From Eubacterium limosum (lineage in GTDB: Bacteria > Bacillota > Clostridia > Eubacteriales > Eubacteriaceae): 64,000 bases of DNA. Positions 1-64,000 of this stretch are shown piece after piece. The stretch spans positions 2,232,001-2,296,000 of the forward strand of contig NZ_CP019962.1 in assembly GCF_000807675.2 (NCBI RefSeq). The letters are read 5' to 3'. The notes beneath the pieces were generated by a model. The model did no database searches, was not told the origin of the DNA, and was given only the letters and a program-made list of their open reading frames with translations. Position 1 is the first letter of the stretch; every line of letters starts with the position of its first letter. The position numbers were made by a program, and so were the translations under genes.

Positions 1-2
1 TT

Positions 3-1700
<1,698 letters not shown>

Positions 1701-1748
1701 GTGTATAATAGGATAGAAAGCTAAAACAAGACCATCAGCGAACGACAA

Positions 1749-1786
1749 AAGGAAGGCTCTTTATAATAGGAAAGGCCTTCCTTTTT
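1749..1786 (+). terminator. Terminator between PTS gene and antiterminator gene
   Basis: Stem AAGGAAGGC (1749-1757) pairs with GGCCTTCCTT (from 1774) and runs into a T tract. It separates the permease from the downstream regulator. No clear RAT-like antiterminator site overlaps it, so I read it as a plain terminator. Confidence 0.75.
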
Positions 1787-1825
1787 ACAGCTCTGTGAGA
1801 AGATACAGAAGGGGGGACACACCGA

Positions 1826-2650
1826 GTGTACTGTGTCAAAAAAGTTTTAAATAACAACGCGGTTCTGGCCGTTGACCTCAGACGCAAGGAGGAGGTCATC
1901 TTTCTGGGGAAAGGCGTGGGCTTTAATAAAAAAGTCAACCAGCCCTTTGAGGACCCGAAAAGCGTTAAAAAATACCATCTGCAAAAGGAAACCAGCAAAG
2001 GCCCCTCAGACAAGCTCATCAGCGCAGTCAATCCGGTTTATCTGGAAATCGCCAATGATATTATCCGCCTGTCCGAGGAGAAATTCAAAGCTGTGGATAC
2101 CAATATTCTGCTGCCGCTGGCCGACCATATCGCCTTTTCCATTGTCCGAATGAACAGCCGGATGGATCTGTCCAACCCTTTTTCGGAGGATATCCGCCTG
2201 CTTTTTGAGGAAGAGTATGCCATAGCCGAAAAGGGCCGGGAGATCATCCGCGAGCGTACCGGCTACAGCATTCCCGACGACGAGGTCAGCTACATTACCC
2301 TGTACATTCACTCGGCCCTCAGCGACACACAGGTTTCCCAGTCGCTCAAAATTCCGGTGATCATCCGGGAGAGCATCGAGCGGATTGAGAAGGAATGCGG
2401 CGTCAGGATCGACATGGGCTCCTTTGCCTACAACCGGCTTTTATACCATATTAAATGTATGCTGGCCCGGGTGCACAATAATGAGAAGCTCAACAGCGAT
2501 ATGATTGAGTTTACAAAGGAAAAATGCGCTTATGCTTTTGAGGTGGCCGGAGAAATCTGTGAAAAGCTGTCCCATGAGCTGGGCGAGCAGTTTACCGAAA
2601 AGGAGGTCAGCTACCTGGCCCTGCACATCGAGCGTATCCGAAGCGCTTAA
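1826..2650 (+). CDS. BglG/LicT-family transcription antiterminator
   Basis: RNA-binding antiterminator controlled by PTS phosphorylation. Residues 1-58 form the CAT RNA-binding domain (start MYCVKKVLNNNAVLAV, typical of LicT/SacT). Two PTS regulatory domains follow, with conserved histidines visible at 101 and 162 (PRD1) and 208 and 267 (PRD2). Length 274 aa is normal for the family. The start is GTG with a G-rich ribosome-binding site at 1811-1816. Its likely target is a RAT/terminator hairpin upstream of the EIICBA permease, which would lie outside the window on the left. Phosphorylation of the PRD histidines by HPr and the cognate EII is established family behaviour; the pairing with this permease is inferred from adjacency. 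Confidence 0.93.
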   Translation: MYCVKKVLNNNAVLAVDLRRKEEVIFLGKGVGFNKKVNQPFEDPKSVKKYHLQKETSKGPSDKLISAVNPVYLEIANDIIRLSEEKFKAVDTNILLPLADHIAFSIVRMNSRMDLSNPFSEDIRLLFEEEYAIAEKGREIIRERTGYSIPDDEVSYITLYIHSALSDTQVSQSLKIPVIIRESIERIEKECGVRIDMGSFAYNRLLYHIKCMLARVHNNEKLNSDMIEFTKEKCAYAFEVAGEICEKLSHELGEQFTEKEVSYLALHIERIRSA

Positions 2651-2653
2651 CAG

Positions 2654-2690
2654 AAAAGATGACGTACCGTTTTGACACGTCATCTTTTTT
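2654..2690 (+). terminator. Terminator after antiterminator gene
   Basis: Perfect 12-bp stem AAAAGATGACGT / ACGTCATCTTTT (2654-2665 and 2677-2688) followed by a T run, just after the stop codon at 2650. Confidence 0.85.
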
Positions 2691-2776
2691 AATGGCCGAG
2701 GGGGGCGGTGTGCGCTTGTGTTATCCCGGCCTTTAATATATAATTATGCTTAATCTTTAAAAAAAGGAGTGATTTT

Positions 2777-3964
2777 ATGGCAGTTGACTTTTATCAAAAA
2801 CTTCCTGAAGCCATCAAAGCCTGTGAGCCGGAAGCCGTCAGCCTCCGGCGGGCTTTACATAAAATCCCGGAAACGGGCTTTAATGAGCGTGAAACCCAGG
2901 CGTTTATTATGGACTATCTTGAAAAGCTGGGTTATAGCCCTGAGAAGGTCTGCGATACCGGCGTTGTCCTGTTTATCCCAAGCCTGAACGGGCTGGATGA
3001 GACCATCGCTATCCGTACCGATATGGACGGTCTGGGCGTAGTGGAAGAAACCGGGGTGGATTTTGCCTCCGAGCATGAGGGGATGATGCATGCCTGCGGC
3101 CACGACGGCCATATGAGCATGGTGCTCCTGGTCGCCAGGTATTTAAAGGAGCACCCAGAAGCCAGAGTACGCAACACGCTGCTGGTGTTCCAGCCCGCCG
3201 AGGAGGGACCGGGAGGGGCCGGCCCCATTGTTGAGAGCGGCGTGCTTGAAAAGTACAAAGTCAAAGCTGTTTTTGGCTACCACCTGTTCCCCTTTGTAGA
3301 GGAAGGGCTCATCAGCACCACCCCAGGGCCGATGATGGCAATGACCTCGGAATTTTATATTGATATTCTGGGAAAAAGCGGCCACGCGGCCGACCCGGAC
3401 CAGGGGATTGACGCCATTGTAGCTACTGCTGACTACGTTTCGGGCCTTCAGAAAATCGTGAGCCGGACGGTGAGCCCCAATGACAGCGCCCTGCTGTCCA
3501 TCGGCACCATAAACGGCGGTACCCGAATGAATATTATTGCCGATAAGGTCAGCCTTTCCGGTACAGTGCGCTCATTCTCAGAGGATGTCCAGGAGGCCAT
3601 GAAAAAGCGTATGGTGGATATGGCCAGGGGTATTGAGCAGATGTACCATTGCAGGATTGAGATCAGGTTTGTCGATATGTACCCCCCGGTGATCAATAGT
3701 GAGGCCCTGTTCGACCAGATCTGGCCCCTGTGCGGTGAGGCAGATGAAAAGAAGCTGTTTAAAAAAGTGATGCTGGCTGAGGATTTCGCCATGTATCGGA
3801 AAGCCATTCCCGGTGTTTTTATGGGCCTTGGCTCCGGCAGTAAGGAGAAGGGCTATACCCAGAACCTCCATACCCACGGATTTAATTTTGACGAAAAGGT
3901 TCTTCTGAGAGGACTTCAGGTTTATATGAATATTCTTACCAAAGCGGGAGAATACACCCTTTAA
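2777..3964 (+). CDS. M20 family amidohydrolase (N-acyl amino acid / hippurate hydrolase type)
   Basis: Zinc-dependent cytoplasmic amidohydrolase that probably releases amino acids from N-acyl or amino-conjugated substrates. Motifs in order: RTDMDGL near residues 80-86, metal-binding HACGHDGH (105-112), QPAEEGPGGAGP with catalytic/metal Glu at 142-143, GKSGHAADP in the dimerisation lid, and LAEDFAMY near the C-terminus. Length 395 aa fits the M20D subfamily. ATG is preceded by AAAAAGGAG (2761-2769). The methyltransferase gene follows after 23 bp, so the two may be cotranscribed. The exact substrate is not determinable; hippurate hydrolase, IAA-amino acid hydrolase and N-acetyl-diaminopimelate deacetylase share these motifs. 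Confidence 0.92.
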   Translation: MAVDFYQKLPEAIKACEPEAVSLRRALHKIPETGFNERETQAFIMDYLEKLGYSPEKVCDTGVVLFIPSLNGLDETIAIRTDMDGLGVVEETGVDFASEHEGMMHACGHDGHMSMVLLVARYLKEHPEARVRNTLLVFQPAEEGPGGAGPIVESGVLEKYKVKAVFGYHLFPFVEEGLISTTPGPMMAMTSEFYIDILGKSGHAADPDQGIDAIVATADYVSGLQKIVSRTVSPNDSALLSIGTINGGTRMNIIADKVSLSGTVRSFSEDVQEAMKKRMVDMARGIEQMYHCRIEIRFVDMYPPVINSEALFDQIWPLCGEADEKKLFKKVMLAEDFAMYRKAIPGVFMGLGSGSKEKGYTQNLHTHGFNFDEKVLLRGLQVYMNILTKAGEYTL

Positions 3965-3987
3965 AAAGAGTGTGAGGAGAAAACAGA

Positions 3988-4731
3988 ATGTATGAGAAAT
4001 TTGCACAGGTCTATGACGACCTGATGCGCGAAATCGACTATAAGCAGTGGGGGGATTACGTGTTCCGCCTGCTGCTCAATGCGAAAAATGAAGTGAAAAG
4101 CGTGCTGGAATTTGGATGCGGCACCGGTAACATTACCAGCGAGCTGGCCCAAAAGGGCTATGCAGTAACCGCTGTGGATTTGTCTGAGGAAATGCTGACC
4201 GTCGCGGATGAAAAAATCGCCGAACAGAACCTGGGAGATGTCCGGTTCTTTATGGGAGATATGAGTAATTTTCAGATCGGCGAAGAATTTGACGCGGTAG
4301 TTTCCTGCTGTGACAGCGTCAACTACCTGCCCGACAAGGACGGGGTTCAGAACTTCATTTATTGCAGCCAGGATGCCCTTAAAAGCGGCGGACTGCTCCT
4401 TTTTGACATCAACACCCCAGTTAAGTTTAAAGAGGTTATTAAGGACAATACCTATGTCTATGACCTGGACAATGTCTACTGTGTATGGGAAAATTCGCCG
4501 GACTTTGAAGCCGGGCGTATGGACTATGACCTCTCCTTCTTCATAAAAGAGGAGGACGGCCGCTACTCCCGTTACGATGAAAGCCAGAGCCAGTATATTT
4601 ATACAGTAGAAGAAATTTACCACATGCTCAAGAACGCGGGCTTTATCAATATTAAAATCTACGCTTTTGGCACTTTCCTGCAGGGAAGCAACGAATGCGA
4701 CCGCGTCCAGTTTGTGGCCGAAAAAAAATAA
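3988..4731 (+). CDS. Class I SAM-dependent methyltransferase
   Basis: Soluble methyltransferase of the Rossmann-fold type. The SAM-binding motif I is VLEFGCGTGNIT (residues 39-50), followed by acidic motif II AVDLSEEML and a VVSCCDSVNYL segment equivalent to motif IV. The family (Methyltransf_25-like) contains small-molecule and protein methylases, and the substrate cannot be told here. Length 247 aa is typical. A good GAGGAG ribosome-binding site precedes ATG. It lies 23 bp after the amidohydrolase gene, suggesting an operon. No terminator is evident before the tRNA promoter at 4766. Confidence 0.88.
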   Translation: MYEKFAQVYDDLMREIDYKQWGDYVFRLLLNAKNEVKSVLEFGCGTGNITSELAQKGYAVTAVDLSEEMLTVADEKIAEQNLGDVRFFMGDMSNFQIGEEFDAVVSCCDSVNYLPDKDGVQNFIYCSQDALKSGGLLLFDINTPVKFKEVIKDNTYVYDLDNVYCVWENSPDFEAGRMDYDLSFFIKEEDGRYSRYDESQSQYIYTVEEIYHMLKNAGFINIKIYAFGTFLQGSNECDRVQFVAEKK

Positions 4732-4765
4732 TTTCAAATTTTTTAAAATTTGTGTGAAAAAAGTG

Positions 4766-4794
4766 TTGACAAAGAGTGCGTGCTGCCGTATAAT
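4766..4794 (+). promoter_or_regulatory. Promoter of tRNA-Val/Asp
   Basis: Perfect sigma-A promoter: TTGACA (4766-4771), 17-bp spacer, TATAAT (4789-4794), 21 bp before the first tRNA. Strength matches a stable-RNA promoter. Confidence 0.9.
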
Positions 4795-4815
4795 AATGCA
4801 CGTACTCAAGTTGAT

Positions 4816-4891
4816 GGTCGCTTAGCTCAGCTGGGAGAGCACCTGCCTTACAAGCAGGGGGTCATAGGTTCGAGCCCTATAGCGACCACCA
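4816..4891 (+). tRNA. tRNA-Val (anticodon UAC)
   Basis: 76-nt cloverleaf with acceptor GGTCGCT / AGCGACC, anticodon loop CTTACAA within a CCTGC/GCAGG stem, GGTTCGA T-loop and encoded CCA. First gene of the cluster. Confidence 0.97.
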
Positions 4892-4906
4892 TTTTTTATG
4901 TACTGC

Positions 4907-4983
4907 GGCCTGGTAGTTCAGTTGGTTAGAATGCCAGCCTGTCACGCTGGAGGTCGAGAGTTCGAGTCTCTTCCAGGTCGCCA
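4907..4983 (+). tRNA. tRNA-Asp (anticodon GUC)
   Basis: 77-nt cloverleaf; acceptor GGCCTGG pairs with CCAGGTC, anticodon loop CTGTCAC in a CCAGC/GCTGG stem, encoded CCA. It lies 15 nt after tRNA-Val and is presumably cotranscribed. Confidence 0.97.
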
Positions 4984-5033
4984 TTTTTATAGTACATAAA
5001 CGTAAAAGTATTTATTTTTTTCTGAAAAAGTAC

Positions 5034-5062
5034 TTGACAACATTAACTTGAGACAGTATAAT
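5034..5062 (+). promoter_or_regulatory. Second tRNA-cluster promoter
   Basis: TTGACA (5034-5039), 17-bp spacer, TATAAT (5057-5062): a second perfect consensus promoter inside the cluster. It drives the Phe fragment and the Phe-Gly-Cys genes. Confidence 0.9.
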
Positions 5063-5090
5063 TAATACTCGTCGCTGCAAGTTTATGCAA

Positions 5091-5122
5091 GCCCAGATAG
5101 CTCAGTCGGTATAAGCAGAGAG
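5091..5122 (+). pseudogene. Truncated tRNA-Phe copy (5' part only)
   Basis: The first 30 bases reproduce the acceptor 5' strand and D-arm of the intact tRNA-Phe at 5215, with a small change in the D-loop (ATAAGC for AGAGC). After this the sequence departs completely: there is no anticodon arm for Phe, T-arm or 3' acceptor strand. A CCAAATC/GATTTGG hairpin follows at about 5123-5140. It is transcribed from the 5034 promoter, so it would form part of the leader of the tRNA-Phe precursor. Most likely a remnant of a partial duplication. Confidence 0.75.
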
Positions 5123-5214
5123 TCCAAATCTTTGATTTGGTGCGAATCGCTTAGTCAGGCAGAATAAAGGATTTTATAAGTGGGAAGCATTGACAGCTGT
5201 ATGATAAACAGTAG

Positions 5215-5290
<76 letters not shown>

Positions 5291-5332
5291 CTTTAATCAC
5301 TAAGTGGTCAGACAGTGTTAATAGATTAATAA

Positions 5333-5407
5333 GCGGAAGTGGCTCAGTGGTAGAGCATCGCCTTGCCAAGGCGAGGGTCGCGAGTTCAAATCTCGTCTTC
5401 CGCTCCA
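5333..5407 (+). tRNA. tRNA-Gly (anticodon GCC)
   Basis: 75-nt cloverleaf; acceptor GCGGAAG / CTTCCGC, anticodon loop TTGCCAA, encoded CCA. A second glycine isoacceptor (CCC) lies at 7474. Confidence 0.97.
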
Positions 5408-5414
5408 TTTTTAA

Positions 5415-5488
5415 GGTGCTATAGCCAAGCGGTAAGGCAAAGGTCTGCAACACCTCTATCCCCAGTTCGATTCTGGGTAGCACCTCCA
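5415..5488 (+). tRNA. tRNA-Cys (anticodon GCA)
   Basis: 74-nt cloverleaf; acceptor GGTGCTA / AGCACC with discriminator T, anticodon loop CTGCAAC, encoded CCA. Last gene of the cluster. Confidence 0.96.
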
Positions 5489-5500
5489 ACCTTGAATTTT

Positions 5501-5524
5501 AGTCGCTGATACAGCGGCTTTTTT
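5501..5524 (+). terminator. tRNA cluster terminator
   Basis: Short stem GTCGCT / AGCGGC with a GATAC loop followed by seven T. It ends right before the IS30 left end. Confidence 0.7.
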
Positions 5525-5526
5525 GT

Positions 5527-6625
5527 CTTGAATATACAATCTAAGTGCAACGAATAAATAATGACCCATAGCTTCTGGTAAAATGGAGTTTGCAAAGACA
5601 TCCAAATACCAGGAGGCGCTATGAGTCATTATAAACATCTTACACCATCTGAGCGCGAAAAGATATATCTTCTTTACGCTCAAAATTATTCGTTAAGCTT
5701 TATCGCAAACAATATTGGACGAAACAAGTCAACGGTTTCGCGTGAGTTGGCTCGCAATTCTAACAAAGGCAGCTATTCTCCAAGTGCCGCGCAGGCGGCT
5801 TATGTCCGTCGAAGAAAGCAATGTAAACCTCAATTAAAACTATCTGATCCTGCCTTGTATGAATATGTCCGTGATCGGTTTCTTAAGCATCAGTGGTCAC
5901 CCGAACAAATTGCAGGAAGATTTTCATTGGAAAACGCGGATCGACCGGTCAGTTATACGACAATCTATCGGGCGATTTATGCAGGAATGTTCGACACCAA
6001 AGAGCAACGTGCGTCTCATGGGAATCGCAGGGCCATCCGTCAACTCAGGCATCGAGGCAAAACACGGCAAACAAAAGATCATCTTGAAAAACGCGGTAAA
6101 ATCCCCATCAGCCATGCGATTGCAGACAGACCGGCAGAAGCGAACACCCGATGCCGATTAGGCGACTGGGAAGCCGATACCGTCATTGGTAAGAAAGCCG
6201 GCCCTTGCCTGGTAACCCTTGCCGACCGGAAAAGTCGTTTTCTGCTTAGTCAAAAGGCCGAAAAGAAAGCTTCTGTTGAGGTGCGTGATACAATGATTCA
6301 ATGCTTGACCGGACAGCCTTGTTTTTCCATTACACCCGACAGAGGTAAGGAATTTGCCAGACACGGTGAAATATCGGAGGCGTTGAATCAGGTTCCGTTT
6401 TATTTTCCATTGCCACACCACCCTTGGCAGCGTGAAACAAATGAAAACACGAATGGGCTTCTTCGTGAATACTTTCCTAAGGGAATTGACCTACGTAAAG
6501 TAACCGATTCGTCTATACAAAACAAAGTGGATGAGCTCAACAAACGCCCCCGAAAGTGTCTAGGGTTTAAAACTCCTTATGAGATCTATTATTCGATAAC
6601 GTTGCACTTGACTTGACAATTCAAG
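5527..6625 (+). mobile_element. IS30-family insertion sequence
   Basis: Single transposase gene bracketed by imperfect 26-bp inverted repeats (5527-5552 and 6600-6625, 20 of 26 matching; core AAGTGCAACG identical). The element fills the gap between the tRNA-cluster terminator and the terminator of the leftward gene at 6660. No target duplication could be recognised, which is not surprising since IS30 elements often make only 2-3 bp. The open transposase suggests a complete, possibly active copy. Confidence 0.85.
5621..6616 (+). CDS. IS30-family transposase
   Basis: DDE transposase of 331 aa. An N-terminal helix-turn-helix domain is visible (residues 8-45, LTPSEREKIYLLYAQ then NKSTVSRELARN). 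The catalytic core shows GDWEADTVIGKK (Asp 186), TPDRGKEFA (Asp 240) and the C-terminal RETNENTNGLLREYFPKG (Glu 275), all IS30 hallmarks. Where many relatives have DNG after the second Asp, this copy has DRG. Ribosome-binding site AGGAGG lies just before ATG. The stop codon falls inside the right inverted repeat, as is common in compact IS elements. Confidence 0.95.
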   Translation: MSHYKHLTPSEREKIYLLYAQNYSLSFIANNIGRNKSTVSRELARNSNKGSYSPSAAQAAYVRRRKQCKPQLKLSDPALYEYVRDRFLKHQWSPEQIAGRFSLENADRPVSYTTIYRAIYAGMFDTKEQRASHGNRRAIRQLRHRGKTRQTKDHLEKRGKIPISHAIADRPAEANTRCRLGDWEADTVIGKKAGPCLVTLADRKSRFLLSQKAEKKASVEVRDTMIQCLTGQPCFSITPDRGKEFARHGEISEALNQVPFYFPLPHHPWQRETNENTNGLLREYFPKGIDLRKVTDSSIQNKVDELNKRPRKCLGFKTPYEIYYSITLHLT

Positions 6626-6630
6626 ATTTA

Positions 6631-6653
6631 AAAAAGAGCCTTCACAGGCTCTT
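6631..6653 (-). terminator. Terminator of the leftward gene at 6660
   Basis: Stem AAGAGCCT / AGGCTCTT (6634-6641, 6646-6653), followed on the minus strand by a T run. It directly abuts the IS30 right end. Confidence 0.8.
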
Positions 6654-6659
6654 GGCAAA

Positions 6660-7247
6660 TTACTTCGTTTTTGACAGAATACCGATGGTGGATCTTCTGG
6701 GCAGGACAAAGGCCGCGTCCTCCATTGAAACCCCGATTTCGGCCGGATAACTGCCAAATAGGTTGAAAAGTTTAACCTGTTCATCCTTTGGCCATGCTTC
6801 ACCCATGCCAGGAACATAGTCGTAAATGTTGGGCCAGCCGACAGCACGGCTTACCTGCTCCGATACAAAAGCCTTTCCGGCGCCAACCAGAAGGTTCATG
6901 ATGCCATCAATCATAAAAAGATCCATCTGATCCGTTAAGGAAGCAGCATAAGCGTCAATCTCAGTGCCGCAGGTCGCAATGTACGCGTAGAGGGCATCAC
7001 CCTCATCCAGGTTTGCCATAAGCTTTGGACTGGTAAAGGCTGCGCCGTTGATCACAATCTGCGTTTCCGTTTTTTTATCGACAGAGCCGGGAATGACCAG
7101 CGCCTTAGGCACTGCGGCAGCATTGGTCTGATCCAGCAGGAGCTGCGCCTGATTTAAAAGCCGTTTGCGATTCCGAAGCTTCAAAGCGTCGTTTAAAGTC
7201 TCCATGGTTATTTCGAAGGGAACCGGGTTAAAGATTTGCCCATTCAT
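6660..7247 (-). CDS. Vitamin B12-dependent methionine synthase activation-domain-like protein
   Basis: A 195-aa soluble protein resembling the stand-alone 'activation domain' of cobalamin-dependent methionine synthase, which binds SAM and reactivates the corrinoid. Seen directly: a central YIATCGTEID motif, an amphipathic GIMNLLVGAGKAF helix and a C-terminal FVLPRRSTIGIL segment, similar to the P-x-K-S-x-S-G-I signature of the MetH activation domain. Acetogens and relatives carry many stand-alone copies near corrinoid methyltransferases; no such partner lies in this window. ATG has GGAAG seven bases upstream. The assignment is by motif resemblance only; a MetH-unrelated role remains possible. 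Confidence 0.6.
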   Translation of the reverse strand: MNGQIFNPVPFEITMETLNDALKLRNRKRLLNQAQLLLDQTNAAAVPKALVIPGSVDKKTETQIVINGAAFTSPKLMANLDEGDALYAYIATCGTEIDAYAASLTDQMDLFMIDGIMNLLVGAGKAFVSEQVSRAVGWPNIYDYVPGMGEAWPKDEQVKLFNLFGSYPAEIGVSMEDAAFVLPRRSTIGILSKTK

Positions 7248-7373
7248 AAAAAATCACTTCCTTATTAAATTCTTAATGGCATTATAGCACACCTTTGCAT
7301 TAATATATCCTAAAAGAAAATAATGAAACATCGGTTTTACTTATGCCCGTCCATAAATTTTTTTGAAATATTA

Positions 7374-7402
7374 TTGACATTTTCAAGGTAAAAGAGTAAT
7401 AT
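7374..7402 (+). promoter_or_regulatory. Promoter of tRNA-Gly(CCC)
   Basis: TTGACA (7374-7379), 17-bp spacer, TAATAT (7397-7402), about 70 bp before the tRNA. Confidence 0.8.
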
Positions 7403-7473
7403 TATATGCAGTTGCTCATGTGCGACGTATTTCAGTGATATAAGTATAAGAAAAGACAGTAACAGTAGTATAA

Positions 7474-7548
7474 GCGGAAGTGGCTCAGTGGTAGAGCACT
7501 GGCTTCCCAAGCCGGGGACCGCGGGTTCGAATCCCGTCTTCCGCTCCA
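7474..7548 (+). tRNA. tRNA-Gly (anticodon CCC)
   Basis: 75-nt cloverleaf with the same acceptor as the GCC isoacceptor (GCGGAAG / CTTCCGC), anticodon loop TTCCCAA in a CTGGC/GCCGG stem, encoded CCA. Single-gene transcription unit. Confidence 0.97.
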
Positions 7549-7565
7549 TTATAGTAAAGAAGATG

Positions 7566-7604
7566 CCTGAAACCCAGTGTCTGATTGGGGTTCGGGTTTT
7601 TTTA
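7566..7604 (+). terminator. Terminator of tRNA-Gly(CCC)
   Basis: Imperfect stem CCTGAAACCC / GGGGTTCGGG followed by seven T, 18 bp after the tRNA. Confidence 0.75.
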
Positions 7605-7746
7605 TTTGCACCTGGCAGCCTAGGAGTAAAGTACTCAGCACAATTTTATTAAATTTACATTTAATAGAAGGCTTAAATTAATTCTTATATAAGATTTAAA
7701 GATTAGAATAGTGTCTGAACATTATTTTGAAAGGGACTTTAAATTT

Positions 7747-8367
7747 ATGAAGAAAAGAAGGCGTGCCAGAAAGAAAAAACGGTTCAGACCGCTTATCTGG
7801 GGGATCGTGGTGATCACAGGGGTCCTTCTTCTTAACTGCAGCTTTATGGCTGGAAGAGGAAATAAAAACAATGACGCGGCCCAGGAAGAGGTGCTTTCGT
7901 CAGCGGTTGTTGAATACAGGCCTGTGGTCGCGCAGTACGCTGCCGAGTATGGGATTGAAGAATATACGGATTATCTGCTGGCGGTCATGCAGGTAGAATC
8001 CGGAGGTAACCACGAGGACGTGATGCAGTCCAGCGAGTCACTGGGGCTGCCGCCAAATAGCCTTGAAACAGAGGAGTCTATCAACCAGGGCTGCCGCTAT
8101 TTTGCAAAGCTGGTGAGGCTTGCTGCGGAAAAGGGCTGCGATTTTAATACCGTCGTGCAGGCTTACAATTTCGGCGATGAATTTCTTGACTTTGTCGCGG
8201 AAAACGGAGGTACCTACACCGTTGAGCTGGCAGAGGAATACGCCAGACAGAAATCAGGTGGTGAAGAAGTGACCTATCTAAACCCTATTGCCCTGAAAGC
8301 AAATGGCGGATGGCGCTATAAATATGGGAATATGTTCTATGTTCAGCTTGTTTACCAGTACATCTGA
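7747..8367 (+). CDS. Membrane-anchored lysozyme-like (CwlT-type) protein
   Basis: Predicted peptidoglycan-cleaving protein tethered to the outside of the membrane. A very basic N-terminus (MKKRRRARKKKRFRP) leads into one hydrophobic segment at about 14-30. The lysozyme-like domain carries AVMQVESGG with the likely catalytic Glu 84, followed by DVMQSSESLGLPPN and a QAYNFG motif, as in the lysozyme-like half of CwlT proteins. No NlpC/P60 domain is attached. The ATG at 7747 has AAGGGA ten bases upstream and is preferred over an in-frame GTG at 7711. A 51-aa unknown protein follows after 39 bp. CwlT relatives often sit in conjugative elements, but none is visible here. Confidence 0.85.
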   Translation: MKKRRRARKKKRFRPLIWGIVVITGVLLLNCSFMAGRGNKNNDAAQEEVLSSAVVEYRPVVAQYAAEYGIEEYTDYLLAVMQVESGGNHEDVMQSSESLGLPPNSLETEESINQGCRYFAKLVRLAAEKGCDFNTVVQAYNFGDEFLDFVAENGGTYTVELAEEYARQKSGGEEVTYLNPIALKANGGWRYKYGNMFYVQLVYQYI

Positions 8368-8406
8368 GACAAGCCAGAACAGGATTTTTGGATAAAAGGA
8401 GAAAAA

Positions 8407-8562
8407 ATGAAGATAACAGAGGAACAAAAGAGACGTAATCTGGATATTTTTTATGTAGACGGACTGATTGACAATATCCTTGAGCAAATGCTGAAAGAGG
8501 TCGATAACCTGACGCCGGAAGAAAGCGTTCATTTTAAAAAGAAGAAAAATTTAATTATTTAG
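8407..8562 (+). CDS. Small charged protein, 51 aa, unknown function
   Basis: Starts MKITEEQKRRNLDIFYVDG and ends in a lysine-rich tail (KKKKNLII). A strong AAAGGAG ribosome-binding site lies six bases before ATG. It follows the lysozyme-like gene by 39 bp on the same strand, so cotranscription is likely. No transmembrane segment or known motif is recognised. Codon use and the ribosome-binding site argue that it is a real gene. Confidence 0.6.
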   Translation: MKITEEQKRRNLDIFYVDGLIDNILEQMLKEVDNLTPEESVHFKKKKNLII

Positions 8563-8673
8563 ATTACGGATATGATTAAAACATTCTGACAGGGGTATAA
8601 TTATTTTTGTACACACATACCTCTTACTTAAATTAATAAAACTTACTCCCCCAACTTTTCCTTTTTTTAAAAT

Positions 8674-8704
8674 CCCCGGGTCGCCGTGATCCGGGGGTTT
8701 TTCT
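8674..8704 (+). terminator. Terminator after small gene
   Basis: CCCCGG / CCGGGG stem (8674-8679, 8691-8696) followed by TTTTTC. Confidence 0.75.
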
Positions 8705-8796
8705 GTTTAAGCTTCGCTTAAATGTTGCGAATGTCACGGATTTATTGTGAAAAAGGGTGTATATTAAAAACAGTAAAACAAATGGAGGTACTTACG

Positions 8797-9132
8797 ATGA
8801 AGGAACGTTTTAAAAATATAGATTTAAGAACAGTGCATGCCCTGGCAGATTTGGTTGATTATGCCAAGGGAAGAGTGGAAAGTAGAACTCTTGCCCAGAA
8901 TGATGCTTTGAGTATTACAGCTTTTTCATTTCCCAAGGGCGAGGGATTGAGTACCCATGTGGCGGGCGGTGACGCGTTGCTCTATGTCATGGACGGAAAA
9001 GCAGGAATCACCATTGGTGACGATCCGCAGAAGGCTGTCAGCACAGGCGAAATGATTATTATGCCAAAAGGCATTCCCCACAGTGTGGACGCCCTTGAAG
9101 CATTTAAAATGTTTTTAGTGGTCGTTCAGTAA
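8797..9132 (+). CDS. Cupin-domain protein
   Basis: A 111-aa single-domain cupin. The two cupin motifs are visible: a motif-1-like segment GLSTHVAGGDALLYVMDGKA and motif 2 GEMIIMPKGIPHSV. The first motif retains one His and lacks the full H-x-H-x4-E set, so metal binding may be altered. ATG is chosen because GGAGG lies 8-12 bases upstream; an in-frame ATG at 8722 has no ribosome-binding site. Stand-alone gene between terminators. Small cupins of this type are usually sensors or isomerases of unknown substrate. Confidence 0.85.
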   Translation: MKERFKNIDLRTVHALADLVDYAKGRVESRTLAQNDALSITAFSFPKGEGLSTHVAGGDALLYVMDGKAGITIGDDPQKAVSTGEMIIMPKGIPHSVDALEAFKMFLVVVQ

Positions 9133-9142
9133 AGAGTTAAAA

Positions 9143-9169
9143 ACCGGCTCCCAAGAGGGCCGCTTTTTA
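9143..9169 (+). terminator. Terminator after cupin gene
   Basis: Stem CGGCTC / GGGCCG (one G-T pair) with a CAAGA-type loop, then TTTTTAT. Confidence 0.6.
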
Positions 9170-9237
9170 TTTGTCAAAAAATGGAATTTAGATTATAATA
9201 TAACGCTAATGATTGAAAAGAAAAGGAAGGGTACAGA

Positions 9238-9747
9238 ATGAATCATCTAACCATTATGCAGGCTGAAAAGGAGGACGCAGGGGCACTCTTAAAATACCGC
9301 GACGCAATCGGTGCGGAGAGTGACAATCTAACCTTTGGAAGAGAAGGCTCCGGCATGACGCTGGACGCCCAGAAGGCTTTTATACAAAGAGCGAAAGAAT
9401 CTGGGGGATCGGTCATGTATGTGGGAAAAATCAATGGCGAAATCGTAGCTCTGGGCTCAATCACAGCCTATGATAAGCCGCGTATCTTCCATCGGGGAGA
9501 GCTGGGCCTGACCGTACGGCAGTCTTACTGGAATCAGGGGATCGCCACAAAAATGATGCAGGCTCTGATGGCGTTTGCAAAGGAAAGTGTAAGCTGTGAG
9601 ATCGTCGAGCTGGAGGTTCGTTCTGATAATAAGGCCGCTATCCACCTTTATGAGAAGTTTGGTTTTAGAACCATCGGTGTTTATGAAAAATTCTTTAAAA
9701 TCGGAGATCAGTACGCCCCGGCCAATTTGATGAACTGCTATCTATAA
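9238..9747 (+). CDS. GNAT-family N-acetyltransferase
   Basis: A 169-aa acetyl-CoA-dependent acetyltransferase. The signature acetyl-CoA-binding region is present: LGLTVRQSYWNQGIATKMMQ (with the Q/R-x-x-G-x-A core) and then VELEVRSDNKAAIHLYEKFGF, the typical C-terminal strand-helix. Layout is closest to RimJ/RimL- or speG-like enzymes, but the substrate is not determinable. Ribosome-binding site AAAGGAAGGG precedes ATG. The stop codon overlaps by six bases the stop of the opposite-strand KTSC gene, so the two genes converge with no terminator between them. Confidence 0.9.
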   Translation: MNHLTIMQAEKEDAGALLKYRDAIGAESDNLTFGREGSGMTLDAQKAFIQRAKESGGSVMYVGKINGEIVALGSITAYDKPRIFHRGELGLTVRQSYWNQGIATKMMQALMAFAKESVSCEIVELEVRSDNKAAIHLYEKFGFRTIGVYEKFFKIGDQYAPANLMNCYL

Positions 9748-9957
9748 GTTATAGGCGATTTTTTTGCGCGGGTACTGCCCGCGGACGTACCTGCCATAAT
9801 ACTTGCCCACAGATTCCGCAGCCAGTATGCCCTGGTAGTGGCGAAATGGGACATTAAAATATTCGTATAAATTCCCGTTTTTAAACTGAATATATAAATT
9901 TCCGTTGTGGTAGCCGATGGAATCGACCAGAGTAGAGGTGACAAAATGCATTGACAT
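9742..9957 (-). CDS. KTSC-domain protein
   Basis: A 71-aa protein, essentially one KTSC domain: start MSMHFVTSTLVDSIGYHNG, then LYIQFKNGNLYEYFNVPF and a tail with GKYYGRYVRG. KTSC domains occur alone or fused to lysyl-tRNA synthetase-like and other proteins; their function is unclear. ATG at 9957 has an AAGGGCG element about nine bases upstream. Convergent six-base overlap with the GNAT gene. Its upstream side lies close to the decayed IS3 element. Confidence 0.8.
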   Translation of the reverse strand: MSMHFVTSTLVDSIGYHNGNLYIQFKNGNLYEYFNVPFRHYQGILAAESVGKYYGRYVRGQYPRKKIAYNL

Positions 9958-10077
9958 AGGATTCACGCCCTTTTTTCTCATTATAACATGTGAATATGGA
10001 AAAAGCCACTGACTGTGAAGTGAACCCCATTTGTTAGACATGTGGTATAATACTAACAAGTGGGGTAATTTTATAGG

Positions 10078-10428
10078 CCAAAAGGAATACCAAACAAGAA
10101 ATACACCGGTGAATTAAAGCAGAAGCTGGTTGAATTAGTGCGTAATGGCGGACTTAGCCAAAGGGAAGTGTCAACACAATAGGGTGTTAGTCGATATTCT
10201 CTGCAGCTTTGGGAGCGCATCTATCTCGAGGAAGGCCCGGAAGGGCTGTATGTAGAACGGCGAGGCCGCGGCAGTAAAGGCGGCGGCAGACCGCGAAAGC
10301 AGCTCAAGCCGGAGGTCGAAGAGGATCTCATCGCCGAAGTACAAAGGCTTCGATCGGAGAATGTATACTTAAAAAAATTGCGAGCCTTAATTCAGGAAGA
10401 GGAACGCCAAGGCAAAGGGCGCAAGTGA
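10078..10428 (+). pseudogene. IS3 orfA remnant
   Basis: Translation from 10078 gives PKGIPNKKYTGELKQKLVEL, a typical IS3-group OrfA helix-turn-helix N-terminus, then a TAG stop after EVSTQ, then GVSRYSLQLWERIYLEEGPE, a basic GRGSKGGGRPRK stretch and a leucine-zipper-like LRSENVYLKKLRAL. There is no start codon in front (the bases before CCA AAA GGA contain ATAGG rather than ATG). The frame closes at TGA 10426-10428 and overlaps the start of the orfB frame, as expected for programmed frameshifting in an intact ancestor. Confidence 0.85.
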
Positions 10429-11147
10429 TCTGGGAATTAAGGCATGAATTCAAGCTGTCGCTGCTGTTGGAGATAGCAGAGCTTCCCCGTTCTACGTACT
10501 ATTACTAAATCAAGCACATGAAGGACGAGGACAAGGACAACGAGATAAGGAAACAGATCAGTGACATATTCCATGAGAACAAGGGACGATATGGCTATCG
10601 AAGGATAACCATGGAAATGCACAACCGTGGTTACGTCATCAATCACAAAACCGTTTTGCGATTGATGAATGAAGAGAAGATAAAATGCATGGTACGCATT
10701 AAGAAATATCGCTCCTACAAGGGCGAAGTCGGGAAGGTAGCACCGAACCTGCTTGAGAGAGATTTCAGCACCTCGGCGCCGAACGAGAAGTGGGTAACGG
10801 ACGTCACGAAGTTCTCTCTCTTCGGACGGAAACTCTATCTCTCACCGATCCTCCACTCCGATCAGGGCTGGCAGTACCAACACAAGCAGTATCAGAAGTT
10901 GCTTAAAGATCATAGTATCAAGCAGAGCATGAGCAGAAAGAGCAACTGTCTTGACAATGCTGTGATAGAGAACTTCTTTGGACTAGTGAAGAGCGAGCTC
11001 CTATACATGAAAGAGTTTGACTCTATGGATCAGTTCAAAGCCGAGCTGATCGAGTACCTTGACTACTACAATAACCGTCGTATCAAACCCAAGCTAAAGG
11101 GCTTACCTCCTGCTGTTCACAGGAAGCAAGCCCTCGAAGTTGCTTGA
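10425..11147 (+). pseudogene. IS3 orfB (DDE transposase) remnant with internal deletion
   Basis: Frame opens with VIWELRHEFKLSLLLEIAEL, is stopped by TAA at 10506-10508 after STYYY, then continues IKHMKDEDKDNEIRKQ. The rve core begins APNEKWVTDVTKFSLFGRKL (first Asp) but jumps directly from YLSPI to LHSDQGWQYQ (second Asp). About 35-45 residues normally found between them are missing. The third catalytic residue remains in DNAVIENFFG. The combination of a premature stop and a core deletion shows a dead copy. Confidence 0.88.
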
Positions 11148-11202
11148 TTTAATTCTTTTGTCTAACTTTTTGGGTTCAGATCACTGGCAGTGGCTTGTAG
11201 GA

Positions 11203-11370
11203 TTATTGCTTTTTCCATTTATGGCCGGCTTCCTGAGTAGGGGGAAGCCGGTCGCCCTTGGCGATTGTGACAACGCGGCCGTTTTTAATTTCGCCGCCGC
11301 GTGGGCCTACTTCCTTATAGGTACCCGGTGTCTGGTTGTCTGTACCAGGGTTTACGAGTTCTGACATCAT
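11203..11370 (-). CDS. YjzC-like small protein
   Basis: A 55-aa protein resembling the YjzC family of Firmicutes: PGTDNQTPGTYKEVGPRGG, then GRVVTIAKGDRLPPTQEAGH and a terminal WKK motif. The function of YjzC is not known. Start is ATG 11370 with AAAGGAG eight bases upstream; the next codon is also ATG. Its terminator hairpin appears to be interrupted by the IS3 remnant, which may alter its 3' end. Confidence 0.7.
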   Translation of the reverse strand: MMSELVNPGTDNQTPGTYKEVGPRGGEIKNGRVVTIAKGDRLPPTQEAGHKWKKQ

Positions 11371-11568
11371 AGAAATCACTCCTTTCAAGATTAAAGGTCT
11401 TTGTATTTTGTATAGAACAAATATATCCAAAGGGCATAACGAATAACGCTTTTAGCGGATACCTGCTGGAGTAGTAATAAACCCTTAAGAAAAATCGGTT
11501 TTATTTAAAAATTGAGAGAGTAAAGAATAAATTATCCGACACCAAAACACAGAAAGTATATCGATTAT

Positions 11569-12180
11569 ATGCAGTCTATATGCAATGAACAGCGACTTTC
11601 CCTTGTTTTAGAGGGGTCTCTGGCGGCAGGAAAGGCAGGCTGTTTTTCGGATATTGACTTGATCTTAACAGGAAATATAACGGCAAGACAACTGGAAAAA
11701 ATAATATCAGGCTATGGTTCTTTAGCCATGACTAATTATACGGAAAAACCAAAAGGAATTTTAATCTTAAACTATACAGATGGTATCAGTGTAGATCTGG
11801 ATATCCGTAAGACTGTGCTTAAAAAGGAAATTGCAGTAAACCATATTTTGTGTAATTTTGGATTTGACATTGGAAAAAGAGTTGAGCGTCTGGGATTAAG
11901 AATGGACTTAGTGCCCGAGCGTCCCCTTTGGTATAAAACCCTCAGGCTTATCCACCGTTGTTGTTTAAAATATCTGACAGGTAAGATAGAGAATGCCGAT
12001 GGGTTGGCGAGAGAGGTTGCCGAGGGAGTAGATCAGTGTTGCGGCATAAAGCTTCAAAGACAGTCAATTCCAGAGAGTATGATCGAAGCCTTTAGTGCTA
12101 TTGATGAATATTTTTCTGTTGAGGTCATTATTCGAGAGCTTTTTGAGCCTTTATTTAAAGCAATGAAAGAGAAAGCATAA
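11569..12180 (+). CDS. Nucleotidyltransferase-fold protein
   Basis: A 203-aa protein with the nucleotidyltransferase signature GSLAAGKAGCFSDIDL (residues 16-31; the pattern G-S ... S-D-I-D), and a third acidic site in the strand ISVDLDIRK. Relatives include antibiotic nucleotidyltransferases and MNT antitoxin-like proteins, so the substrate is open. Odd points: no convincing ribosome-binding site precedes ATG 11569. The frame stays open upstream to 11524 with plausible coding sequence but no ATG, GTG or TTG. The N-terminus may therefore be truncated. It is also AT-richer than its neighbours. Confidence 0.65.
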   Translation: MQSICNEQRLSLVLEGSLAAGKAGCFSDIDLILTGNITARQLEKIISGYGSLAMTNYTEKPKGILILNYTDGISVDLDIRKTVLKKEIAVNHILCNFGFDIGKRVERLGLRMDLVPERPLWYKTLRLIHRCCLKYLTGKIENADGLAREVAEGVDQCCGIKLQRQSIPESMIEAFSAIDEYFSVEVIIRELFEPLFKAMKEKA

Positions 12181-12332
12181 AAAAAGACAAAATTTTACTC
12201 TTTTAGAGTTTAAAACGGGCTTTAGCTAAAAATAGTTGTCAGTTTTAGATTCGATTGGACTTTTTTCTGTCAAGATTTTAGCAGTAAACAGAGACAAAAT
12301 GCATTGAAACATTAACGCTAAAAGAATAAAAT

Positions 12333-12414
12333 AATGAGGAATTCCAAAGAGCTTTTGCCTTTAAACGCAAAAGCAAATGAAAAGAATTGAACGATTCTTT
12401 TCCCCTCATTTTTT
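12333..12414 (+). other. Structured gene-free element (three-way-junction-like)
   Basis: Within the 318-bp gene-free stretch 12181-12498 I see nested complementarity. The outer stem is AATGAGG (12333-12339) with CCTCATT (12404-12410). It encloses an 8-bp hairpin GCTTTTGC/GCAAAAGC (12351-12374) and a second hairpin AAAAGAAT/ATTCTTTT (12380-12401). A T run follows. It could be a small RNA, a leader, or a decayed mobile repeat. No matching riboswitch family is recognised. Confidence 0.45.
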
Positions 12415-12442
12415 GTCTCCGGTTCGCCGGAGGCATTTTTGT
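12415..12442 (+). terminator. Terminator
   Basis: CTCCGG / CCGGAG stem with a TTCG tetraloop, then CATTTTTG. It ends transcription from the 11.6-12.4 kb side ahead of the CoA-transferase gene. Confidence 0.75.
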
Positions 12443-12498
12443 TTTTTGCATAATAGCGGTCATTCTGTTAAAATGAAGCTAAAAAATGGGGAGGAATC

Positions 12499-13698
12499 AT
12501 GACAATGGCAGATAAAAGAAAAGAAGGAGCTCTGGAGGGCCTGAAAATACTGGATTTCTCAACACTTTTACCAGGCCCCTTTGCCACAACCATGCTGGCA
12601 GATTTAGGGGCAGAGGTGTTGAAAATAAGCGGACCAGGCAAGCCAGATATTGTTTTAGACTATCCGCCCTTTGTTGAGGGGACCACGGTATCGGCGAACC
12701 AGGCCTGGCTTGGGCGAAATAAAAAGACCATGCTGCTGAACTTGAAAAAGCCGGAAGCCATCGGTATCGTTAAAAGGCTGATCATGGAATATGATATTGT
12801 TATGGAACAGTTCAGGCCTGGGGTTATGGAGAAGCTTGGGCTGGGCTATGAAACCCTTGCCGAGATCAACCCGCGCCTGATCTACTGTTCCTTAACCGGC
12901 TATGGACAGACTGGGCCTCTGAGTCATAGGGCAGGACATGATATTAATTACCTGGCAAGAAGCGGCAACATGGCCCAGGCTGGCCGTACAGAAACAGGAC
13001 CGGTTCTGACCAATATGCAGGTTGCCGATGTGGCGGTGGGCTCAATGAATTCAGTCATTGGGATTCTGTCAGCGGTCCAGTACCGGAATCGGACAGGGAA
13101 GGGACAGCGTGTGGATATTGCCATGCTGGACGGTCTTATTCCTTTTAACGGTATGGACGGCACAGCTTTTCTGGCGGATGGAAAAGTTCCGAAGCGCGAG
13201 GGTGAACGCCTGAATGGCGGCTGTATGTATGATTTTTATGAGACAAAAGATGGGCAGTACCTGAGCGTTGGCGCCCTTGAACCAAAATTCTGGGCAGAAT
13301 TTTGCCGTTGTATCGGGCGTGAGGATTTGATCGAGGGATCAGTATGGCCTGAGGACGTAAAGACAGTCAAGGAGGTCATAAGAGGGATTCTCAAGGAAAA
13401 AACAAGGGATGAGTGGATGGCTGTTTTTGACAGCCACGATGTGTGTGTGGAGCCAGTGCTGTCAGTGCAGGAGGCTCTGGCAGAGGATGCGCATATTCGC
13501 GCGCGTGAAATGGTGGTAGAGGTAGAGCTGCCGCTGTCGGATGGGAAGAAGATCCCCCAGTACGGCACTGCGGTCAAGCTGTCCGAAAGCCCTGCCCAAT
13601 ACCGGTTCGGCGGTTATCCGGTCGGTTATCACACCAAAGAGGTGCTGAAAGCACTGGGCTGCTCAGACGACGAAATCGAAAGCTTAATGTCAATATAA
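12499..13698 (+). CDS. Family III CoA-transferase (CaiB/BaiF type)
   Basis: Cytoplasmic enzyme that moves CoA between carboxylic acids. Family features: N-terminal LDFSTLLPGPFATTMLADLG, GAEVLKI, LNLKKPEA, the long SLTGYGQTGPLSHRAGHDIN region with catalytic Asp 148, and a C-terminal VEPVLSVQEAL segment. The length of 399 aa is normal. ATG at 12499 has GGGGAGG upstream; a second ATG two codons later is possible. It stands alone between terminators, so no pathway partner gives the substrate. Carnitine, bile-acid, formyl/oxalyl and 2-methylacyl-CoA enzymes share the fold. Confidence 0.92.
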   Translation: MTMADKRKEGALEGLKILDFSTLLPGPFATTMLADLGAEVLKISGPGKPDIVLDYPPFVEGTTVSANQAWLGRNKKTMLLNLKKPEAIGIVKRLIMEYDIVMEQFRPGVMEKLGLGYETLAEINPRLIYCSLTGYGQTGPLSHRAGHDINYLARSGNMAQAGRTETGPVLTNMQVADVAVGSMNSVIGILSAVQYRNRTGKGQRVDIAMLDGLIPFNGMDGTAFLADGKVPKREGERLNGGCMYDFYETKDGQYLSVGALEPKFWAEFCRCIGREDLIEGSVWPEDVKTVKEVIRGILKEKTRDEWMAVFDSHDVCVEPVLSVQEALAEDAHIRAREMVVEVELPLSDGKKIPQYGTAVKLSESPAQYRFGGYPVGYHTKEVLKALGCSDDEIESLMSI

Positions 13699-13779
13699 TT
13701 TAACAAGCTTTTAACTGGTGCTCTGGGCAGAAAACAGCTATAATTAAATTAGACACCAGAAAACTTTTCATTTCTCTCT

Positions 13780-13814
13780 GAGACTTCCGCTGTTTTGGCG
13801 GAAGCCTCTTTTTG
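13780..13814 (+). terminator. Terminator after CoA-transferase
   Basis: Stem GAGACTTCCGC / GCGGAAGCCTC (13780-13790, 13798-13808; one mismatch), then a T run. Confidence 0.85.
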
Positions 13815-13819
13815 TATTA

Positions 13820-13841
13820 AAAAAAGCCTGGTAAACCAGGC
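13820..13841 (-). terminator. Terminator of the leftward membrane protein gene
   Basis: GCCTGG / CCAGGC stem with TAAA loop (13826-13841); minus-strand T run at 13819-13825. Confidence 0.8.
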
Positions 13842-13850
13842 ATAAGGTAA

Positions 13851-14141
13851 TTAGAAAAGACGTCCGCCGCCGAATATAAAGAACAGCAGGCTGGCCACCT
13901 TAAAGACGACCACCATAAGGCCAATGGTCCGTCCGGTTTTTGCGTTATCATTTTTCGGGTCGGCCGCCAGCTCCTTTTTCCCCATAAAAAAGGCTACAGC
14001 GCCGCAGATGATGATGATGCCGCTTAAAACAAGTGAAATCGGATTGGTGTTGTTTTGGAAGCTTAAGAGAATATTAAGCGCCCACAGAATAATGGCTATC
14101 ACGCCAAAGGTATAGCCTCTCTTACCAAATTGAAAGCCCAT
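13851..14141 (-). CDS. Small membrane protein, 96 aa, unknown
   Basis: Three hydrophobic segments: about residues 11-28 (YTFGVIAIILWALNILLSF), 34-52 (ISLVLSGIIIICGAVAFFMG) and 70-92 (TIGLMVVVFKVASLLFFIFG). A short polar loop GKKELAADPKNDNAKTGR separates the last two. No known family is recognised. AAAAGGAG lies ahead of ATG. Upstream on the minus strand a TATAAT element (about 14188) with TTGTAT 17 bp before it looks like its promoter. Confidence 0.75.
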   Translation of the reverse strand: MGFQFGKRGYTFGVIAIILWALNILLSFQNNTNPISLVLSGIIIICGAVAFFMGKKELAADPKNDNAKTGRTIGLMVVVFKVASLLFFIFGGGRLF

Positions 14142-14316
14142 ATTTTTCTCCTTTTCTTTTGTTAGTTGAACGTTTTGGCTCAGTGCTATTATACTTGTTC
14201 AAATAAAAAAATACAACATTGAACCACTGATTTTATGTTTTTCTGAAATTTAGGGGGAAGTGTTATTTTCAACAGGTCTTTGGGTAAAAACTAAATAACA
14301 CTAAAAGGAGGTATTT

Positions 14317-14496
14317 ATGATGGAAAAAGATACAAGCGCATTTTTAAAGGATAAAAGAGGTGCCGCCTTGACAGCTGATAACACAGGCAAGTGCGGTGAG
14401 TATGTCTACGAGGAAACCATTTGCTCCGCCGAATTTCCGCAGGGATGTATTGATTCGGAATCACCGAAGCCCGATGCAGCGGCAGATGTTGAATAA
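14317..14496 (+). CDS. Small Cys-containing protein, 59 aa, unknown
   Basis: Begins MMEKDTSAFLKDKRGAAL, is acidic and soluble, and has two cysteines in GKCGEYVYEETICSAEF and a third in GCIDSES. A strong AAAAGGAGG ribosome-binding site precedes ATG by five bases, and a terminator follows, so it is a self-contained gene. No family is recognised; the regularly placed cysteines could bind a metal or act in redox. Confidence 0.6.
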   Translation: MMEKDTSAFLKDKRGAALTADNTGKCGEYVYEETICSAEFPQGCIDSESPKPDAAADVE

Positions 14497-14511
14497 ACAC
14501 GATTAAGCAAA

Positions 14512-14545
14512 TCCGGGCACGTCTGAGGGCGTGTCTTTTATTTTG
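14512..14545 (+). terminator. Terminator after small Cys protein
   Basis: GGCACGTC / GGCGTGTC stem (with G-T pairs) around a TGAG loop, followed by TTTTATTTT. Confidence 0.65.
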
Positions 14546-14645
14546 TGAAAATGTAGCGTCGTTTTCATTATGGTTTAATGTTTTTATAATCTCTGCGTGA
14601 TATAATAAAAACCAATACCTATAATCGTTATGAGAAGGTGATAAA

Positions 14646-16118
14646 ATGAATAACGGAACAATGATGCAGTATTTTGAATGGTACCTTCCGGCAGATAAGC
14701 TGTTGTGGAAGCGGTGCGCCGCTCAGGCGGGAAATCTGAAAAAAGCTGGAATTACCGCTGTGTGGCTCCCTCCCGCTTATAAGGGCGCGGATGGTATTTA
14801 CGATGTGGGTTACGCGGTTTATGATACATATGACCTGGGAGAATTTGACCAGAAAGGCGACATTGCCACCAAATACGGCACCCGTGAAGAATATTTAATG
14901 GCCATTGACGCTTTTCACAATGAGGGAATTCAGGTTTTAGCCGATATTGTGTTAAACCACCGGATCGGAGCGGATGAATGTGAGGAAACGGAAGCAATCC
15001 AGAACAGGGAAACGGACCGCAATGAGCAAATCGGCGAAAAGAGTGTCATTACAGCCTGGACAAGGTTTACCTTTCCGGGAAGAAACGGAAAATATTCGGA
15101 TTTTACCTGGAATTGGCGTTATTTTGACGGGACAGACTGGGATAATAAAAGCAACAGAGGCGGTATTTACAGGTTTCATGACAAGGGATGGGACAGCGAA
15201 GTGGACCCGGAAAATGGTAATTATGATTACCTGATGGGCGCAGATGTTGATATGACCAATCGGGAGGTGGTCGAGGAGCTTAAGCAGTGGGGAAAATGGT
15301 ACCTCGAAACTGCCAATATGGACGGTTTCCGCCTGGATGCGGTTAAGCATATCCGTTTCGAGTTTTTTGATGAATGGCTCTCCTATCTCAGAGAGACAAC
15401 GGGTAAAGAGCTTTTTTCAGTGGGCGAATACTGGAGTGCGGAGGTCGAAACGCTGGAGCATTACTTTAAAGTCTGTAACTGGAGTATGTCACTCTTTGAT
15501 GTGCCGCTGCATTTTAAGTTTCATCAGGCCTCCTGTGAGGGGCAGGCCTTTGATATGGGCAGCCTGCTGGAAAACACGCTGGTTGCCGCCTTTCCGGATA
15601 AGGCCGTAACCTTTGTGGATAACCATGACACACAGCCAGGACAATCCCTGGAATCCTGGGTGCAGGAATGGTTCAAGCCCCAGGCCTACGCGGTGATCCT
15701 GCTGAGGGAAAGCGGCTATCCCTGTATTTTTTACGGGGATTATTATGCCATGCCCCACGACAATCTGCCAGCAGTCATTGGACTGGAAATGCTTTTGAGG
15801 GTCCGGAGCCTTTACGCCTACGGACAGCAGCATGATTATTTTGACGATGCGAATATTGTGGGATGGACCAGAGAAGGGGACGTTGAGCATCCGGATTCCG
15901 GCATTGGTGTTTTACTGTCCAACGGCCCGGAGGGGGAAAAACGGATGTATATTGGAGCAGCCTGCGCGGGCCAGTCTTTCAGGGACTGTACCCGTCACTT
16001 TTCAGAGCCGGTTGTCATAGATACAGAGGGCTATGGTATTTTTAAGGTTTCGCTGGCCGCCCTGTCCGTTTGGGTCAACGAGCGAGCTTACGGTGTGCTA
16101 ATGATTAATCTCCCATAA
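14646..16118 (+). CDS. Cytoplasmic alpha-amylase (GH13)
   Basis: Hydrolyses internal alpha-1,4 bonds of glucans or maltodextrins. It has no signal peptide (start MNNGTMMQYFEWYLPADK, as in liquefying-type GH13_5 amylases), so it acts inside the cell. The conserved GH13 regions are all visible: DIVLNH (100-105), GFRLDAVKHI with nucleophile Asp 231, GEYW with acid/base Glu 261, and FVDNHDTQ with Asp 328. The length of 490 aa is typical. An AGAAGGTG element precedes ATG. The CorA-like gene starts 17 bp later. Likely role: use of intracellular glycogen or imported maltodextrin. Confidence 0.95.
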   Translation: MNNGTMMQYFEWYLPADKLLWKRCAAQAGNLKKAGITAVWLPPAYKGADGIYDVGYAVYDTYDLGEFDQKGDIATKYGTREEYLMAIDAFHNEGIQVLADIVLNHRIGADECEETEAIQNRETDRNEQIGEKSVITAWTRFTFPGRNGKYSDFTWNWRYFDGTDWDNKSNRGGIYRFHDKGWDSEVDPENGNYDYLMGADVDMTNREVVEELKQWGKWYLETANMDGFRLDAVKHIRFEFFDEWLSYLRETTGKELFSVGEYWSAEVETLEHYFKVCNWSMSLFDVPLHFKFHQASCEGQAFDMGSLLENTLVAAFPDKAVTFVDNHDTQPGQSLESWVQEWFKPQAYAVILLRESGYPCIFYGDYYAMPHDNLPAVIGLEMLLRVRSLYAYGQQHDYFDDANIVGWTREGDVEHPDSGIGVLLSNGPEGEKRMYIGAACAGQSFRDCTRHFSEPVVIDTEGYGIFKVSLAALSVWVNERAYGVLMINLP

Positions 16119-16134
16119 AAATACAGAATCAGGA

Positions 16135-17067
16135 ATGGATGATGAAATGTTATATTTGATGGAAAAATCAGGGATTTACCCTATCGAAGATGAAACAGCG
16201 CTGGAACCCGATAAGAAATATATTGGTGTCTACACCTACGAGGCGGCCGGCGCGCTGGGGGATAAATTTGGACTTCACTCCGGGCTTCTAAAGCGGACAC
16301 TGTCCAATGACTCGATCCGCTTTGAAAGCTATGACCGGCTGGATATGCTCTGTATTGCTGTGGTCGATCTGGCGGTAATGAAGCTGGATGTCCCGACAAT
16401 GCATTTGTTTATCCGGGAAAATGCTTTTTTTATAGTCTGTGAGGATAGGAAATTTGTCAGCAGAATTCTTAAGCGGATTTCAGCGTACGATAAGCTCGAG
16501 GTGAGCTTTGGCCGTTTGCTGTTTCATCTTTTCGATAAACTTCTGGAGGATGACAACAGCTATCTGGATAAATTTGAAGAGAAAGTTATGGCTCTTGAGA
16601 AAAAGATCATTGATGACAAGAGAAATAAAAACTATGTGAACAATATTATCGGCTACAGAAAGAAGCTGGTACTGCTGAAAAGGTATTATGAGCAGGTCAG
16701 TGTTGTTTTTAAATATATTGATTTGAATGAAAACAAGCTTTTTGATCACCAGTCTTTAAAGCTGCTGCGGATTTTGTCGGGGAAGGTGGACCGCCTTTAT
16801 AACAATGTGCTCTCACTTATTGAATATGTGGCACAGATACGTGAGGCTTATCAGGCCGAGGTGGACATAAACCTCAATACGACCATGAAATTGTTTACTG
16901 TTATCACTACCATCTTTTTTCCGCTCAGTCTGATTGCCGGCTGGTATGGTATGAATTTTAATATGCCAGAGTATCAAAGCCTCTACGGTTATCCCATGGT
17001 TATTATCCTGAGCGCCGGAGTGATCGTTGCCTCGGTTATCTATTTTAAGCGGAACCACTGGTTTTAA
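16135..17067 (+). CDS. CorA-family divalent cation transporter
   Basis: Membrane Mg2+/divalent cation channel. A long soluble N-terminal part with coiled-coil character (about 130-240) leads to two C-terminal membrane helices. The signature YGMNF is at 271-275 (GMN 272-274), followed by the short acidic MPEYQSLYG loop. The length of 310 aa is normal. Start choice is uncertain: ATG 16135 abuts its AGGA directly, whereas in-frame ATG 16147 has the same element 12 bases upstream. It follows the amylase by 16 bp, which suggests readthrough but no shared function. Confidence 0.92.
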   Translation: MDDEMLYLMEKSGIYPIEDETALEPDKKYIGVYTYEAAGALGDKFGLHSGLLKRTLSNDSIRFESYDRLDMLCIAVVDLAVMKLDVPTMHLFIRENAFFIVCEDRKFVSRILKRISAYDKLEVSFGRLLFHLFDKLLEDDNSYLDKFEEKVMALEKKIIDDKRNKNYVNNIIGYRKKLVLLKRYYEQVSVVFKYIDLNENKLFDHQSLKLLRILSGKVDRLYNNVLSLIEYVAQIREAYQAEVDINLNTTMKLFTVITTIFFPLSLIAGWYGMNFNMPEYQSLYGYPMVIILSAGVIVASVIYFKRNHWF

Positions 17068-17142
17068 AAAGTTGATAAAAATGTTGCTTTTTTCTGTAAG
17101 TTGGATATATTTATTAAAACAACTTAGGGAAGGATTGTGTTT

Positions 17143-17595
17143 ATGAAAAATTTACTAAAAGAATTTAAAGAGTTTGCGCTCAGAGGCAATGTGATGGAAC
17201 TGGCTGTCGCGGTGATTATGGGCGCGGCCTTTCAGGGAATTATCAGTTCATTAACCGGGGATATTATTTCACCGGTTCTCGGCCTTTTTGGTGGTGTTGA
17301 TTTCAGCAATCTCGCAATCAATATCGGGGATGCCAGTATCCGCTACGGCGCTTTTATAACAGCAGTTATCAATTTCATTATCATGGCTTTTGTTATTTTT
17401 CTGATGGTCAAGGGCATGAATAAGCTGGCGGGTCTCAGAAAAACAAAGGACAGTGAGGAAGAGGAAGAAAAAACAAAAACCTGTCCTTACTGCTATACCG
17501 AAATACCCCAAAAGGCAGTACGCTGCCCGCACTGCACCACTGTTTTGGTTAAACGAAAAAAACAAGCGTCAGCAGAAATCCAAAGTGAAGATTAA
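17143..17595 (+). CDS. mscL: Large-conductance mechanosensitive channel MscL with C-terminal zinc ribbon
   Basis: Pore protein that opens under membrane tension and releases solutes in osmotic downshock. MscL signature at the N-terminus: FKEFALRGNVMELAVAVIMGA (from residue 8); second membrane helix about 69-90. The C-terminus is unusual: after an acidic stretch DSEEEEEKTK come two CPxC pairs (Cys 114, 117, 128, 131: CPYC and CPHC) that look like a zinc ribbon, then a basic tail. ATG 17143 is chosen over GTG 17137 because GGGAAGGA lies 8 bases before it. A second MscL paralogue lies at 19858. Confidence 0.93.
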   Translation: MKNLLKEFKEFALRGNVMELAVAVIMGAAFQGIISSLTGDIISPVLGLFGGVDFSNLAINIGDASIRYGAFITAVINFIIMAFVIFLMVKGMNKLAGLRKTKDSEEEEEKTKTCPYCYTEIPQKAVRCPHCTTVLVKRKKQASAEIQSED

Positions 17596-17670
17596 AACCT
17601 GCCTGGGCTCAGGTAAACAAGCGCTGGTCCGGGTATAATAAGAAAAAACCATTAAAGGAAGTGTTTTAAA

Positions 17671-18018
17671 ATGAAAATACTGTTTCATGTGGATGATACA
17701 GACCGGTTGGGTATGGCGGCCACCAATGCTGCCAATGCCGTTAAGTATGTTCAGGATAACGAGCTTACGCTGGAGGCTGAGATTGTGGTGAATGGCGAAG
17801 CTGTTACCGGGCTGGTCCGCCGCTGTATTGAAGAGCCCTTATACAAAAGTATGAAAAAGCTGACAGACGGGAAGGTGCGTATTGCAGCTTGTCAAAACGC
17901 ATTGAAGGCCCATCAGCTTTCAAAAGAGGAGCTGTGTGATTTTGTCACTGTTGTTCCCGCAGGGGTTATTGAGCTGGCAAAAAAACAGGAAGAGGGCTAT
18001 GCTTATATTAAGCCTTGA
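17671..18018 (+). CDS. DsrE-like small protein
   Basis: A 115-aa soluble protein of the DsrE/YchN-like fold. It starts MKILFHVDDTDRLGMAATNA, then has an EIVVNGEAVTGLV strand, an IAACQNALKAHQLS motif in the position of the conserved Cys loop, and VVPAGVIELAKKQEEGYAYI at the end. Some DsrE proteins relay sulfur through a conserved cysteine; here Cys in AACQNAL could serve, but many DsrE-like proteins have no known role. Good AAAGGAAG ribosome-binding site. Stand-alone unit with a terminator downstream. Confidence 0.8.
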   Translation: MKILFHVDDTDRLGMAATNAANAVKYVQDNELTLEAEIVVNGEAVTGLVRRCIEEPLYKSMKKLTDGKVRIAACQNALKAHQLSKEELCDFVTVVPAGVIELAKKQEEGYAYIKP

Positions 18019-18080
18019 CAGAAATACTTTGCTTTTGCAGGTGTTTTTTATGTCAGTCAGTTTTCGTACCCGTTACGCGA

Positions 18081-18116
18081 AAAAAGCTATCGCTGTGTTT
18101 TGAGCGATAGCTTTTT
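18081..18116. terminator. Bidirectional terminator
   Basis: Stem AAAAAGCTATCGCT / AGCGATAGCTTTTT (18081-18116), with T runs in both directions. Confidence 0.9.
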
Positions 18117-18156
18117 ATATTGCCTGAGAAGGTTTTAGGATGTGTGGTCAGCAGGC

Positions 18157-18240
18157 TCAGTGCGCTTGCTGTTCCTTGCGTTTACCGGCAGCTTTATTCA
18201 GTTTATCTGCCATGTTTTCAGCAGCATTGTATAAACGGTG
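18157..18240 (-). pseudogene. Possible 3' remnant of a small gene
   Basis: In the 330-bp gap between 18018 and 18349, a minus-strand frame encodes RLYNAAENMADKLNKAAGKR and ends with a stop at 18157. The composition resembles the tail of a small charged stress-type protein. It has no start context of its own and is closed upstream near 18240. It may be a decayed gene end, with the 18081 hairpin as its old terminator. Low certainty; the rest of the gap holds only the TetR promoter. Confidence 0.25.
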
Positions 18241-18285
18241 GATTATTTAGAAATTCTTAAATTAAAATAGTTCTGTTTTAAAAGA

Positions 18286-18335
18286 TTGACAAAACTGCAA
18301 AAAAGATTTAATATTGTAATATGAACAATGTTCAT
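18286..18335 (+). promoter_or_regulatory. Promoter and palindromic operator of the TetR gene
   Basis: TTGACA (18286-18291), 17-bp spacer, TAATAT (18309-18314). Just downstream, ATGAAC-AAT-GTTCAT (18321-18335) is a perfect palindrome with 6-bp arms covering the start of transcription. This position fits autorepression by the TetR-family product. Confidence 0.75.
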
Positions 18336-18348
18336 TTTGGAGGAAACA

Positions 18349-18909
18349 ATGAATATAAACGTAACGTCCAGGGAAGCGCTGGTGACAGCTGCCCGGGAAA
18401 TCGCGCGGACAGAAAGTCTCTCTAAAATCAGTATCCGGCGAGTGGCCTCTGTATGCGGTATCTCAGTCGGGGCTATATACAATTATTTTCCAACCAAAAG
18501 TGAGCTGATGCTTGCTGTTATTGAAGACTTTTGGCGATCGGCCTTTCATGGCGTGGGGGATGATTTATTTAAAGAAAAGAATTTTTGCCTTTTTATAAAA
18601 GGTGTCTATGAGCGTCTATACCGCAATGTACAGGAAGTCTATGAGAGCTGGCTGGAAGAAATTACCAGACTGGATCTGGGCCAGGGCGGTAAGGAGCAGG
18701 AAGCCCGTTATTTTGAGCATATTAAAAAAGGGTTGCTGAAGGTTCTGGAAAACGACACTGCCATAAGACAGGACATCTGGAATGACCAGTTCACAAAAAC
18801 TGGCCTGATTGATTTTGTTTTTGACAATTTACTGCTGCTCATGGGAAAAAGAGAAAAGGAATGCGGCTTTTTAACCCAGATGCTGGAGCAGGTGCTCTAT
18901 TGCAAATAA
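18349..18909 (+). CDS. TetR/AcrR-family transcriptional regulator
   Basis: One-component repressor, 186 aa. The N-terminal helix-turn-helix is clear: ALVTAAREIARTESLSKISI, then RRVASVCGISVGAIYNYFPT and KSELMLAVIEDF. The rest is the ligand-binding half, which differs widely and gives no ligand clue. ATG 18349 follows TTGGAGG by about 5 bases. A palindrome in its own promoter suggests autoregulation. The next gene, 16 bp downstream, codes a small membrane protein and is a likely target, in the way TetR genes often pair with membrane proteins. Confidence 0.9.
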   Translation: MNINVTSREALVTAAREIARTESLSKISIRRVASVCGISVGAIYNYFPTKSELMLAVIEDFWRSAFHGVGDDLFKEKNFCLFIKGVYERLYRNVQEVYESWLEEITRLDLGQGGKEQEARYFEHIKKGLLKVLENDTAIRQDIWNDQFTKTGLIDFVFDNLLLLMGKREKECGFLTQMLEQVLYCK

Positions 18910-18925
18910 AGAAAGGATAAATTAA

Positions 18926-19369
18926 GTGAAAAAAATAATTCCCAAAGTTGATAAGCTTACACTGCTGGTACTGGCTGGCGCAGTCTGGTTTATCGCAGGC
19001 TTTAACATTATGCGTATCGGCACACCGGATATGATCGCGAACTGGCATAACCCGTTGCTGCCGCTTTTGTTTTCAGTGGTGGTATTCGGTCTGTTTTTTA
19101 AATTTGTGTTTCATAAGATGGTGGTTAAGCACAGCGCGCGTATTATGAATTACGGAGACGGAAAGATCCCATTTTACCGTTTTTTTGATAAAAAGAGCTA
19201 TCTGATTATGATTTTTATGATTACCTTTGGGGTAACCTTAAGAATGTCACATTTAATCCCTCCGCTCTATCTCGGTACCTTTTACACCGGGATGGGGGCA
19301 TCCTTAATCGGCGCAGGTGTTTTTTTCTTTATCCAGTACCGGAGAAATGCTGTGGCTGTGAATGCTTAA
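18926..19369 (+). CDS. Membrane protein downstream of TetR, unknown
   Basis: 147 aa with four likely membrane segments: about 11-28 (LTLLVLAGAVWFIAGFNIM), 42-60 (PLLPLLFSVVVFGLFFKFV), 88-104 (YLIMIFMITFGVTLRMS) and 113-135 (LGTFYTGMGASLIGAGVFFF). The start is GTG with AAAGGA nine bases before. No family is recognised. Arrangement after a TetR regulator in one operon suggests an efflux, stress or membrane-adaptation role, but this is inference. Confidence 0.75.
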   Translation: MKKIIPKVDKLTLLVLAGAVWFIAGFNIMRIGTPDMIANWHNPLLPLLFSVVVFGLFFKFVFHKMVVKHSARIMNYGDGKIPFYRFFDKKSYLIMIFMITFGVTLRMSHLIPPLYLGTFYTGMGASLIGAGVFFFIQYRRNAVAVNA

Positions 19370-19476
19370 GCCTTTCTGATTTAATGCGATTGGGCACAAG
19401 TTTTAACATGTTTTTAATTATATCTGTTGGGTAAATATGTATAATAGAAATATAAAAAGAAAGGAGTGCTAAAATC

Positions 19477-19776
19477 ATGTTATATAGTACAGAAATGATG
19501 CGGAAAGCAATGTCCCTCGCGAGACACGCTTATTCAGACCGTATCGACAGAAAAGGAAGATCTTTGTTTTTAATGGCCTGTGCAAGAGCAGAAAAAATGA
19601 AAACAGAGAAGGAGACCGTCATTGCTCTGTTAAAAATGACAATGGAAGAAACAAGTCTGACACTTAATGAAGTGAAGCAGGCGGGCTTTGAAGATGCGAT
19701 AATCAATGCACTTCCAAGCGGACAGTCTGCTAAAAAATGTTATGTGAAATCCACATTAGAAAGTCTGACAGCTTAA
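19477..19776 (+). CDS. HD-like small protein related to the N-terminus of (p)ppGpp hydrolases
   Basis: 99 aa. The pattern MRKAMSLARHAYSDRIDRKG, then ALLKMTMEETSLTLNEVKQA and GFEDAIINALPS follows the layout of the HD hydrolase domain of RelA/SpoT proteins (A-x-x-x-A-H ... G ... LLHD-x-x-E-D-T ... GF-x-x-x-I). The metal-binding HD pair is replaced (KMTMEET where LHD..EDT is expected), so it is probably catalytically dead. Strong AAAGGAG ribosome-binding site and a terminator downstream mark it as a real gene. It could be a regulatory or decoy protein; function unknown. Confidence 0.65.
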   Translation: MLYSTEMMRKAMSLARHAYSDRIDRKGRSLFLMACARAEKMKTEKETVIALLKMTMEETSLTLNEVKQAGFEDAIINALPSGQSAKKCYVKSTLESLTA

Positions 19777-19787
19777 ACGTTCGCTCG

Positions 19788-19812
19788 GAAAGCTCAGGCT
19801 TTCTTTTTTTAT
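19788..19812 (+). terminator. Terminator after HD-like gene
   Basis: GAAAGC / GCTTTC stem with TCAG loop followed by TTTTTTT. Confidence 0.8.
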
Positions 19813-19857
19813 TTTTTGAAAAAGGGTAATAAGTATAACATGAAGGGAGGCAGCTTT

Positions 19858-20388
19858 GTGTTTGACGATTTTAAAAAATTTGCATTTAAGGGGAATATCC
19901 TCAGCCTGGCCATCGGTGTGGTCATCGGGAATTCTTTCAACAGGGTCGTATCTTCGGTGGTCAGCGATATTCTTATGCCTTTTTTTGGCTATCTGACAGC
20001 AGGTATAGATCTTAAGACTTTGAGACTGGTGCTGCACCCGGCAACCCTTGAGGGAGATAAAATTATCCGTCCAGAGCTTGTGATCTCCTATGGGGATTTT
20101 TTACAGAATGTTGTTGATTTTTTTATCATAGCGCTATCCATTTACATTGTGACAAGAGTTATCCGAAAGCTTAGCCGCAAGGAGCAGAATCAGGATCAGC
20201 AGGACGCAGTGACGGAGATTGACCTGTTGACGGATATAAAAAATATATTGGAAAAGGAACAGAATAGCCCACCGGCAACGTCAGCGGACAGTTTAAGGGC
20301 TCAAAAAACAGACCTGCCAGTACAAAATGTTCGGATTTCCAAAAATGCGCAGAAGCTGCGGCTTGATAAAAAGTATAGAATCCATTAA
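19858..20388 (+). CDS. Second MscL-family channel protein
   Basis: MscL paralogue of 176 aa. N-terminus FKKFAFKGNILSLAIGVVIG matches the first MscL helix; the second helix is about 80-100 (GDFLQNVVDFFIIALSIYIV). The loop between them is longer than in the 17143 copy and contains HPATLEGDKIIRPE. The C-terminal third is polar and lacks the zinc-ribbon cysteines of the other copy. GTG 19858 is preferred because AGGGAGG lies seven bases upstream; ATG 19840 would sit over that ribosome-binding site. Paralogues may open at different tension thresholds. Confidence 0.85.
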   Translation: MFDDFKKFAFKGNILSLAIGVVIGNSFNRVVSSVVSDILMPFFGYLTAGIDLKTLRLVLHPATLEGDKIIRPELVISYGDFLQNVVDFFIIALSIYIVTRVIRKLSRKEQNQDQQDAVTEIDLLTDIKNILEKEQNSPPATSADSLRAQKTDLPVQNVRISKNAQKLRLDKKYRIH

Positions 20389-20440
20389 AATAAAGAGTAA
20401 ACTTATTTGGAAGAATTTCTAAAAGATAAAGAGGAAGCTA

Positions 20441-21109
20441 TTGAAAGAATTAACCGTGTTTGACATTATCGGGCCAAATATGATCGGGCCCTCCAGCTCC
20501 CATACCGCGGGAGCCTTGAGAATCGCACTGCTGGCCCGAAAAATGGTCAAGGGAAGCATCCGGAAAGCAGAGTTTGTGCTCTATGGCTCCTTTGCCCGGA
20601 CCTACCGCGGCCACGGCACAGATAAAGCGCTGGTGGCCGGAATTTTGGGCTTTGGCACCGAGGACTACCGCATCCGGGATTCCTTTGAATACGCCAGAAA
20701 AGCAGGGCTTGAATACCGTTTTATCACCAATACTGAGAAAAAAGATATCCATCCCAATACTGTGGCCATTACTATCACCGACACAGAGGGACAGACCACC
20801 GTTGTCGTCGGAGAGTCCATTGGCGGCGGAGCCGCAGTGATCCGGGAAATCAATGGTGTCGAGATTGCCCTTTCCGGCGAATATAACACCATACTGGTCA
20901 AGCAGAGGGACAAACCCGGCGTGCTGGCCCACATCACCCGCTGCCTGAGCGACTGCCAGATCAACATTGCTTTTACAAAGCTTTATCGGGAAAAGAAAGG
21001 CGAAATCGCCTACACCATCATCGAAACTGACGAAGAGATCACAGGCGAGGTCATTGCCGCCATCGAAGCATCCGAGAATATTATCAGCGCTACGCGCATC
21101 GAGCTGTAG
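20441..21109 (+). CDS. sdaAB: L-serine ammonia-lyase, beta subunit
   Basis: Subunit of the iron-sulfur L-serine dehydratase (L-serine to pyruvate and ammonia). N-terminal FDIIGPNMIGPSSSHTAGA is the family signature. The ACT-like C-terminal domain contains KPGVLAHITRCLSDCQINIA (about 157-178). Start is TTG with GAGGAAG upstream. Separate alpha and beta polypeptides are the normal Firmicute arrangement. The alpha gene starts 10 bp downstream. The local GC is clearly higher than in neighbouring genes, especially in the alpha gene, which could reflect expression-linked codon use or transfer. Confidence 0.95.
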   Translation: MKELTVFDIIGPNMIGPSSSHTAGALRIALLARKMVKGSIRKAEFVLYGSFARTYRGHGTDKALVAGILGFGTEDYRIRDSFEYARKAGLEYRFITNTEKKDIHPNTVAITITDTEGQTTVVVGESIGGGAAVIREINGVEIALSGEYNTILVKQRDKPGVLAHITRCLSDCQINIAFTKLYREKKGEIAYTIIETDEEITGEVIAAIEASENIISATRIEL

Positions 21110-21119
21110 GAGGAAAGCG

Positions 21120-22016
21120 ATGAATTTTACAAATGGAAGTACCCTGTTAAAAAGCTGCCACCGCCATCAGTGTCCGATTTCCGAGGCCATGTTCAGAAGA
21201 GAAACCACCTATCTGGAAAACACACCTGAGGAAACAGAAGTCCGGATGCATCACGCCTGGGAAATCATGAAAGACGCAGTCAGAACCTCCCTCGAAAAAG
21301 AGCTGACCTCCGTCGGCGGACTCATCGGCGGCGAAGCGCGCAAGCTCAATGCGCGCCGCCTGGCCGGTAAAAGCATCAGCGGGCCCCTGACCGCCAAAGC
21401 CATCGCCTATGCCATGGGCGTGCTTGAAGTCAACGCCTCCATGGGGCTGATCGTCGCGGCCCCCACCGCCGGCTCCTCCGGTGTACTGCCCGGCGTACTC
21501 TTGGCCGTTCAGGAGGAACACGGGTTCAGCGATGCCGAGATGGAAAAAGCCTTATTTAACGCCGGGGCCATCGGCTACATTATTTCACGAAACGCGACCG
21601 TAGCCGGAGCAGAGGGCGGCTGCCAGGCCGAGGTCGGCGCCGCCAGCGCCATGGCCGCCAGCGCGCTGACCGAGCTCTTCGGCGGCACACCGCAGATGTG
21701 CCTGGGCGCAGCCGCCAACGCCCTTTCAAATCTGCTGGGACTGGTCTGTGACCCCATCGCAGGATTAGTAGAAGCGCCCTGCCAGAAGCGTAACGCCATC
21801 GGGGCATCCAATGCCATCATCAGCGCAGAGATCGCGCTGAGCGGCGTGGAAAACCTCATTCCCTTTGACGAAGCCGTCAGTGCCATGCTGCAGGTTGGGA
21901 GAAGGCTGCCGCCAGAGCTGCGGGAGACAGCCCTTGGAGGCATGGCTGCAACGCCGACCGGCTGCGCACTGTGCAAGCGAATTTATAAAGGACAGGATGA
22001 GGAGGAAAGAGAATGA
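21120..22016 (+). CDS. sdaAA: L-serine ammonia-lyase, iron-sulfur alpha subunit
   Basis: Catalytic 4Fe-4S subunit, 298 aa. Family motifs: [33 protein letters not shown], and cysteines in [11 protein letters not shown] and in [11 protein letters not shown] that supply cluster ligands. ATG 21120 follows GGAGGAAAG; the longer in-frame extension upstream overlaps sdaAB and is not coding. Its TGA stop overlaps the ATG of the following deaminase gene (ATGA), which points to translational coupling in a three-gene operon now cut by an IS element. The oxygen-sensitive cluster fits an anaerobe. Confidence 0.95.
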
Positions 22017-22118
22017 AAAGAGAAGATTATTTATCCTGGGATGAATATTTCATGGGAATCGCCCTGCTGGCGGCTAAAAGGAGCAAGGACCCCGGAACAC
22101 AGGTAGGGGCCTGTATTG
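22013..22118 (+). pseudogene. dCMP deaminase gene, 5' fragment (split by IS1182-type element)
   Basis: Encodes [20 protein letters not shown] and then [16 protein letters not shown], the normal N-terminus of a ComEB/dCMP-type deaminase, and then runs into the IS, ending at a stop near 22174. GAGGAGG precedes ATG. The ATG overlaps the sdaAA stop. Joined to 23770-24150 it restores a single frame (GACI followed by VSPDNKIL). Confidence 0.9.
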
Positions 22119-23768
22119 AGTTTGTGTCAAAAGTCCACCTAAATCCCCAAAATCGTGGTATAATTAATACATAATCTTAAAATAATCGGGAGGGTATTCT
22201 TATGGATTTCATTATTGGAAATAATCGTCATCAAGGGATGTTACTTCCAGACTGTATCGAGGATTATGTCGATGAAAATAATCCTGTACGTGTCATTGAT
22301 GCTTATGTTGATACCTTAGATTTCGAAAATCTCGGATTTAATAAGTGGAAACCCAATCAAACAGGCCGCCCGATGTACTCGCCACGTGATCTTCTAAAAC
22401 TTTATATTTATGGCTATATGAATCACGTGCGTTCTTCCAGGCGTCTGGAAATTGAGACCAAACGAAACCTCGAAGTGATTTGGCTGCTTCAAAAACTTTC
22501 CCCGGATCATAAAACCATTGCCCGCTTTCGCCAGCAAAATCCAACGGCACTTAAGAATGTCTTTAAAAACTTTGTACAGCTCTGTACCCAATGGGAGCTT
22601 TACGGTAAAGAACTGCTTGCGATTGATGGCAGCAAATTTAAAGCCTGGAATACCAAAGACCGCAACTTCACCAAAAACAAACTAAAGGATCGGATTCAGC
22701 ATATCGAAGAAAAAATCGAAAGCTATCTTGATGCTTTAAATCAGAATGATGCACTTGAAAATCAAAGCACTTCTGAAATATCCAGCGATATAAGCGAAGT
22801 TATTCATCAGCTCACTGACCGCAAAACACTTTATGAATCTTTTTTAGCGGAGCTCGCTGAAAGCGACGAAACCCAAATTTCGCTTACCGATCCCGATAGC
22901 CGTCTGATGAAAACTAAAAACGGGCTTGATGTCTGTTTGAATATTCAAACCGCTGTCGACAGTAAAAACAAAATGATTGTTGAATTCACGGTTGAAAATC
23001 AAGCTCAGGATAAAAATTTAATGGGTCCTTTAGCTCAAAAAGCGGCAGATTTATTGGAAGTGCCCGCCATGACCGTCGTTGCAGATAACGGCTACGACAG
23101 TGTAAGTGATGTGGCTCAACTTTATCTCAGTGGTCATCGTCCTGTTGTTGCTGGAGGGGATTATGAATTTTGTATTCCTACAGATGCGGCAAATACTGAA
23201 AAGATTACCGACTATGATTCGAACGTTGCACGCGCGATTTATCTTCCAGAGCGTAATATTTTCATCTGTCCACTAGGAAAAGTGTTAAGGCCCTGTACTT
23301 ATAATAAAAATAAACATGTTGCCAAATACGATAATACACAAGCCTGTAGACACTGTCCTAAAAAATGTACAAAAATGCGCTATTACCGCGCCGAGCGTGT
23401 CATGAAACCGTCAGAATACACCAAGGCCTTCGATGATTCCGACTTATTCCTTCGAAAAGTTCACATCTTTCAAAATAAAGAGATCGTTCGACAAAGAAAG
23501 GCCATTGTTGAGCACCCCTTTGGAACCGTAAAACGCGCAATGGGCATCTCCTATCTTTTACTGAAAGGCAAGCAAAAGGTAGAAGGTGAGATTGCGCTTG
23601 CTTTTCTTGCCTTTAATCTTAAAAGAGCCATCCATATCATGGGAATCCAGCCATTAATCCAAGCAATCCGAGCATAGCGCTTCTTTTTTTGCTCTTTTTT
23701 CAAAGTTCAACCTTTACCCAGGGGTTTGGGGACGGAGTCACCAACAAGAGACTGTGTTTTGACACAGT
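22119..23768 (+). mobile_element. IS1182-family insertion sequence
   Basis: A complete element with one transposase gene, inserted in a deaminase gene. The 8-bp sequence CTGTATTG occurs on both sides (22111-22118 and 23769-23776) and is read as the target-site duplication. Element ends share an inverted TGTGTCAAAA (left 22123-22132; right in reverse complement about 23757-23766). Confidence 0.93.
22202..23677 (+). CDS. IS1182-family transposase
   Basis: 491-aa DDE transposase, apparently intact. N-terminal domain MDFIIGNNRHQGMLLPDCIE and YSPRDLLKLYIYGYMNHVRS are family-typical; the catalytic region includes LLAIDGSKFKAWN (Asp), TVVADNGYDS (Asp) and VEHPFGTVKRAMG (Glu). A central coiled, low-complexity stretch is usual. 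A Cys-rich segment CRHCPKKC near 380 is seen in this subgroup. AGGGAG-type ribosome-binding site upstream; TATAAT at about 22156 may be its promoter. No other copy occurs in the window. Confidence 0.95.
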   Translation: MDFIIGNNRHQGMLLPDCIEDYVDENNPVRVIDAYVDTLDFENLGFNKWKPNQTGRPMYSPRDLLKLYIYGYMNHVRSSRRLEIETKRNLEVIWLLQKLSPDHKTIARFRQQNPTALKNVFKNFVQLCTQWELYGKELLAIDGSKFKAWNTKDRNFTKNKLKDRIQHIEEKIESYLDALNQNDALENQSTSEISSDISEVIHQLTDRKTLYESFLAELAESDETQISLTDPDSRLMKTKNGLDVCLNIQTAVDSKNKMIVEFTVENQAQDKNLMGPLAQKAADLLEVPAMTVVADNGYDSVSDVAQLYLSGHRPVVAGGDYEFCIPTDAANTEKITDYDSNVARAIYLPERNIFICPLGKVLRPCTYNKNKHVAKYDNTQACRHCPKKCTKMRYYRAERVMKPSEYTKAFDDSDLFLRKVHIFQNKEIVRQRKAIVEHPFGTVKRAMGISYLLLKGKQKVEGEIALAFLAFNLKRAIHIMGIQPLIQAIRA

Positions 23769-24150
23769 CTGTATTGTAAGCCCAGACAATAAAATTTTAA
23801 CCATGGGCTATAATGGTATGCCCACAGGCTGTCATGATGACGATATGCCCTGGGAACGGGAGGGTGATCCCCTTGAAACAAAGTATCTTTACGTCTGTCA
23901 TGCCGAATTTAATGCTATTTTAAACAACGGCGGCCGTTCCCTGAAGGGGGCGACCCTTTATGCGACTCTTTTTCCCTGTAACGAATGCGCCAAAGCGATC
24001 ATTCAGTCAGGAATCCAAAAGGTTATTTATATGGAGGATAAATACGCGGATACGGATGCGGTCGTCGCCTCTAAAAGAATGTTTGATATGGTTGGGATCA
24101 CCTATGAAGCTTACGAGGTTAAGCATAAAAAAATTGTCATTGAGCTGTAA
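23769..24150 (+). pseudogene. dCMP deaminase gene, 3' fragment
   Basis: Starts within the duplicated target (CIVSPDNKILTMGYNGMPTG) and keeps the zinc-binding deaminase motifs: CHAEFNAIL (His and catalytic Glu) and FPCNECAKAI (P-C-x-x-C). The reading frame is open back into the IS, so a chimeric protein starting inside the element is possible but lacks the N-terminal 35 residues. In the intact ancestor the enzyme would convert dCMP to dUMP for dTMP synthesis. Confidence 0.9.
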
Positions 24151-24156
24151 GGTCAA

Positions 24157-24192
24157 AATAAGCTGCCGGATTCTATCGGCAGCTTATTTTTT
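24157..24192. terminator. Bidirectional terminator
   Basis: Stem AAATAAGCTGCCG / CGGCAGCTTATTT (24157-24169, 24177-24189) serves the deaminase gene and the convergent pentapeptide gene. Confidence 0.9.
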
Positions 24193-24200
24193 TACCTTTT

Positions 24201-24851
24201 TTATTCTTTAATGACAACGCCTAAAAGCTTTGAAAGCTCAGCAGCCTGAAAAATATTTACAACAGCGCCGCGCAACTCCTGGCTGCCTGAAACCGTGATC
24301 CGGCTCAGCGTATTGCTCGTGAAATCTATACTCTTTAAAGGGGTGTGAAGAAAATCGGCCTCGGAGAGGTCGCATTGCTGAAACTGGGTGGTTCTCAATT
24401 TACAGTCCTGAAAGCTGATATTTTGGAGGGGACAGTTTTCAAAAAGGACATGCTTGGTTTTGCTGGTGGAAAAGTTCATGAAATTACCAAGGCATTCTGA
24501 AAAGTGGCATTCTTCCAAAATGCAGGCGTTAAAATCTGTGCCAAGGAGTTTGCAGTTTTTGAAAACAACGCGGTGAAAGGTGGAATCACTGAGGTCAAGG
24601 TTCGATAGATCACAGCCCGTAAAAATAACATCAGCAAAAAAAGTATGAGTCAGGCCAGAGGATAGAAACTGGCAGTTTTTAAACTGGCAGTGATGAAATT
24701 CAAGCTTTGAATGGTGAAAAGCTTCAAGACCAGTATCGCTGAATTCAAAACTTTCAACATCTTCTTCCGCATCAATACATTCATAAATAATAGTGAGCAG
24801 GTCATTATAAGGCTTTAGTGGGTCGGGAAAAGCCGGTGGTTGTAAGCGCAT
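24201..24851 (-). CDS. Pentapeptide-repeat protein
   Basis: 216 aa built mainly from pentapeptide-type coils in which every fifth residue is F or L: e.g. LEFHHCQFKNCQFLSSGLTH, FTGCDLSNLDLSDSTFHRVV and CKLRTTQFQQCDLSEADFLH. Such proteins fold as right-handed beta-helices; some (Qnr, MfpA) mimic DNA and protect gyrase, others have unknown roles. ATG 24851 has AAAGGAG seven bases upstream and is preferred over an upstream in-frame ATG at 24878. Convergent with the deaminase gene, divergent from the radical SAM gene. Confidence 0.88.
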   Translation of the reverse strand: MRLQPPAFPDPLKPYNDLLTIIYECIDAEEDVESFEFSDTGLEAFHHSKLEFHHCQFKNCQFLSSGLTHTFFADVIFTGCDLSNLDLSDSTFHRVVFKNCKLLGTDFNACILEECHFSECLGNFMNFSTSKTKHVLFENCPLQNISFQDCKLRTTQFQQCDLSEADFLHTPLKSIDFTSNTLSRITVSGSQELRGAVVNIFQAAELSKLLGVVIKE

Positions 24852-24926
24852 AAGGACACTCCTTTCGTGATGATTCATTATAGCATAACAGATATCAGAA
24901 TTAAATAGAAAATTTGTTCTTTTCGG

Positions 24927-24955
24927 TTGACTAATAAGATCAAATGTTTTATACT
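24927..24955 (+). promoter_or_regulatory. Promoter of the radical SAM operon
   Basis: TTGACT (24927-24932), 17-bp spacer, TATACT (24950-24955), 45 bp before the start codon at 25000. Confidence 0.75.
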
Positions 24956-24999
24956 GTTTTTAAAGAAAGAACGGATATTTGAAGAGATGAGGGTTTAAA

Positions 25000-26310
25000 A
25001 TGGAACTGTTGGACAAATTGAAAATTCTAACCGATGCTGCAAAATTTGATGTAGCCTGTACCTCCAGCGGGGTAAAACGGAATGGAAAGAAGGGTGCTCT
25101 GGGAAATACGGTAGCGGATGGCATCTGCCATAGCTTTGCAACGGATGGCCGCTGCATTTCCCTTTTGAAGGTGCTGATGACGAATGTATGTGTCTATGAC
25201 TGCAAGTACTGTGTGAACAGGGTTTCTCAGGATGTTGAGCGCGCTGCCTTTACCCCCAGGGAGCTGGCAGATCTGACCATTGGCTTTTACCGGCGAAATT
25301 ATATCGAAGGCCTTTTTCTTAGCTCATCGGTTATTAAAAACCCCGACTATACCTGCGAAAGGATGCTTGAAACTCTGGCGCTTTTGAGAGGGAATGAATA
25401 CAATTTTAATGGGTACATTCACGTAAAAGCCATCCCAGGAGCCGATCCAAGGCTTTTGACACAGCTGGGCTATCTGGCAGACAGGATGAGCATTAACATT
25501 GAGCTTCCGTCAGAGGAGGGCCTTAAAAGACTGGCGCCGGATAAAACAAAGACTTCCATTTTTAAGCCCATGGGGATGATTACAGATAAAATCGAAGAAA
25601 ACAGCTACGACGTGGTCAAATACCGTCATACCCCTAAATTTGTTCCAGCCGGTCAGAGCACACAGATGATCATCGGTGCAACCCCGGACACAGACTACAA
25701 AATATTAAATCTGACGGAAGGTCTTTACCAGAAATATTCGCTTAAGCGTGTGTTTTTTTCTGCTTATGTGCCTGTGTCAGAGAATAAGCTGCTGCCAGCC
25801 CTGAATACAAAGCCGCCGCTTTTGCGGGAGCATCGGCTGTACCAGGCAGATTGGCTGCTTCGGTTTTATGGCTTTCACGCGGCCGAGCTGCTGGATGCCG
25901 AGCATCCAAATTTTAATCCTCTGGTTGATCCGAAATGTAGCTGGGCACTGGCACATCTGGATCAGTTTCCCATTGAAGTGAACACCGCTTCCAGAGAAAT
26001 GCTTCTGAGGGTGCCAGGCATTGGGGTTAAAAGTACCATGCGCATTATTCAGGCGCGGCGGATGGGCAGGCTGGATTTTGAAGGGCTGCGTAAAATCGGC
26101 GTGGTTTTGAAACGGGCGCAGTATTTTATTCTGTGCAGCGGGAAAATGGTCGAGGGGCTTAAGGTAACGCCGGACGGTGTGCTGAGAGCGCTGATTTCAG
26201 AGCAGGGACAGCGTGATTTAATTGAGCGAAAATATGAGCAGCTTTCCTTTTTTGACAAGGATCAGTCGCCTGTATTGCACAGGGAGGTTTTAAAATGTCT
26301 GACACAATGA
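25000..26310 (+). CDS. Putative DNA modification/repair radical SAM protein
   Basis: 436-aa radical SAM enzyme. The cluster motif is C-x3-C-x2-C: CVYDCKYC at Cys 64, 68, 71. A C-terminal helix-hairpin-helix (about 331-355, LLRVPGIGVKSTMRIIQARR) suggests nucleic-acid binding. The layout matches the uncharacterised family named 'putative DNA modification/repair radical SAM protein', always found beside a partner annotated as a 'DNA metabolism' protein. Here the partner gene overlaps its 3' end by 16 bp. Actual substrate and reaction are unknown. Confidence 0.85.
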   Translation: MELLDKLKILTDAAKFDVACTSSGVKRNGKKGALGNTVADGICHSFATDGRCISLLKVLMTNVCVYDCKYCVNRVSQDVERAAFTPRELADLTIGFYRRNYIEGLFLSSSVIKNPDYTCERMLETLALLRGNEYNFNGYIHVKAIPGADPRLLTQLGYLADRMSINIELPSEEGLKRLAPDKTKTSIFKPMGMITDKIEENSYDVVKYRHTPKFVPAGQSTQMIIGATPDTDYKILNLTEGLYQKYSLKRVFFSAYVPVSENKLLPALNTKPPLLREHRLYQADWLLRFYGFHAAELLDAEHPNFNPLVDPKCSWALAHLDQFPIEVNTASREMLLRVPGIGVKSTMRIIQARRMGRLDFEGLRKIGVVLKRAQYFILCSGKMVEGLKVTPDGVLRALISEQGQRDLIERKYEQLSFFDKDQSPVLHREVLKCLTQ

Positions 26311-27089
26311 AACAGGTTTATCTCTATGATGGCACCTTTGAAGGCTTTCTGTGCTGTGTTTTTGAAAGTTATATGAAAAAAGAAACCCCTGCCGATATTG
26401 TGCCGAACACCTTTGAGCAGTTTTTTCTTTATCCTGTTAAGGAAATTGAAACAAACCGCGGACACGCCGACAGGGTTTTCCGTTCGTTTGATATTAAAAT
26501 GTCCCCAGAAGTGACTGATTTTATAAAGTGCGGATTTTTAACCTGTCACCCTAAAAAGGAAATGCTGATGTATCGTTTTATCCGCAAGGGCTATCGTTTG
26601 GGCGGCGGCATCATTGACTGTCTGGCTGACCCGGATGTCCATGAGCTTTATAAAGCGGTAAAACACCTTAAAAACGAAGCGCATCTCCTTCGCGGTTTTA
26701 TCCGCTTTGGTGAATATAATAAAACCCTTGTCTCGGTGATCGAACCTAAAAATTGGGTGCTCCCCCTTTTAGCAGAGCATTTCAGCGATCGTTATAACGG
26801 AGAAACGTTCATGATCTATGACGAGGTCCACCACTCAGCCCTTATTTATCACCCCTATGAGTGGATGCTCGTGCCAGTTGAAAATTTCACACTGCCGGAG
26901 GCAGATGCAGAGGAGCTTCTTTTCCAGCAGCTGTGGCAGCGTTTTTATAAAACGATCGGCATTAAACAGCGTTTTAATCCCAAATGCCAGATAACACATA
27001 TGCCGAAACGCTATTGGTCCCACACTGTTGAGCACCAGCCTGAGAGACTTGCCGCATCTGAGGAGAAAAGGCGCTTGAGCAGAACCTAA
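26295..27089 (+). CDS. Partner protein of the radical SAM enzyme (DUF4130 / 'DNA metabolism' family)
   Basis: 264 aa. It opens VYLYDGTFEGFLCCVFESYM, the characteristic N-terminus of the family, and has an internal RFMIYDEVHHSALIYHPYEW-like segment and a C-terminal PKRYWSHTVEHQP. The family is known only as the obligate neighbour of the radical SAM gene, and some members are fused to uracil-DNA-glycosylase domains; no such domain is present here. The start ATG lies inside the upstream gene, indicating coupled translation. The stop overlaps by four bases the stop of the convergent gene. Confidence 0.82.
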   Translation: MSDTMKQVYLYDGTFEGFLCCVFESYMKKETPADIVPNTFEQFFLYPVKEIETNRGHADRVFRSFDIKMSPEVTDFIKCGFLTCHPKKEMLMYRFIRKGYRLGGGIIDCLADPDVHELYKAVKHLKNEAHLLRGFIRFGEYNKTLVSVIEPKNWVLPLLAEHFSDRYNGETFMIYDEVHHSALIYHPYEWMLVPVENFTLPEADAEELLFQQLWQRFYKTIGIKQRFNPKCQITHMPKRYWSHTVEHQPERLAASEEKRRLSRT

Positions 27090-28057
27090 CGGACAGCCAG
27101 AAAAGAGCAGATGGTCTCCTGTTTGACTGCTCGGTATAATCCAGCAACGGTTTTATCCTGAGATTTGCCTAAATAGGTTTTAAGTGAAGGCCAGCGCAGT
27201 CCTTTTTCAACGATGATGGCAGAGATTGCCTGGCTGACAGCTTCTTTGCATTTTTTTCGAGGCTGTCCTTCAAATCGTTCAGACAGCGACAAGGCTTCCT
27301 GTTCTGTCAGAAGGATTGAGGCATTATCATCATCCAGGAGCTTACGGGCTACGGCATTATTGAGCACCAGACCAAAAATATTTTCTGTAAGGTCTCTGCT
27401 GGGATATCCGATATTGGCGGCAAACTGGTTCAAAAGTGTATTGATTTCATTATAGTCAAACTGATTACAAAAGTGATTTTCAAGATAGAGGTTATTGATA
27501 ATATCTTTCATATAATGGATACCGGAAAGATTTTTCTGATAGTAGCAGGGAAGATATTCCAGCATGCCGGGAGTTTCAGTTGCCTTGAATTCGGGGTTAT
27601 ACTCTTTAAAAAATAAAGGTATGTCATCAATGGTGGTGTTGTAGGCATAAACATCTACTTTCAATCGGTTCCCCTTCAGCCTTGTGTAGAGCAGCTTCGT
27701 CTGGTTGATTTCCTGTTTGATCTGGGTCAGCCCCTCGGTAAAAAGACTTGGAAGGGTTGAGGTTTGAAGTTTTTCGATGGCGTCTTCGGGATTTTCATAC
27801 TGGGATAAGATGGTGTCGATGCAATAAAAAATGCCATCAGTCAGGACACCGGCGATTTCTGTTTTGACAGAGCTCCCTCCCTGGGTGTAATGGCTGATCT
27901 GGCGGGTAAGCAGTGCGCTGAGGTGCTTTTGAAAGGTTTCAAGGTTGTTTTTGTTAATCATTCCAATGCGCACACCCTCGTATAACAGTGTTTTTGTGTA
28001 CTCGGCAGGGTCTAAATTTTTGATTTTTAGTGTGTTAATGGGCTCCATTTGTTTCAT
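27086..28057 (-). CDS. DUF6179-like protein, unknown
   Basis: 323-aa soluble, mostly helical protein with no recognised catalytic motif. Seen: N-terminal IKNLDPAEYTKTLLYEGVRI, a central CIDTILSQYENPEDAIEKLQ and a LFFKEYNPEFKATETPGMLE segment. I recall a DUF6179 family of this length next to a DUF6323 gene; the assignment is from memory of such pairs and should be taken as tentative. AGGAG precedes ATG by seven bases. It is the second gene of a leftward operon, one base after the 148-aa gene. Confidence 0.6.
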   Translation of the reverse strand: MKQMEPINTLKIKNLDPAEYTKTLLYEGVRIGMINKNNLETFQKHLSALLTRQISHYTQGGSSVKTEIAGVLTDGIFYCIDTILSQYENPEDAIEKLQTSTLPSLFTEGLTQIKQEINQTKLLYTRLKGNRLKVDVYAYNTTIDDIPLFFKEYNPEFKATETPGMLEYLPCYYQKNLSGIHYMKDIINNLYLENHFCNQFDYNEINTLLNQFAANIGYPSRDLTENIFGLVLNNAVARKLLDDDNASILLTEQEALSLSERFEGQPRKKCKEAVSQAISAIIVEKGLRWPSLKTYLGKSQDKTVAGLYRAVKQETICSFLAVR

Positions 28058-28058
28058 T

Positions 28059-28505
28059 TTAAATCTCCTGTTTGTGTAATTTGCTTCTGCAAAGTGCGTT
28101 AATTTGTCGATCCATCAGGATATCTTCGGCATTTGTCAATCCGCGGTCCAAAGCATCGGCCAGATGCTCGATGATGCAGTCGTCGCGGATACGATCCAGA
28201 GTATCTTCTTTAATAATATAGAAGGCTTCGATCAGTTCTTCCAGAGTTTGAGCATAGTTTTCTGGCCAGAGACTTTGAGAATGGCAGACTGCGCGAGTAA
28301 TTTTTGGCAGTATACCCTGGCCAATTTCTACACGTCCATGGCTTTTAAGCTCGCTGATATTGCGCATTATCAGCTCATGGGCTTCGTCGGGAGTGAGGGA
28401 AAGGCCGTATTTAGCGGCATCATCATTGGTACTGAGAATAGCATTTTCTTTTTCAGCAATGTCCAGAGTACCAGAATTCAGCAGTGCAATCTGAAAATTC
28501 TTCAT
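28059..28505 (-). CDS. DUF6323-like protein, unknown
   Basis: 148 aa, soluble and helical. The N-terminus MKNFQIALLNSGTLDIAEKE is followed by YGLSLTPDEAHELIMRNISE and GRVEIGQGILPKITRAV. No enzyme motif is recognised. A strong AAGGAGG ribosome-binding site precedes ATG. First gene of a two-gene operon with the DUF6179-like gene; a promoter at 28593-28622 reads into it. An AAA-ATPase gene lies just upstream on the same strand and may belong to the same functional group. Confidence 0.6.
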   Translation of the reverse strand: MKNFQIALLNSGTLDIAEKENAILSTNDDAAKYGLSLTPDEAHELIMRNISELKSHGRVEIGQGILPKITRAVCHSQSLWPENYAQTLEELIEAFYIIKEDTLDRIRDDCIIEHLADALDRGLTNAEDILMDRQINALCRSKLHKQEI

Positions 28506-28523
28506 AAATATCCTCCTTGCCTA

Positions 28524-28552
28524 TTGACAAAATGACCGATATGTGATATAAT
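28524..28552 (+). promoter_or_regulatory. Orphan consensus promoter, rightward
   Basis: TTGACA (28524-28529), 17-bp spacer, TATAAT (28547-28552): perfect, but no rightward gene follows. It points across the leftward promoter at 28593-28622 and toward terminators at 28650-28720. Confidence 0.7.
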
Positions 28553-28592
28553 TATAAAATTAATACATATAAATAATTTGAACGCAAACACT

Positions 28593-28622
28593 AGTATAAC
28601 ATTGATCGCGCAGTGCTGTCAA
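28593..28622 (-). promoter_or_regulatory. Promoter of the DUF6323/DUF6179 operon
   Basis: On the minus strand TTGACA (28622-28617), 18-bp spacer, TATACT (28598-28593). Start of transcription is near 28586, giving an 80-nt leader. Confidence 0.75.
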
Positions 28623-28634
28623 TGTTTTTTCTTT

Positions 28635-28673
28635 TTTTAAAAAAAAGACGGCCGGTAGATTCTACCGGTCGTC
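28635..28673 (-). terminator. Terminator hairpin (repeated CCGGTAG type)
   Basis: Stem GACGGCCGGTAG / CTACCGGTCGTC with an ATT loop; on the minus strand it runs into a long T tract. Near-copies of the stem occur at 49363 and 61870. Confidence 0.75.
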
Positions 28674-28682
28674 GATAATCCG

Positions 28683-28720
28683 AAAAAAAGCCGCTGAAAG
28701 GTGATTGCAGCGGCTTTTTT
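28683..28720. terminator. Bidirectional terminator
   Basis: Stem AAAAAAAGCCGCTG / CAGCGGCTTTTTT. It terminates the AAA-ATPase gene on the minus strand and could end the short rightward transcript from 28559. Confidence 0.88.
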
Positions 28721-28725
28721 AATGG

Positions 28726-30045
28726 CTAATCTTCTGTAAAGGGATTTATTTTTAAATAGTCTATGAACTGCTCAGCTGTACGCCCGGAGCGGTTAAGGTG
28801 ACGCAGCTCCCACTGAATGGCCAGAGACTCAATTCTCGCGGTGGGCATGTCGATGCCCGCTTCCTTTGCGAGTTCCAGAACCATGGAGAGATACCCCTTC
28901 TGATTGGGAACCTCAAAGGTGAGCACCAGGCCGAAACGGCTGGAAAGTGAAAGCTTTTCTTCCATGACATCTTTGGTATGGACTGCGTTATCGCGCTCGG
29001 ACATGGTCTCAGTTACCAGGTGGCGTTTGTTGGAGGTTGCATAAATCAGCACATTCTGTGGGTTTTCCTCGAGGGAGCCCTCCATAACATTTTTGAAAAT
29101 TTTATAGTCGGCGTCGTCCTCGTCAAAGGAGAGGTCGTCGATAAAAAGAATGAAGGGGTAGGGCCGCTTTTTAACGTATTCGATGACCGAGGGGATATAC
29201 TCCAGCTGGTCTTTTTTTATTTCGACCATTTTGAGCTTGGTATCCTTAAAGGTATCCAGCAGAGCTTTGACCATGGTCGATTTTCCGGTGCCCATATCGC
29301 CCTGGAGCAATACATTCAGACCAGTATAATTGTTTATAAAGGAGGCAGTATTGGCAATGAGCTCCTTTTTTTGCATATCATAGCCGACCAGGGAATCCAT
29401 AGGCTTATATTTTTGATTGGTAATGGGGGAAAGACGTCCGCCCTCCACAATTTTAAAGCTGACGTTAATTTCAAAAATCCCAAGACCATGATGGTTGATG
29501 TATTCGTTGGTGGCGGTAAAAGCTTTGTCGATGTCCTCGGTTGAAAAGGCCAGGTCGATTTCATCACAGGGCGGAACCGGGAAAAAGATATGGGCAGAAA
29601 AGATATTGGTGTCATCAAGATTTGTTTCCTTTAAAAAGGTATCCCAGTCAAAGTGATAGAGCTTCATGAAAATTTCAAATTCATGGTACATGCTTTTGGC
29701 AAAAGGGTGCTGCTTGGTGACCGACCCTCTTTCGAACAATAGCGTTAGGGGGTTCTCATTCCCAACGATCTGGGTGATCAGAAAATCTTTCCAGGGAGTT
29801 TTGGCGTAATTGGTATCCTCGCTTTTATTAAAAGAGTAGCCCAGCATCAGAGATTTTAAATGATAATAGGTATCCAGATATTCCCTCCGATATTCGGCAC
29901 CCCTTAAGCCGGATTCATAGGCTTTTGAAAGAACCAGGAAATCCTTGAGGATCGGGTGCTCCAGAACGGGACGGTAAAAGGAAAGCGTGTTAAAGATATC
30001 TGTCGCAATCACACGATTTATATTATCAGAGCTTTCAGTTGTCAT
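28726..30045 (-). CDS. AAA+ ATPase of the DUF815 type
   Basis: 439 aa. The C-terminal half is a AAA+ domain: Walker A GDMGTGKST (249-257), Walker B PFILFIDDLSFDE (298-309) and a sensor-like YATSNKRHLV, matching the DUF815 family (predicted ATPases of unknown role). The N-terminal 200 residues are helical and unassigned. ATG 30045 has GAGGTG upstream. It lies upstream of the DUF6323/DUF6179 operon but is separated by two terminators, so any functional link is only by proximity. Confidence 0.82.
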   Translation of the reverse strand: MTTESSDNINRVIATDIFNTLSFYRPVLEHPILKDFLVLSKAYESGLRGAEYRREYLDTYYHLKSLMLGYSFNKSEDTNYAKTPWKDFLITQIVGNENPLTLLFERGSVTKQHPFAKSMYHEFEIFMKLYHFDWDTFLKETNLDDTNIFSAHIFFPVPPCDEIDLAFSTEDIDKAFTATNEYINHHGLGIFEINVSFKIVEGGRLSPITNQKYKPMDSLVGYDMQKKELIANTASFINNYTGLNVLLQGDMGTGKSTMVKALLDTFKDTKLKMVEIKKDQLEYIPSVIEYVKKRPYPFILFIDDLSFDEDDADYKIFKNVMEGSLEENPQNVLIYATSNKRHLVTETMSERDNAVHTKDVMEEKLSLSSRFGLVLTFEVPNQKGYLSMVLELAKEAGIDMPTARIESLAIQWELRHLNRSGRTAEQFIDYLKINPFTED

Positions 30046-30144
30046 ATTTTGTTCACCTCAATAGTAAATTGTATTTTGTATTCTATTATAGCATAAGCGG
30101 TTGCGTGATGGGACTAAAAAACAAAAAATCTTAAAGATTCATCT

Positions 30145-30170
30145 TTTTTGTAACAAAAAAGTTACAAAAA
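30145..30170. promoter_or_regulatory. Inverted repeat upstream of the M23 cell-wall gene
   Basis: Perfect 10-bp arms TTTTTGTAAC and GTTACAAAAA separated by six A (30145-30170), 77 bp before the start codon at 30247. The TGTAAC half-sites recall the cell-wall regulator WalR (TGTWAH), though WalR sites are direct repeats. Could be an operator or a hairpin in the leader. Confidence 0.5.
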
Positions 30171-30246
30171 TCTTGAGAAAAGTTTACGTTTGTGTTAAAA
30201 TTCAACTAACAACATGTTTTAGCGCTAATTAAGGAGAAAATATAAA

Positions 30247-31725
30247 TTGAAAACCTCAAAATTCGGAGACAAGCTGAATTCTGTTGAAGAAAAGATTAAC
30301 GCAAAGCTGGACAAATTTAATGATAAAATTGGAAAGCGGATTTTCACTGCCAGAGCGTCTGCCCTTGTGGTAACAGCCTTTATGGTCTGTGCCGGAACGG
30401 GAATCGCCCATGCTCAGACAACAGCTTACGAGGTGTTGTATAATGGGCAGAGCATTGGATATGTTAAGGATCAGAGTACCTTTGACAGTGCCCTTGGAGA
30501 GCTGCAGCAGAAGCTTTCAAAGGAATATGGTAATGAGAATGTTATTATAGCGGATGATATCAAGCTTAAGCCAGCCCGCACAATGGGAGAAAAACTTGAT
30601 GTGGATCAGTGTGCTGAAACCATTTATAATGCCGGAGTTGATGTTAAGCTCAAGGGGGCTGCCATTATGATTGATGGAAAGGCGGCCATTCAGACCGACT
30701 CCAAAGAGACGGCAGAAAAGGCGGTGAACGATTTTAAACAGCAGTATTCCCAGGTAGAGGGGGCGACAGTTTTGAGCTCAGAGCTTAAGCAGAACGTCAC
30801 CATTGATGAACAAAATGTGGAAGTGCCTAACGCCAGGAATTATGACGCTACCATGTCATACCTGAAAGAAGGAAATGAGATTACCGCTCAGACCACCGTT
30901 CAGCCGGGAGAAACCGATGGAAATCTTATCGCAGCCAATCGTGGAACAACCGTTGACCGTCTGGCAGCCATGAATGCTGATAAAGATCTGAACGCTTTGA
31001 AGGAAGGCGACGTCCTGAATACAACTCAGAAAGCGCCAGTACTGACAGTGGTTACCGTTGTCGAAAAGCAGTATCAGGAAGAAATCCCCTTCGAGACAGA
31101 GGAACAGCCTACTGATGAGCTGATGACTGGCGAAGAGGAAGAAGTACAAAAGGGCGAAAATGGACAGAAAGATGTCGATGCTGTTTTCACCTATGAAAAC
31201 GGCCAGGAGGTCGGCAAGGAAGTTAAATCAGAAAATACCACCAAGGAACCGGTTAAGGCAGTTAAGCGTGTAGGAACAAAGGAAGCAGCATCTGCACCTG
31301 TATTCAGAGGCTCTATCAGCGGCAGCGGACAGTTCCTGATACCAACCAGCGGCCTTGTGGGTGAAATAGGACGTCCGGGCGGCGGATCAAGCAACCACTC
31401 CAATGGCTGCGCTGTGGATATTTTGAACAGCTATGGCACCCCGGTTTACGCATCAGCGGCCGGAACAGTAACACGCGCGTCAAGCTTTGGCGGCTATGGA
31501 AACTGCATTGAAATTCAGCATGAAGGCGGCTACTCGACATTGTACGGCCACCTGAGCAGCATTGATGTCAGTGTTGGCCAGACTGTTGGTCAGGGTGAAT
31601 ATATTGGAGGAACTGGTTCTACCGGATCTTCAACGGCCAACCATCTTCATTTTGAAGTGAAGGTTGGCGGCGTTGCCCAGCTTATTCAGGATTATATTCC
31701 TGTTTCGTCTGGCGCTTATGTTTAA
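30247..31725 (+). CDS. Secreted or membrane-anchored M23 peptidase with LysM-like and G5 domains
   Basis: 492-aa predicted cell-wall hydrolase. The N-terminus is amphipathic, then one hydrophobic segment (about 38-55, ALVVTAFMVCAGTGIAHAQ) acts as signal or anchor. A LysM-like part lies at about 215-260 (GNLIAANRGTTVDRLAAMNA), a G5-type domain at about 265-345, and an M23 endopeptidase at 370-480 with zinc ligands His 384 and Asp 391 (HSNGCAVDI) and His 468 (NHLHFEV), plus LYGHLSS. TTG start with AAGGAG 9 bases upstream. Cleaves peptide cross-links of peptidoglycan by family analogy. Confidence 0.9.
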   Translation: MKTSKFGDKLNSVEEKINAKLDKFNDKIGKRIFTARASALVVTAFMVCAGTGIAHAQTTAYEVLYNGQSIGYVKDQSTFDSALGELQQKLSKEYGNENVIIADDIKLKPARTMGEKLDVDQCAETIYNAGVDVKLKGAAIMIDGKAAIQTDSKETAEKAVNDFKQQYSQVEGATVLSSELKQNVTIDEQNVEVPNARNYDATMSYLKEGNEITAQTTVQPGETDGNLIAANRGTTVDRLAAMNADKDLNALKEGDVLNTTQKAPVLTVVTVVEKQYQEEIPFETEEQPTDELMTGEEEEVQKGENGQKDVDAVFTYENGQEVGKEVKSENTTKEPVKAVKRVGTKEAASAPVFRGSISGSGQFLIPTSGLVGEIGRPGGGSSNHSNGCAVDILNSYGTPVYASAAGTVTRASSFGGYGNCIEIQHEGGYSTLYGHLSSIDVSVGQTVGQGEYIGGTGSTGSSTANHLHFEVKVGGVAQLIQDYIPVSSGAYV

Positions 31726-31740
31726 AATTTGTTAAAATAA

Positions 31741-31769
31741 AACTGCCGGGATCAGCCGGCAGTTTTTTT
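31741..31769 (+). terminator. Terminator after M23 gene
   Basis: AACTGCCGG / CCGGCAGTT stem with GATCAG loop and a T7 run. Confidence 0.9.
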
Positions 31770-31786
31770 AGTGGAAAGGAAACCCT

Positions 31787-32464
31787 ATGAGCGATCCTAA
31801 AACAGTTCAGAAAGCTTATGATCAGAGTCTGAATTACATTTCCTTTAAAAATCGGACTGAAAAGGAAATGGTCGACTATCTGGAAAAAAAAGAGTACAGT
31901 GAGCGCGTAATTGCAGAGGTTATGGCAAAGCTTGTGCAATATGCCTTTATAAACGACACCGCTTATGTAAGGAATTATTGCTATAACAATATCCATTTCA
32001 ATTTCTGGGGAAGGGTTAAAATGCGCTATGACCTTAAAAAACGGGGGATTCCTCAGGAACTGATTGCCAGCTTGGACGAACTTTATACGCCGGAGCAGGA
32101 ACGGATATGCTGCGAGAAACAGTTTGAAAAAGCGGCCCGCCAGTACAGCCGGGAAAGTTACCGGAAACGTAAAGGTAAAATTTATACTTTTTTGCAGAGA
32201 AAGGGATTTCCAGGTGAGGTCATCCGCGAGGTGATCGAGGCTAACCTGCCTGAGGATGAAACAGAAAATCTGACCGAGGAAGAGGCTGAGGCGCTTCTCG
32301 AAAAACAGATGACTGAGCTCAGACGTTTTTATGAAAAATACCGTAGGATGCAGGAAAACAAAGGTTACACCGGCCGAGAGCTGAAGCAGCGTGTTACCCG
32401 AAATCTGATGAGCAGGGGCTACAGTTATGATCAAATACGAATAATGACTGAAGAAGACGAATAA
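31787..32464 (+). CDS. recX: Regulatory protein RecX
   Basis: 225-aa modulator of RecA. It shows the three-helix RecX repeats: YDQSLNYISFKNRTEKEMVD, YLEKKEYSERVIAEVMAKLV, YAFINDTAYVRNYCYNN, and the repeated RKRKGKIYTFLQRKGFPGEV and RELKQRVTRNLMSRGYSYDQ. Length and repeat spacing are normal for Firmicute RecX. ATG follows GGAAAGG. RecX binds the RecA groove and limits or promotes filament formation; recA itself is not in the window. Confidence 0.93.
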   Translation: MSDPKTVQKAYDQSLNYISFKNRTEKEMVDYLEKKEYSERVIAEVMAKLVQYAFINDTAYVRNYCYNNIHFNFWGRVKMRYDLKKRGIPQELIASLDELYTPEQERICCEKQFEKAARQYSRESYRKRKGKIYTFLQRKGFPGEVIREVIEANLPEDETENLTEEEAEALLEKQMTELRRFYEKYRRMQENKGYTGRELKQRVTRNLMSRGYSYDQIRIMTEEDE

Positions 32465-32591
32465 TTATCTTCTCTGCCGTTAAAGTTACAAAGAATTTTG
32501 GTGATTGGTATAAATTTATCCTTAAAAAGCATGCGGGTTTGTATTATAATAAGCTTATTAGGATTAAATAAGGATTCGGAGGCAACGAGCG

Positions 32592-33542
32592 ATGAAGATT
32601 GTAATAATGGAACCCCTCGGCATTACAGAGGATGCACTGCAGACACTGAGCATGCTGCTCCGTGCGGACGGGCACGAGTTTATTGCTTATGAAAACCGGG
32701 AAACCGACACAGAAAAGCTGATTGAGCGGGTAAAGGACGCCGATGTTGTCGTACTGGCCAACCAGCCCTTTGGAAAAGAGGTTATTGACGCCTGTAAAAA
32801 TCTGAAGCTGGTGGATATTGCCTTTACAGGGGTTGACCATGTAGATGTTGCCGCCTGTAAGGAAAGGGGCATTATCCTGTGCAATGCGGCGGGCTATTCG
32901 ACCAATGCGGTGGCCGAGCTGGCTTTTGGCCTTATGATTGATGTCTACCGCTATATTGTGACCTGTGATCACGAAACCCGTAATGGCGGGACCATCGGAG
33001 GCTTGATCGGCCATGAGCTCTGTGGCAAAAAACTGGGAATCGTAGGAACTGGTGCCATTGGCTTGAAGGTGGCAGAAATTGGAAAAGCTTTTGGATGTGA
33101 GCTTTTAGCCTACAGCCGGACCGTTCGCTCAGAGGGTCTGGAAATGGGTATCAAGTATATGGATTTAGAGGAGCTCCTCAAGCAGAGCGATATTGTAACG
33201 CTTCATATTCCTGTAAGTCCAGAAACACAGGGACTGATCAGCCGGGATATGCTGACGCTTATGAAACCCGAAGCCATTATAATCAATACGTCGAGAGGCG
33301 GCGTTATTGACAATGAGGCTTTGGCAGACGCGCTAAAAGAGGGAAAGGTGGCCGGCGCAGGTATTGATGTTTACGAGGAAGATCCGCCGCTTCCAAAGGA
33401 CTACCCGCTTTTAAGCGCACCGAACACGGTTCTCACACCACACGTGGCATACGCCACAAAAGAATCCCTCTATAAACGAGCAGTCATTGTATTTGATAAT
33501 ATTCGCTGCTGGCTTGAGGGTAATCCACAGAATAGGGTATAG
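32592..33542 (+). CDS. D-isomer-specific 2-hydroxyacid dehydrogenase
   Basis: NAD-dependent oxidoreductase, 316 aa. Rossmann motif GIVGTGAIG (about residues 154-162), then NTSRGGVIDNEALADAL with catalytic Arg, DVYEEDPP with Glu and LTPHVAYAT with catalytic His, all in the order of the SerA/LdhA/hydroxypyruvate reductase family. Substrate not fixed. GGAGGCAACGAGCG-type ribosome-binding region precedes ATG. The azoreductase gene starts 8 bp after the stop, so the two redox genes form an operon. Confidence 0.93.
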   Translation: MKIVIMEPLGITEDALQTLSMLLRADGHEFIAYENRETDTEKLIERVKDADVVVLANQPFGKEVIDACKNLKLVDIAFTGVDHVDVAACKERGIILCNAAGYSTNAVAELAFGLMIDVYRYIVTCDHETRNGGTIGGLIGHELCGKKLGIVGTGAIGLKVAEIGKAFGCELLAYSRTVRSEGLEMGIKYMDLEELLKQSDIVTLHIPVSPETQGLISRDMLTLMKPEAIIINTSRGGVIDNEALADALKEGKVAGAGIDVYEEDPPLPKDYPLLSAPNTVLTPHVAYATKESLYKRAVIVFDNIRCWLEGNPQNRV

Positions 33543-33549
33543 GTAAAAA

Positions 33550-34155
33550 ATGGAAAAAATATTAGTTATAACAGCCAGTCCCCTGGCTGAGGATTCAGTC
33601 AGCTGTAGACTGGCAGATATTTTTATGAAAAACTATCAGGAAGCGCATCCGGAGGATCAGCTTAAGCGTATTGATCTCAGCCGTCTGGAGCTTCCGGAGA
33701 TTGACGAAGAGCTGATTGCCTATTTTAACGGGCAGTCTGACGGAGATAATGGCGTGTACACAGAAATCGACGACCTTTGTGAAGAATTTATGATGGCGGA
33801 CAGAACTGTTTTTGCTCTGCCGCATTGGAACCTGATCGTTCCGCCGAAGATGGTCAGCTACTCACTGGCGGTCATGCGTGCGGGCAAAAGCTTTCGTTAT
33901 ACGGAAAAAGGGCCAGTCGGCATGCTGGATAATAAAAAAGCTCTGATTCTGCTGGCCAGCGGCGGTACCTGCAACACCGATAATCCCATTATGCACTGTT
34001 ATGGTGTGGACTGGCTTAAGGGAATCCTTGGCCTGTGTGGGATTGAGGATGTCTCTGTGCTTTACGCTCAGGGCATGGAGGAACGTCCGGATAAAACACA
34101 GGAGATCGTGAATAATGCCTGTTTAGAGGTTGAAGCCTTCTCAAAAGAATGGTAG
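33550..34155 (+). CDS. FMN-dependent NAD(P)H oxidoreductase (AzoR-like)
   Basis: 201-aa flavodoxin-fold protein of the AzoR family, reducing quinones or azo compounds by two-electron transfer. Seen: N-terminal phosphate-binding loop ITASPLAEDSVS, ALPHWNLIVPPKMVSY (the P-x-W-N motif), GKSFRYTEKGPVGML and the LLASGGTC loop. Cotranscribed with the 2-hydroxyacid dehydrogenase. Likely cytoplasmic. Electron acceptor unknown. Confidence 0.88.
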   Translation: MEKILVITASPLAEDSVSCRLADIFMKNYQEAHPEDQLKRIDLSRLELPEIDEELIAYFNGQSDGDNGVYTEIDDLCEEFMMADRTVFALPHWNLIVPPKMVSYSLAVMRAGKSFRYTEKGPVGMLDNKKALILLASGGTCNTDNPIMHCYGVDWLKGILGLCGIEDVSVLYAQGMEERPDKTQEIVNNACLEVEAFSKEW

Positions 34156-34159
34156 AATA

Positions 34160-34192
34160 AAAGCAGATGCGAAAAAAGCGTCTGCTTTTTTA
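34160..34192 (+). terminator. Terminator after azoreductase
   Basis: AAAGCAGATGC / GCGTCTGCTTT stem and a T run. Confidence 0.85.
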
Positions 34193-34277
34193 ATTTGTTT
34201 TATGAAAAATTAAGCGAAACGTATTAAAATAGAGTTTGTTATTGAGATTGCTTTATAATCACAACAGGAGAGATAGT

Positions 34278-34994
34278 ATGCTAAATACAAAAATAACCGA
34301 TAAGACACCCATGGTGGATATACTAAAAAAGGTTGAGGCGGAGGTATTTGTTGGAAACGATACCACAGACCCTTACGAGGTGGCGCAGGCTTTAATCAAG
34401 GAATTATATGATTTGGAAAATACATTCACAGCAGCGATTAAGGAGGTTCGTACGAAGCTTGAGATTCTGAATGACGAGTTTCAGTCTACCCATGAGCGCA
34501 ACCCAATCCACACCATCCAGTCCAGAGTAAAATCGCCCAAGAGCATTGTTGAAAAACTGGACCGCAAGGGCTTTGACCTGAGCGTCCAGTCCGCCCGGGA
34601 AAATCTGGATGATATCGCAGGGATTCGTATCATCTGCCCGTATATTGAAGATATTTACGCTGTTAAAAATCTTTTGAAGGCGCAGGACGATATTGAGCTT
34701 GTCCGTGTTACAGATTATATAAAAAAACCAAAGCCCAATGGTTACCGAAGCCTGCATTTGATTTTAAAGGTGCCGGTGTTTTTTTCAGACCATAAGGAAA
34801 TGGTCAAGGTAGAAGTGCAGATCCGGACCATCGCCATGGATTTCTGGGCCAGCCTGGAACATCAGCTTCGGTATAAGGCAGTGGACTCGGCCAATATTCC
34901 GGAGTCTGTGGCCCGTGAGCTGAAGGAGTGCGCAGACACCATTGCAGAAACCGATGTGAGAATGCAGGATATCCATAATCAGGTGATCCGATAA
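34278..34994 (+). CDS. Small alarmone synthetase (RelQ/YjbM-like)
   Basis: 238-aa GTP pyrophosphokinase-type protein that makes (p)ppGpp without an attached hydrolase domain. Motifs: VKSPKSIVEKLDRKG, DDIAGIRIICPYIEDIY, YIKKPKPNGYRSLHLIL and VEVQIRTIAMDFWASLEHQL, all part of the RelA_SpoT synthetase domain. ATG 34278 follows CAGGAGAG; an upstream in-frame ATG at 34236 lacks a ribosome-binding site. Stand-alone unit with a terminator after it. Such enzymes are induced in cell-envelope stress; no such signal can be read here. Confidence 0.92.
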   Translation: MLNTKITDKTPMVDILKKVEAEVFVGNDTTDPYEVAQALIKELYDLENTFTAAIKEVRTKLEILNDEFQSTHERNPIHTIQSRVKSPKSIVEKLDRKGFDLSVQSARENLDDIAGIRIICPYIEDIYAVKNLLKAQDDIELVRVTDYIKKPKPNGYRSLHLILKVPVFFSDHKEMVKVEVQIRTIAMDFWASLEHQLRYKAVDSANIPESVARELKECADTIAETDVRMQDIHNQVIR

Positions 34995-35042
34995 AAATAC
35001 AGCCGCCAGAAAGCTGCGTTAGCCTCTGACGGCTGTATTTTT
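34995..35042 (+). terminator. Terminator after alarmone synthetase
   Basis: AAATACAGCCG / CGGCTGTATTT stem (34995-35005, 35030-35040) with a large loop that includes an inner AGA/TCT pairing, then TTTTTG. Confidence 0.8.
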
Positions 35043-35146
35043 GTTTAATAAAACCTTGCAAACCGCCTGTTTTAGCAATTTCAAATTGTTATTTTATGTG
35101 TTATAGGATATAATTGTTTTACAGCATGAATATTATGGAGGAAAAA

Positions 35147-36358
35147 GTGTCTAAAAATGATTATTCCAATCTTGGCGAGGAAATTAAATCCATTGTGAAA
35201 GAAGCCATAAACTCGACGGATTTTAAACAGCTCAACAAAAATATAAGCAATACGGTGAACAGCGCGCTGGAAGAAGTGAAAAAAGGTGTGCAGAGAGGGA
35301 AAGCCGTATGGTATGAAACAAATGCCAGGATTGACGATGAAGAAGAAACAGAAACAGAGACGCAGGTGGTAGAGCGGCCGCTGCGCGCACCGGTGGCAAA
35401 GTCACCGGCTGGTAAAATATCCAGTATCATTATGATGATACTAGGGTACTTTGGGATAGGATTCAGCGCCTTTGTTCTGGCAGCTGTGGGGATTGCCGTC
35501 GGTATATCCGGCAGTCTTATTGCAATGGGCGTATCCATGGGGGTACTGATCCCTCTGCTGATTATATGCATCATCCTAGCCGTAACAGGAACAAAATCCA
35601 GAGGCCGGGTAAAGCGGTTTTATGAGTATGTGCGTACCCTTAACGGGCAGGCCTATATCTCCGTAAAACAGCTGGCATCCAGTGTTGGAAAAAATGATAA
35701 ATTTGTCGTCAAGGATTTATTGAGAATGATTCGCTCGGGCATGTTCCCTGAAGGACGGATCAATGATGAAAAAACCTATCTTCTGTTAAGCGATGAAGCC
35801 TATGATGCTTATGAAAAATATGAGGAAGGCGTCCGTCTGCGCGAGCGTGAGGAACGCCGGCTAAAGGAAGAAGTAGAGCGGCAGCAGAGAATGGAGGCTC
35901 AAAATCCGATTCTCAAGGAAACACGTCTGCTTATAGAAGAAGGCAAGGAAAGTATAGAACAGATCCGAGAGGCTAATGAGGCCATTTCGGGGGAAGTGAT
36001 CTCGCAGAAGCTTGACCGTTTGGAAATCATACTTTGCAAAATTTTTGAGTATGTTGAAAACCATACAGATGAGCTTCCTGAAACCCGCAAATTTATGGGC
36101 TACTATCTGCCAACGACCCTGAAACTGGTCAACGCCTACCGTGAAATGGACGCGGAGCCTATCCAGGGAGAGAATATCCGGAGCGCGAAGCATGAGATCG
36201 AGGCGACATTGGACACCATCAATTATGCCTTTGAAAACTTGCTCGACAGCTTTTATCAGGACAAGGCAATGGATATCTCAACAGATATTACAGTGCTTGA
36301 GACCATGCTGGCCCAGGAAGGCCTGACAGAAAAAGACTTTAACACTGGAGGAAAGTAA
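35147..36358 (+). CDS. xpaC: XpaC-like protein (5-bromo-4-chloroindolyl phosphate hydrolysis family)
   Basis: 403-aa membrane protein usually paired with TelA. Two adjoining hydrophobic segments lie at about 90-115 (SIIMMILGYFGIGFSAFVLA) and 120-145, followed by a soluble part with LNGQAYISVKQLASSVGKND (winged-helix-like) and the XpaC C-terminal region (YYLPTTLKLVNAYREMDAEP and TLDTINYAFENLLDSFYQDK). GTG 35147 is chosen because GGAGG lies five bases upstream. TelA starts one base after its stop. Role is envelope or anion stress in family reports; mechanism unknown. Confidence 0.85.
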   Translation: MSKNDYSNLGEEIKSIVKEAINSTDFKQLNKNISNTVNSALEEVKKGVQRGKAVWYETNARIDDEEETETETQVVERPLRAPVAKSPAGKISSIIMMILGYFGIGFSAFVLAAVGIAVGISGSLIAMGVSMGVLIPLLIICIILAVTGTKSRGRVKRFYEYVRTLNGQAYISVKQLASSVGKNDKFVVKDLLRMIRSGMFPEGRINDEKTYLLLSDEAYDAYEKYEEGVRLREREERRLKEEVERQQRMEAQNPILKETRLLIEEGKESIEQIREANEAISGEVISQKLDRLEIILCKIFEYVENHTDELPETRKFMGYYLPTTLKLVNAYREMDAEPIQGENIRSAKHEIEATLDTINYAFENLLDSFYQDKAMDISTDITVLETMLAQEGLTEKDFNTGGK

Positions 36359-36359
36359 A

Positions 36360-37511
36360 ATGAGTGATGAAATAAAAGATTTTGAAACCGTTACGCCGAC
36401 TCTGACTTTTGATCCCTTTGAGGAAGTAAAGGAGCCGATGCCAGAGACGGTAAAAGAAATGGCTGTAGAGGATGCAGCCTTTAATGAAAATACGCTGACG
36501 CCAGAAGAACGCCAGATGGTGGAAAACTTTTCACAGCAGATCGAGCTTACCAATTCCAATATGATCATGCAGTACGGTGCGGGTGCACAGAAAAAAATTG
36601 CTGATTTTTCGGAGACTGCATTGGACAGCGTCAAGAGCAAGGATCTTGGTGAAATTGGTAATATGCTCACCAATATGGTCACAGAGCTCAAAAGCTTTGA
36701 TGTCCAAGAGGAGGAAAAGGGATTTTTCGGCTTCTTCAAAAAAAGCGCAAATAAGATTACAGCCATGCGTGCAAAATACGCAACAGCAGAAACCAATGTC
36801 AATAAAATATCGGAAATTCTGGAAGGTCATCAGATCCAGCTTATGAAGGATGTGGCCATGCTGGATAAAATGTACGAGGTTAACAAAACCTATTTTAAAG
36901 AACTGTCCATGTATATTCTGGCAGGAAAAAAGAAGCTGGCTAAAACGCAGAGCGAGGAGCTGCCGGCACTCGTGGAAAAATCTAAGGCCAGCGGTTTACC
37001 GGAGGATGCCCAGGCAGCCAACGATCTGGCAGCCATGTGTAACCGCTTTGAAAAGAAAATTCATGACCTTGAGCTTACCCGTATGATCTCATTGCAGATG
37101 GCGCCGCAGATCCGTCTGGTTCAGAATAATGATATTCTGATGGCGGAAAAGATCCAGTCTTCACTCGTCAATACCATTCCACTCTGGAAGAGTCAGATGG
37201 TACTGGCATTGGGGGTCGTCCATTCGGGTCAGGCAGCAGAGGCCCAGAGACAGGTTACCGATATGACCAATGAGCTTCTCAAGAAAAATGCCGATACCCT
37301 TAAAATGGCAACCATTGAAACCGCCAAAGAATCTGAACGCGGTATTGTGGATATTGAGACTTTGAAGCATACAAATGAATCACTGATTTCTACTTTTGAC
37401 GAGGTTCTGCGAATTCAGTCTGAAGGCCGCGAAAAACGCCAGGCCGCTGAAGTTGAAATGCAGAAAATCGAGAGCGAGCTAAAACAAAAGCTGCTGGAAA
37501 TTAAAAAATAA
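36360..37511 (+). CDS. telA: Toxic anion resistance protein TelA
   Basis: 383-aa TelA/TehA-like protein, soluble and rich in long helices. Family motifs visible: LKSFDVQEEEKGFFGFFKKS, DKMYEVNKTYFKELSMYILA, APQIRLVQNNDILMAEKIQS and LVNTIPLWKSQMVLALG. Placed one base after xpaC (stop 36358, ATG 36360), the standard two-gene arrangement. Associated with tellurite, antibiotic and bacteriocin tolerance in other Firmicutes; biochemical role not established. Confidence 0.93.
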   Translation: MSDEIKDFETVTPTLTFDPFEEVKEPMPETVKEMAVEDAAFNENTLTPEERQMVENFSQQIELTNSNMIMQYGAGAQKKIADFSETALDSVKSKDLGEIGNMLTNMVTELKSFDVQEEEKGFFGFFKKSANKITAMRAKYATAETNVNKISEILEGHQIQLMKDVAMLDKMYEVNKTYFKELSMYILAGKKKLAKTQSEELPALVEKSKASGLPEDAQAANDLAAMCNRFEKKIHDLELTRMISLQMAPQIRLVQNNDILMAEKIQSSLVNTIPLWKSQMVLALGVVHSGQAAEAQRQVTDMTNELLKKNADTLKMATIETAKESERGIVDIETLKHTNESLISTFDEVLRIQSEGREKRQAAEVEMQKIESELKQKLLEIKK

Positions 37512-37513
37512 AA

Positions 37514-37538
37514 GCAGGGCATTGCCCTGTTTTTTTTA
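37514..37538 (+). terminator. Terminator after telA
   Basis: CAGGGC / GCCCTG stem with ATT loop, then T8. Confidence 0.85.
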
Positions 37539-37607
37539 TTCGGTTTTATGTATAATAAACTTAATATTAAAATCCCTTCAAAAGATGCGGAAGGGAGCTT
37601 ATAAAGG

Positions 37608-40409
37608 ATGCGGATAGAGGAAAGGGAAAAGGATATGTTTGACCATTTTAAGGATATGAATAAAATGCAGGAGGTCCTGCATGAAGCGCAGACAGGGCTG
37701 TGGGTCATTGAGCTGGAGGAAGGAACAAAGCCCAGAATGTATGCGGACAAATCAATGTTGGACTTATTGGGATTTGATGAATCTCCCACACCGGAGATGT
37801 GTTATGAATGGTGGTACAATCGTATCGATGAGGACTATTATCCGGTGGTACAGAGCGCAGTAGAGCGAATGGCCCAGGATGACCGGGCAGAGGTACAGTA
37901 TCCCTGGCAGCATCCAAAATGGGGCAGAATCTATGTGCGTTGTGGGGGTGTCAGAGACTGGAATTATAAAAAGGGTCTGTGCCTGAGAGGTTATCACCAA
38001 AACATCACGAATACAGTGATGCTTAAAAGAGAATATGATACGATTATACAGACACTCAGTAAAAGCTATACGGGAATCTTTTTGTGTAATCTTCAGGATA
38101 AAACTTATAAAGCGATAAAGCAATCTGAGGTTTTTCGAAAATTACAGATGGATTTTTCGGACTATGAAGGATTTATACAAAGCTATACAATAGCGGAAGT
38201 AGCACCGCAGTACCAGGAAGCTTTTTTGGAAACGGCAGGGATCGAAAATATATGGAACCGCATAAAAAGTGGTGAAAAACAGAGTGAGGTCTTATACCGG
38301 AATCGACAGGGAAGATGGCGGCGCACCAAAATCATGCCTTCGTCCGAGTATTCGCCTGAGTATCCGTGGGTTATTATCGCTTTTGATGAGCAAGATGTAG
38401 AGATGGAAAAGAAGATCGATGACACAACCACACAAATTGCGGTATCACAAATTTATAAACTGGTTATCTGCCTGGATTTTGAACGGCTTGAGTATCACTG
38501 CATTCACTATAATGGTGAGCTGCTTCATTTGCTGAAACACGGAAATTATGAAGATTTTTATCAACAATTAATTAAAATGATGCCGTTGGAGGACAAAAAA
38601 TCCTTTGATAATGTTTTTGACAACCGATGCTATGATAAAAAAGGCTACCTTGAAGGTATCCTGAGACTTTGGAATAAAGAGAGAGAAATCCTGCACTATT
38701 ATAGTTATTATGCAGTCAGAATTTTCCAGGACAATGAGGAGCGCATTATATTAATGCTGAGAAACATTGATGATAAACAGGAGGCGCAACGGAGGGAAAA
38801 CATACTGTCCAATTTATGCCAATGTTATTATTCTATTTATCTGTTTGATTTGGAAAATAACACCGAGGAGGCCATCTGGCAGGAAGAAGTTATTCGGAAG
38901 CGTCGTGAGTTTCCCAAAGGAGGTCTTGACACATACTATTCAAAATTTGTCAGGGAGTATGTCTATAAGGCAGATCAGGAAAAAATGTATCGTGCAGGCA
39001 GCCCTGATTTTTTAAGATATGCACTCTCATTGGAGCAGCCGGTTTACGAGATTGACTTTCGGAGAATTTATCCAGATGGGCTTTATTGGGTACGTTCACG
39101 TTTTAGTATTGCAGAAATACGGGATGGTGAGGTGACAAAGGTCATCTTTGCCAATATGAACATCAATGAACAAAAGCTGGAGGAGATGGTACAGGAAGAG
39201 CAGAACCGCAAAGTACTTCTTGCCGCTTACGAAGCAGCAAAAACAGCCAATGAAGCCAAAAGCAGCTTTTTGGCACAAATGTCCCACGATATCCGTACAC
39301 CCATGAATGCTATCATCGGGATGTCATCTATAGCGGCCAGTCAGATCGATAATCCTCAAAAGGTAAAGGATTGTCTCGAAAAAATCAACCTGTCGAGCAA
39401 ACATCTGCTGGCATTGATCAATGAAATTTTAGATATGTCTAAAATCGAAAAGGGGAAAATCGCTTTGACAGAGGAACCCTTCTGCCTCACTGAAGTGATC
39501 GAAGATATTCGCGCGATGGTCCGTACGGATGCAGCGGAGAAAAATCATAAGTTAACAGTGATCATTAAGGATATTGAGCACAATGTCCTGTTCGGAGATG
39601 CTGGGCGTATCCGGCAGGTGCTTTTAAATCTGGTCAGCAATGCTGTTAAATATACCTTGAATGGCGGGGAAATCCTTTTAACAGTACAGGAAGTGTCTGG
39701 AAAAATATCGGGTTATGGAAGCTTTGTTTTTACGGTTGAGGATAACGGTATTGGAATGGATGAGGACTTTCTGGATTATATTTTTGTGCCCTTTTCACGT
39801 GCAGAGGACCCACAGGTTCAGAAGATACAGGGAACGGGCCTGGGAATGTCCATTTCACAAAAGATAGTTGCAGCCATGCAGGGGAATATTCAGGTTGAAA
39901 GTGAAAAAGGAAAAGGAAGCCGCTTTGTTGTCACCCTCAATTTGAAAATAGAGGAAGACCATCCAGATCTTATTAAGAAACCAACAGAAAGAGCAGCTGT
40001 TCAAAAACAGAAACCAATGGCTGCAGACAAAATAAAGCTGCTGCTGGTCGAAGATAATCCGCTTAATATGGAGATTGCCCAGACAATACTTGAAGAAAAA
40101 GGGTATCTGGTGGAATGTGCTGAAAATGGAGAAGAAGCACTTAAAATTTTTATGCAGTCAGAGCCTTATACTTATCAGCTTATTTTAATGGATCTGCAAA
40201 TGCCGGTTATGGATGGCTATACCGCAGCGCGCGAAATCCGTGATTGTGAGCATTTTCAGGCAAAAAGCATACCAATTATTGCCCTGACAGCCAATGCGTT
40301 TGCGGAGGATATGGCAAAGGCGTTAGCCGCAGGGATGAACGACTATGTCTCTAAACCCATTGATTTTAACAAATTGACCGATGTTATTGAGAAATGTATG
40401 AACCAATAA
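37608..40409 (+). CDS. Hybrid sensor histidine kinase/response regulator, cytoplasmic
   Basis: 933-aa hybrid kinase with no membrane segment. The N-terminal 530 residues look like several PAS-type sensor modules (e.g. WPQ/WRRTKIMPSSEYSPEYPW and YWVRSRFSIAEIRDGEV). HisKA box SHDIRTPMNAIIG with phospho-His 560, then N-box NLVSNAVKYTLNGGEILL, DNGIGMD and GTGLGMSIS of the ATPase domain. C-terminal receiver domain LLLVEDNPLNMEIAQ with phospho-Asp 862 (LMDLQMPVMDG). No separate regulator or Hpt protein is nearby. ATG 37608 is used; ATG 37635 is an equally plausible start. Confidence 0.93.
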   Translation: MRIEEREKDMFDHFKDMNKMQEVLHEAQTGLWVIELEEGTKPRMYADKSMLDLLGFDESPTPEMCYEWWYNRIDEDYYPVVQSAVERMAQDDRAEVQYPWQHPKWGRIYVRCGGVRDWNYKKGLCLRGYHQNITNTVMLKREYDTIIQTLSKSYTGIFLCNLQDKTYKAIKQSEVFRKLQMDFSDYEGFIQSYTIAEVAPQYQEAFLETAGIENIWNRIKSGEKQSEVLYRNRQGRWRRTKIMPSSEYSPEYPWVIIAFDEQDVEMEKKIDDTTTQIAVSQIYKLVICLDFERLEYHCIHYNGELLHLLKHGNYEDFYQQLIKMMPLEDKKSFDNVFDNRCYDKKGYLEGILRLWNKEREILHYYSYYAVRIFQDNEERIILMLRNIDDKQEAQRRENILSNLCQCYYSIYLFDLENNTEEAIWQEEVIRKRREFPKGGLDTYYSKFVREYVYKADQEKMYRAGSPDFLRYALSLEQPVYEIDFRRIYPDGLYWVRSRFSIAEIRDGEVTKVIFANMNINEQKLEEMVQEEQNRKVLLAAYEAAKTANEAKSSFLAQMSHDIRTPMNAIIGMSSIAASQIDNPQKVKDCLEKINLSSKHLLALINEILDMSKIEKGKIALTEEPFCLTEVIEDIRAMVRTDAAEKNHKLTVIIKDIEHNVLFGDAGRIRQVLLNLVSNAVKYTLNGGEILLTVQEVSGKISGYGSFVFTVEDNGIGMDEDFLDYIFVPFSRAEDPQVQKIQGTGLGMSISQKIVAAMQGNIQVESEKGKGSRFVVTLNLKIEEDHPDLIKKPTERAAVQKQKPMAADKIKLLLVEDNPLNMEIAQTILEEKGYLVECAENGEEALKIFMQSEPYTYQLILMDLQMPVMDGYTAAREIRDCEHFQAKSIPIIALTANAFAEDMAKALAAGMNDYVSKPIDFNKLTDVIEKCMNQ

Positions 40410-40417
40410 TAAAAGTA

Positions 40418-40460
40418 AACCGTCCAAACTTTATTTTGATAAGCCTGGACGGTTTTTGTT
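40418..40460. terminator. Bidirectional terminator
   Basis: AAACCGTCCA / TGGACGGTTT stem between convergent kinase and aldo/keto reductase genes. Confidence 0.85.
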
Positions 40461-40462
40461 CA

Positions 40463-41593
40463 TTATAAAAGCTTTTCCGCCAGCGCGGTCACTTTTTTTA
40501 AGGCCTCAGGAACATCAATGCTCTGCGGGCAATGTTCTGTACATTGGTCACAGGCAGTACACTGCGATTCCTGCTTTTCTGGGCCCAGCGCTTTATAGCC
40601 GTTGACAAAATCATTTTTGTCCTCGCCCAGCATATATTCATTATAGAGCTTGAAAAGTCCTGGAATCTCTACGCCGGAGGGGCAGTTCATACAGTACCGG
40701 CAGCCGGTGCAGGGAATGGTCTTTGTTTTAGTGAAGATATCACCGGCTTTGTTGACAAGCGCCATCTCGGATTCGGATAAGGGCTCAAATTTTTCCATGG
40801 TGCTGATATTATCAGCGACCTGATCCATGGCGGACATGCCGCTGAGCACAGTGAGCACATTTGGCAGACTGGCCGCATAGCGCAATCCCCAGGAAGCTAG
40901 GCTCTTATCGGGTTCAGCCTCTTTAAAAACAGCCGCCGCCTCATCACAGAGGACTGCCAGGGTGCCACCGCGCAGAGGCTCCATGACAATACATGGAAGA
41001 CCATGTGCTTCAAGAATTTCATACTGGCGTTTGGCATTCTGGACATTCCAGTCTACATAGTTTAACTGAAGCTGGACAAAATCCCAGTCATAACGTTCAA
41101 CCAGCTCCTCCAGCTTTTCCGGCGAGCCATGAAAGGAAAAGCCCAGATGGCGGATCTGTCCGTCAGCCTTGCGCTTTAGCAGATGTTCCATAATGTTACA
41201 GTCATCATAAACCTTAAAGCTTTCATCCGAAATCGCATGGCAGAGGTAAAAATCAAAATAGTCTACCTGACAGTTTTCTAACTGCTTTTCAAAGATTTCA
41301 TCGACATCCTTTTCCTCTTTTACTAGAAAGCCGGGCATCTTACTGGCAAGATAAAACTGATCCCGGGGGTATTTTTTCAGAGCTTTGCCCACAAAGGGCT
41401 CAGACAGCCGCTGATGATAGTTAAAAGCTGTGTCAAAGTAGTTGACGCCGTGTTCAAAGGCATAGTCAAAAAGTGCCTGTGCGGCCGCTTCATCAATCTC
41501 CGGTCCGTCTGGGCTGATTTTTGGCAGGCGCATACAGCCAAATCCTAAAATTGAGATGGCATCTTCAGTGTTTCGATAATTACGTTTATACAT
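40463..41593 (-). CDS. Aldo/keto reductase with C-terminal 2x[4Fe-4S] ferredoxin domain
   Basis: 376 aa. The N-terminal TIM-barrel AKR shows ILGFGCMRLP, YFDTAFNYHQRLSEPFVGKA (catalytic Asp and Tyr region) and HLGFSFHGSPE. The C-terminus adds two ferredoxin-type clusters: CTGCRYCMNCP (about 294-304) and CTACDQCTEHCP (about 344-355). This fusion is frequent in anaerobic Firmicutes and suggests electron exchange with ferredoxin as well as NAD(P)H. GGAGGAGA lies before ATG. Substrate unknown. Transcribed leftward toward the kinase gene. Confidence 0.93.
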   Translation of the reverse strand: MYKRNYRNTEDAISILGFGCMRLPKISPDGPEIDEAAAQALFDYAFEHGVNYFDTAFNYHQRLSEPFVGKALKKYPRDQFYLASKMPGFLVKEEKDVDEIFEKQLENCQVDYFDFYLCHAISDESFKVYDDCNIMEHLLKRKADGQIRHLGFSFHGSPEKLEELVERYDWDFVQLQLNYVDWNVQNAKRQYEILEAHGLPCIVMEPLRGGTLAVLCDEAAAVFKEAEPDKSLASWGLRYAASLPNVLTVLSGMSAMDQVADNISTMEKFEPLSESEMALVNKAGDIFTKTKTIPCTGCRYCMNCPSGVEIPGLFKLYNEYMLGEDKNDFVNGYKALGPEKQESQCTACDQCTEHCPQSIDVPEALKKVTALAEKLL

Positions 41594-41680
41594 TCTCTCC
41601 TCCTAATTATGTAAACCTGTTCTTATGATAACGCTGTAAAAGAGAACTCGCAAGCGGTTTTTATATAATTTTAAAAAATA

Positions 41681-41717
41681 AAAAAGACACAAAAGGAAAA
41701 GCCTCTGTGTCTTTTGA
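41681..41717. terminator. Terminator after M20 peptidase
   Basis: AAAAGACACA / TGTGTCTTTT stem, T or A runs on both sides. Confidence 0.85.
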
Positions 41718-41720
41718 AAT

Positions 41721-43067
41721 TTATTGGTAATTTTGAATAAACGTGGTGTAAAAGGTGATGGCCCGGCCCAGGTTTTCAATGGAAATACGTTCATTGATGT
41801 TGTGCATGGCATCACGTTCGCTTTTAGTGACTTGAACAGGGGTAAAACGGTAAATATTTTTTGATACAATATCATACTTACGCGCATCTGTGCCGCCCAG
41901 TGAAATGGATGGTGTCGTTTCTGCGCCAGGGAAGATAACCGAAATGCAGGCTTCCAGATGCCTGTAGGCCTGAGTATCTGTTTCTGAAAATGCAGAAGGG
42001 GGATGATTCATCAAAATTTCAAAATCCGGTTTTTTCTTGCCGCAAAGCTTAGTGATATGCCGGATCATATCCTCCACAGTATCGCCCTGGAGCATACGGC
42101 AGTTTAAAATAGCAGAGGCCTCTCCCGGAACCACATTAGCCATATCACTGCCCTGCAGAATGGTCGGAGCAATGGTACTTCTTATCATAGCGTTTGTCAT
42201 GGGGACCTTTGAGAGCTCTTTATAGAGTGCAGGTTTTAAAAGCTCGATATGGTCGTAAAAACGGCGTTTTCTGCCATGGACATCCGGTGAGACTTTTTTG
42301 AGCAGCTGTTTAATCGGTTCAGTGAGGTGCGGCGTCATAGGATGGTCTTCGATACTGACCAGAAGCCTTGAAAGCTGATGAATGGCGCTGCCTGGTGAAG
42401 GCACAGCGGAATGTCCGCCCTTCTGCGAGAAAGTAACCTTTAAATTAGCCTGCCCTTTTTCGCCGACACCGACAGTCGCCATTGGGCGGTTAATCTGCGG
42501 AAAAAGATCTTCAATACACATTCCGCCTTCATCCAGTACACATTCAAATTGAATGTTCTGCGACTTAAAAAAAGAAGCGATCCGGGAGGCGCCAAGGTTT
42601 CCGCCAACCTCCTCATCAAATCCAAAGGCGAGATAAACATCGCGCTCAGGCTGCTGCTCCATGGTAATAAAGCGTTCCAATGCTTCGAAAAGAGCAATGA
42701 TCTGGAATTTATCGTCTAAAGCGCCACGCCCCCAGATATAGCCGTCGGCAACAGTACCGCTGAAAGGCGGGTAGGTCCATTTCGATTCGCTGCCCGGGGC
42801 GGTCGGAACAACATCATAATGTCCCAGAAAAAGCAAAGGCTTTGCATCGCGGTTTTTACCCTTCAGGCGGTAAACCAGTCCGTAATTATTCACACGGGTA
42901 TGCTCAAGATGCTCGTGGCAGATAGGGTAGGCCTCCTTCAAGAAGACAATAAAATCATCGAAAGGCTGATAGTCCGGTACGCGTCCGGGCCTGTTGGAAA
43001 TTGTTTTTATCTGTATGGCCTTTGAGAGGTTCTGGATTGCTTTATTGAGCGTGAGGGTTGTATTCAT
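41721..43067 (-). CDS. M20 family metallopeptidase (carboxypeptidase/PM20D1-like)
   Basis: 448-aa zinc peptidase. Conserved motifs: LLFLGHYDVVPTAPG (metal His and Asp), WGRGALDDKFQIIALFEALE (bridging Asp), AFGFDEEVGGNLGAS (catalytic and metal Glu), VGEKGQANLKVTFSQKGGHS and C-terminal SLGGTDARKYD with metal His replaced by other context further on (DAMHNINERIS, His). Longer than the amidohydrolase at 2777 and a different M20 subfamily (dipeptidase or N-acyl-amino-acid type). An AAAGGAT element precedes ATG. Minus-strand TATAAT at about 43104 suggests its own promoter. Confidence 0.92.
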   Translation of the reverse strand: MNTTLTLNKAIQNLSKAIQIKTISNRPGRVPDYQPFDDFIVFLKEAYPICHEHLEHTRVNNYGLVYRLKGKNRDAKPLLFLGHYDVVPTAPGSESKWTYPPFSGTVADGYIWGRGALDDKFQIIALFEALERFITMEQQPERDVYLAFGFDEEVGGNLGASRIASFFKSQNIQFECVLDEGGMCIEDLFPQINRPMATVGVGEKGQANLKVTFSQKGGHSAVPSPGSAIHQLSRLLVSIEDHPMTPHLTEPIKQLLKKVSPDVHGRKRRFYDHIELLKPALYKELSKVPMTNAMIRSTIAPTILQGSDMANVVPGEASAILNCRMLQGDTVEDMIRHITKLCGKKKPDFEILMNHPPSAFSETDTQAYRHLEACISVIFPGAETTPSISLGGTDARKYDIVSKNIYRFTPVQVTKSERDAMHNINERISIENLGRAITFYTTFIQNYQ

Positions 43068-43138
43068 GGCGTCACATCCTTTGACAAAATTAATCCTAAT
43101 GCTATTATAGCATATTTGCGAATTTGCGAAAACGAAAA

Positions 43139-43903
43139 TTATGCCAGAATGATCTCAACACCCATATCCCGGTATAGCTTTACAATGTCAGGGTCTGCGT
43201 CAGAGTCTGTGATCAGTGTGTCTCCGGATTTTAATTTTCCCACACAGACAAAATCATCTTTTCCAAGCTTATCGGAATCGGCCATAATTACGAGTTTCTT
43301 TGAGATTTCAGCCAGCACCTTGTACAGTCCGATTTCCACCAGGCTGCCGTGGTGCAGAGAGCCGTCTGTTCCAATGCTGGTTACGCCGATATAAGCTGTT
43401 TCAAACTTGAATTCCCGAATCATTCCCTCCGCAAAACTGCCAGTTGTTGCCAGGGTATTACTGCGCAGCTCTCCTCCGATGATAATAATGGATATATTTG
43501 TGCGCTTGCTGAGCTCAAGGGCTGTGTTGAGACCATCGGTCACAATAAGCAGACGTCTGGAATTGTCCAGCTGGCGCGCCAAGGTAAAGACCGTGGTGCC
43601 GGAGCTCAGAAAAATCTTCTGACCGTCTGAAATCATGGCGGCGGCTCTTCTGGCAATGCGCTCTTTATGTTCGGTATTTGTGTTTAAACGCACATAAAGA
43701 GGTTTTTCTAAAAGAATGTCTGTATTGTTTAAGACAGCACCGCCATGTGTTCTGGAAATTTTCCCTTCATTCTCTAATTTATCAAGGTCTCTGCGAATCG
43801 TCATTTTGGTAACGCCAAAAAGATTGCAGAGCTGTGAAACCTCCACACTGCCGTGTTGTTCCAATAGTTGTAGAATTTGTTCCTCTCTTTGTTCTTTTAA
43901 CAT
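43139..43903 (-). CDS. DeoR/GlpR-family transcriptional repressor
   Basis: 254-aa sugar-responsive repressor. N-terminal helix-turn-helix: REEQILQLLEQHGSVEVSQL, CNLFGVTKMTIRRDLDKLEN, then GKISRTHGGAVL. The C-terminal DeoRC sensor shows KIFLSSGTTVFTLARQL and IGVTSIGTDGSLHHGS, expected to bind a sugar phosphate. It is divergent from araB; near-identical operator-like sites lie at the araB and araD promoters and a similar CAAAAGAGCAC element in its own leader. It is therefore the probable regulator of araB/araD/araM. Ribosome-binding site AAAGGAG. Confidence 0.93.
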   Translation of the reverse strand: MLKEQREEQILQLLEQHGSVEVSQLCNLFGVTKMTIRRDLDKLENEGKISRTHGGAVLNNTDILLEKPLYVRLNTNTEHKERIARRAAAMISDGQKIFLSSGTTVFTLARQLDNSRRLLIVTDGLNTALELSKRTNISIIIIGGELRSNTLATTGSFAEGMIREFKFETAYIGVTSIGTDGSLHHGSLVEIGLYKVLAEISKKLVIMADSDKLGKDDFVCVGKLKSGDTLITDSDADPDIVKLYRDMGVEIILA

Positions 43904-43994
43904 TGTTTATGTCTCCTTTATGTGCTCTTTTGTGTCACTTATCTATAGAATAAACCATTTTAGGATTAATTGCAAGTAGCTTAAAGGTAAACGG

Positions 43995-44050
43995 TTGACT
44001 TCTACCATGAAATGTGCTATTATACAAACATAAAGTATCCAAACGAACAT
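43995..44050 (+). promoter_or_regulatory. araB promoter with DeoR-type operator
   Basis: TTGACT (43995-44000), 17-bp spacer, TATTAT (44018-44023). The stretch 44011-44050 matches 36 of 40 bases at the araD promoter (45862-45901), including the ACATAAAGTA core and a CAAACGAACAT end typical of DeoR-family boxes. Confidence 0.8.
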
Positions 44051-44089
44051 GTTAAAGGTTCATTTAAAACATGAGGAGGAATAACAAAG

Positions 44090-45760
44090 ATGGCAAAGTA
44101 TGTAATCGGTATCGACTTCGGTACGCTCTCCGGTAGAGCTGTTGTGGTCAATGTAAAAACAGGGGAAGAAATTGGCTCGGCATTTTATAATTATCCGCAT
44201 GCGGTAATGGACAGAGAACTGCCGGATGGCACAAAGCTGCCAATGGACTATGCACTACAGCATCCGCAGGATTATCTGGATGTTTTCAAGAACGCGGTTC
44301 CGGAAGTTTTATCGCGCACACAGGTAGACCCGGCAGATGTTATCGGCGTAGGGGTCGACTTTACAGCATGTACAGTCTTGCCGGTAAAAGCGGACGGCAC
44401 ACCAATGTGCTTCTTAGACAAATATAAGAACGACCCAATGGCATATGTTATGATGTGGAAACATCACGGCGCTCAGAGCTATGCCAATAAACTGACTGAA
44501 ATTGCAGAACAGCGGGGAGAAGATTTTATGGCCCGCTATGGCGGCAAGGCGTCGTCTGAATCCATGACGCCGCGTTTGTGGCAGATCTGTGTTGAAGACC
44601 ATGAATTATATGAAGACATGGACTATTACATTGAAGCTGGCGACTGGGTAATCTGGCAGCTGACCGGAAAACAGACCAGAAATTCCTGTGCCGCAGGCTA
44701 CAAGGCTTTATATCATAAAGTAGACGGCTATCCATCAAAAGATTTCTATAAAGCGCTTGACCCACAGTTTGAAAATGTGGTTGAAGAGAAATTAAACTGC
44801 CCAATCTCACCCATCGGTAGCAGAGCAGGCGAAATTGATACAAAAGGCGCTGCGCTGACAGGCCTTAAGGTTGGTACAGCTGTTGCCATTGCCAATGTCG
44901 ATGCCCATGCAGGTGTGCCGGGTGCGATGAAACAGGCTGGCCCAGACCAGATGCTCATGATCATGGGGACATCCACCTGCCACATGCTGATCTCTAAAGA
45001 AGAAAAAATTGTACCTGGCGTCTTTGGCGTCGTTGAAGACGGTATTTTGCCAGGCTATTTTGGATACGAAGGCGGACAGAGCTGTGTAGGGGATCATTTT
45101 GCATGGTTTGTTGATAACTGCGTTCCTGAAGAATACGCTAAAGAAGCGAGAGCACGCGGCTTAAACCTGCATCAGATTTTAACCGAAAAAGCTGAAAAAA
45201 TGGCTGTCGGTGAAAGTGGGCTCATCGCGCTTGACTGGTGGAACGGCAACCGCTCCGTCCTCCTCGACAACGACCTGACAGGTATGATGCTCGGTATGAC
45301 ACTTCAGACAAAGCCAGAGGAAATGTACCGCGCATTAATCGAAGCAACCGCTTATGGTACCAGAGAAATCATTGAAAACTTTGAAAAATGCGGTGTAACG
45401 GTCAATAATCTGTACGCAACTGGCGGCATTGCTATGAAGAATGCCATGATGATGCAGATCTACGCCGACGTTACCAGAAGAACGATCCGCATCGCGGGCT
45501 CCGAATATGGCCCGGCCCTTGGCGCTGCGGTTATGGCTTCTGTAGCAGCGGGCGCTGCCGAGGGCGGCTATGATTCTGTATTTGAAGCCGCTCAGGTTCT
45601 GGCCAATGAAAAAGATATTCTTTATACACCAAATGAAGAAAACGCAAAAGTATATGATAAGCTGTTTGCGGAATATGCCATCTTGCACGATTACTTCGGC
45701 CGCGGCGAAAACGACGTAATGAAACGTCTGAAGGTCATCAAGGCAGAAGCAGCTAAATAG
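44090..45760 (+). CDS. araB: L-ribulokinase
   Basis: 556-aa FGGY carbohydrate kinase, ATP plus L-ribulose to L-ribulose 5-phosphate. The N-terminus YVIGIDFGTLSGRAVVVNVK and VGVDFTACTVLPVKADG are ribulokinase-type; later GLIALDWWNGNRSVLLDNDL and YATGGIAMKNAMMMQIYADV, GSEYGPALGAAVMA (ATP-binding). Length is as in Bacillus AraB. GAGGAGGAAT before ATG. Preceded by its own promoter and operator and followed by a terminator. No araA (isomerase) gene occurs in the window. Confidence 0.95.
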   Translation: MAKYVIGIDFGTLSGRAVVVNVKTGEEIGSAFYNYPHAVMDRELPDGTKLPMDYALQHPQDYLDVFKNAVPEVLSRTQVDPADVIGVGVDFTACTVLPVKADGTPMCFLDKYKNDPMAYVMMWKHHGAQSYANKLTEIAEQRGEDFMARYGGKASSESMTPRLWQICVEDHELYEDMDYYIEAGDWVIWQLTGKQTRNSCAAGYKALYHKVDGYPSKDFYKALDPQFENVVEEKLNCPISPIGSRAGEIDTKGAALTGLKVGTAVAIANVDAHAGVPGAMKQAGPDQMLMIMGTSTCHMLISKEEKIVPGVFGVVEDGILPGYFGYEGGQSCVGDHFAWFVDNCVPEEYAKEARARGLNLHQILTEKAEKMAVGESGLIALDWWNGNRSVLLDNDLTGMMLGMTLQTKPEEMYRALIEATAYGTREIIENFEKCGVTVNNLYATGGIAMKNAMMMQIYADVTRRTIRIAGSEYGPALGAAVMASVAAGAAEGGYDSVFEAAQVLANEKDILYTPNEENAKVYDKLFAEYAILHDYFGRGENDVMKRLKVIKAEAAK

Positions 45761-45766
45761 TTATTA

Positions 45767-45801
45767 AAAGTCATTCCTCAAACTGGGGAATGACTTTTTT
45801 T
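45767..45801 (+). terminator. Terminator after araB
   Basis: AAAGTCATTCCTC / GGGGAATGACTTT stem with AAAC-type loop and a T run. Confidence 0.88.
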
Positions 45802-45845
45802 GCTTGAAAAATCTTTGTTTTTTGGAGAATTTTAGCAATTTACAA

Positions 45846-45901
45846 TTGACGAAATGTTATAAATGTGCTATTATAAAAACATAAAGTAACAAAAAGAACA
45901 T
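45846..45901 (+). promoter_or_regulatory. araD promoter with DeoR-type operator
   Basis: TTGACG (45846-45851), 17-bp spacer, TATTAT (45869-45874). 45862-45901 is a near-copy of the araB operator region (36/40). Confidence 0.8.
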
Positions 45902-45942
45902 TCTAGGATCGACAGAAAATTTTAATAATTTAGGGAGGAACC

Positions 45943-46641
45943 ATGTTAGAAGAACTGAAACAGCAAGTTTATGAAGCCAATATGCTGCTGCCGGAGTATA
46001 AGCTCATTACCTTTACCTGGGGTAATGTATCCGGTATTGACCGGGAAAAAGGTCTGATCGCCATTAAACCCTCCGGTGTGGAATACGACAAGCTTAAACC
46101 GGAAGATATGGTCATTGTCGCGTTAGAAGATGGTAAGGTGGTAGAAGGAGACTTGAATCCCTCCTCCGATACCGACACGCACCTTGAGCTTTACCGTAAA
46201 TTTTCAAATATCGGCGGTGTGGTACACACCCACTCACAGTGGGCGACCATCTGGGCCCAGGCAGGAAAAGATATTAATGCTTACGGAACCACCCATGCTG
46301 ATTACTTCAACGGCCCGATTCCCTGTACACGTGTTATGACCGATGCAGAAATTGAGGGTGACTACGAGCTCAATACTGGCAAGGTTATTGTTGAAACCTT
46401 CAATGATATGGACATCAATCCCGATTATATGCCAGCAGTCCTGGTTAAAAGCCACGGCCCGTTTACCTGGGGGAAAGACCCGCATGAGGCTGTCCACAAT
46501 GCTGTTGTTTTAGACCAGCTGGCCATGATGGCCTTCTATACCGAGCAGCTGGCTGGCGGCGCATACCCGATGCAGGATGTGCTTTTAAATAAACATTTCT
46601 ACCGAAAGCACGGCGAAAATGCCTATTACGGCCAGAACTAG
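45943..46641 (+). CDS. araD: L-ribulose-5-phosphate 4-epimerase
   Basis: 232-aa class II aldolase-fold epimerase, L-ribulose 5-phosphate to D-xylulose 5-phosphate. Key parts: [20 protein letters not shown] (phosphate binding), [14 protein letters not shown], zinc-binding [12 protein letters not shown] and a third His in [11 protein letters not shown]. Length matches AraD. GGGAGGA ribosome-binding site. Separate promoter, although adjacent to araB. It feeds the pentose phosphate pathway. Confidence 0.95.
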
Positions 46642-46678
46642 AGAACCCAAAACGATGATTTGGTGTGAATCAGTTCCG

Positions 46679-46738
46679 CAAAATTCATTGATTTGCTTCG
46701 ATTGAAAATCGGATAAAAAACAAATCGTTGGAATTTTG
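46679..46738 (+). other. Hairpin between araD and araM
   Basis: CAAAATTC (46679-46686) pairs with GAATTTTG (46731-46738), GATTTG (46690-46695) with CAAATC (46721-46726), and CGATT with AATCG (46699-46711). No T run follows directly, so it is more likely an mRNA-processing or stability element than a terminator. Confidence 0.55.
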
Positions 46739-46816
46739 TGTTCCTTTAAAAATAAGCTTAAAAAACAAATTAAATATCTGAATCTAACCTAATTATAAAA
46801 TCAAAAGGAGAAAAAT

Positions 46817-48199
46817 ATGAGTTTTAAAGAATTATCCATTAACGAATTGATTAACCACGAGTTTGATTGCAGCTGCGGCAAAAAACATATCGCCAGTATC
46901 GAAAATATCGCCATCGGCAAAAACGCTTTAGATAAACTGCCAGGCATTATGGAAACCCAGAAATTAAAAGACGGCAGCATCCTGAGCGAGAGCGATAAGG
47001 TTTTTATCGTGGCCGATGTAAATACCTGGGAAGTAGCTGGTGAACGCGTTGAAAGTATGGTAGTGGGAGCAGGCTATCCTGTTGAAAAATATATCTTCCC
47101 GCATAAGAGCATGCACGCAGAAGATAAATATGCCGAAGAAATGAAGGAACATTTACCGGCTGATACCAAGCTGATCATTGCCATTGGCTCAGGCTCCTTA
47201 AACGACTTAACCCGTTATGTCGCATTTGGCGCTGGACTGCCGTATTATATTGTAGCGACGGCACCATCTATGGATGGATACGCCTCAAACGTTTCTCCTT
47301 TAGTACACAACAATCTCAAAATCACCTATTCTGCAGAATGTGCAAATGCCATCATCGGCGATACCGATATTCTTGCCACTGCACCGGACGTCATGATCGC
47401 GGCTGGTTTAGGCGATGTTTTAGGTAAATATTTAGCCATCAACGACTGGAAAATGTCTGAGCTGATCAACGGCGAATATTACTGCCCAGAGGTCGGAGAG
47501 CTGGTGCTCTACTCTGTTAAAAAATGTGTGGATACGGTGCCGGGTCTCGTGAACAGAGAATCCGACGCGCTTCAGTACCTGATGGAATCCCTGGTGCTCA
47601 TCGGGATTGCCATGAGCTATATCGGTTTCTCCAGACCTGCGTCTGCCTCCGAGCATCATATCTCCCACTTCCTGGAAATGAAGTCTATCTTCAAGGGCGA
47701 ATACGGCCAGCTGCACGGCACCTGTGTTGGCATGGCAACCTGCATCGTCAGCGATATGTACGCAAAATTCCTGACCATGCCTTTCGACTATGATAAAGCA
47801 CGCGCGCACGCAGAAACCTTTGACTATGACACCTGGGAAAAGGAAATCAAGCGTTCCTTTGGCCTGGGCGCAGATGAAGTCATTAAACTTTATAAACAGG
47901 TACATCAGAATGATCCTGAAGTGGTTGAAAAACGCATTGATAGCATTCAGAATAATGAAGCGAAGCTGGTGAGCCTGATGGAAGACGTGGTGGCAGATAC
48001 CCAGAAAGCGCCGGAGCTGTTAAAAGCCCTCCACGGCCTTACCAGTCCGGCAGAGTTCAATGTAACAAAGGAAGAATTCAAGGATATTTTAATGTATGCC
48101 AAAGAGCTGCGTAACCGCTATGCTGCACTTCAGTTCTTCTATGACATGGGCGTTCTTGAAGAATTAGCGGATGATATTATTGACAAATATATGAAATAA
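46817..48199 (+). CDS. araM: AraM-like sn-glycerol-1-phosphate dehydrogenase
   Basis: 460-aa metal-dependent dehydrogenase of the AraM/EgsA type, reducing dihydroxyacetone phosphate to glycerol 1-phosphate by family analogy. NAD-binding GSGSLNDLTRYVAFGAGLPY, then ATAPSMDGYASNVSP and metal ligands in GLGDVLGKYLA, SEHHISHFLE and HGTCVGMAT. The gene is third of araB-araD-araM, as in the Bacillus ara operon (araABDLMNPQ). AAAAGGAG upstream. Physiological role of AraM in sugar operons is unsettled. Confidence 0.9.
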   Translation: MSFKELSINELINHEFDCSCGKKHIASIENIAIGKNALDKLPGIMETQKLKDGSILSESDKVFIVADVNTWEVAGERVESMVVGAGYPVEKYIFPHKSMHAEDKYAEEMKEHLPADTKLIIAIGSGSLNDLTRYVAFGAGLPYYIVATAPSMDGYASNVSPLVHNNLKITYSAECANAIIGDTDILATAPDVMIAAGLGDVLGKYLAINDWKMSELINGEYYCPEVGELVLYSVKKCVDTVPGLVNRESDALQYLMESLVLIGIAMSYIGFSRPASASEHHISHFLEMKSIFKGEYGQLHGTCVGMATCIVSDMYAKFLTMPFDYDKARAHAETFDYDTWEKEIKRSFGLGADEVIKLYKQVHQNDPEVVEKRIDSIQNNEAKLVSLMEDVVADTQKAPELLKALHGLTSPAEFNVTKEEFKDILMYAKELRNRYAALQFFYDMGVLEELADDIIDKYMK

Positions 48200-48210
48200 A
48201 GCTTCAATAT

Positions 48211-48243
48211 AAAAAAGGACAGACGATCGCGTCTGTCCTTTTT
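48211..48243. terminator. Terminator after araM
   Basis: GGACAGACG / CGTCTGTCC stem around ATCG with T and A runs on the two sides; also serves the leftward YdcF gene. Confidence 0.9.
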
Positions 48244-48247
48244 CAGT

Positions 48248-49288
48248 TTACAGAAGACCCATGTTTAAAAAGACAAGCTGGGGAACCATGGTACAGAGAA
48301 CCAGCGCGGCAAAGACGATGGCGTAGGTCTGCCGGTTCATTGAAAGCACTCCGATGAACTCTCTGAGAAAGGCATTTGGGAAATAGTAAAACGCCGTTTT
48401 TGCGGGAATGCCAGTAAAGTCAAGCCCAGCGTCACGGGCATAAAGACTGGAACGGAGAACATGAAAGCTGCTGGTTATAAATACGCCCCGGGCATTCGGC
48501 TTAAGCCTGTCAATGATCGCCTTGGAAAACAGCATGTTTTCCCGGGTGTCTCGGGAATGATCCTCCACTAAAATGTCCGATTCATTATAGCCCTTGGACA
48601 AAAGGTAATCTTTCATTACAGAGGCCTCCGAAACCGATTCGTCCGTTCCTTTACCGCCAGAGACAACAAATTTCGCCTTCTTTCCAGTCATTTCTATCTG
48701 TTTTTCATAAAAAGCAATGGCCCGGTCCAGGCGCTTGGCCAGAAGCGGTGTAACCTTGCCGTCAATTACCCGGCAGCCCAGGATCAGAATAAAATCCTCG
48801 TCGTAGGAAGGCTTGTTGAAATAGTAAAGGGCAGAGGCATTGGCAAAACTGATAAACAGAAAGCCGAAAAACAAAACGACAATCGCCAGCATGGAGTAGA
48901 TCAGTGGGATGACAGGATTGACATTCATAAAAAAGGGAAGTGTGTAGAACAGTAACAGCGCGGCAAGCATAATGAGTCCTAGAAATAAGGGTAAAAGATT
49001 GCTGACACGTGTTCCCTCGCGCGATACCATCCGCTGTCCGTTGATCATCAATGCAATGCTTGAAAAAAGCAGCAGCACGGGCCCCATTAAAAACACCAGG
49101 GCAACAATTCCCAGTATCACCCAGATAACCGGGCTGAGAGGGGACATCAACGCATAACCGCAAAGCCCCAGCAGAAACAGGGCAAGGAGGACTGTTATCA
49201 AAATGCCGCCGGCAATGGGGCGCCTCTGCTTATAATACAGACGGTAAAACAGGATAAGGATAATAATGGCAGGTATAAAAAAAATCAT
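48248..49288 (-). CDS. YdcF-family (DUF218) membrane protein
   Basis: 346 aa. The N-terminal 150 residues hold about five membrane segments; the C-terminal DUF218 domain shows FILILGCRVIDGKVTPLLA, VVSGGKGTDESVSEASVMKD, VEDHSRDTRENMLFSKAI and FITSSFHVLRSSLYARDAGL. A last hydrophobic segment closes the chain. Relatives (YdcF, SanA, ElyC) act at the cell envelope and may bind SAM or a lipid intermediate. A DUF3786-type gene lies 88 bp upstream on the same strand. Confidence 0.9.
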   Translation of the reverse strand: MIFFIPAIIILILFYRLYYKQRRPIAGGILITVLLALFLLGLCGYALMSPLSPVIWVILGIVALVFLMGPVLLLFSSIALMINGQRMVSREGTRVSNLLPLFLGLIMLAALLLFYTLPFFMNVNPVIPLIYSMLAIVVLFFGFLFISFANASALYYFNKPSYDEDFILILGCRVIDGKVTPLLAKRLDRAIAFYEKQIEMTGKKAKFVVSGGKGTDESVSEASVMKDYLLSKGYNESDILVEDHSRDTRENMLFSKAIIDRLKPNARGVFITSSFHVLRSSLYARDAGLDFTGIPAKTAFYYFPNAFLREFIGVLSMNRQTYAIVFAALVLCTMVPQLVFLNMGLL

Positions 49289-49362
49289 GGCATTCTCCTG
49301 ATTGAAATTTATTTTTATAGTATAAATATACCCGCCCTTATGAAAATAAAGCAGACATTTTG

Positions 49363-49387
49363 ACGACCGGTAAAAATTACTGGTCGT
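49363..49387. repeat. CCGGTA-type hairpin, copy 2
   Basis: ACGACCGGTAA / TTACTGGTCGT stem (49363-49373, 49377-49387) overlapping the end of the DUF3786-type gene; similar to hairpins at 28647 and 61870. Confidence 0.55.
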
Positions 49388-50051
49388 TATCAGCTGTTTT
49401 TTTGAGCTTCAGCCGATACTGCTCCTGAACCAGATCCGCCACCAGGCTGCAAAGGGCCACACTGTCCTCGATGTGCATCTGCTCACTGATGGTGGCGTCA
49501 AAAAGAAGCTGGAAAGCACCCGGGAAGTCCTCATCACCTGCCCAGAACTGGATGCGGGCAGGAATACGCGGCGCAAAGAACCCCTGTGCACAGAGATCCG
49601 CCTTATCCGGGATGATCGAAAAGCCGATTTCCGGCAGAGCGACCTTCAGTATTTCCGGATCACAGCGGTCATAGAAAACGCCCATGGGTTCAATGACATT
49701 CTTCCGGATGTTCGGGTAAAAAACAGCGCCCCTGGGCTGATCCTTATAAGAAATCCATCTGCCCGAAAGGGGGAGCTCCACAGCGCGGGAAAAATAATTG
49801 AGCGCGATGAGCCGCCAGCTGATCTCAGGCTTTTCGGCCGTGCCTGCAAAAAACACATCACCATTCAGATAGGGAATCGTCAGGGGTTGGCCAAAACAGA
49901 CAAGGCTGAAGCACCCTGTTTTTTCGTCATAAGCGCAGCCGGTGTTTTTTTTGATAACCAAAGGGTCAAGGGCGCGCAGCTTACGCCGGCTTTCATCAAA
50001 GGCACCGCGGTAGGCACCCTCCTCGGAGTTGCTTTTCATATAATCGTACAT
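49377..50051 (-). CDS. DUF3786-type protein
   Basis: 224-aa soluble protein. Motifs typical of the DUF3786 family of anaerobes: a LDPLVIKKNTGCAYDEKTGC stretch, LVCFGQPLTIPYLNG, ISWRLIALNYFSRA and the PIRIQFWAGDEDFPGAFQLL-like segment (here PARIQFWAGDEDFP). Family function is unknown; members often stand near corrinoid or hydrogenase genes. ATG 50051 with GAGG nine bases upstream is preferred; an in-frame start at 50117 would overlap its own promoter. Promoter TTGCCT/TATAAT (minus 50111-50083). Confidence 0.78.
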   Translation of the reverse strand: MYDYMKSNSEEGAYRGAFDESRRKLRALDPLVIKKNTGCAYDEKTGCFSLVCFGQPLTIPYLNGDVFFAGTAEKPEISWRLIALNYFSRAVELPLSGRWISYKDQPRGAVFYPNIRKNVIEPMGVFYDRCDPEILKVALPEIGFSIIPDKADLCAQGFFAPRIPARIQFWAGDEDFPGAFQLLFDATISEQMHIEDSVALCSLVADLVQEQYRLKLKKTADNDQ

Positions 50052-50082
50052 GGTATGATACCTCGCTTTGTAAGTTATGCCC

Positions 50083-50141
50083 ATTATAGCACGCCGGAGC
50101 AGCAGAGGCAATTTCACATTGTGGTGGGTTTGTGCTACAAT
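50083..50141. promoter_or_regulatory. Back-to-back divergent promoters
   Basis: Minus strand: TTGCCT (50111-50106), 17 bp, TATAAT (50088-50083) for the DUF3786-type gene. Plus strand: TTCACA (50113-50118), 17 bp, TACAAT (50136-50141) for the helicase. The two -35 boxes are one base apart, so the two genes probably share regulation. Confidence 0.75.
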
Positions 50142-50168
50142 AGCTTTACTGAGAAGGGAGGGATGAGC

Positions 50169-52517
50169 ATGGCCTATGAGGTGGTTGAGCTCTCGGTACG
50201 GGAGCTGGTAGAATTTATTATGCGCTCAGGCAGTATTGACAGCCGCTTTGGAGGCTTTGACCGGGCCGCGGAGGGGGCGCGTATCCATCGAAAGCTGCAA
50301 AAAGAAGCCGGAGAGCATTATCAGGCAGAGGTCACTCTGGCCGAAACCACAGACATTAAGGGCTTTACCTTTAAAATACAGGGCCGGGCAGACGGGATTT
50401 TTGAGGAGGATGGCATTACTGTCATCGACGAGATCAAAACCATCACCAGAAGCCTGGAGGATATGGATGAAGACAGCCGTCCGGTACACTGGGCCCAGGC
50501 TAAATGCTACGGCTATATCTACGGCAGCCAGCAGGGGCTTGACTTCATTGATATCCAGCTCACCTACTATCAGGTGGATACAAAAGAGATCCGGCGGTTC
50601 CGTAAAAGCTTTTCTGTCGTCGAGCTGGAGGATTTCTATCTTGCCCTGTTAGACGCTTATATCCGCTGGGCAGAGATGCAGCGCCAGTGGGTTGAAAAGC
50701 GGGATCAATCCATCCATGCTTTAGATTTTCCTTATAAAACTTACCGCAGAGGCCAGCGGGAGATGGCCGTGGCAGTTTTTAACACCATCAAAAAGAGCGG
50801 TAAGCTTTTCTGCCAGGCACCCACTGGCATCGGAAAAACCCTGTCTACGCTGTTTCCCTCTGTCAAGGCCCTGGGCGGCGGTATGGCAGAAAAGATCTTT
50901 TACCTGACAGCCAAGACCATCACCCGACAGGCTGCTGTGGACGCCTTCACACTCATGAAGGAAAAGGGCCTGGCGCTCCGGACGGTCACACTGACGGCCA
51001 AGGATAAAATCTGCTTTCTGGAGGAACGCAGCTGTAACCCAGACGACTGCCCCTATGCTGACGGCTATTTCGACCGTGTGGGCGATGTGCTCTACGAGGT
51101 GCTCCAGAAGGAAACCGTCTTTTCAAGAGAGAATATCGAGGTCATCGCGCTTGAAAATAATCTGTGCCCTTTTGAGTTTTCGCTGGACCTTACGCTCTGG
51201 TGTGACGCTATTATCTGCGATTACAACTATCTCTTTGACCCGCTGGTGGCCCTGAAGCGCTTTTTTATGGACGAGAAGGGGGACTATGTCTTTCTGGTGG
51301 ATGAGGCCCACAATCTGGTAGACAGGGCAAGGGAAATGTACTCGGCTGCTCTTAGGAAATCTGATTTTCTGAACCTTAAAAGGCAGCTGACCAAAACGGA
51401 CAAACGCCTGAAGGAGCCCCTGAACAAGGTGAACCAGGCCATGATCGACCTGCGCAAAAGCTGCCCGGACAGCCGGTCCCGCATCAGCAGGGAGGAGCTT
51501 GGAGATTTTAACGAGCTTCTGGGCTTTTTCTGCTTTGCCTGTGAGGACTGGCAGAAAAAACACCCGGACCATCCGGCGGCCGACGCGGTGTTAGAGCTCT
51601 ATTTTCAAGCCCGGACCTATTTAAAGATCGCCGAGTTTTATGATGAGCACTATATCACCACCATCCACACCTACGGCAGCGAGGTGATCGTGAAACAGGT
51701 GTGTCTGGACCCGGCGCTGCTGCTGAGGGCAAGGCTGGCCTGCGGCAAGGCATCCGTCCTCTTCTCAGCCACCCTCACCCCTCTGGAATATTTTATCGCA
51801 GTGCTGGGCGGCGAGGAGGAAACCCCGCGCTACGAGCTGCCCTCTCCCTTTGACCCGTCAAAGCTTGGTATTCTGCTGGCAGATACCATCAGCACCCGCT
51901 ATGTGGACAGAGAAGAGAGCTATACCCCCATCGCCGAAATGATCGCTGCCTTTGCGGCAGGGAAAAAGGGCAATTACATGGCTTACTTTCCATCCTATGC
52001 CTACCTGAATGCAGTCTATGAAGTTTTTGGAGAGCGTTTTCCAGACATCCGGTCCATGGCCCAGGAGCGGGATATGGACGAGGCCGCAAGAGAAGCTTTT
52101 CTGGCAGCTTTCGACGCCGAAAATCCCGAAACCCTCATCGGATTCTGCGTGATGGGCGGTATCTATTCCGAGGGGATTGACCTCAAGGGAGACCGTCTCA
52201 TCGGAACCGTTATCGTGGGCGTGGGCCTGCCGCAAATTGGCGATGAGCGCAATATCATCCGGAATTATTATGACGATAAGCAGGGCAGCGGCTTTGCCTA
52301 TGCCTATCAGTTTCCCGGCATGAATAAAGTTCTCCAGGCCGTTGGACGCGTCATCAGGGATGAGGCTGACCGGGGAATGGTGCTCTTTATCGACAGCCGG
52401 TTTTCAAACAGCGGCTACCGCAGGCTCTTCCCGCCGCATTTATCCCATTATATAAAGGTGAGAAATGCAGAGGACGTCCGGCAGGAGACCCGGGAGTTTT
52501 GGAATGAAAATGAGTAA
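50169..52517 (+). CDS. XPD/DinG-like ATP-dependent helicase with N-terminal PD-(D/E)XK-like domain
   Basis: 782 aa. N-terminal ~180 residues resemble a Cas4/RecB-type nuclease (GRADGIFEEDG, then VIDEIK: Asp 75, Glu 88, Lys 90; QAKCYGYIY). The helicase core has Walker A APTGIGKT (218-225), DEAH box 378-381 (VFLVDEAHNLVDRAR), and cysteines 282, 289, 294, 333 placed as the 4Fe-4S ligands of XPD-family enzymes. C-terminal GVGLPQIGDERNII and QAVGRVIRDEADRG are motifs V/VI. Start 50169 has GGGAGGG upstream; a longer frame to the left is not coding. DNA-repair or defence role inferred. Confidence 0.88.
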   Translation: MAYEVVELSVRELVEFIMRSGSIDSRFGGFDRAAEGARIHRKLQKEAGEHYQAEVTLAETTDIKGFTFKIQGRADGIFEEDGITVIDEIKTITRSLEDMDEDSRPVHWAQAKCYGYIYGSQQGLDFIDIQLTYYQVDTKEIRRFRKSFSVVELEDFYLALLDAYIRWAEMQRQWVEKRDQSIHALDFPYKTYRRGQREMAVAVFNTIKKSGKLFCQAPTGIGKTLSTLFPSVKALGGGMAEKIFYLTAKTITRQAAVDAFTLMKEKGLALRTVTLTAKDKICFLEERSCNPDDCPYADGYFDRVGDVLYEVLQKETVFSRENIEVIALENNLCPFEFSLDLTLWCDAIICDYNYLFDPLVALKRFFMDEKGDYVFLVDEAHNLVDRAREMYSAALRKSDFLNLKRQLTKTDKRLKEPLNKVNQAMIDLRKSCPDSRSRISREELGDFNELLGFFCFACEDWQKKHPDHPAADAVLELYFQARTYLKIAEFYDEHYITTIHTYGSEVIVKQVCLDPALLLRARLACGKASVLFSATLTPLEYFIAVLGGEEETPRYELPSPFDPSKLGILLADTISTRYVDREESYTPIAEMIAAFAAGKKGNYMAYFPSYAYLNAVYEVFGERFPDIRSMAQERDMDEAAREAFLAAFDAENPETLIGFCVMGGIYSEGIDLKGDRLIGTVIVGVGLPQIGDERNIIRNYYDDKQGSGFAYAYQFPGMNKVLQAVGRVIRDEADRGMVLFIDSRFSNSGYRRLFPPHLSHYIKVRNAEDVRQETREFWNENE

Positions 52518-52530
52518 AGTGTAAAAAATA

Positions 52531-52573
52531 AACGCGTATCCCGTGATAAAATCAGGGGAATACGCGTGTTTTT
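52531..52573 (+). terminator. Terminator after helicase
   Basis: ACGCGTATCCC / GGGGAATACGCGT stem then GTTTTT. Confidence 0.8.
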
Positions 52574-52681
52574 ATGGTTGAAATAGTGGCGGGATTGTTC
52601 GTGGACTTTTAGTAGTCTGCGAGTAGATCGCTGTACACCGGGAGAAATAAAAGTCTGAGAAAATTCTGGCCATATCATTGA

Positions 52682-53248
52682 CCAAAGCAGCAGGACAACC
52701 GAGGCGAAGCGATTCCGCAGCTGGGTGACAGGTGTGGTGGTGCCCTCTATTTTAAAATATGGAGCCTATATGGCGCCGGACACCTTAAAGGGGATAAGGA
52801 GGACCCTGAGGTCAGAGACCGCCTGATTCAGGCATTGGCGGAGGAAATGGACAAAAGCCGGCTGCTGCAGGAGGAGCTGCTTGTTTTGAAGGAAACCCTT
52901 GGCCGGGCAAGGCCAAAGCTTTTGTTCGCGGACAGTATCATGGCCTCAAAGGGATCCATCTCCATGGGGGATATGGCCAAGCTGCTCAAGCAGAATGGGA
53001 ACGCCATGGGGCGCACCCGGCTATTTGAGACGCTGCGGGGCTCTGGGGTGTTCAGATGTCAGAAGGGCAGATGGAATAAACCGCTGCAGTGGGCTATGGA
53101 GGCCGGCTACTTTGAGATCGAGGAGTGGTGCTCTGGTCCCTCTTATGAAATGCCTGAACGGTGGCTGTGGTCTGCCACCCGGGTAACACCTAAAGGCCAA
53201 GCCTTTCTGATGGATAAGCTGGGTAAAGACAATGAACTATCTGACTGA
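52682..53248 (+). pseudogene. Phage antirepressor (KilAC-type) remnant
   Basis: The frame is open from 52682 with no start codon in a sensible place and gives QLGDRCGGALYFKIWSLYGA, then ALAEEMDKSRLLQEELLVLK and a C-terminal domain FADSIMASKGSISMGDMAKL with LLKQNGNAMGRTRLFETLRG and RVTPKGQAFLMDKL. This is the antirepressor C-terminal (ANT/KilAC) pattern. The DNA-binding N-terminal half is missing. The end overlaps the next phage gene by 17 bp, the usual phage spacing. Confidence 0.75.
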
Positions 53249-53528
53249 GGTGCTGGCCTTTTACAAATGGCTGGAGAGCGCCCGGCTGTCCCCGCTGCTA
53301 CAGGCCTACTGGCACCTGCTGATGTATTACAACAACAAGGCCGCTGTGCTGGGAAAGGATAATGTCTGGTACTGGCCTGTGCGCTTTAATGTGCCTAACA
53401 CCACGCTGATGGCGGCCCTGGGGCTTAAAAACCGCCAGGCGCTCTGGACAAAGAGGCAGAGGCTCATTTTACGAGGATGCCGGGCAGGACGCCTGCTGCG
53501 CCTTTCTGGAAAGTGTGCGGGATTTTGA
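53232..53528 (+). pseudogene. Phage replisome-organiser fragment
   Basis: Starts MNYLTEVLAFYKWLESARLS, LLQAYWHLLMYYNNKAAVLG, YWPVRFNVPNTTLMAALGLK: typical N-terminus of phage DnaD-like replisome organisers. After TKRQRLIL the frame changes to a low-quality tail (RGCRAGRLLRLSG) and stops at 53528. The normal C-terminus is lost by a deletion joining it to another gene near 53465. Confidence 0.75.
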
Positions 53529-53751
53529 CCCTGAAGCCGATGTGGAGGCGGCCAGCCTGACCATGGAACAGAAGGAGACATCGGCGCAGGTCTTTAAGAG
53601 GATGACGCCCTGCCAGAAGGAGTTTTTTTCCTGGCTGTATGAGGAGAAGGGAAGCTTTAAACAACTGAAGGCCCAAAAAGGTGTGAGCCCGGCGGCAGTG
53701 ACAAAAGCATACAAACGGGCTCTGGCCGCTATGCGCAGGAAAGCGGCCTGA
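53466..53751 (+). pseudogene. C-terminal part of a phage sigma-like/ArpU-type protein
   Basis: Open frame from about 53466 reads YEDAGQDACCAFLESVRDFD, then EQKETSAQVFKRMTPCQKEF, SFKQLKAQKGVSPAAVTKAY and KRALAAMRRKAA. The end looks like the helix-turn-helix of sigma-70-like phage late regulators. It begins directly at the deletion joint with the replisome-organiser fragment, without ribosome-binding site, so it is probably not expressed as a normal protein. Confidence 0.65.
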
Positions 53752-53790
53752 TTCGGCGGTTTAGCTCTGGGGTATAAAACTTTACCCGCG

Positions 53791-53869
53791 TTGATTTTTT
53801 TTAGCCGATGGGGTATAATGAAAAATGATAGAGGGCAGGGCTGAGGTTTTATTCAGGTCTGCCTTTTTT
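53791..53869 (+). promoter_or_regulatory. Promoter with immediate hairpin/terminator in the leader
   Basis: TTGATT (53791-53796), 17-bp spacer, TATAAT (53814-53819). Only 15 bp further a stem GGCAG.../...CTGCC (53834-53863) with T6 follows. A transcript of roughly 40 nt would end here unless readthrough occurs into the 53923 gene. Confidence 0.6.
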
Positions 53870-53922
53870 CATAAAATGATGGGGAAGTAAGAAGAAATTT
53901 CCGTTTCGGAAAGGAATCAAAA

Positions 53923-54513
53923 ATGACCGTTCAATTTACAGATCAGTATATTTTCAAAAATGAAGCGTATGATATCACAGCCTTGGAAAATCCGCTGGTG
54001 TTTGATCCTTCGGATTACGGCGCCTTTTCAATTTCCTTCTGCCCGGCCTGCGCCAAAGGCTTTTACGGGCAGTACGGCCTGCGTGAGGGCCGCCTGTGCC
54101 TGAGAAACCTGTACATGACCACCTTGGGCCATTACCCGGAAATCAGGGGCGTGGCTCCAGAGGCAAACCGCCAGGACTTTTTTCTGAGCCTGTTTAAGGT
54201 TTATCGGGGCGTCAATATTCCGGCGGCCTACAGCGGCGGTATGTTTATTGGGCGGGAACTGGTGGAGGATTTTTATGAATCCACAGGTGTTCAGAAGCAT
54301 TATGCCTACAAGGATGTGTATTTACTCAAATTTAAGGATGGACGCTTGAAAAGCGCCCGGGATTATTCTGATAAAATGCAGAAGATCCGGGATGATATCA
54401 TCTGTGATACCAATTATTTCTATTATGATGAGGCCTCCTTTTCCTTTGTGCGCAATCCGTCGTACGATTCGCCCTATGAGGTTAACTGGGAGGATCTGAT
54501 CAAACAGGAATAG
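53923..54513 (+). CDS. Hypothetical protein, 196 aa
   Basis: Soluble protein of unknown family. It starts MTVQFTDQYIFKNEAYDITA, has SFCPACAKGFYGQYGLREG (two cysteines), GHYPEIRGVAPEANRQDFF, a small GGMFIGRELVEDFYESTG and a tyrosine-rich DTNYFYYDEASFSFV end. The CPAC could be redox-active. GGAAAGGA ribosome-binding site. It stands 60 bp upstream of the macro-domain gene on the same strand and may be the first gene of that group, but no function can be stated. Confidence 0.7.
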   Translation: MTVQFTDQYIFKNEAYDITALENPLVFDPSDYGAFSISFCPACAKGFYGQYGLREGRLCLRNLYMTTLGHYPEIRGVAPEANRQDFFLSLFKVYRGVNIPAAYSGGMFIGRELVEDFYESTGVQKHYAYKDVYLLKFKDGRLKSARDYSDKMQKIRDDIICDTNYFYYDEASFSFVRNPSYDSPYEVNWEDLIKQE

Positions 54514-54573
54514 GATGGGCAGGGCTGCATGTCTGGATAATTTTATGCGAAATGGAAGCAGAGGAGGAAAAGG

Positions 54574-55092
54574 ATGGGAAACATTGAACTTTTACTGGGC
54601 GATATTACAAAGGATCACGGTGTGGAGGCTATTGTCAACGCGGCCAACAGCTCGCTGCTGGGCGGCGGTGGCGTGGATGGCGCCATCCACCGTGCGGCGG
54701 GGCCGGAGCTTCTGGCAGAGTGCCGAACACTGAAGGGGTGCCCCACCGGCGGGGCGAAAACAACGGCCGCTTACCGGCTGCCCTGTCAATATGTTATCCA
54801 TACGGTCGGGCCGGTGTGGCACGGCGGCGGGCAGCATGAGGCAGCGCTATTAAGGGATTGTTATGAGAACGCCATGATGCGGACTCAGGAAGCCGGCGCA
54901 CGTTCGGTGGCCTTTCCATCGGTTTCAACCGGGGTATACCGCTATCCGGTGGACCAGGCGGCCGCCATTGCACTGAAGACCGTCCAGGATTTTTGGGATG
55001 CCCATGCGGACAGCTTTGACCGCGTCCTGTTTGTTCTGTTTGACGAGCGGACGCTGGCGGCTTACAAAAAAGCCTATGAAGACCTTAATTGA
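54574..55092 (+). CDS. Macro-domain protein (ADP-ribose/O-acetyl-ADP-ribose hydrolase type)
   Basis: 172-aa single macro domain. ADP-ribose-binding motifs: GDITKDHGVEAIVNAANSSL with LGGGGVDGAIHRAAG (residues about 9-43), AYRLPCQYVIHTVGPVW, and the second loop AFPSVSTGVYRYP. This matches the YmdB/MacroD class that removes ADP-ribose from proteins or hydrolyses O-acetyl-ADP-ribose. GGAGGAAAAGG before ATG. Its stop lies 17 bp inside the following CARF-nuclease gene, so translation is coupled. Macro domains also occur in defence and toxin-antitoxin modules. Confidence 0.93.
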   Translation: MGNIELLLGDITKDHGVEAIVNAANSSLLGGGGVDGAIHRAAGPELLAECRTLKGCPTGGAKTTAAYRLPCQYVIHTVGPVWHGGGQHEAALLRDCYENAMMRTQEAGARSVAFPSVSTGVYRYPVDQAAAIALKTVQDFWDAHADSFDRVLFVLFDERTLAAYKKAYEDLN

Positions 55093-56317
55093 GCTTTATG
55101 ATCCGGCTCATCCGGTCAAAAATATTCTGACAGCGCTGATCTTTAAGCCGGAAGTCCTGATATTTATCGGCCTGAAGGGCAGTCTTACCGACCGGGTCCA
55201 GAGCCTTGTTGAGCGTCTGCTTAGGCAAAAGGGCATTGAGGCAGAGCTGCGTTTTATGGAGACGGATTTAAAGGACGGCAACCGGGTGGTGCGAATGCTT
55301 GAGCAGATTACCTGGGAACATGCGGACTGTGTTTTTGAAATTTCCGGAGGCCCGGATCTGCTCCTGGCCCTGGTAGGGCATTTCTGTGCGCTGCGCGGTG
55401 TTCCGCAGCTGTATAAGGATGTGGACAGCCAGGAGCTGGTCTGGATTACCAGTGAAGGAGAGCGGCGTGAGCCGCTGGTGCTGCCTAAGCTTGGTATCAG
55501 TGATTTGCTGCTGGCCTATGGCGCGCGTCTGGAACGCACCGACCATTATTATCCGGATCTTAGCGACGCGGCTCAGGAGGCCTGTATTGGCCGGATATGC
55601 CAGGTTTTTCTGCGGTTTCTGGAGGAGTGGCCCCATGTCAGCGTCTGGTTCCAGTATGTGTGCCGCAACGCGGCTGAGGAGGACCGGGGCTATGATTGCC
55701 TGGAGGTCAGCGAGAAGCGAGATGGCAGGGTCAATATGCTGCTGCGGCAGTTTAAAAATCTGGATGTGTTTTACGCTTTGCAGAAGGCGGGCGCGATCCA
55801 CGATCTGGCCATTGACAGCCGGCGTATCCGCTTTCGGTTTGAAAATACGGACATCCGGCGGCTTCTCACAAACCAGGGGGTCTGGCTGGAGCTCTGCACT
55901 TATCTGAGCGCCGCCCAAACCGGCGGTTTCGATGATCTGGTCATGAGTGCTGTCATCGGATGGGACTATGAAAACAAGGCTAATTATCCGCAGAATGAAA
56001 TCGATGTGGTCTTGTTGAAGGGGATCCGGGCGCTGTTTATTTCCTGTAAAACCAGCATCACCAAGCGTTCGCCCTATGATTTATATGAGATTAAGACACT
56101 GTGTGAGCGCTTTGGCGGAGACATGGCACAGGCTGTTCTTATTACTGCGGACAATTGTCTGAATACAAATCACAGCCTTTATATCCGGGCAAGGGAGATG
56201 GGCATCGTGATTTTGGATATCAATACCATTAAAAAGGGAAATCTCGGCAGGGAGCTGCTGAAAATTGCAGCAGGGCGTTACCATTTCCCAGAACAGGAGA
56301 AAACTAAAAATGGATGA
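55076..56317 (+). CDS. Card1/Can2-like CARF nuclease (DUF1887 family)
   Basis: 413 aa. The N-terminal part is CARF-like: VLIFIGLKGSLTDRVQSLVE, then EISGGPDLLLALVGHFCALR and a nucleotide-pocket-like layout. The C-terminus is a PD-(D/E)XK nuclease: Glu 272 in GVWLELCTYL, Asp 310 in NEIDVVLLKG and Lys 325 in FISCKTS. This is the DUF1887 arrangement of Card1/Can2, which in type III CRISPR systems is activated by cyclic oligoadenylate. No Cas genes or arrays lie in the window. Start 55076 overlaps the macro-domain gene; an upstream start would lie deep in it. The activating ligand here is unknown. Confidence 0.85.
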   Translation: MKTLIELYDPAHPVKNILTALIFKPEVLIFIGLKGSLTDRVQSLVERLLRQKGIEAELRFMETDLKDGNRVVRMLEQITWEHADCVFEISGGPDLLLALVGHFCALRGVPQLYKDVDSQELVWITSEGERREPLVLPKLGISDLLLAYGARLERTDHYYPDLSDAAQEACIGRICQVFLRFLEEWPHVSVWFQYVCRNAAEEDRGYDCLEVSEKRDGRVNMLLRQFKNLDVFYALQKAGAIHDLAIDSRRIRFRFENTDIRRLLTNQGVWLELCTYLSAAQTGGFDDLVMSAVIGWDYENKANYPQNEIDVVLLKGIRALFISCKTSITKRSPYDLYEIKTLCERFGGDMAQAVLITADNCLNTNHSLYIRAREMGIVILDINTIKKGNLGRELLKIAAGRYHFPEQEKTKNG

Positions 56318-56573
56318 GCAGAAAAAGCCGTTTCTGGTTGTTGGGGTTAAGGGACAGCAATATGTGTACGAGACGGAGGAAAATCTGGAATACAGCGAAT
56401 ACAGGAAGATAAAGGATATTGCAGAGAGCACCACCCACTACGCGGCCAACGCACGGTGCGTCAACCCGGATGTGCTGGCGTATCAGTTTACCACAAGGGT
56501 AAAGGAGGAGCTGGGGGTGGTTCTTATACCCGTTCCTGTCTGGCCTCAGATTGCCGTGAAATTCAAAAAATAG
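56310..56573 (+). CDS. Small protein, 87 aa, third gene of the macro/CARF operon
   Basis: Starts MDEQKKPFLVVGVKGQQYVY, has a helix-forming EENLEYSEYRKIKDIAESTT and ends VLIPVPVWPQIAVKFKK. ATG 56310 overlaps the nuclease stop by 8 bases. AGGAG lies just upstream. No family is recognised. Its fixed position behind the nuclease gene could mean it is an inhibitor or accessory of the module, but that is speculative. Confidence 0.6.
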   Translation: MDEQKKPFLVVGVKGQQYVYETEENLEYSEYRKIKDIAESTTHYAANARCVNPDVLAYQFTTRVKEELGVVLIPVPVWPQIAVKFKK

Positions 56574-56726
56574 AGAACAGCAGATTTTGGTGCCTCCTGT
56601 GTGCCGGGTCTGCTGTTTTTACTTTTGCGCATATTTATTTTTGTCTTTGTTGAAAAGACTATTGTCTTTTGTTTTAAGATGTGGTACACTTTTATACGTT
56701 GCCTTAAGAAAGGCTTAAGATGCAAC

Positions 56727-56809
56727 AAAACTCTGGAGAGTCTCTTTAAAAGAGCGCCGAAGGTGTACCCCCTGTTTTCAGGGCTATCTCTCAGGCAAAA
56801 GGACAGAGC
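56727..56809 (+). ncRNA. Glycine riboswitch (single aptamer)
   Basis: The conserved aptamer parts are visible in order: CTCTGGAGAG, GCGCCGAAGG, then CTCTCAGGCAAAAGGACAGAG (positions 56731 to 56808). It lies 50 bp upstream of the AGCS transporter gene. Only one aptamer is evident, whereas many natural examples are tandem. By family analogy glycine binding switches expression of a transporter or efflux system. Confidence 0.9.
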
Positions 56810-56860
56810 AGTTATTTTGCTTTTGTTCAACTCCAACGACATTAAGAAGGAGGAACAAAA

Positions 56861-58303
56861 ATGTTTCAACAATTCACTGATTTTCTAGTATGGGTGGATG
56901 ATAAGGTTTGGGGGATTCCGCTCATTGTCTTGATTTTGGCAGTCGGTATTTACCTGACCTGCCGTCTGCATATTTTACAGATTCGTCACTTACCAAAAGC
57001 GCTTAAGTTTATGGTTAAAAATGAAGAAGGCGGGACCGGCGAGGTCACCAGCTTTGGCGCTTTGTGCACAGCTTTATCGGCCACCATCGGAACAGGCAAC
57101 ATCGTCGGTGTGGCAACGGCGCTTGTTGCTGGCGGCCCCGGCGCGTTGTTCTGGATGTGGATCGCGGCTTTCTTTGGGATGGCCACCAAATATGCCGAGG
57201 GCGTTTTAGCCATTAAGTACCGCGTCATCGAGGAGGACGGCCATGTGCTGGGCGGCCCCTTCTATTACATTGAACGCGGCATGGGGGTAAAATGGCGCTG
57301 GCTGGGAAAAATTTTCGCTTTCTTTGGAGCGGGAGTCGGCCTTTTAGGCATCGGGACCTTTACGCAGGTCAATGGGATTGCCTCTGCGGTCAATGGTTTT
57401 TTTGATCCTGGCAATGCTTGGACGGTCAGCCTTTTTGGTTCGGATTACTCCTGGACCGTTGTGATCAGCGGTTTGATTTTAACGCTTTGTGTGGGGCTGG
57501 TGGTTATTGGCGGTATCAAACGTATTGCGCGGGTTTCTGAAATTATTGTACCTTTTATGGCGATTGCCTATTTTCTGTGCTGTCTTTTGATTCTGATCAT
57601 GAACTTTCAAGCGATTCCGGCCGCACTGCTCGAAATTATTCAGAGTGCCTTTGGCATGCGCGCGGTAACCGGCGGGGCTATCGGGGCCATTATTGTGGCC
57701 ATGCAGAAGGGGATTGCCCGAGGTATATTCTCGAACGAAGCGGGTTTGGGGAGCGCCCCCATTGCGGCGGCTGCCGCTCAGACCAAAGAGCCTGCCCGTC
57801 AGGGGTTGGTCTCCATGACAGGAACCTTTATTGATACAATTATTATCTGTACCATGACAGGACTCAGCATTGTCATCACCGGTGCCTGGGACATCGGCCT
57901 TGAGGGAGTGGCGGTTACGACCCATGCTTTTCAAACAGGCCTGCCCTTTGCTCCGCAGGTTAGCTCCTTTCTGTTGATGGCCTGTCTGGTGTTCTTTGCC
58001 TTTACCACGATTCTGGGGTGGAATTATTACGGCGAACGCTGCCTGGAATATCTGGCCAATGGAAGAAGCGCAGCGGTGACAACCTATCGCTGGCTATATA
58101 TTCTGGCTGTTTTTATCGGCCCGTTTATGACGGTTTCAGCGGTGTGGACCATTGCGGATATCTTTAACGCTTTGATGGCGCTGCCGAATCTGATCGCCAT
58201 CATTGCCCTCAGCGGTGTGGTGGTCGCGGAAACCAGAGCGTATTTTAACAGGGCAGAGGCGTTAAACCCCATGGGGCTTAACACAGACCCGGAAGAAGCA
58301 TAG
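56861..58303 (+). CDS. Sodium:alanine/glycine symporter (AGCS family)
   Basis: 480-aa polytopic carrier with about 10-11 membrane segments. Family motifs: GTGEVTSFGALCTALSATIG with TGNIVGVATALVAGGPGALF near 60-100, FFGMATKYAEGVLAIKYR, ARGIFSNEAGLGSAPIAAAA and FTTILGWNYYGERCLEYL. Controlled by a glycine riboswitch, so glycine or alanine is the likely substrate. AAGGAGG before ATG. The sodium ion drives uptake; export is also possible with riboswitch-ON control, which cannot be decided from sequence. Confidence 0.94.
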   Translation: MFQQFTDFLVWVDDKVWGIPLIVLILAVGIYLTCRLHILQIRHLPKALKFMVKNEEGGTGEVTSFGALCTALSATIGTGNIVGVATALVAGGPGALFWMWIAAFFGMATKYAEGVLAIKYRVIEEDGHVLGGPFYYIERGMGVKWRWLGKIFAFFGAGVGLLGIGTFTQVNGIASAVNGFFDPGNAWTVSLFGSDYSWTVVISGLILTLCVGLVVIGGIKRIARVSEIIVPFMAIAYFLCCLLILIMNFQAIPAALLEIIQSAFGMRAVTGGAIGAIIVAMQKGIARGIFSNEAGLGSAPIAAAAAQTKEPARQGLVSMTGTFIDTIIICTMTGLSIVITGAWDIGLEGVAVTTHAFQTGLPFAPQVSSFLLMACLVFFAFTTILGWNYYGERCLEYLANGRSAAVTTYRWLYILAVFIGPFMTVSAVWTIADIFNALMALPNLIAIIALSGVVVAETRAYFNRAEALNPMGLNTDPEEA

Positions 58304-58373
58304 AAAGGACTTCAACCCCTCTTTTGATATTCTTTGCAGTCTGGCAAGAGGCTGTAGGGAAAAATGGATATAA

Positions 58374-58408
58374 AAAACTCCTGAAGCTTTGCACTTCAGG
58401 AGTTTTTT
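58374..58408. terminator. Bidirectional terminator
   Basis: AAAACTCCTGAAG / CTTCAGGAGTTTT stem between the symporter and the leftward miniprotein gene. Confidence 0.9.
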
Positions 58409-58412
58409 ATGT

Positions 58413-58628
58413 TTATTTTTTCACTTTTGCGCCAAATTGAACTTCGTCTGCGTGTTCCTGTTCTTCGCTGGAAAGTGGCTTATCTTCCTTTTCATTTACC
58501 TTAGCACCGAAGAATACCTCGTCATCGCGTTCCTGTTCTTTGGTTTTTTCACCGGTTCTTGCCGGATCATCCTTTACATCCGCACCAAACATAATTTCAT
58601 CGTTACGTTCTTTTTCATTACTCATCAT
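58413..58628 (-). CDS. Repeat miniprotein (three DEVxFGAxV units)
   Basis: 71-aa, highly charged protein made of three copies of a short unit: NDEIMFGADVK, DDEVFFGAKVN and ADEVQFGAKVK, spaced by polar EKTKEQER- and EEQEH-type linkers. No membrane segment or known family. Start 58628 (ATG after AAAGGAG plus six bases); an ATG at 58634 overlaps the ribosome-binding site. The unit spacing suggests a binding scaffold or a peptide precursor, but no cleavage or leader motif is seen. Confidence 0.7.
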   Translation of the reverse strand: MMSNEKERNDEIMFGADVKDDPARTGEKTKEQERDDEVFFGAKVNEKEDKPLSSEEQEHADEVQFGAKVKK

Positions 58629-58847
58629 TAGCATCTCCTTTGCTTGTAATGTTTTTTCTATGTATACTCTATACCCTTATTGAGGTATAATCAACACAAT
58701 ATCCAAAATTTTATTTTATTTTATGAAATTTTACTGGTATATCCAGGTCGTTTTTAAGACTTTATTAAAAGTCTCCTTGACGCACTCTGAGAGACTTATT
58801 ATAATAGAAACAACATTGGATTTAGTCTAATAATGAGGAGTGAAGAA

Positions 58848-59426
58848 ATGGAAACATGTTTTGATGGCTATGCCTATATTACGGAGGAATGTCTCGGCGT
58901 TTTTAGGATGGACAAGCCCATTGTGCCGGCCGAGCTGGCCGTCCAGATTATGAAACATCCGGAATTTCCCATGCATTATCCTTATCACCACTATCTGGTG
59001 CCAGCAGTGATGCTGACAGCAGTGTACCGGCTTCGGAGTGAAGCGGAGGAGGCTTTAAGGGCCGCCCTGGAAGAAGCGAAGAGCCGGGCGCTCAATGTTC
59101 TCAAGGGCTTTTGCGGACTGTACGGCGACTGTGGCGCAGCTGTGGGGCTGGGGATTTTTATGAGCATTTTGACAGGTACCACACCGCATTCGGAGGAAAC
59201 CTGGGCCATGACCAACCGGATTACAGCCGGCAGCCTGATGAAGATTGCGGAAATAGATGGTCCACGCTGCTGCAAGCGCAATTGCTTTCTGGCGTTACAG
59301 TATGCGGTGCCCTTTTTAAAGGAAGCATTAGACATAAGGCTCGAGGCCCCAGAAGAAATGGAGTGCACCTTCAGTGCCATGAATGAGGACTGCAAAGGGG
59401 ACGCCTGTCCCTTTTTCAGGGCGTGA
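58848..59426 (+). CDS. DUF5714-type protein
   Basis: 192 aa. The signature region GFCGLYGDCGAAVGLGIFMS, TPHSEETWAMTNRITAGSL and DGPRCCKRNCFLALQYAVPF, ending CKGDACPFF, matches my memory of the DUF5714 family. Multiple cysteines (GDCG, PRCCKRNC, DCKGDACP) suggest metal or cluster binding. ATG 58848 has GAGGAG 8 bases upstream. First of three tightly packed genes (3-bp gap to the next). Family function is unknown; neighbours in other genomes may include corrinoid or radical enzymes. Confidence 0.72.
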   Translation: METCFDGYAYITEECLGVFRMDKPIVPAELAVQIMKHPEFPMHYPYHHYLVPAVMLTAVYRLRSEAEEALRAALEEAKSRALNVLKGFCGLYGDCGAAVGLGIFMSILTGTTPHSEETWAMTNRITAGSLMKIAEIDGPRCCKRNCFLALQYAVPFLKEALDIRLEAPEEMECTFSAMNEDCKGDACPFFRA

Positions 59427-59429
59427 GGT

Positions 59430-59729
59430 ATGGAGATGAAGATTCCGATATTAATCGACCATCGGGCAGCGCCTGTCGTTAAGGATGAGAATGCCTGTGA
59501 ATGTAAGAAAGAACCAGTACTCATGACGTATAAAAAAGCTGTGATCTACTGGCAGAAAGAAATCGGCGCGCCCGTGGCTCAGGGTGAGCTGGTGGCAGAG
59601 AGCGAGATTGAAAAGCAGAGCATTGCTGTGACTGCGCCGGCCGGCGGCATTCTCAGTGAGATCTGTGTGGCGGAAGGACAAAAAGCCGGGGTGGGCACAC
59701 CTCTGGGTTATATTGAAAGTGAGGTATAA
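59430..59729 (+). CDS. Lipoyl/biotinyl-carrier-like domain protein
   Basis: 99 aa; residues 42-99 look like a lipoyl/biotinyl fold: KEIGAPVAQGELVAESEIEK, SIAVTAPAGGILSEICVAEG and KAGVGTPLGYIE. The lysine in IEKQSIAVTAP sits where the modified lysine of lipoyl domains lies (E-x-K ... AP). The N-terminal 40 residues with a CEC motif are unassigned. It is sandwiched between the DUF5714 and Sel1 genes with 3- and 0-bp gaps, so it is cotranscribed and possibly a partner of the DUF5714 protein. Confidence 0.7.
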   Translation: MEMKIPILIDHRAAPVVKDENACECKKEPVLMTYKKAVIYWQKEIGAPVAQGELVAESEIEKQSIAVTAPAGGILSEICVAEGQKAGVGTPLGYIESEV

Positions 59730-60476
59730 ATGGAGCAGGAAACCGAACTGCTGATGGGACTGGCCGAGGCTGGTGATGCGGAGGCCATGGAGCAGGCAGC
59801 AGATTACTATTTTTATAAAACCAATAAGCAAAAGCTGAGTAAAGAGACCTTTGACCGTATCTGGTCATGGTATCACACACTGGCAGAGCAGGGAAACGGG
59901 CATGCCATGGCAGTAATCGGCGCTATGTACTATGAGGGTGTTAATATAAAACAGGACTATACCAAAGCACGGCAATGGTATGAAAGAGCTGCCGCCGCCG
60001 GTGATGTCTGGGGGATTAACAACCTGGGCTACTGTTACTATTACGGGCGTGAGGTGGAGGTGGATGACCAGAAGGCCTGGACTTATTTCGGGCGCGCCGC
60101 GGCCCTTGGTAACCACTGCGGTATGTATAAAATCGGCGATATGTACTATCACGGCAGATATGTGGGCCAGGATTTTAAAAAAGCTGTGTACTGGTACCGG
60201 AAGGCCATCAGCTTAATCGACGAGGATTGTCCTGAATATCCAAATATCGCGGCTCGCCTTGGGCACTGTGCCTTAAAAGGCGAAGGTATGGAAAAGGATG
60301 TTTTGTGCGCCCTGAAATGGCTTCAGGCGGCAGAGTACGGCTGTTACCAGTTTCTGCTCAGGGGGGATGCTTTCGCGCATCTTTCCTTTCCGGGTGTTAA
60401 GGAGGATCTGGCAGAGGCACGCGCTCTGCTTGAGACCGCCATCGCCGGAACGCGTTCGGTGGTGCAGTATACCTGA
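59730..60476 (+). CDS. Sel1-like repeat protein
   Basis: 248 aa with consecutive Sel1-type TPR repeats, e.g. AVIGAMYYEGVNIKQDYTKA, GINNLGYCYYYGREVEVDDQ, YKIGDMYYHGRYVGQDFKKA and RLGHCALKGEGMEKDVLCAL. These form a superhelical protein-interaction surface. No signal peptide, so cytoplasmic. ATG directly follows the previous stop. Last gene of the DUF5714 operon. Confidence 0.88.
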   Translation: MEQETELLMGLAEAGDAEAMEQAADYYFYKTNKQKLSKETFDRIWSWYHTLAEQGNGHAMAVIGAMYYEGVNIKQDYTKARQWYERAAAAGDVWGINNLGYCYYYGREVEVDDQKAWTYFGRAAALGNHCGMYKIGDMYYHGRYVGQDFKKAVYWYRKAISLIDEDCPEYPNIAARLGHCALKGEGMEKDVLCALKWLQAAEYGCYQFLLRGDAFAHLSFPGVKEDLAEARALLETAIAGTRSVVQYT

Positions 60477-60481
60477 TATGG

Positions 60482-60522
60482 AAAGCCGCTGTCTGGTACT
60501 TTTCAGACAGCAGCTTTTATTT
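60482..60522 (+). terminator. Terminator after Sel1 gene
   Basis: GCTGTCTG / CAGACAGC stem extended by AAAGC/GCTTT, then TTATTT. Confidence 0.8.
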
Positions 60523-60558
60523 AAAAAGTCTTAAAAGAAAAAGTTTTTCTTTGGGGGA

Positions 60559-60587
60559 TTGACAGAATGCGTAAAAGAGGATATAAT
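60559..60587 (+). promoter_or_regulatory. Cold-shock gene promoter
   Basis: TTGACA (60559-60564), 17-bp spacer, TATAAT (60582-60587): perfect consensus. The predicted leader is about 140 nt. Confidence 0.9.
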
Positions 60588-60620
60588 AAGTCTTGTATTC
60601 AAGGAAGTATCAATTGATTT

Positions 60621-60687
60621 CACATATTTTTGCAAGTCATTTTGGTTTTACTTTTCGAAATGATTTACAAAAATATGTGTTTTTTTA
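60621..60687 (+). promoter_or_regulatory. Long hairpin in the csp leader
   Basis: CACATATTTTTGcAAgTCATTT pairs with a downstream copy ending at 60679 (about 20 of 22 positions), followed by a T-rich run. It looks like an attenuator or a temperature-sensitive RNA element, in line with regulated csp leaders. Confidence 0.6.
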
Positions 60688-60733
60688 TTTATATGTTCCT
60701 GGAATGAAGTTTTAATTTAGGAGGTACCGTAAA

Positions 60734-60934
60734 ATGAATAAAGGTACAGTAAAATGGTTTAACAGCGAAAAAGGTTTTGGATTTATCTCTAGAGAAGAAG
60801 GCGATGATGTATTCGTACATTTCTCCGCTATTACAGGCGATGGCTTCAAAACTTTAAATGAAGGTCAGGAAGTTACCTTTGATACAGAAGAAGGTCCAAG
60901 AGGCTTACAGGCTAAAAACGTTAGTGTTGCTTAA
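60734..60934 (+). CDS. csp: Cold shock protein (CspA family)
   Basis: 66-aa single-stranded nucleic-acid-binding protein. RNP1 KGFGFIS and RNP2 VFVHFSAI are present, with the [13 protein letters not shown] start. AGGAGG precedes ATG. Length and motifs are exact for CspA-type proteins, which melt RNA structures at low temperature and growth transitions. Strong promoter and structured leader indicate post-transcriptional control. Confidence 0.97.
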
Positions 60935-60950
60935 TTTAAATTAAGCCGAA

Positions 60951-60990
60951 AACAGCCAGAACGGCATTTGCTGATCTGGCTGTTTTTATT
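60951..60990 (+). terminator. Terminator after csp
   Basis: AACAGCCAGA / TCTGGCTGTT stem (60951-60960, 60975-60984) and TTTATTTT. Confidence 0.85.
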
Positions 60991-61063
60991 TTTTGATACG
61001 GGTATACTTTTTAAACCAGAAGGTTTATAATGATTAATAATTTTAACAAAGGAGTGATACACC

Positions 61064-61576
61064 ATGTCTGATTATAAAGAAATAACAACTGAAGATTTAT
61101 CTCTGAACCCGTTTAAGCGCATCGCGAAGGATTGGATGCTGATCACCGCTGAAAAAGATGGAAAAGCCAATACAATGACCGCGGGATGGGGCGGCCTGGG
61201 AGTAATGTGGGGAAAGGATGTCGCTTTTATTGTCATCCGTGAAAGCCGTTTTACAAAAGAATTTGTGGATGGCTCAGAGCATTTTTCCCTGACCTTTTTC
61301 GATGAAGACTATAAAAAGGAACTGGGCTATCTGGGTTCTGTCTCCGGGCGGGATGAAGATAAAATTGCTAAAAGCGGTCTGACGCTGGTGCCGGATGATG
61401 CCCCGTATTTTAAAGAGGGGAATCTCGCTCTGGTCTGCAAAAAGCTTTACGCCATGGACATGGGGCCAGAGGGATTTACCAATGGGCCGGAGCTCGATGA
61501 AAAATGGTATGCCGATAAAGACTACCACACCCTGTATGTGGGAGAAATCGAAAAGGCTTATATTAAACAGCATTGA
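61064..61576 (+). CDS. Flavin-reductase-like domain protein
   Basis: 170 aa. WMLITAEKDGKANTMTAGWG, GVMWGKDVAFIVIRESRFTK and FFDEDYKKELGYLGSVSGRD are typical of flavin reductase/FMN-binding split-barrel proteins (flavin-dependent, often diflavin electron transfer). AAAGGAG ribosome-binding site. A ferredoxin gene follows 101 bp later, so electron exchange between them is plausible but not shown. Confidence 0.83.
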   Translation: MSDYKEITTEDLSLNPFKRIAKDWMLITAEKDGKANTMTAGWGGLGVMWGKDVAFIVIRESRFTKEFVDGSEHFSLTFFDEDYKKELGYLGSVSGRDEDKIAKSGLTLVPDDAPYFKEGNLALVCKKLYAMDMGPEGFTNGPELDEKWYADKDYHTLYVGEIEKAYIKQH

Positions 61577-61677
61577 TTTTCAGCGGTCATGAAATTTTCT
61601 GAAGAGCCAGTTTGACGGCGCCTTAAAAGGGTAATTATTAATTGTCAGTTGAATTGATTCAGAAAGGATTGAATATC

Positions 61678-61866
61678 ATGAATGTAAGTATTGATGAAAG
61701 CGGCTGCATTGGCTGCGAATTATGTACACAGGTTTGTCCAGAGGTTTTTGAAATGGGCGATTCCGGCGTAGCCGAAGTCATTATGGAAGAAGTTCCGGAA
61801 AATCTGGAAGACAATGTTCGGGAAGCCGCTGATGGCTGCCCAGTAGAAGTGATCACAGTAGAATAA
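61678..61866 (+). CDS. Ferredoxin (4Fe-4S type)
   Basis: 62 aa. One cluster motif CIGCELCTQVCP and a distant Cys in GCPVEVI give the four ligands of a single [4Fe-4S] cluster; EVFEMGDSGVAEV and acidic C-terminus are typical of Clostridial-type monocluster ferredoxins. ATG 61678 with AAAGGA eight bases upstream is preferred over GTG/TTG further left. Confidence 0.93.
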   Translation: MNVSIDESGCIGCELCTQVCPEVFEMGDSGVAEVIMEEVPENLEDNVREAADGCPVEVITVE

Positions 61867-61869
61867 GCA

Positions 61870-61902
61870 GGAAACGACCGGTAGATTTTACCGGTCGTTT
61901 CC
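61870..61902. repeat. CCGGTA-type hairpin, copy 3
   Basis: Perfect 14-bp stem GGAAACGACCGGTA / TACCGGTCGTTTCC with GATTT loop just after the ferredoxin stop. The CCGGTAGATTyTACCGG core is also at 28647; weaker at 49363. Confidence 0.75.
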
Positions 61903-61916
61903 TGAGGGTTCGCAGG

Positions 61917-61955
61917 CCTCCGGTCCGGTATCCGCTGCCGACACCGGAGGTTTTT
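61917..61955 (+). terminator. Terminator after ferredoxin
   Basis: CCTCCGGT / ACCGGAGG stem (61917-61924, 61943-61950) and T5. Confidence 0.8.
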
Positions 61956-62613
61956 ATAGATTCAGTGCCTTGAAATCCTCCAGGGTGGTCTGCTGCCCGG
62001 GCGGGATAATGCAGAAATTTTGTGTCCAGTGTCCTGTCAGCAGCTGTTCCAGAATGGTCAGGCTGCCTTCACCCTCGATGAGCTCAAGCTCTGTAAGGGA
62101 TGAAAACGCGTCAAGCTCCTCCTGTACCTCAGACATATCGTAGGAGCCTGTTCGGATCATCATCATGTAGGTGTAGTTTTTGAAGAGCACCCGCATGATT
62201 TTTTTTGACTGCTCTTTTCCGTAGCGTTTAAGCTGGTAGTTCAGGTCTTTTGTCACAGGACACTCTCCCCGAAGCCAGCCTTTTGTGAGGAAATAGGTGT
62301 TGCTTCGTATTTCATCCAGGGCTGAGTTATCGTTCAGGAGCATGTCAATACAGTCGCCAAAACGGGGAATCACCATGGCAGCACCAGGGCACTCAATGCC
62401 TACAAGGCCGTTTCCGCAGTTTCCGTAACCCAGTAAAACCTGGTCGAAATCTGTTATAGAGCCTAAAACTTCCTGCAGGGCCTCTCGCAGGCGGTCCGGT
62501 GCGGCATGAAGTGAGTTTCCCATCCAGTGAACCGGTATTTCCAGCTGATGTGAATCCATTACTTTTTGAATTTCATCCTTCAGGGTTTCGCACGCAATTA
62601 ATAATTGCCCCAT
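61954..62613 (-). CDS. DUF1638-type protein
   Basis: 219 aa. N-terminal LIACETLKDEIQKVMDSHQL, conserved LLGYGNCGNGLVGIECPGAA and FGDCIDMLLND are the DUF1638 features; several cysteines (ACE, GNCGNG, GDC). Family function is unknown, but members are frequent in acetogens and methanogens near corrinoid methyltransferases; none lies here. ATG 62613 with AGGAGG ten bases upstream is chosen over an upstream in-frame start at 62808, which would run through an AT-rich promoter-like region. Confidence 0.78.
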   Translation of the reverse strand: MGQLLIACETLKDEIQKVMDSHQLEIPVHWMGNSLHAAPDRLREALQEVLGSITDFDQVLLGYGNCGNGLVGIECPGAAMVIPRFGDCIDMLLNDNSALDEIRSNTYFLTKGWLRGECPVTKDLNYQLKRYGKEQSKKIMRVLFKNYTYMMMIRTGSYDMSEVQEELDAFSSLTELELIEGEGSLTILEQLLTGHWTQNFCIIPPGQQTTLEDFKALNL

Positions 62614-62769
62614 TGGTGTAATGCCTCCTATCCGCATGTAAACATTTAACAGTCTGTATATTATAACACACTTCAAGACATTTGTGTGTCCTTTATGAAC
62701 TAAAATGTATCTTGTTAATGGGAACAGTGCAGTGCTATAATGAAAAAAACACTTCTTTTGGAGGCAGAG

Positions 62770-63123
62770 ATGAATTTTAATGATGGATATTTTTTGAACA
62801 GTTTTCACAAAGCAAGATTTAAGGATATGGCTCGCCGCAATGGCAGAGTATACCAGGTGCCGGGATACTTGGTCAGCGCTTATATTTTCAGTTCAACCCC
62901 TGAGCTGATGGCCAGAACCGAGCCCTGCATGAACGATTCAGCCATTGATTTCGCCAAAATTCTGAACGGAGGGCTGGGCAGTGAGGAAAAGATTCTCGTT
63001 CAGTTTGCCGCCAACTTTTATGATCCGTCAAGGTATGAAAGCCCGTCGGTTTCAGCGTTAATCAACGAGCTCTCAGGTGAAAGCTATACCGTTATGCTGA
63101 ATATTTTTAAAATGTTCAATTAG
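62770..63123 (+). CDS. Hypothetical protein, 117 aa (DUF6075-like)
   Basis: Starts MNFNDGYFLNSFHKARFKDM, then PGYLVSAYIFSSTPELMART and EKILVQFAANFYDPSRYESP, ending NIFKMFN. The layout of FLNxxHKxRF ... YLxSAYIFSS ... LVQFAANxYD resembles my memory of DUF6075, a Clostridial family without known function; tentative. TTTTGGAGG ribosome-binding site. Followed by a structured gene-free block. Confidence 0.6.
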   Translation: MNFNDGYFLNSFHKARFKDMARRNGRVYQVPGYLVSAYIFSSTPELMARTEPCMNDSAIDFAKILNGGLGSEEKILVQFAANFYDPSRYESPSVSALINELSGESYTVMLNIFKMFN

Positions 63124-63129
63124 TTTGAT

Positions 63130-63290
63130 GCAAGGGTCAAAAGGGCATGTGTTTCATGCTTGCGTGAAAAACATGACTTTGGGATCCGTTAAACATGAGA
63201 AAGCAGCCATTTTTCGTAGAAAAATGAGCGGACTTCGAATGTTTTTTGGATTTCGGGAGTGTGAAACACGGAGAAATCCGAAGGCATCAT
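63130..63290 (+). other. Structured non-coding block
   Basis: Of the 250 gene-free bases after 63123, about 160 form nested hairpins: a large one (63136-63194, GGTCAAAAG ... CTTTGGGATCC with CATGT/ACATG inside), CATTTTT/AAAAATG (63219-63237) and GGATTTC/GAAATCC (63248-63279). No coding frame. It could be a structured RNA or a dispersed palindromic repeat. No other copy occurs in this window. Confidence 0.45.
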
Positions 63291-63372
63291 GAGGCATGAC
63301 GCCAATAACTTAGTTTAAATAAGAAAGAAACAGGGTATATCAAAAGCAGTATTAATGAAAAGGAGAGAAGCA

Positions 63373-63816
63373 ATGAAACGGAAATCCTTTGTTTTAGTGC
63401 TGCTTTTGACCGCTCTTTTATTTCTGGGGGCAGGCTGCAGCATGACGCAGCCTTCTGGCGAAAGCGCGTCAAACCCTGACAGCAGAACCCAGGAAATGGA
63501 TGAAGAAGCCTCAAACGACAGCACAATCAATGAATTCAAACGTGAAACCTCGGAAATCTCGCAGAAAGTGGACGCCGTGGTGCCCATTGAAAATGACATG
63601 AATGAAAAAACTCAGCAGTTCAACGAGATGATGCAGAGAATCAACACCCTGGATCAAAAAATTGACAATTATGAGGACCAGATCGAAGCAGACTATCAAA
63701 ACCAGAAGCTTTCTGAGAGGGATTATAAGGTTGCCAAAATGGATATTGAAAAGGCGGACGATGACCTTGGGGCTGTAAAAGAAAAACTGGAAAACAAGTT
63801 TGCGATGGATGATTGA
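63373..63816 (+). CDS. Small lipoprotein with coiled-coil
   Basis: 147 aa. Lipoprotein signal: MKRKSFVLVLLLTALLFLGAGC with lipobox LGAGC, so lipid-anchored after Cys 22. The mature part is acidic with coiled-coil-like heptads (NEKTQQFNEMMQRINTLDQK, IDNYEDQIEADYQNQKL). No known domain. ATG 63373 has AGGAG 9 bases upstream. May act as an envelope spacer or stress lipoprotein; unknown. Confidence 0.82.
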   Translation: MKRKSFVLVLLLTALLFLGAGCSMTQPSGESASNPDSRTQEMDEEASNDSTINEFKRETSEISQKVDAVVPIENDMNEKTQQFNEMMQRINTLDQKIDNYEDQIEADYQNQKLSERDYKVAKMDIEKADDDLGAVKEKLENKFAMDD

Positions 63817-63830
63817 TTATAACAAAATAA

Positions 63831-63870
63831 GCCAGAGAAGATGCATAGAGCTAAATTCTCTGGCATTTTT
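63831..63870 (+). terminator. Terminator after lipoprotein
   Basis: GCCAGAGAA / TTCTCTGGC stem (63831-63839, 63856-63864) and ATTTTTATT. Confidence 0.85.
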
Positions 63871-63922
63871 ATTGAAAATAAAGAAGAAACACTGTGAAAA
63901 GTTTCTATTTTCATATCTTTTT

Positions 63923-63951
63923 TTGACATTATCTCTAGAATTTTGTATAAT
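63923..63951 (+). promoter_or_regulatory. Promoter of the gene at the right edge
   Basis: TTGACA (63923-63928), 17-bp spacer, TATAAT (63946-63951), 41 bp before the next start codon. Confidence 0.85.
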
Positions 63952-63992
63952 TGTATCAATACATTCAAGAAATTATTGAAAGGCCGGAAAAA

Positions 63993-64000
63993 ATGAATCT
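63993..64000 (+). CDS. Start of a gene cut by the right edge
   Basis: ATG at 63993 after an AAAGGCCGGA element and a good promoter. Only two codons and part of a third are inside the window, so nothing can be said about the product. Confidence 0.35.

Follow-up and report, generated by a model that had tools for sequence, protein, structure and literature searches.

Our best explanation, put forward tentatively, of a run of four genes in the window (the whole 64,000-nucleotide stretch of the Eubacterium limosum genome analysed here) is that they form one operon of the Eubacterium limosum group, encoding a CRISPR-independent, ligand-gated nuclease together with a MacroD enzyme that may act on the same signal. 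The genes, in order, are hereafter called X, macro, the nuclease gene and the small ORF, and are described in Table 1. Their coordinates and overlaps had been given correctly in the first-pass annotation: 60 bases separate X from macro, the macro and nuclease frames overlap by 17 bases (versus 29 in genome G029), and the nuclease and small ORF frames by 8. Judging from sequence comparison, purifying selection is acting on all four genes, with dN/dS ratios between 0.038 and 0.134 in the 11 comparisons computed, which do not include the nuclease versus G025. By gene, values were 0.044-0.058 for X, 0.054-0.134 for macro, 0.067 and 0.094 for the nuclease (2 comparisons) and 0.038-0.121 for the small protein.

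Table 1. Genes and putative signals of the four-gene run, in positions of the window.
Feature	Position	Strand	Remark
Promoter-like site TTGATT-17-TATAAT before X	53791..53819	+	Consensus match only
Conserved leader before X	53820..53922	+	Conservation across genus genomes
Terminator-like hairpin in leader, then T6	53834-53863	+	Sequence/folding
Inverted repeat adjoining the Shine-Dalgarno of X	53898-53912	+	Repeat scan; predicted folds pair this stretch otherwise
X, protein of unnamed family	53923-54513	+	196 aa
macro, MacroD-type macrodomain protein	54574-55092	+	172 aa; predicted hydrolase
Nuclease, orphan DUF1887 CARF + PD-(D/E)xK	ATG 55076 to stop 56317	+	413 aa
Small protein	56310-56573	+	87 aa; no known family
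Terminator-like hairpin and T-run, 3' of small ORF	56573..56620	+	Stem 56586-56608

The nuclease passes the cut-off of the Pfam model Card1_endonuc (PF09002, 39.6 versus 26.4 bits), and residues 1-395 match the PADLOC model CARF4--CARF_PDDEXK (1.8e-37). Its AlphaFold model (mean pLDDT 90.3, pTM 0.89) matches VC1899, Cdn1, Can2 and Card1 along its entire length in structure comparison, the best match being VC1899 (1XMX; TM 0.70/0.75, 421 alignment columns). The CARF-like segment and the E272-D310-K325 core recognised earlier are therefore borne out, both by this fold and by the invariance of E272, E308, D310, S323, C324 and K325 in 111/111 distinct proteins; these relatives, one genus member excepted, are 23-31% identical to the window nuclease (35-row alignment). 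Alignment with the active site of Card1 holds in part. Can2 and Card1 (7BDV, 6WXW) share the two-domain fold, and the E and D of the N-E-x-D motif as well as the Lys of ExK align, but the ExK glutamate is Ser323 in the window protein, and Ser in all 111 distinct proteins. Can2 and Card1 are type III CRISPR effectors with an E-C-K motif, whereas the window nuclease has S-C-K and no type III partner was found for it. A Ser likewise aligns at the position of the ExK glutamate in solved T. brockii Can2 chains, but these lack the Lys. The Ser in this motif could make the activity weak.

The signal pocket differs more markedly. Four cA4 contacts are common to Can1 and Can2, namely S19, T42, K99 and Y118 of Can2 (PMC7969007). 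Counted along the profile alignment, they correspond to D9, L33, D94 and Y113 of the window nuclease: one contact of the four is kept (Y113) and three are replaced. Position 94, which in Can2 is the cA4-gripping lysine K99, is D or E in 99/111 distinct proteins and K or R in none of them; it is Ser in the G029 nuclease. In a sample of 391 genomes of the class, 28 of the 48 DUF1887-bearing genomes have the acidic pocket, and the 8 in which position 94 is basic form a separate clade. With an acidic residue at the key lysine position, most of the cA4 contacts substituted and Ser in place of the ExK glutamate, a cA4-activated Card1 is unlikely, and the Card1/Can2-like response to cyclic oligoadenylate (cA4) envisaged in the first-pass annotation is not upheld.

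The genomic context points the same way. The complete source genome (G000) has a type I-B CRISPR locus 1.43 Mb from the operon and no RAMP protein (PF03787), hence no sign of type III; RAMP proteins were likewise not found in G023, G024 and G029. In G025, RAMP and Cas10 matches lie about 370 kb from the operon. With the Cas10-palm model, which also matches in E. coli, one match in G024 was barely over the cut-off (27.1 versus 27 bits). A Cas10-like gene of G000 was rejected: it scores 21.6 bits against the 27-bit cut-off, and its product resembles a response regulator and shows, by eye, a GGEEF motif, which makes it a GGDEF-type protein. Among the 391 class genomes, 48 have a DUF1887 CARF protein, 52 a RAMP protein, and 5 both, so that RAMP occurs in 5/48 genomes with the CARF protein versus 47/343 without it (Fisher p 0.65). 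Scoring co-occurrence with type III CRISPR in this way gave no association, which, together with the lack of RAMP in the complete genome, agrees with the stand-alone character noted earlier. Seventeen query ORFs gave no Cas homologue at 127 CARF loci, in a search of limited sensitivity. These counts and the replacements K99 to D, S19 to D and T42 to L make it highly improbable that the nuclease is a Card1/Can2 effector answering cyclic oligoadenylate from type III CRISPR, CBASS or an infecting element, for which speak the same fold and family, the Y118 kept as Y113, and the matches in G025.

The closest precedent is VC1899, the orphan DUF1887 protein of Vibrio cholerae and the one assayed so far, which the same report calls "cast adrift" and reads as a CRISPR leftover: its pocket was judged unfit for cA4, and its RNase activity was only weak and not regulated by cA4 (PMC7969007). 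Like the window nuclease, VC1899 as described there is an orphan with CARF and PD-(D/E)xK domains and has Asp9 at the strand-1 position. In contrast, it carries Arg96 at the Can2 Lys99 position, where the window nuclease has Asp94, and Glu in ExK instead of Ser323; moreover, the window nuclease, unlike VC1899, sits in what we take to be an operon with X, macro and the small ORF. The loss of cA4 contacts, the Ser in ExK and the properties of VC1899 would fit a window nuclease that is itself a degenerate CRISPR leftover. We hold this to be very doubtful given its dN/dS ratios and the six residues invariant across 111 distinct proteins, and the existence of a conserved branch with an acidic pocket speaks against simple decay.

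We next consider the gene neighbourhood. X, macro and the nuclease gene occur together in G000, G023, G024, G025 and G029; their order is found in 4/5 genomes of the genus (window included) and also in a second Eubacteriaceae genus, at about 33% identity. The nucleases of these genomes group in a single clade (local support 0.992). A phosphoesterase gene sits between X and macro in G025. The conservation expected earlier thus extends to two genera for X, macro and the nuclease gene; the small ORF was found in the genus only, and the trio was absent beyond Eubacteriaceae among the loci searched, with no recurrence in distant lineages. In both genera, X is preceded by a divergently oriented DUF3786 gene, which is consistent with vertical inheritance. 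Prophage debris, reported earlier beside the operon, is indeed present, as a strain-variable insertion rather than a part of the unit; its proximity has no weight, because G024 has the operon but no debris.

Comparison with the Clostridia at large places the window nuclease, by its sequence, within an orphan Clostridial DUF1887 branch. A macro gene of this type was absent from 78/80 contig loci with DUF1887 and from 46/48 DUF1887-bearing genomes of the class sample, in flanks of 1.5-6 kb, some of them cut by contig ends. The macro link is consequently either a lineage-specific addition or incidental. The nuclease branch itself does not need macro, since other DUF1887 genes showed no macro neighbour within the flanks searched. 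These nucleases have no widely shared neighbour, as families seen in at least 4 loci occurred in 4-5/80 loci (with a crude gene call), neighbour clusters in 13-14/80 loci having been set aside because they look like overlapping frames. In mainly open-access literature, including the available parts of PMC9503650 and PMC7159879, we found no CARF nuclease gene paired with a macrodomain gene. It is possible, if short of probable, that the nuclease acts without partners, as its orphan counterparts elsewhere among the Clostridia seem to do, and that macro and X share its transcript but serve functions of their own. Relatives of the window macro are in any case common, being present in 61/67 genomes of the order. 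However, overlapping frames and a rare X kept at about 33% identity go beyond usual chance neighbours.

The macro protein matches Pfam Macro (2.4e-45) and scores above the threshold set for NCBIfam NF001664 (O-acetyl-ADP-ribose deacetylase, 221.3 versus 200 bits). Its closest solved chain is MACROD1 (2X47, 3.7e-49), which aligns with residues 4-165 and shares an identical NAANSSLLGGGGVDG core. These three matches bear out the macro domain and the ADP-ribose-binding loops noted in the first-pass annotation. Unlike the genes of MacroD-type hydrolases elsewhere, the window macro gene overlaps a CARF nuclease gene; its hydrolase activity is a prediction. Macro domains also feature in defence by nucleotide signalling in macro-containing Thoeris, where the domain is reportedly part of the effector ThsA. 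Unlike in Thoeris, a Pfam scan of the ten proteins encoded at 48.2-58.3 kb turned up no TIR family. The defence-family check at the window consisted of a scan of six neighbour proteins against PADLOC.

An RNA-damage module would be another way to join the two enzymes. RtcR also has a CARF domain without a basic residue after strand 4 (PMC4012209), as in the window nuclease, but is a transcription activator (PMC7790460), not a nuclease. Like the divergent CARF of RtcR, the CARF domain would sense RNA ends or fragments, the nuclease would trim or destroy RNA, and macro would free RNA phosphate ends of ADP-ribose or clear ADP-ribose phosphate by-products. A MacroD-type enzyme and human MacroD1 do strip ADP-ribose from RNA phosphate ends (PMC11833690). 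We consider this module unlikely, since none of the ten Pfam-scanned proteins (48.2-58.3 kb) matched an RNA ligase, cyclase, kinase or 2'-phosphotransferase family; at G029, the neighbourhood was inspected for RNA-repair families by eye alone.

X has no match in Pfam, PADLOC, NCBIfam or PHROGs, nor among PDB sequences up to E 10, and its AlphaFold model, from a 5-row alignment, has a pLDDT of 38.4. It was found in 5/67 genomes of the order, all 5 being those with the trio; its frame is split in G029. The CPAC motif pointed out earlier is kept in four genus members and not in more distant relatives, which have one cysteine there. Neither X nor the nuclease matched phage records. Among plasmids, a DUF1887 search gave one partial match, and X gave 4 records, all cyanobacterial, with relatives 26-30% identical and no shared neighbour seen by eye in the three inspected. 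Profile searches, Pfam among them, found no known family for the small protein.

Upstream of X, the leader is highly conserved: in each of 3 genus genomes, 97/103 positions are the same as in the window, versus 42-57/67 for the stretch just upstream in the same genomes. Its 30-base hairpin is identical in 4/4 genus genomes, and the TATAAT ahead of X is kept in 4/4 genus genomes compared. As for promoter-like sites in the region, 2 were found versus 3.8 expected in shuffled sequences, hence fewer than in shuffles. Downstream, the fold of 56570-56640 reaches -25 kcal/mol. The sole match of an Rfam scan was a glycine riboswitch belonging to the next gene. Such conservation of the leader hints at tight regulation, as one would expect for a harmful effector.

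Returning to the ligand-gated nuclease, its tentative mechanism would be as follows. The nuclease would form a CARF dimer, like Can2, and a ligand other than cyclic oligoadenylate would bind between the CARF domains. Binding would render the nuclease domains active, so that RNA is cut and/or DNA nicked. The MacroD enzyme would remove or trim an ADP-ribose-type ligand or modification, keeping the nuclease off until the signal rises, and X and the small protein may serve as sensor, ligand maker or adaptor. It is the coupling of these genes, in one family, that hints at an ADP-ribose-related ligand.

The pairing with an ADP-ribose-handling enzyme hints at an uncharacterised signalling system. A bolder proposal, which we regard as rather unlikely, is that acidic-pocket S-C-K DUF1887 proteins form a separate class of CARF nucleases using a non-oligoadenylate messenger, in Eubacterium derived from ADP-ribose or NAD and set by MacroD and X; the result would be signalling that is free of CRISPR and wields a CARF nuclease as weapon. 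A Clostridial branch with a near-intact nuclease core and a charge-reversed ligand position would imply a new CARF ligand, and the Eubacterium operon may offer a handle on it, as an enzyme of ADP-ribose chemistry there adjoins the nuclease.

In the single-contig genome of Eubacterium limosum (4,422,837 bases), the window, at 2,232,001-2,296,000, holds a succession of four genes: a 196-aa gene of an unnamed family (X), a MacroD-type macrodomain gene (macro), an orphan DUF1887 gene combining CARF and PD-(D/E)xK domains (413 aa, the nuclease) and an 87-aa small ORF, spaced by +60, -17 and -8 bases. Re-reading of this gene run confirmed the coordinates, overlaps and catalytic residues of the first-pass annotation. 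Gene order was unchanged in three other genomes of the genus (G023, G024 and G025), with a calcineurin-like phosphoesterase gene between X and macro in G025 (L014:8270-9016); neither nuclease nor X was found in the fifth, G026, which is 80% complete. The closest named relative of the nuclease in our scan, from Eubacterium callanderi FD, matched at 96%. Against the three genus genomes, X gave a dN/dS of 0.044-0.058, macro 0.054-0.134, the small ORF 0.038-0.121 and the downstream symporter gene 0.017-0.030; the nuclease gave 0.067 and 0.094 against two of them, G025 being left out because of alignment gaps. In G029, from another Eubacteriaceae genus, X, macro and nuclease (33% identical) come in identical order with frames again overlapping. 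The small ORF was not found at that locus, and X is split across two frames, which may reflect a sequencing error or decay. The four genes form a real, conserved operon.

Features surrounding the operon (window coordinates)
Feature	Position	Remarks
DUF3786 gene	49377-50117	divergent, upstream of X in two genera (L012:8872-9522 in the other genus)
DinG/Rad3-type helicase	50190-52517	PADLOC typeIV_DinG 3.3e-129; PDDEXK match just below cut-off; start chosen by us within a longer open frame
Phage remnant	52600-53750	KilAC antirepressor and sigma-70 region 4-like ORF, between helicase and operon
Terminator-like hairpin, 30 bases	in X leader 53820-53922	directly after TATAAT box; shared unchanged by four genus genomes
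Glycine riboswitch aptamer	56723-56816	58.4 bits; precedes sodium:alanine symporter-family gene; ordinary

The X leader is nearly invariant in the genus, and far better conserved than the stretch upstream of it. Together with the unchanged hairpin, this suggests that expression of the operon may be conditional, possibly through attenuation at the leader. In the window, the helicase and the phage remnants separate the DUF3786 gene from X; the remnants are missing in G024 and variable between strains, and are thus a later insertion.

The first-pass annotation had joined macro and nuclease in one module. A search for the trio across genomes showed that the pair is real and kept in two Eubacteriaceae genera, and it was seen in no other family's loci. 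X is present in 5 of the 67 genomes of the order sample, all five of which carry the nuclease, itself found in six (one partial); macro relatives occur in 61. Three of the 391 class-sample genomes have X, the third being G312, where X and the DUF1887 gene sit on separate contigs; the genes adjoining the latter (L172:5007-6230) are presumably, judged by eye, relatives of YicC, RemA and guanylate kinase. From the 119 nuclease relatives of the named-genome scan, 80 loci were kept, and only two, both from Eubacteriaceae, had a macro or X gene near the nuclease (flanks of at most 6 kb, some ended by contig ends). Among 48 class loci the same was true only of the window and G029, and among 30 phylum loci (many being weak matches) only of the window. 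No macro or X gene turned up in the remaining flanks, so within the loci read the pair is confined to a single family. Four of the 80 orphan loci (L099:2153-3478 and three more) have a gene that by eye resembles the metallo-beta-lactamase fold less than 200 bases from the DUF1887 gene, on the opposite strand. X relatives also occur on cyanobacterial plasmids (L167, L168, L169), in neighbourhoods that appear unrelated.

These distributions bear on whether macro and nuclease work together. Our preferred reading, held tentatively, is that the nuclease would be gated by a ligand, and that this signal would be under the control of the macro enzyme. That no macro was found beside the other orphan nucleases in the flanks read favours a lone nuclease adjoining an unrelated macro, an account about as probable as the first; the gene overlap and the rarity of X favour coupling.

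The proposal that the nuclease stands apart from type III CRISPR held up. The window's genome has a type I-B set (Cas6-Cas8b-Cas7-Cas5-Cas3-Cas4-Cas1, ~849-857 kb), and no RAMP protein (PF03787), taken here as a sign of type III, was found in it or in G023, G024 or G029; in G025 three RAMP matches lie ~370 kb away from the nuclease. Of the 391 class-sample genomes, 48 have DUF1887, 52 have RAMP and five have both (G132, G162, G201, G222, G292; Fisher p 0.65), the two counts being treated as one sample given equal genome numbers and matching handles where listed. Among the RAMP matches listed for these five genomes, none shares a contig with the DUF1887 gene. Queries with 17 ORFs, drawn from a type III and a type I-B locus, detected no homologue in 127 DUF1887 loci; the query locus itself served as the sole positive control. 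A Cas10-palm match in G024 (C1:378646-379014, L165), at 27.1 bits barely above the 27-bit cut-off, is likely a GGDEF-type protein.

The nuclease model, built from a 35-row alignment (pLDDT 90.3, pTM 0.89), had as top structural match VC1899, the orphan DUF1887 protein of Vibrio cholerae (E 2.6e-22, TM 0.70/0.75), followed by Cdn1, Can2 and Card1, and the 35-row profile aligns with Can2 and VC1899 over most of its length. PMC7969007 gives S19, T42, K99 and Y118 as contacts common to Can1 and Can2. Counted along the profile alignment, their equivalents are D9, L33, D94 and Y113: only the tyrosine is kept, and Can2 Lys99, the K of TGGTK, lies opposite Asp94. Among 115 protein rows (111 distinct across residues 1-389), 105 have D at position 9 and 99 have D or E at position 94, where K or R never occurs, and E272, E308, D310, S323, C324 and K325 are invariant; this set is biased to close relatives, 80 loci having been picked by query peptides and 30 being the best-scoring class matches. 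The whole 48-genome class sample is a fairer test, and there position 94 is acidic in 28, basic in 8, other in 7 and unreadable in 5, while 47 have Ser323 and one, which is an unrelated 1,512-codon frame, does not. A tree built from 125 sequences (8 rows dropped) puts the eight basic sequences in a clade of their own (local support 0.959) and groups the four trio nucleases in another (0.992). The basic clade (L175, L180, L182-L185, L188, L190) is Clostridial, retains S-C-K, and may still bind oligoadenylate. G029 has Ser at position 94, so that an acid there is not essential to the trio. By pattern reading only, TGGTK or TGGKK occurs in 15 of 29 phylum proteins, making the basic form the usual one at greater distance.

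With this pocket, that the window's nuclease is a cA4 effector, as its Can2 and Card1 resemblance would have it, is very improbable. VC1899 itself, according to PMC7969007, is not regulated by cA4 and was suggested to be cast adrift from CRISPR. A degenerate protein is just as improbable: retention of the nuclease residues in the Clostridial branch and purifying selection in Eubacterium argue against decay and for an enzyme that is still active and responds to a different ligand. The Ser replacing the ExK glutamate calls for caution on the predicted nuclease activity; solved T. brockii Can2 chains also align a Ser there, but lack the Lys too, and are only a loose precedent. RtcR binds tRNA fragments bearing cyclic phosphate ends (PMC7790460), and the operon could by analogy be an RNA-end-sensing module, which we consider unlikely.

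The X-macro-nuclease operon adds a new form to the already known orphan DUF1887 systems. Of greatest use is the discovery of a wide orphan DUF1887 branch with a charge-reversed pocket position, by which the question of what else CARF nucleases sense becomes testable.
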